Origin: Actinomycetes bacterium
GTDB lineage: Bacteria; Actinomycetota; Acidimicrobiia; Acidimicrobiales; RAAP-2
DNA: 9,050 nt
Direction: 5' to 3'
Assembly (NCBI GenBank): GCA_021800645.1
Contig: JAJYYT010000067.1
Coordinates: forward strand, 1 to 9,050
Within the stretch, counting starts at the first letter, position 1. Each line of letters starts with the position of its first letter. Below, piece by piece: positions 1 through 9,050 of this stretch. Under the pieces are notes generated by a model. It ran no database searches and was not told the origin of the DNA. It was given only the letters and a program-made list of their open reading frames with translations. The position numbers and the translations under genes were made by a program.

Positions 1-749
1 CCCGACCCGTACCGGCTTGCCCACGCGTCCATCGTGCCCACGACGACGGGAGCGCCCGGTCGCACCGGCCCCAGAGCCACGCGAGCCTCACCCAGCACCG
101 AGGTCATGGCGCGCAGCGGGGGGAGGAGCTCGGAGACGCCGGGCACCAGGGCCAGCGCGCCGGGCAGGTAGTCCCCGGTCTCGTCGACGAGACCGATCGC
201 GCTGGCGGGGTCGCTCGCGACCTCGCCGGTGAGCTTCGAGTTGCAGAAGTCCTTCGGCGACAGCAGCCAGCGGCTCCGTTCCAGCACCTCAGGACGCTCG
301 CTCGCGCACCAGGCGACCCTCGCGAGCGGCGACGAGGCGTCCACGTGGGTGGCAGATCCCCAGATGCGATCGCGCGCACGCTCGTCGATGGGGCGGTCGA
401 TCCCCTCAGCGAAGGGTGCGGCGCGCTGGTCCTGCCACACGATCGCGGGCAGCAGTGGTTCGCCTCTGGCGTCCACGAACACATGGGTGTTCACCTGGCT
501 GCAGATGCCGATGGCCGCCACTCGATCGGCGCCAGCAAGCCTGGCGACCTCTGCCACGACGCCCTCGATCGATCGCCACCACACCTGCGCCTCCTGCTCG
601 ACCAGTCCGGGCGCAGGCCGTTGCGTGGGGTACCGGGTGCTCGCCTGGCCGAGGGGACGCCCCGCCAAGTCGAAGAGCCCCGCCTTGATCGCAGTGGTGC
701 CGAGGTCGACGCCGAGCAGCAGCGGAGAAGGCGTTCGCCTGGCCATCAT
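1..749 (-). CDS. FGGY-family carbohydrate/polyol kinase, xylulokinase-like (C-terminus beyond window)
   Basis: Only the N-terminal 249 residues are visible; the reading frame runs open off the left edge, whereas family members are usually about 480-520 residues. Residues 13-18 (GVDLGT) form the FGGY ATP-phosphate loop, with Asp15 as the conserved acidic residue. Residues around 50-60 (PAPGLVEQEAQVWW) match the conserved Pro-Gly-x-x-Glu-Gln-x-x-x-x-Trp-Trp stretch, followed by PAIVWQDQR. Asp241 in VVVGTMDAW sits where the catalytic base of the family lies, just before the interdomain hinge. Such enzymes transfer the ATP gamma-phosphate to a hydroxyl of a sugar or polyol in the cytoplasm. The substrate-contact stretch reads CSQVNTHVFVD, not the SGQMHG of classical xylulokinase, so the substrate is left open. 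Two ATGs lie in tandem (749 and 746); GGGAGG at 754-759 is 4 or 7 nt upstream, so the second may be used. The gene follows the TrpA-like gene after 63 nt and is probably co-transcribed. Family assignment is firm; substrate is unknown. Confidence 0.9.
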   Translation of the reverse strand, partial: MMARRTPSPLLLGVDLGTTAIKAGLFDLAGRPLGQASTRYPTQRPAPGLVEQEAQVWWRSIEGVVAEVARLAGADRVAAIGICSQVNTHVFVDARGEPLLPAIVWQDQRAAPFAEGIDRPIDERARDRIWGSATHVDASSPLARVAWCASERPEVLERSRWLLSPKDFCNSKLTGEVASDPASAIGLVDETGDYLPGALALVPGVSELLPPLRAMTSVLGEARVALGPVRPGAPVVVGTMDAWASRYGS

Positions 750-753
750 CGCG

Positions 754-759
754 CCTCCC
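754..759 (-). promoter_or_regulatory. Ribosome binding site of the FGGY kinase
   Basis: GGGAGG lies 4 nt before the first and 7 nt before the second of two tandem ATG codons (749, 746). The spacing slightly favours the second. It supports a start here and independent translation initiation of the kinase, which unlike most genes of this operon does not overlap its upstream neighbour. Confidence 0.6.
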
Positions 760-766
760 GGCCGCC

Positions 767-810
767 ATCCCGGCCGTCCTCGCGGCTGCAATCCCGGCCG
801 TCCTCGCGGC
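767..810 (-). repeat. Two-copy tandem repeat, 24-bp period, between the TrpA-like gene and the kinase
   Basis: A 20-nt sequence, ATCCCGGCCGTCCTCGCGGC on the plus strand, occurs at 767-786 and identically at 791-810, separated by TGCA, giving a 24-bp period. It fills most of the 63-nt gap between the TrpA-like stop codon (813) and the kinase start (749), the longest non-coding gap in the window. There is no U-tract or strong hairpin that would suggest a terminator. It most likely arose by slippage in GC-rich DNA; a regulatory role is not shown. Confidence 0.8.
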
Positions 811-812
811 CC

Positions 813-1619
813 TCATCGCGCATCGAGCGCCCTGCGCACGTCGGCGATGAGCGTGGAGACCCGGGGCAAGCCGTCGAGCGCCGCTTCCAGGACGGCAGAG
901 CCGATGACGACGGCGTCTGCACCCAGCTCCACCACATGGCGGGCCGCTTCGGCGCCGGCGACCCCGAACCCGACCGCCAGCGGGACCTGGACCCCTGCCC
1001 GGCGGAGCGTGGCGAGCGCCCGAGGCAGCCTCGGGTCGGGGCCTCCCAACCGCACGCCGGTCCTCCCAGGCACCGCCTGCACCATCACGTAGCCCGACTT
1101 CGCTCCCGACGCCAGCGCGACGTCGGCCGGGTCGAGCTCGAGATCGAGGAAGCCGAGGAGCGGCACGCCGGCGGCGGCGAGCCACCGGCGGGGACCCGCG
1201 AGCCGACGCGGCGCCTCGGCAAGGAGCACTGCGTCCACCCCGCTGACCGCGACCTCCCGGGCCCAGCGCTCCCCGAGCCGCTCGGGATACCCCATCCAGA
1301 CGATCGCGTGTGCGCCGACCCGCTCGCGTAGGCCGGCGAGGAGCGCCACCGCTCGACGGCGGTCGACCCCAGCCGCTCGAGCACGCCGCATCGAGTCCGC
1401 GACCACCGGACCGTCGAGGCGAGGGTTGGCGGCGGGCACGCCGACCTCGAGGACGTCGGCGCCAGCTTCGAGCAGCGCTGTCGCCAACCCTTCGGGCACC
1501 AGCGGGTCACCGAGGGGCAGGTAGCACACGAGGCCGGGGCGGCCCTTGGCGAGCGCAGCGTCGAGGCGGGAGGAGGGGCTTGGCTCGCGCCCCGTCCCCC
1601 CGCCCTCGACTTCACCCAC
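813..1619 (-). CDS. Stand-alone tryptophan synthase alpha-like lyase (TrpA homologue)
   Basis: This 268-residue TIM-barrel protein matches TrpA in length and motif order. TrpA cleaves indole-3-glycerol phosphate to indole and glyceraldehyde-3-phosphate. Conserved here are the catalytic Glu (Glu58 in VLEVGVP, E. coli Glu49), the catalytic Asp (Asp69 in RLDGP, Asp60) and the phosphate-site residues: Thr187-Gly188, Phe218-Gly219 and Gly240-Ser241. Divergent are the loop-2 signature F-S-D-P, which reads A-A-N-P (Asn65 replaces Asp56, known to salt-bridge the beta subunit), the usual Tyr175 (a Met here), and the M-x-Y-x-N stretch, which reads MGYPE. No trpB, trpC or other tryptophan gene is nearby. 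The protein therefore probably acts alone as a retro-aldol lyase on a phosphorylated substrate other than, or as well as, indole-glycerol phosphate. The GTG start is preceded by AGAGGG 5 nt upstream. It lies 24 nt after the binding-protein gene and 63 nt before a kinase that could supply its phosphorylated substrate. Fold is confident; reaction is inferred. Confidence 0.88.
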   Translation of the reverse strand: MGEVEGGGTGREPSPSSRLDAALAKGRPGLVCYLPLGDPLVPEGLATALLEAGADVLEVGVPAANPRLDGPVVADSMRRARAAGVDRRRAVALLAGLRERVGAHAIVWMGYPERLGERWAREVAVSGVDAVLLAEAPRRLAGPRRWLAAAGVPLLGFLDLELDPADVALASGAKSGYVMVQAVPGRTGVRLGGPDPRLPRALATLRRAGVQVPLAVGFGVAGAEAARHVVELGADAVVIGSAVLEAALDGLPRVSTLIADVRRALDAR

Positions 1620-1643
1620 GAGAGCCCTCTGCCGTCGAGACCC

Positions 1644-2849
1644 TCAGCGGAGCACCTGCGACCCGGTCTCGATCAGCTTGAACTGTCCATTCACGACCTT
1701 CATCACCGACAGCGAGGAGGGCAGCACGCCGGCGTGGACATGGGGGCTGAAGGTGAAGACCCCCGTCACGCCGGGGAAGTTCACCACCTTGGTCTGCAGG
1801 TACCGCTCGATCGCCGGTCCGTTGGTGCCCACTGCTCTCATCGCCCTCACCAGCAGGGTCACGCAGTCGTACATGTCCCCGGCGAACCGGTTGGCGCTTC
1901 CGTAGAGCTTCAGGAATGCCTGGATCGGGCCCTTCTGCGGGTTGCTCGGAGGAAGTGTCTTGAAGACGTTCACGTTCCCGCCTACCACGGTCACGCCGTT
2001 GGCCGCCGCTCCCACGGCCTTCGGGAATGTCCCGAGCGCGACCCCGTTGCCCTGGAACACCGGGACCTTGATGCCGGCCGACGCGATCTCACCTTGGATG
2101 ATGAAGGCGGTCGGGGGAATGCCGTAGACGAGGAGCGCCTGCTCGCCAGAGAGGCCCTTCACCCGCTCCAGGTACGACGTCAGGTTCGTCGATGTCGCCG
2201 GGTACATGATGGTGTCGAGCAGGGTCTGGTGGTTCGCCTTCGCCACCTTCTCGAACACGGGCAAGCCTTCCTGTCCGAACCCGTTGTCGATGCCCAGCCA
2301 TGCGATCTTGGTGATGCCGCGCTTTTTCATGTACCCGAGGGTGATCTCGGCCACGTTCGTCGGGGTCTCGGGGATCTTGAAGAAGTAGGGCGACGGCGGA
2401 TGGTTGAATGTCCCACCCCCGATGTCCGCCAGCGTCGGGACCTTGTACTCCTTGACGATCGGGAGGACGTCCTCACCCAGCGTCGTCGAGGTGATCCCGA
2501 GCAGCGCCACGACGTGATCCTGGGTGATCATCTGACGAACGTCGAGCAGGCCGGTTGTCGGGCTGGTCTTCGTGTCCATGATCTTCAGCTCGATCTTGCG
2601 GCCGTGCACGCCGCCGTGGGCATTGATCTGTGCGACGTACTCCTGGGCGGCCTTCGCGTCGGCTTGGCCGATTGGCGCCTCGCTCCCGGACAGCGCGACC
2701 GGCACACCGACGACGATCGGCCCCCCGGCCGACGACCTGTGGCTCGTGGAGGCCGCCGCCGGGCCCGAGGCGTACACCACCGTCACCGATGCCACGGCTG
2801 CCAACGCGGCCGCTGCTGCGAGCCGCCCTCTCGTTCTCCACATTCTCAT
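1644..2849 (-). CDS. ABC transporter substrate-binding protein, branched-chain amino acid (HAAT/LivJ-K) type
   Basis: This 401-residue periplasmic binding protein captures ligand outside the membrane for the LivH/LivM-G/LivF importer encoded just upstream. Residues 1-35 look like a Sec signal: basic MRMWRTRGR, then an Ala/Val-rich core, then small residues with likely cleavage around the ASGPAAAS segment. No lipobox Cys is present, so a soluble or otherwise retained protein is more likely than a classical lipoprotein. The mature part begins with the family pattern IVVGVPVALSGSEAPIG, continues with AINxxGGVxGR-like NAHGGVHGRKIEL (about 76-88), and contains DNGFGQEG, typical of the second lobe of Peripla_BP_6 proteins. 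The ATG start shares ATGA with the livF stop, and AGGGAG lies just upstream, so translation is coupled. Relatives bind leucine/valine, amides, or aromatic and aliphatic acids. The kinase and lyase downstream argue against assuming leucine. Fold and role are firm; ligand is unknown. Confidence 0.93.
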   Translation of the reverse strand: MRMWRTRGRLAAAAALAAVASVTVVYASGPAAASTSHRSSAGGPIVVGVPVALSGSEAPIGQADAKAAQEYVAQINAHGGVHGRKIELKIMDTKTSPTTGLLDVRQMITQDHVVALLGITSTTLGEDVLPIVKEYKVPTLADIGGGTFNHPPSPYFFKIPETPTNVAEITLGYMKKRGITKIAWLGIDNGFGQEGLPVFEKVAKANHQTLLDTIMYPATSTNLTSYLERVKGLSGEQALLVYGIPPTAFIIQGEIASAGIKVPVFQGNGVALGTFPKAVGAAANGVTVVGGNVNVFKTLPPSNPQKGPIQAFLKLYGSANRFAGDMYDCVTLLVRAMRAVGTNGPAIERYLQTKVVNFPGVTGVFTFSPHVHAGVLPSSLSVMKVVNGQFKLIETGSQVLR

Positions 2850-3712
2850 CTGCTCTCCCTTTCCTGTTCCTTCGCTCCGGACCGGAGCACCGACCTCGAG
2901 GTTCCCCCCTCTTCGACGCAGCCCTCTGCGGAGCTCCCTTCGGACACGCGCTCTACGACGCCCTCCACACGGTCCGTACCAGGCCCCCCGAGATAGGCGG
3001 CAAGCAGCGCCTCTTGGTCCAAGCTAGCCCCGGCACCCGCTTCGTGCACGATCACCCCCTGCTCCATCACGAGGAGGTGGTCGGCAAGAGCCATGGCCAG
3101 GCGGACGTTCTGCTCGACGATCAGCAGGGTCAGTCCTTGCCGGCGAAGCTCGTGCAGCGCGTCGGCCACCGCATCCACGACCACCGGGGCCAAGCCGAGG
3201 GACGGCTCGTCCACCATGAGCACCCGTGGAAAGCTCATGAGCCCGCGGCCGATCGCCAGCATCTGCTGCTCTCCGCCAGAGAGCGTCCCGGCTCGCTGGT
3301 CACGCCGCTCGGCCAGGATCGGGAAGAGCGCTTCTACCCGTTCGAGCTGCTCGAGCACCCTTCGGTCCCGTCCGAGCACGTAGCTGCCGAGGAGCAGATT
3401 GTCTCGCACCGACATCGAGGCGAAGAGCTGGCGACGCTCGGGGACGAGCACGAGCCCCCGCCGAACGTTCGCCTCGGCCTTCGAGCCGGTGATGGGCTCG
3501 TCGTCGAGCGACACGCTCCCGGCTGCAGGACGCACCAGCCCGGTGATCGCGGCGAGCAGGCTCGTCTTGCCAGCCCCGTTGGCGCCGACCACGCCAAGGC
3601 ACTCGTCTCGGTGGAGCGCGAGCGACACACCGCGCACCGCGCGGACCGCGCCGTAGGAGACGGCGAGGCCGTCGACCTGCACCAGCACCGGTCGATCGCT
3701 CGGCCCCTTCAC
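2846..3712 (-). CDS. livF: Branched-chain-type ABC transporter ATP-binding protein LivF
   Basis: This 288-residue cytoplasmic ATPase is the second nucleotide-binding subunit of the importer. Visible motifs are Walker A GANGAGKT (43-50), the LivF-type Q-loop region VPERRQLF (90-97), signature LSGGEQQ (144-150) and Walker B VLMVDEP (164-170). The switch position reads VEQN, with Gln201 replacing His, which is normal for LivF and separates it from the LivG domain upstream (VEHN). The family usually ends near AAYLG (about residue 242). Here a charged, Glu/Gly/Ser-rich tail of about 46 residues follows, without a recognisable motif. The start is GTG, overlapping the LivM-G stop as GTGA, with GGAGG 7 nt upstream. 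The stop overlaps the binding-protein ATG. Assignment is firm; the tail is of unknown function. Confidence 0.95.
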   Translation of the reverse strand: MKGPSDRPVLVQVDGLAVSYGAVRAVRGVSLALHRDECLGVVGANGAGKTSLLAAITGLVRPAAGSVSLDDEPITGSKAEANVRRGLVLVPERRQLFASMSVRDNLLLGSYVLGRDRRVLEQLERVEALFPILAERRDQRAGTLSGGEQQMLAIGRGLMSFPRVLMVDEPSLGLAPVVVDAVADALHELRRQGLTLLIVEQNVRLAMALADHLLVMEQGVIVHEAGAGASLDQEALLAAYLGGPGTDRVEGVVERVSEGSSAEGCVEEGGTSRSVLRSGAKEQERESR

Positions 3713-5859
3713 GCACCACCCTCCGGGACGTAGGAGACCTCTCCGGCAGGATCCCGAGGAGCCGGGGCTGCGCGGACCCGAGCATCGACGTGGCTCGTCC
3801 CGAGGTACGACTCGATGACGAGAGGATCTTTTCGAACCTCGTCGGGCAGCGCGGTCACGAGCTGCCTCCCCGAGGCCAGCACGGTCACGCGATCGGCCAC
3901 GTTCATAACTGCTCGCATGTTGTGCTCGACGAGGATCACCCCGAGCGACTCCCTCGCCAACGCCCGAACCAGCTCGACCAGCTCTTCGGCCTCACGGGCG
4001 CTGAGACCGGCGGCGGGCTCGTCGAGCAGCAGGACGTGCGGCTCCGCCGCCAACGCCCGCGCGATCTCCACGCGGCGCTGCTGGCCGTAGGGGAGCGTGC
4101 CGGCAGCCCGTGACGCGAACGTCGCCATCTCGACGCGCTCCAGGGCGTAGCCGGCTCGCCGGGCGAGGTCGCGCTCGTCGCGCCAGTGCCGGGGCAGACG
4201 AAGGATCGCCGAGAGCGCGCCGGCGTGCGCAGCGAGGTGTGCCCCGACCATCACGTTCTCGAGCACGGTCATGTCCGGGAACAGCTCGATGTTCTGAAAG
4301 GTCCGGGAGACCCCGTGGCGGGCAATCCGGTGCGGCGGCATCCCGACGACGTCCACCCCAGCGACGCGCACCGCGCCCGAGGACGGCCGTACGTGTCCCG
4401 ACAGGCAGTTGAAGAAGGTCGTCTTCCCCGCTCCGTTGGGGCCGATGAGACCGACCACCTCTCCTGGTGCGAGCTCCAGGCTCACACCGTCCAACGCCAG
4501 CAGCCCTTCGAAGCGGCACGTCACCTCGATCGCCTGGAGAAGGGGCGACGGGTCGCGCGCTCCCATGGCGGGGCTGGCGAAGACGACAGGAGGATCGGCG
4601 GCGGGGACGGGCGGGGCGGGCGGGGCGGCGGAGACGGGCGGTGCGGCGGGGACGGGCGGTGCGGCGGGGACGGGCGGGGCGGCCGGGGCGACAGGAGGAT
4701 CGGCGGCAGGGACGGCAACCAGGTCGGCGCTCCCTGGCGAGCCGGCGCTTGCAGCCCATGCTTCCGCCGCCGCCTTCGGCGCCGGTCGTCGCCGGGACTC
4801 GACGATGCGCCCGACCCACTGGCCGACGCTCGCCAGCCCACCGGGCAAGAGCAGCAGCACGAGGATCAGGACCACGCCGAAGCCGATCGTGGTGAAGTAC
4901 GCGGAATTGATGTGGACGACATCCGGTCCGTACGCCTGCAAGGCCTCCTGGAACATCACGACACCGAGGACGCCGAACGGCGCGCCCCAGATCGATCGCA
5001 ACCCTCCGACGACGGCCATGAGGAGGACCTCGACGGTGACGAGGATTGTGAAGGAGGCGGGGCCCACCACGCCGACGTAGTTCGCGTACAGGCTGCCCGC
5101 GACGCTCGCCATGAGGGCGCCGGTCACGAAGGCGACCACCTTGTAGTGCGTGGCGTTGACGCCCGAGGACGAGGCGGCGGCCTCGCTCGCTTCGACGGCC
5201 CTCAGCGCCCGTCCGGTGCGGCTCACCACGAGATTGCGAGCGACGACGAGCGAGACCAGCGCGGCCACGGTGCACAGGTAGAAGAAGCTGTTCTCGCCCC
5301 CGAGGAAGACGACGCTCCCGATCGACAGGCTGGGTCCGGCGCTGATGCCCGTCCCACCGCCGGTCAGCGGCGAGGTCTCGAAGACGATGTACGCGATGTA
5401 CCCGATGGCCAGGGTGACGAGGCCCAGGAGGTGACCGGTCAGACGGAAGACCATGATCCCGATGGCCGCAGCGCCGAGCCCGACCACGATCGCGGAGACC
5501 ACCAGACCCGCCCATGGGTTCAGACCCTGGTGGAGGGCCAGGATGGCCAACCCGTACGCCCCGACGCCGAACAAGGCGTTGGTGGCCAGCATGAGCTGTC
5601 CGCAGTACCCGAGGACGAGGACCATTCCCAAGGCGAGCATCGTGTAGATCGTGACGGTGATCCCGTCGTCGACCGACAAGAAGCCCAGCGCCGGCATCCA
5701 CTGGGGCATGGTGAAGAACACGGCTCCGACCACGACCAGACCGGCGATGGGCGCCCACCAGCGTTTGGCCAGCAGAGCGGGTGCTCCGAGCACCCCGACA
5801 GCGTCACGCGCCGTCCTGCTGCCCGCGCCGTCGGCCGATGGCGCGCCGAGCACGCTCAT
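3709..5859 (-). CDS. livM-livG: Fused LivM permease - LivG ATPase of a branched-chain-type ABC importer
   Basis: One 716-residue protein combines the inner-membrane permease LivM with the ATPase LivG. Residues 1-33 are a polar start. Roughly 34-350 is hydrophobic with several membrane spans and LivM landmarks: GYCGQLMLATNALFGVGAYG (84-103), SPLTGGGTGIS, and the cytoplasmic ATPase-contact loop TGRALRAVEASEAAA with GVNATHYK. About 354-435 is a Pro/Ala-rich linker containing tandem repeats. The LivG domain (about 438-690) has Walker A GPNGAGKT (473-480), signature LPYGQQRR, Walker B VLLLDEP (609-615) and switch His646 in VEHN. A 25-residue tail follows. The ATG at 5859 overlaps the livH stop as ATGA, with GGCGGTGA upstream. 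The frame stays open further upstream, but only inside livH. LivM-LivG fusions occur in other bacteria, so this is a known though less common arrangement. It fixes a 1:1 ratio of one permease to one ATPase, with LivH and LivF completing the transporter. Confidence 0.95.
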   Translation of the reverse strand: MSVLGAPSADGAGSRTARDAVGVLGAPALLAKRWWAPIAGLVVVGAVFFTMPQWMPALGFLSVDDGITVTIYTMLALGMVLVLGYCGQLMLATNALFGVGAYGLAILALHQGLNPWAGLVVSAIVVGLGAAAIGIMVFRLTGHLLGLVTLAIGYIAYIVFETSPLTGGGTGISAGPSLSIGSVVFLGGENSFFYLCTVAALVSLVVARNLVVSRTGRALRAVEASEAAASSSGVNATHYKVVAFVTGALMASVAGSLYANYVGVVGPASFTILVTVEVLLMAVVGGLRSIWGAPFGVLGVVMFQEALQAYGPDVVHINSAYFTTIGFGVVLILVLLLLPGGLASVGQWVGRIVESRRRPAPKAAAEAWAASAGSPGSADLVAVPAADPPVAPAAPPVPAAPPVPAAPPVSAAPPAPPVPAADPPVVFASPAMGARDPSPLLQAIEVTCRFEGLLALDGVSLELAPGEVVGLIGPNGAGKTTFFNCLSGHVRPSSGAVRVAGVDVVGMPPHRIARHGVSRTFQNIELFPDMTVLENVMVGAHLAAHAGALSAILRLPRHWRDERDLARRAGYALERVEMATFASRAAGTLPYGQQRRVEIARALAAEPHVLLLDEPAAGLSAREAEELVELVRALARESLGVILVEHNMRAVMNVADRVTVLASGRQLVTALPDEVRKDPLVIESYLGTSHVDARVRAAPAPRDPAGEVSYVPEGGA
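3720..3724 (-). promoter_or_regulatory. Ribosome binding site of livF
   Basis: GGAGG lies 7 nt before the GTG codon at 3712, inside the last codons of livM-livG. It supports the GTG whose first bases form the GTGA overlap with the preceding stop. Confidence 0.65.
4584..4715 (-). repeat. In-frame Pro/Ala-coding repeats in the LivM-LivG linker
   Basis: Three consecutive 18-bp units (4625-4642, 4643-4660, 4661-4678; about GCGGCGGGGACGGGCGGT) encode a repeated A-P-P-V-P/S-A hexapeptide. They are flanked by two 27-bp copies differing at one base (4584-4610 and 4689-4715), which encode VPAADPPVV and VPAADPPVA, 105 bp or 35 codons apart. All periods are multiples of three, so copy changes would lengthen or shorten the linker without breaking the frame. 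The product is an extended, probably unstructured hinge between the permease and ATPase domains. Confidence 0.85.
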
Positions 5860-6788
5860 ACCCGCGTCACCGCCAGCTGGCGGCTCAACCCACGCCGCCG
5901 GACGACGAGCAGGACGATCAGGAGCAGGAGGGGGATGACGTCGCCGTAGTTCGACCAGGAGGCGGGCGAGTAGGCGAGCACGATCGCCTCCAGCAAGCCG
6001 AAGCCCACCCCTCCGGCAACCGCCCCCACCGGGGACTCCACGCCGCCGAGGATCCACGCCACGAACGCCTTCAAGGTGATCGGGATCCCCATGTTGTAGG
6101 TGGCATAGGTCACCGGGACCACGATCGCTCCGGCGAAGGCCGCCAGGAGAGCCCCGACGGCGAACGCGATCGTCCAGTACCGGTCGACACGGATGCCGAC
6201 GAGACGGGCCGCCGTCGGGTTCACCTCGCAGGCCCGCAGCGCCTTTCCCGTCCTGGTGCGGGTCGCGCCGAACCACAGGAGCCCCATCACGATCAGGGTG
6301 GACCCGACGATCCAGAAGTCCTGCCTCGGGAGGAGGACCCCCGCGATCGACACCGCCGGGCCGGAGCTGAACGAACGCAGCCCGTAGGTGAGCGAACCGG
6401 TCGGGATGAGCGCACCGCCTTCGAGCAGCGAAGAGATGCCGATCGTCAGGATCAAAAGGAAGATCGTCCCGTAGCGGCGTCTGGGGAAGATCACGAGCAC
6501 CTCGAGCACGGCGCCCAGCGCCGTCGTGATCAGCACTGCCAGCACCACGGCCAAGGCGAGCGGCAGGCGGTGCGGATCCCCGTTGGGGCCGGCGAACAGG
6601 AGCGTGAGCATCGCGCCGACCATGAGGAAGTCCCCGACCGCGAAGTTGATGACCCCAGTGACGTTGTAGACCACGAGCAGGCTGACCGCGGCCAACGCGT
6701 AGATGCACCCGTTGACGACGCCGCCCACGAGGGTCTCCGGCAACTGACCGAGACCGGTCGCAAGAAGGACCGGCACGTGATCGATCAT
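5856..6788 (-). CDS. livH: Branched-chain-type ABC transporter permease LivH
   Basis: This 310-residue integral membrane protein is one of the two permease halves of the importer. LivH landmarks are NGCIYALAAVSLLVVYNVTGVINFA (about 26-50), GDFLMVGA, the cytoplasmic loop TRTGKALRACEVNPTAARLVGI (about 178-199) that contacts the ATPase, and the C-terminal GGVESPVGAVAGG (248-260), matching the usual GG-x-x-S-x-x-G-A-x-x-GG. Many LivH proteins read NFAHG where this one has NFAVG (Val51), a modest variation. The gene starts 16 nt after the E2 stop, which ties the importer to the dehydrogenase genes, and ends with ATGA overlapping livM-livG. Length and motif order fit the family well. Confidence 0.94.
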   Translation of the reverse strand: MIDHVPVLLATGLGQLPETLVGGVVNGCIYALAAVSLLVVYNVTGVINFAVGDFLMVGAMLTLLFAGPNGDPHRLPLALAVVLAVLITTALGAVLEVLVIFPRRRYGTIFLLILTIGISSLLEGGALIPTGSLTYGLRSFSSGPAVSIAGVLLPRQDFWIVGSTLIVMGLLWFGATRTRTGKALRACEVNPTAARLVGIRVDRYWTIAFAVGALLAAFAGAIVVPVTYATYNMGIPITLKAFVAWILGGVESPVGAVAGGVGFGLLEAIVLAYSPASWSNYGDVIPLLLLIVLLVVRRRGLSRQLAVTRV

Positions 6789-6789
6789 G

Positions 6790-6797
6790 GGATCACC
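6790..6797 (-). promoter_or_regulatory. Unusual ribosome binding site of livH (GGTGATCC)
   Basis: No GGAGG precedes the livH ATG at 6788. Instead GGTGATCC sits 1 nt upstream. It is the exact complement of GGATCACC, the conserved bases just 5' of the core anti-Shine-Dalgarno at the 16S rRNA 3' end (GGATCACCTCCTTT). This is a shifted or partial Shine-Dalgarno pairing, and the start is further supported by homology of the N-terminus. Confidence 0.4.
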
Positions 6798-6804
6798 CAG
6801 CGCC

Positions 6805-7866
6805 CTAGCTCGGGACGGACGGCCACGCCTCGATCCGGTCGATGACCGCCTGTAGGAAGGCTGCGGCGACCATCCCGTCGAGGTGACGATGGTCGAAGGT
6901 GATGGAGAGGTTGCCCATGCGGCGCACCACCACCGCGCCCTGGCTGGCCACCGGGCGTTCGGCGATCCGGTACAGGCCGAGGATCGCGACTTCTGGCACG
7001 TTCAGCAACGGCGTCGACCATAGGCCGGCGAGCCGCCCGGCGCTGGTGATGGTGAAGGTGGAGCCGGTCAGCTCCTCTGGACGCAGACTGCCGGCGCGGG
7101 CCCGCCCGCTCACGTCCCTGATCGCCTCGTCCAGCTCTGCCAGCGCCAGGGACTCGGCATGGCGAACCACCGGCACGACGAGCCCGGTGTCGGTCTGGGT
7201 GGCGATCCCCAGGTGCACCGAGGTCTGGGGCACCGCCTCTGTGCCCTGGGCGAGCATGTTCAAGCGCGGATGCTCGGGCAACGTCCGCGCCACCACGGCC
7301 GCGAGCGCGCTCAACGGGGAGACCCCCGAGGCGAGCACGCCCTCGAAGTCCGCCTCGTCGACGTTCGTGACGGTTGGCACGGCGGCTGCCCTGGTCAGCC
7401 GAGCCGAGATCACGGCGCGAGCCGGACGGCCACCCGCGACCCCCCCTGGGGTCGCTTCCTGCCCGCGATCGACAGCGGGCCCTGCGCCGTCGGCTTCCTG
7501 CCCGCGATCGGCAGCAGGCCCTCCGCCGTCGGCTTCCTGCCCGCGATCGGCAGCAGGCCCTCCGCCGTCGGCTTCCTGCCGGAGCTCGTCTCCGGGCTCG
7601 TGCCGGAGCTCGTCTCCGGGCTCGTGCCGCTCCAAGATGGCGATGACCGATCCCACCGGTACCACGGTCCCGGTCGCCGCGACCGCCTCGAGCAGCCGGC
7701 CGGTGACCGGCGAGGGGATCTCCACGCTGGCCTTGTCGGTCACCACCTCCACGAGGGGCTGGTCTTCGGTGATCGGCATGCCGGGGTCGACGAGCCAGCC
7801 GGCGATCTCGGCCTCGGCGATACCCTCGCCGAGATCGGGAAGTCGGAGCTCAGAGGTCGAGATCAT
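6805..7866 (-). CDS. 2-oxo acid dehydrogenase E2, dihydrolipoamide acyltransferase (compact, PSBD-less)
   Basis: This 353-residue E2 transfers the acyl group made by E1 from its lipoyl arm to CoA. An N-terminal lipoyl domain (about 5-80) carries the lipoylation site Lys45 in VVTDKASVEIPSP. Residues 81-140 are a repetitive Gly/Glu/Asp-rich linker. The catalytic domain (about 150-350) includes VHLGIATQTDTGLVVPVVR (217-235), STFTITSAG and the active-site FDHRHLDG with His326 and Asp330 of the H-x-x-x-D-G motif. The peripheral subunit-binding domain, normally between linker and catalytic core with a pattern like PAVRRLARE-x-G-V, is not recognisable. The first catalytic helix also looks shortened (VISARLTRAAAVPTVTNVDEADF). 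Typical E2s exceed 400 residues. ATG at 7866 overlaps the E1 beta stop as ATGA, with GGAGG about 10 nt upstream, and the gene ends in TAG 16 nt before livH. Acyl specificity is undetermined; the E1 partner suggests branched-chain or similar 2-oxo acids. Confidence 0.92.
   Translation of the reverse strand: MISTSELRLPDLGEGIAEAEIAGWLVDPGMPITEDQPLVEVVTDKASVEIPSPVTGRLLEAVAATGTVVPVGSVIAILERHEPGDELRHEPGDELRQEADGGGPAADRGQEADGGGPAADRGQEADGAGPAVDRGQEATPGGVAGGRPARAVISARLTRAAAVPTVTNVDEADFEGVLASGVSPLSALAAVVARTLPEHPRLNMLAQGTEAVPQTSVHLGIATQTDTGLVVPVVRHAESLALAELDEAIRDVSGRARAGSLRPEELTGSTFTITSAGRLAGLWSTPLLNVPEVAILGLYRIAERPVASQGAVVVRRMGNLSITFDHRHLDGMVAAAFLQAVIDRIEAWPSVPS
7454..7580 (-). repeat. 39-bp tandem repeat, about 3.2 copies, inside the E2 linker
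   Basis: Units at 7454-7492, 7493-7531 and 7532-7570 are followed by a 10-nt partial copy. The second and third units are identical; the first differs at three bases. Each encodes a 13-residue unit, GQEADGGGPAADR, in the E2 interdomain linker. Near-identity points to recent duplication, and the 39-bp period keeps the frame. This is not the Ala/Pro-rich linker usual for E2. Confidence 0.92.
7581..7628 (-). repeat. 24-bp perfect tandem repeat, two copies, inside the E2 linker
   Basis: GGAGCTCGTCTCCGGGCTCG plus TGCC occurs at 7581-7604 and identically at 7605-7628. It encodes the octapeptide RHEPGDEL twice (linker residues about 80-96, the second copy running into the 39-bp array). It is a separate expansion directly adjoining that array. 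Confidence 0.92.
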
Positions 7867-8876
7867 GCGAGCAGCTCCTCCACTTCGAGGGCGATCCGCT
7901 CGGGGTCGGGCAGGTACTCGCCCTCGAGCATGAACATGGGGAAGGGTACGTCGAGCCCGGCGATGCGCAGCACCGGGGCTCGAAGGGTCCCGGCGGCGCG
8001 CTCGGCGACGAGCGCGGCGACTTCGGCGCCGACGCCGCAGGATCTTGGTGCCTCGTGCACCACGACGCAGCGCCCGGTGCGCCGCACCGAGTCGATCACA
8101 GCCTCCTCGTCCAGAGGCCACAGCGTCCGCAGGTCGAGCACCTCGCAGGCGACTCCGCGCTCGGCCAGCGCGCCAGCAGCCTGGAGGCACAGCGGCACCG
8201 ATGGTCCGTAGCTGATCAGCGAGACGTCGCTGCCGGAGTGGACCACCTTCGCACGGGGAATGCCCTCGGGCTCGGGCTCCGGGCCGAGCGGGCCCCTGAC
8301 CGACCGGTACAGGCGCTTGGGCTCCATGAAGACGACGGGGTCAGGGTGCCCGATGGCCCAACGAAGGAGCGAGTAGGCGTCGGCGGGAGTGGAGGGGGTC
8401 ACGACCACGAGGCCCGGCACGTGGCAGAACAGCGCCTCGGGCGAGTCGCTGTGCAGCTCGGGCGCGTGAGAGCCGCCGCCGAAGGGCATCCGGAGCACGG
8501 CGGCCATCTCGACCGTGCCCGCGCTGCGCCAGCGGTACCTGGCCAGGTGGCAGACGATCTGCTCGAACGCCGGGTACGAGAACGAGTCGAACTGGAGCTC
8601 GACCACCGGACGCAAGCCGGCGAGGCACATCCCGATCGCAGCCCCGACGAAGCCCGCCTCGCACGCCGGCGTGTCCATGACCCGCTCCGCACCGAAGCGC
8701 TCCTGAAGACCGGCGGTCGCCCTGAAGACGCCCCCGGTCCGCCCGATGTCCTCCCCCAAGAGCACCACCCGAGGATCCGCGGCCAGCTCGGCATCCAAGG
8801 CGGCGGTGATCGCCCGGACGAGGGTCGTCGGCTCGCCGGGCGCGTCGATGCGCTGGGCAATGGCCTCGCGCCGCAC
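7863..8876 (-). CDS. 2-oxo acid dehydrogenase E1 component, beta subunit
   Basis: This 337-residue protein is the beta half of the thiamine-diphosphate E1 that decarboxylates a 2-oxo acid and loads the acyl group on E2. From the chosen start, the pyrimidine-binding domain shows LLGEDIG (39-45), GGVFRATAGLQERFG (48-62), DTPACEAGFVGAAIG (68-82) with Glu73 at the cofactor-activating position, and the LHSDSPEA loop with His142. The C-terminal transketolase-type domain includes DLRTLWPLDEEAV (248-260) and VVVHEAPRSCGVGAEV. GGVFR and FMEPKRLYR resemble branched-chain 2-oxo acid E1 beta more than pyruvate E1, but substrate is not provable. The GTG at 8876 is preferred because GGAGG lies 5 nt upstream and the length fits. 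GTG at 8930, or TTG at 8900 (TTGA overlap with the E1 alpha stop), would lengthen the protein. The stop overlaps the E2 ATG as ATGA. Confidence 0.92.
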   Translation of the reverse strand: MRREAIAQRIDAPGEPTTLVRAITAALDAELAADPRVVLLGEDIGRTGGVFRATAGLQERFGAERVMDTPACEAGFVGAAIGMCLAGLRPVVELQFDSFSYPAFEQIVCHLARYRWRSAGTVEMAAVLRMPFGGGSHAPELHSDSPEALFCHVPGLVVVTPSTPADAYSLLRWAIGHPDPVVFMEPKRLYRSVRGPLGPEPEPEGIPRAKVVHSGSDVSLISYGPSVPLCLQAAGALAERGVACEVLDLRTLWPLDEEAVIDSVRRTGRCVVVHEAPRSCGVGAEVAALVAERAAGTLRAPVLRIAGLDVPFPMFMLEGEYLPDPERIALEVEELLA

Positions 8877-8881
8877 TACGG

Positions 8882-8886
8882 CCTCC
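8882..8886 (-). promoter_or_regulatory. Ribosome binding site deciding the E1 beta start
   Basis: GGAGG is separated by CCGTA (5 nt) from the GTG at 8876. Neither the upstream GTG (8930) nor the TTG (8900) has a comparable motif at proper spacing. Confidence 0.55.
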
Positions 8887-8896
8887 ACCGGTGCGC

Positions 8897-9050
8897 TCAA
8901 CGCGCCGCCGCAGCCTTCGCGCGGCCCCACGACGGCGGCGGGACCGCAAAGACGTGCGCGGTGATGGACTCGGGCGCCGGGGCCGGCATCCGGTCGAGGC
9001 GGTGCCCGGCGGCCCGCATCGCCTCGGTCGCCTCCTCGTGCTCGGACTCG
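8897..9050 (-). CDS. 2-oxo acid dehydrogenase E1 component, alpha subunit (C-terminal 50 residues only)
   Basis: The frame enters from the right window edge and ends at TGA (8899-8897). The visible residues read ESEHEEATEAMRAAG, then MPAPAPESITAHVFAVPPPSW and a short Ala/Lys/Arg end. This resembles the C-terminus of E1 alpha: a Glu/Ala-rich helix, then a Pro-rich segment with an acidic or aromatic ending before the stop. Its position directly before E1 beta, 20 nt from the preferred start, is the standard E1 alpha-E1 beta-E2 order. The catalytic domain and the phosphorylation-loop region lie outside the window. The call rests mainly on gene order plus the tail composition. Confidence 0.75.
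   Translation of the reverse strand, partial: ESEHEEATEAMRAAGHRLDRMPAPAPESITAHVFAVPPPSWGRAKAAAAR

Follow-up and report, generated by a model that had tools for sequence, protein, structure and literature searches.

A TrpA-like protein and an FGGY kinase encoded as a conserved gene pair may act in uptake and cleavage of an aromatic glycerol, possibly indole-3-glycerol

Genes for a stand-alone TrpA-like protein and an FGGY carbohydrate kinase form a conserved pair in several bacterial phyla, and we propose that this pair, with the importers found beside it, serves the uptake, phosphorylation and TrpA-type cleavage of an aromatic compound with a glycerol side chain, with indole-3-glycerol as the likeliest substrate. 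We hold this proposal with about as much belief as doubt. The window, throughout this text, is the whole stretch of 9,050 nucleotides that was analysed, from the genome of an Actinomycetes bacterium (G000).

In the proposed pathway, the importer would take up the aromatic compound, the FGGY kinase would phosphorylate the terminal hydroxyl of its side chain, and the TrpA-like enzyme would then carry out a TrpA-type retro-aldol cleavage independently of TrpB. The D-glyceraldehyde-3-phosphate released would enter glycolysis, and the aromatic part would be available for local use, either by oxidation or, if it is indole, by tryptophan synthesis via TrpB. If the substrate is indole-3-glycerol, phosphorylation by the kinase would yield indole-3-glycerol phosphate, from which the lyase would free indole. 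We favour this compound on account of the oxygenase and trpB genes next to the pair and the mostly hydrophobic pocket of the TrpA-like protein; the substitutions at Tyr175 and Ala59, together with a Gln at position 181, leave room for a different ring. Against the proposal, GAPDH adjoins the pair in only one of 12 genomes and a divergent trpB in only three. The earlier note on this DNA had suggested that the kinase phosphorylates and the lyase then splits off glyceraldehyde-3-phosphate. Invariant catalytic and phosphate-site residues and a GAPDH gene beside the pair in one genome support that suggestion in part. Gene order, conservation, co-occurrence, kept residues and the predicted fold are shown; we regard the mechanism as well supported, but both reactions and the substrate are what we infer from sequence. 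Autoinducer-2 processing by LsrK and LsrF follows the same logic, with an importer, an FGGY kinase and then carbon-carbon cleavage. Here, however, the cleaving enzyme is a TrpA relative, and no other aldolase family was found among the proteins Pfam-scanned at the window and its contig.

TrpA is among the most studied enzymes, familiar mainly as one of the two halves of tryptophan synthase and, from plants, in the form of stand-alone lyases that serve defence compounds. If the proposal is true, a bacterial branch of TrpA, linked to a kinase and an importer, would put the same chemistry to catabolic use, a group of FGGY kinases would gain a function, and extracellular indole-glycerol or a similar aryl-glycerol would serve as a nutrient. 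The broader claim is of an undescribed salvage or catabolic pathway for indole-3-glycerol in several phyla, with a dedicated FGGY indole-3-glycerol kinase and a TrpB-independent bacterial lyase that would free indole for oxidation or tryptophan synthesis; this is tentative, and we lean slightly against it. Neither an FGGY-TrpA pair nor an indole-glycerol kinase is described among the matches listed in the open PMC literature, and PMC3245297 mentions neither TrpA nor tryptophan. Independence from TrpB would not in itself be new, since a passage of PMC9100643 describes some bacterial TrpA proteins as stand-alone lyases when expressed in Corynebacterium.

Gene organization of the window

All genes of the window discussed here lie on the minus strand. 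The TrpA-like gene (813..1619) encodes a protein of 268 aa that matches Pfam Trp_syntA at 104.4 bits (cut-off 27); it stands alone and is a predicted aryl-glycerol-phosphate or indole-3-glycerol-phosphate retro-aldolase. The kinase gene lies 63 bp downstream, and its N-terminal part (1..749, with the start near 749; FGGY_N, 114.5 bits) is in the window, past which the gene continues. Upstream of the TrpA-like gene are the genes of a complete Liv-type importer, which consist of the substrate-binding protein LivK (1644..2849; Peripla_BP_6, Pfam 157 bits), a LivF-type ABC ATPase (2846..3712; ABC_tran, 224 bits with the LivF model), a LivM permease fused to a LivG ATPase (3709..5814; BPD_transp_2 and ABC_tran in a single frame of 701 aa) and a LivH-type permease (5856..6788; BPD_transp_2, 132.7 bits). 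E1-beta and E2 genes of a 2-oxoacid dehydrogenase (6805..8930) are located upstream of livH, and the order of transcription is E1-beta, E2, LivH, LivM-LivG, LivF, LivK, TrpA-like protein and FGGY kinase. The proteins scanned from the window and its contig included no trp gene products. The G000 contig as available measures 14,798 bp, which falls short of the end position given for the window on it. Open reading frame and Pfam scans thus confirm the earlier description of an FGGY kinase gene after a TrpA-like gene, both downstream of a complete importer and without trp genes; that description had assigned the two genes to positions 1 to 1,619, an extent that holds the TrpA-like gene but that the kinase gene outruns.

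LivM and LivG share one open frame both in the window (3709-5814), where a Pro/Ala-rich linker is present, and at locus L118 (2665-5160), and the fusion apparently also occurs in the congener G004, judged by eye. We considered the E1-beta and E2 genes as members of the pathway and dropped them, as G004 instead has a PaaK-like CoA ligase gene directly upstream of livH; the G004 contig begins only 645 bases ahead of that ligase. Farther downstream of the pair (L003, 209-5168) are genes for an Nramp-like transporter, a TenA thiaminase, an NCS1 permease and a carbon-nitrogen hydrolase, possibly a thiamine or pyrimidine salvage cluster. These four, together with a downstream SDR and FAD oxidase, were also set aside as pathway members, since none was seen by eye beside the pair at other loci. 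The FAD oxidase and carbon-nitrogen hydrolase genes are on the strand opposite to the pair, and the SDR shares only about 31-35% identity with the complete SDRs found in the indole module described below.

Conservation and distribution of the pair

The kinase gene lies directly downstream of the TrpA-like gene, on the same strand and at gaps of -14 to +63 bp, at all 12 TrpA-like loci examined. These loci belong to Actinomycetota, Chloroflexota and a gammaproteobacterium, some with MAG labels of actinobacterium, Chloroflexi, Anaerolineae and Pseudomonadales. Nine of them (L005, L006, G004, G208, G742, G899, G909, G1021 and G1122) were found by their TrpA-like score alone, and every one of the nine had the kinase; two others (L009 and L074) were recognised through their kinase, and the twelfth is the window itself. 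Among 84 loci, a kinase at E<=1e-8 was present at the two loci from the same genome that cover this place and at four others, all with a TrpA-like gene, and at none of the remaining 78. The constant adjacency, together with the presence of the kinase among these 84 loci only where a TrpA-like gene stands, argues that the pairing is not due to chance. A neighbourhood comparison of the kind that the earlier note had called for therefore finds the adjacency conserved in relatives across several phyla. The two genes also co-occurred in a phylum sample of 396 genomes, where, among the matches listed, the TrpA-like gene and the kinase (E<=1e-80) were in the same two genomes when the best six and the best three candidates per genome were scored.

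The family around the window TrpA-like protein is small. A profile search returned at least 34 clusters at 205 bits or more, with the next match at 177 bits, and in the genome surveys its members scored at or above about 255 bits and every other match at 166 bits or less; one search of genome contigs returned mostly canonical trpA. The surveys found members in 2 of the 396 genomes of the phylum sample, in 1 of 229 from the class of the gammaproteobacterium, and in 2 of 129, 3 of 126 and 3 of 181 from the orders of G208, G483 and G481, respectively. Among 100 close relatives including G000, a single-protein search placed the gene only in G000 and its congener G004. The TrpA-like gene is thus rare and scattered. 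The contig of G899 starts at the pair. Five further TrpA-like/kinase pairs came from the protein database (P0003/P0123, P0006/P0125, P0014/P0149, P0016/P0158 and P0244/P0220), and the equal size of the longest contig in both members suggests that they are linked. The G208 kinase is identical in the tree to a database kinase of Gaiella occulta, and G208 is Gaiella occulta, which is in culture. As one of its carriers is a named species and the genes are short, the pair is open to direct testing.

The TrpA-like gene is not the sole trpA

We examined whether the TrpA-like protein could be a second biosynthetic TrpA whose gene adjoins the kinase by accident. Membership in Pfam Trp_syntA is what such a reading has in its favour. 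However, G000 (58.5% complete) has a further TrpA match elsewhere that scores 244 bits, as opposed to 104 for the window copy, and this canonical trpA is near trpC and trpF, as seen by eye. The gene of the window is therefore not the only trpA of its genome; the earlier note had named the absence of another trpA as telling against its own proposal. A lyase active on indole-3-glycerol phosphate alone, which the note had also named, would not make the pair biosynthetic, given that indole-3-glycerol is our leading substrate. In all seven pair genomes tested with the Pfam model, the separate TrpA copy scored 179-298 bits and the TrpA-like copy 97-143 bits; in G483 the TrpA-like copy matches in two pieces of 44 and 41 bits. 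For the remaining five pair genomes (G742, G899, G909, G1021 and G1122), the surveys likewise turned up a second copy of TrpA, for a total of 12 of 12. The window protein also scores 84.0 bits with the trpA equivalog TIGR00262, under its cut-off of 102.35, and the adjacency to the kinase spans phyla. We reject a second biosynthetic trpA, which the canonical copies in the pair genomes contradict and which we regard as extremely improbable.

Catalytic residues and pocket of the TrpA-like protein

TrpA acts by way of an indolenine tautomer, with Glu49 taking the side-chain hydroxyl proton and Asp60 serving the ring nitrogen as glyceraldehyde-3-phosphate leaves. Both residues are named as catalytic in passages of PMC9100643 and PMC11574760. 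We counted residues in 27 members of the TrpA-like family, including 15 of the homologs P0001-P0023; P0001 (equal to the window protein), P0002 and P0004-P0008 (close to others) and P0017 were left out. For comparison, 55 canonical TrpA proteins were drawn at random from 136, which had in turn been taken from 177 matches by length and unlikeness to the family. The equivalents of Glu49 and Asp60 are each present in all 27 TrpA-like proteins, as are three Gly residues and a Ser or Thr of the phosphate site. Since both acids and the phosphate site are kept, the natural reading is a TrpA-type cleavage of a phosphorylated glycerol side chain.

The pocket, on the other hand, is altered relative to canonical TrpA. 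At the equivalent of Tyr175, presumably an indole-pocket residue of TrpA, 26 of the 27 TrpA-like proteins have Met, compared to Tyr in all 55 canonical proteins. Leu or Met occupies the Ala59 position in 26 of 27 versus 9 of 55, and the residue at position 181, equivalent to Leu177, has become the polar Gln in 17 of 27. Most of the positions taken as the pocket side are hydrophobic or aromatic (Y33, W108, Y111, F157 and F218), and one loop is shorter than in TrpA. These changes at Tyr175, Ala59 and position 181 may mean that the true leaving group differs from indole. In the tree, 26 of the 27 proteins form a single clade without that of G484 (SH-like support 0.996), and support for all 27 is 0.601. 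Both catalytic acids are common to the TrpA-like proteins, TrpA and the plant stand-alone lyase BX1/IGL, but the TrpA-like proteins differ by Met for Tyr175, Leu or Met for Ala59 and Trp and Phe at two further positions, and their gene has importer and kinase genes for neighbours in place of trpB.

Changed pocket residues, and the ribulose-phosphate-binding barrel fold, which houses isomerases and epimerases, would also accommodate a protein that is no longer a lyase and instead isomerizes or epimerizes the product of the kinase. That seems very improbable to us, since the two acids that TrpA uses for cleavage are invariant in the 27 proteins.

The FGGY kinase and the importers

The complete kinase is encoded in G000 at C205:7748-9265 (505 aa, from the ATG taken) and matches FGGY_N (111.5 bits) and FGGY_C (133.6 bits), both over the cut-off. 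Xylulokinase TIGR01312 is the best curated model of the window kinase, at 265.5 bits and below its cut-off of 380.25, with gluconokinase as the other top model; the xylulokinase model also ranks first for three further pair kinases. The window kinase therefore has both FGGY domains in common with xylulokinases but scores under their equivalog cut-off, and no pentose isomerase was found among the proteins scanned. With the equivalog of the autoinducer-2 kinase LsrK (NF008187) it reaches 127.5 bits, versus a cut-off of 528. At least 1,775 FGGY kinases lie near the window kinase at E<=1e-60 and, against our proposal, far outnumber the sampled TrpA-like family. A plasmid search returned kinases at 43% identity to it, and no TrpA-like gene was found within 9 kb of the Rhizobium plasmid relatives. 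The 43%-identical kinase on a plasmid of Rhizobium sp. BG6 (L085, 322-10461) is accompanied by a divergent CUT2-type importer, without a TrpA-like gene, and by two amidohydrolase-like genes and one gamma-glutamyltransferase-like gene, named by eye. A TrpA match in Embleya also came up.

Importers of at least three classes are found beside the pair. A Liv-type importer is present in G000 and, by reading frames, in G004. Genes for a CUT2 sugar-type importer, assigned by reading frames, with the binding protein compared in G481 and G484 and the ATPase and permease scanned in G909, occur in G481, G1021, G1122, G483, G909 and G484. An NMT1/SsuA-like binding protein and permease are encoded in G208 and likewise, by eye, in G742. 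G482 has a TonB receptor and an AraC regulator upstream of the pair, and GntR-UTRA regulators are found at several pair loci. That unrelated importers accompany the same two enzymes suggests an imported compound as the substrate of the pair, and one that combines an aromatic group with a polyol would suit all of the importer classes.

The CUT2 importers at several loci would equally suit a sugar, and the main rival to our proposal is that the pair cleaves a ketohexose-type sugar, with the kinase making a ketose-6-phosphate and the TrpA-like enzyme splitting it by a retro-aldol reaction into glyceraldehyde-3-phosphate and a C3 ketone. A carbonyl would then replace the indolenine imine, and the same geometry might in principle accept a ketose-phosphate; the chemistry would agree with the kept acid residues. 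Ribose-type CUT2 importers with GntR-UTRA regulators, the xylulokinase and gluconokinase models of the kinase and the Gln at position 181 are also consistent with this possibility. However, most of the pocket positions examined are hydrophobic or aromatic, an indole-type monooxygenase gene follows the pair in two genomes, and we know of no TrpA-type ketose lyase that works without a metal or a Schiff base. On balance, we consider cleavage of a ketose unlikely.

Two further neighbours of the pair bear on the proposal. At L006, in the gammaproteobacterium, a GAPDH gene starts 67 bp after the kinase gene; it is one of four GAPDH-family copies and scores 410 bits (cut-off 367), and 420 bits with the erythrose-4-phosphate dehydrogenase model (cut-off 539). 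No GAPDH copy was found on the contig of the pair in the other 11 pair genomes. In G481, G1021 and G1122, the pair operon and trpB are divergently oriented, and in G481 and G1021 trpA lies behind trpB; these three genomes are near-identical relatives, so the divergent trpB counts about once.

An indole-type monooxygenase module beside the pair

In G742 and G208, members of one family, genes for an SDR and a group E flavin monooxygenase stand directly after the TrpA-like/kinase pair. The four genes are consecutive in G742, with an 11-bp overlap followed by gaps of 9 bp, and G208 has the same order with, in addition, a flavin reductase gene and a second monooxygenase copy that contains a stop. 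In G208 (L149, 12222-15456) the frame of the SDR gene behind the kinase gene is broken, and the stop in the second monooxygenase is in frame, either through decay or through draft-assembly error; the SDR of G742 is intact.

The G742 monooxygenase scores 609 bits with PDB 7z4x, which we take to be the indole monooxygenase VpIndA1, 522 with 9lrq, 190 with 9j0h and 151 with the styrene monooxygenase 3ihm. The structure paper of 7z4x is cited in PMC13101512, section 11 of which gives the indole monooxygenase fingerprint S46-Q48-M50-V/I73-I76-A96. At the first five positions of the fingerprint as printed in that section, placed by a constant offset of -1 in G742 and +2 in G208, both monooxygenases have S, Q, M, I and I, and neither protein has a styrene-type residue (N, V, H, Y or H) there; Ala is nearby at the sixth (A96), where the register is uncertain. 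The G208 enzyme also falls below the StyA equivalog, at 225 bits versus 550.

Such an oxygenase, at more than 300 bits, occurs in 7 of 129 genomes of the G208 order (one of them partial), including both TrpA-like carriers. SDR-monooxygenase pairs without a TrpA-like gene are present in G798, G814 and a second place in G208, and the complete SDRs of the SDR-oxygenase pairs are 73-79% identical to one another. It therefore seems that an indole-oxidation module has been joined to the TrpA-like module. The monooxygenase is present in only two of the 12 pair genomes, and it was not found in G000 (58.5% complete) or its congener G004.

These oxygenases also bear on whether the substrate is another aryl-glycerol, such as lignin-derived guaiacylglycerol, cleaved by the same mechanism with a phenol as the released arene. 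The pocket altered relative to canonical TrpA would allow for this, and the Liv-type importers and the PaaK-like CoA ligase upstream in G004 are of kinds common in aromatic catabolism. However, inspection of the pair loci by eye showed no genes for phenol degradation, and the oxygenase at both oxygenase-bearing loci is of the indole type. We judge a substrate of this kind to be distinctly unlikely, and indole-3-glycerol to be the better candidate.

The iif indole oxidation operon of Acinetobacter, as presented in part of PMC4577076, encodes the SDR IifB, the oxygenase IifC and the flavin reductase IifD. An SDR and an oxygenase are likewise found in G742 and G208, and a flavin reductase also in G208, but the iif operon of that account stands alone, whereas the module in these two genomes is joined to genes whose products would release indole from a compound taken up from outside. 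Relatives of Gaiella (L200, L201 and L202) carry an SDR and an indole-type monooxygenase without a TrpA-like gene, in one case beside an AraC-like gene, as judged by eye. These pairs suggest that indole oxidation extends beyond the organisms named in that part of PMC4577076.
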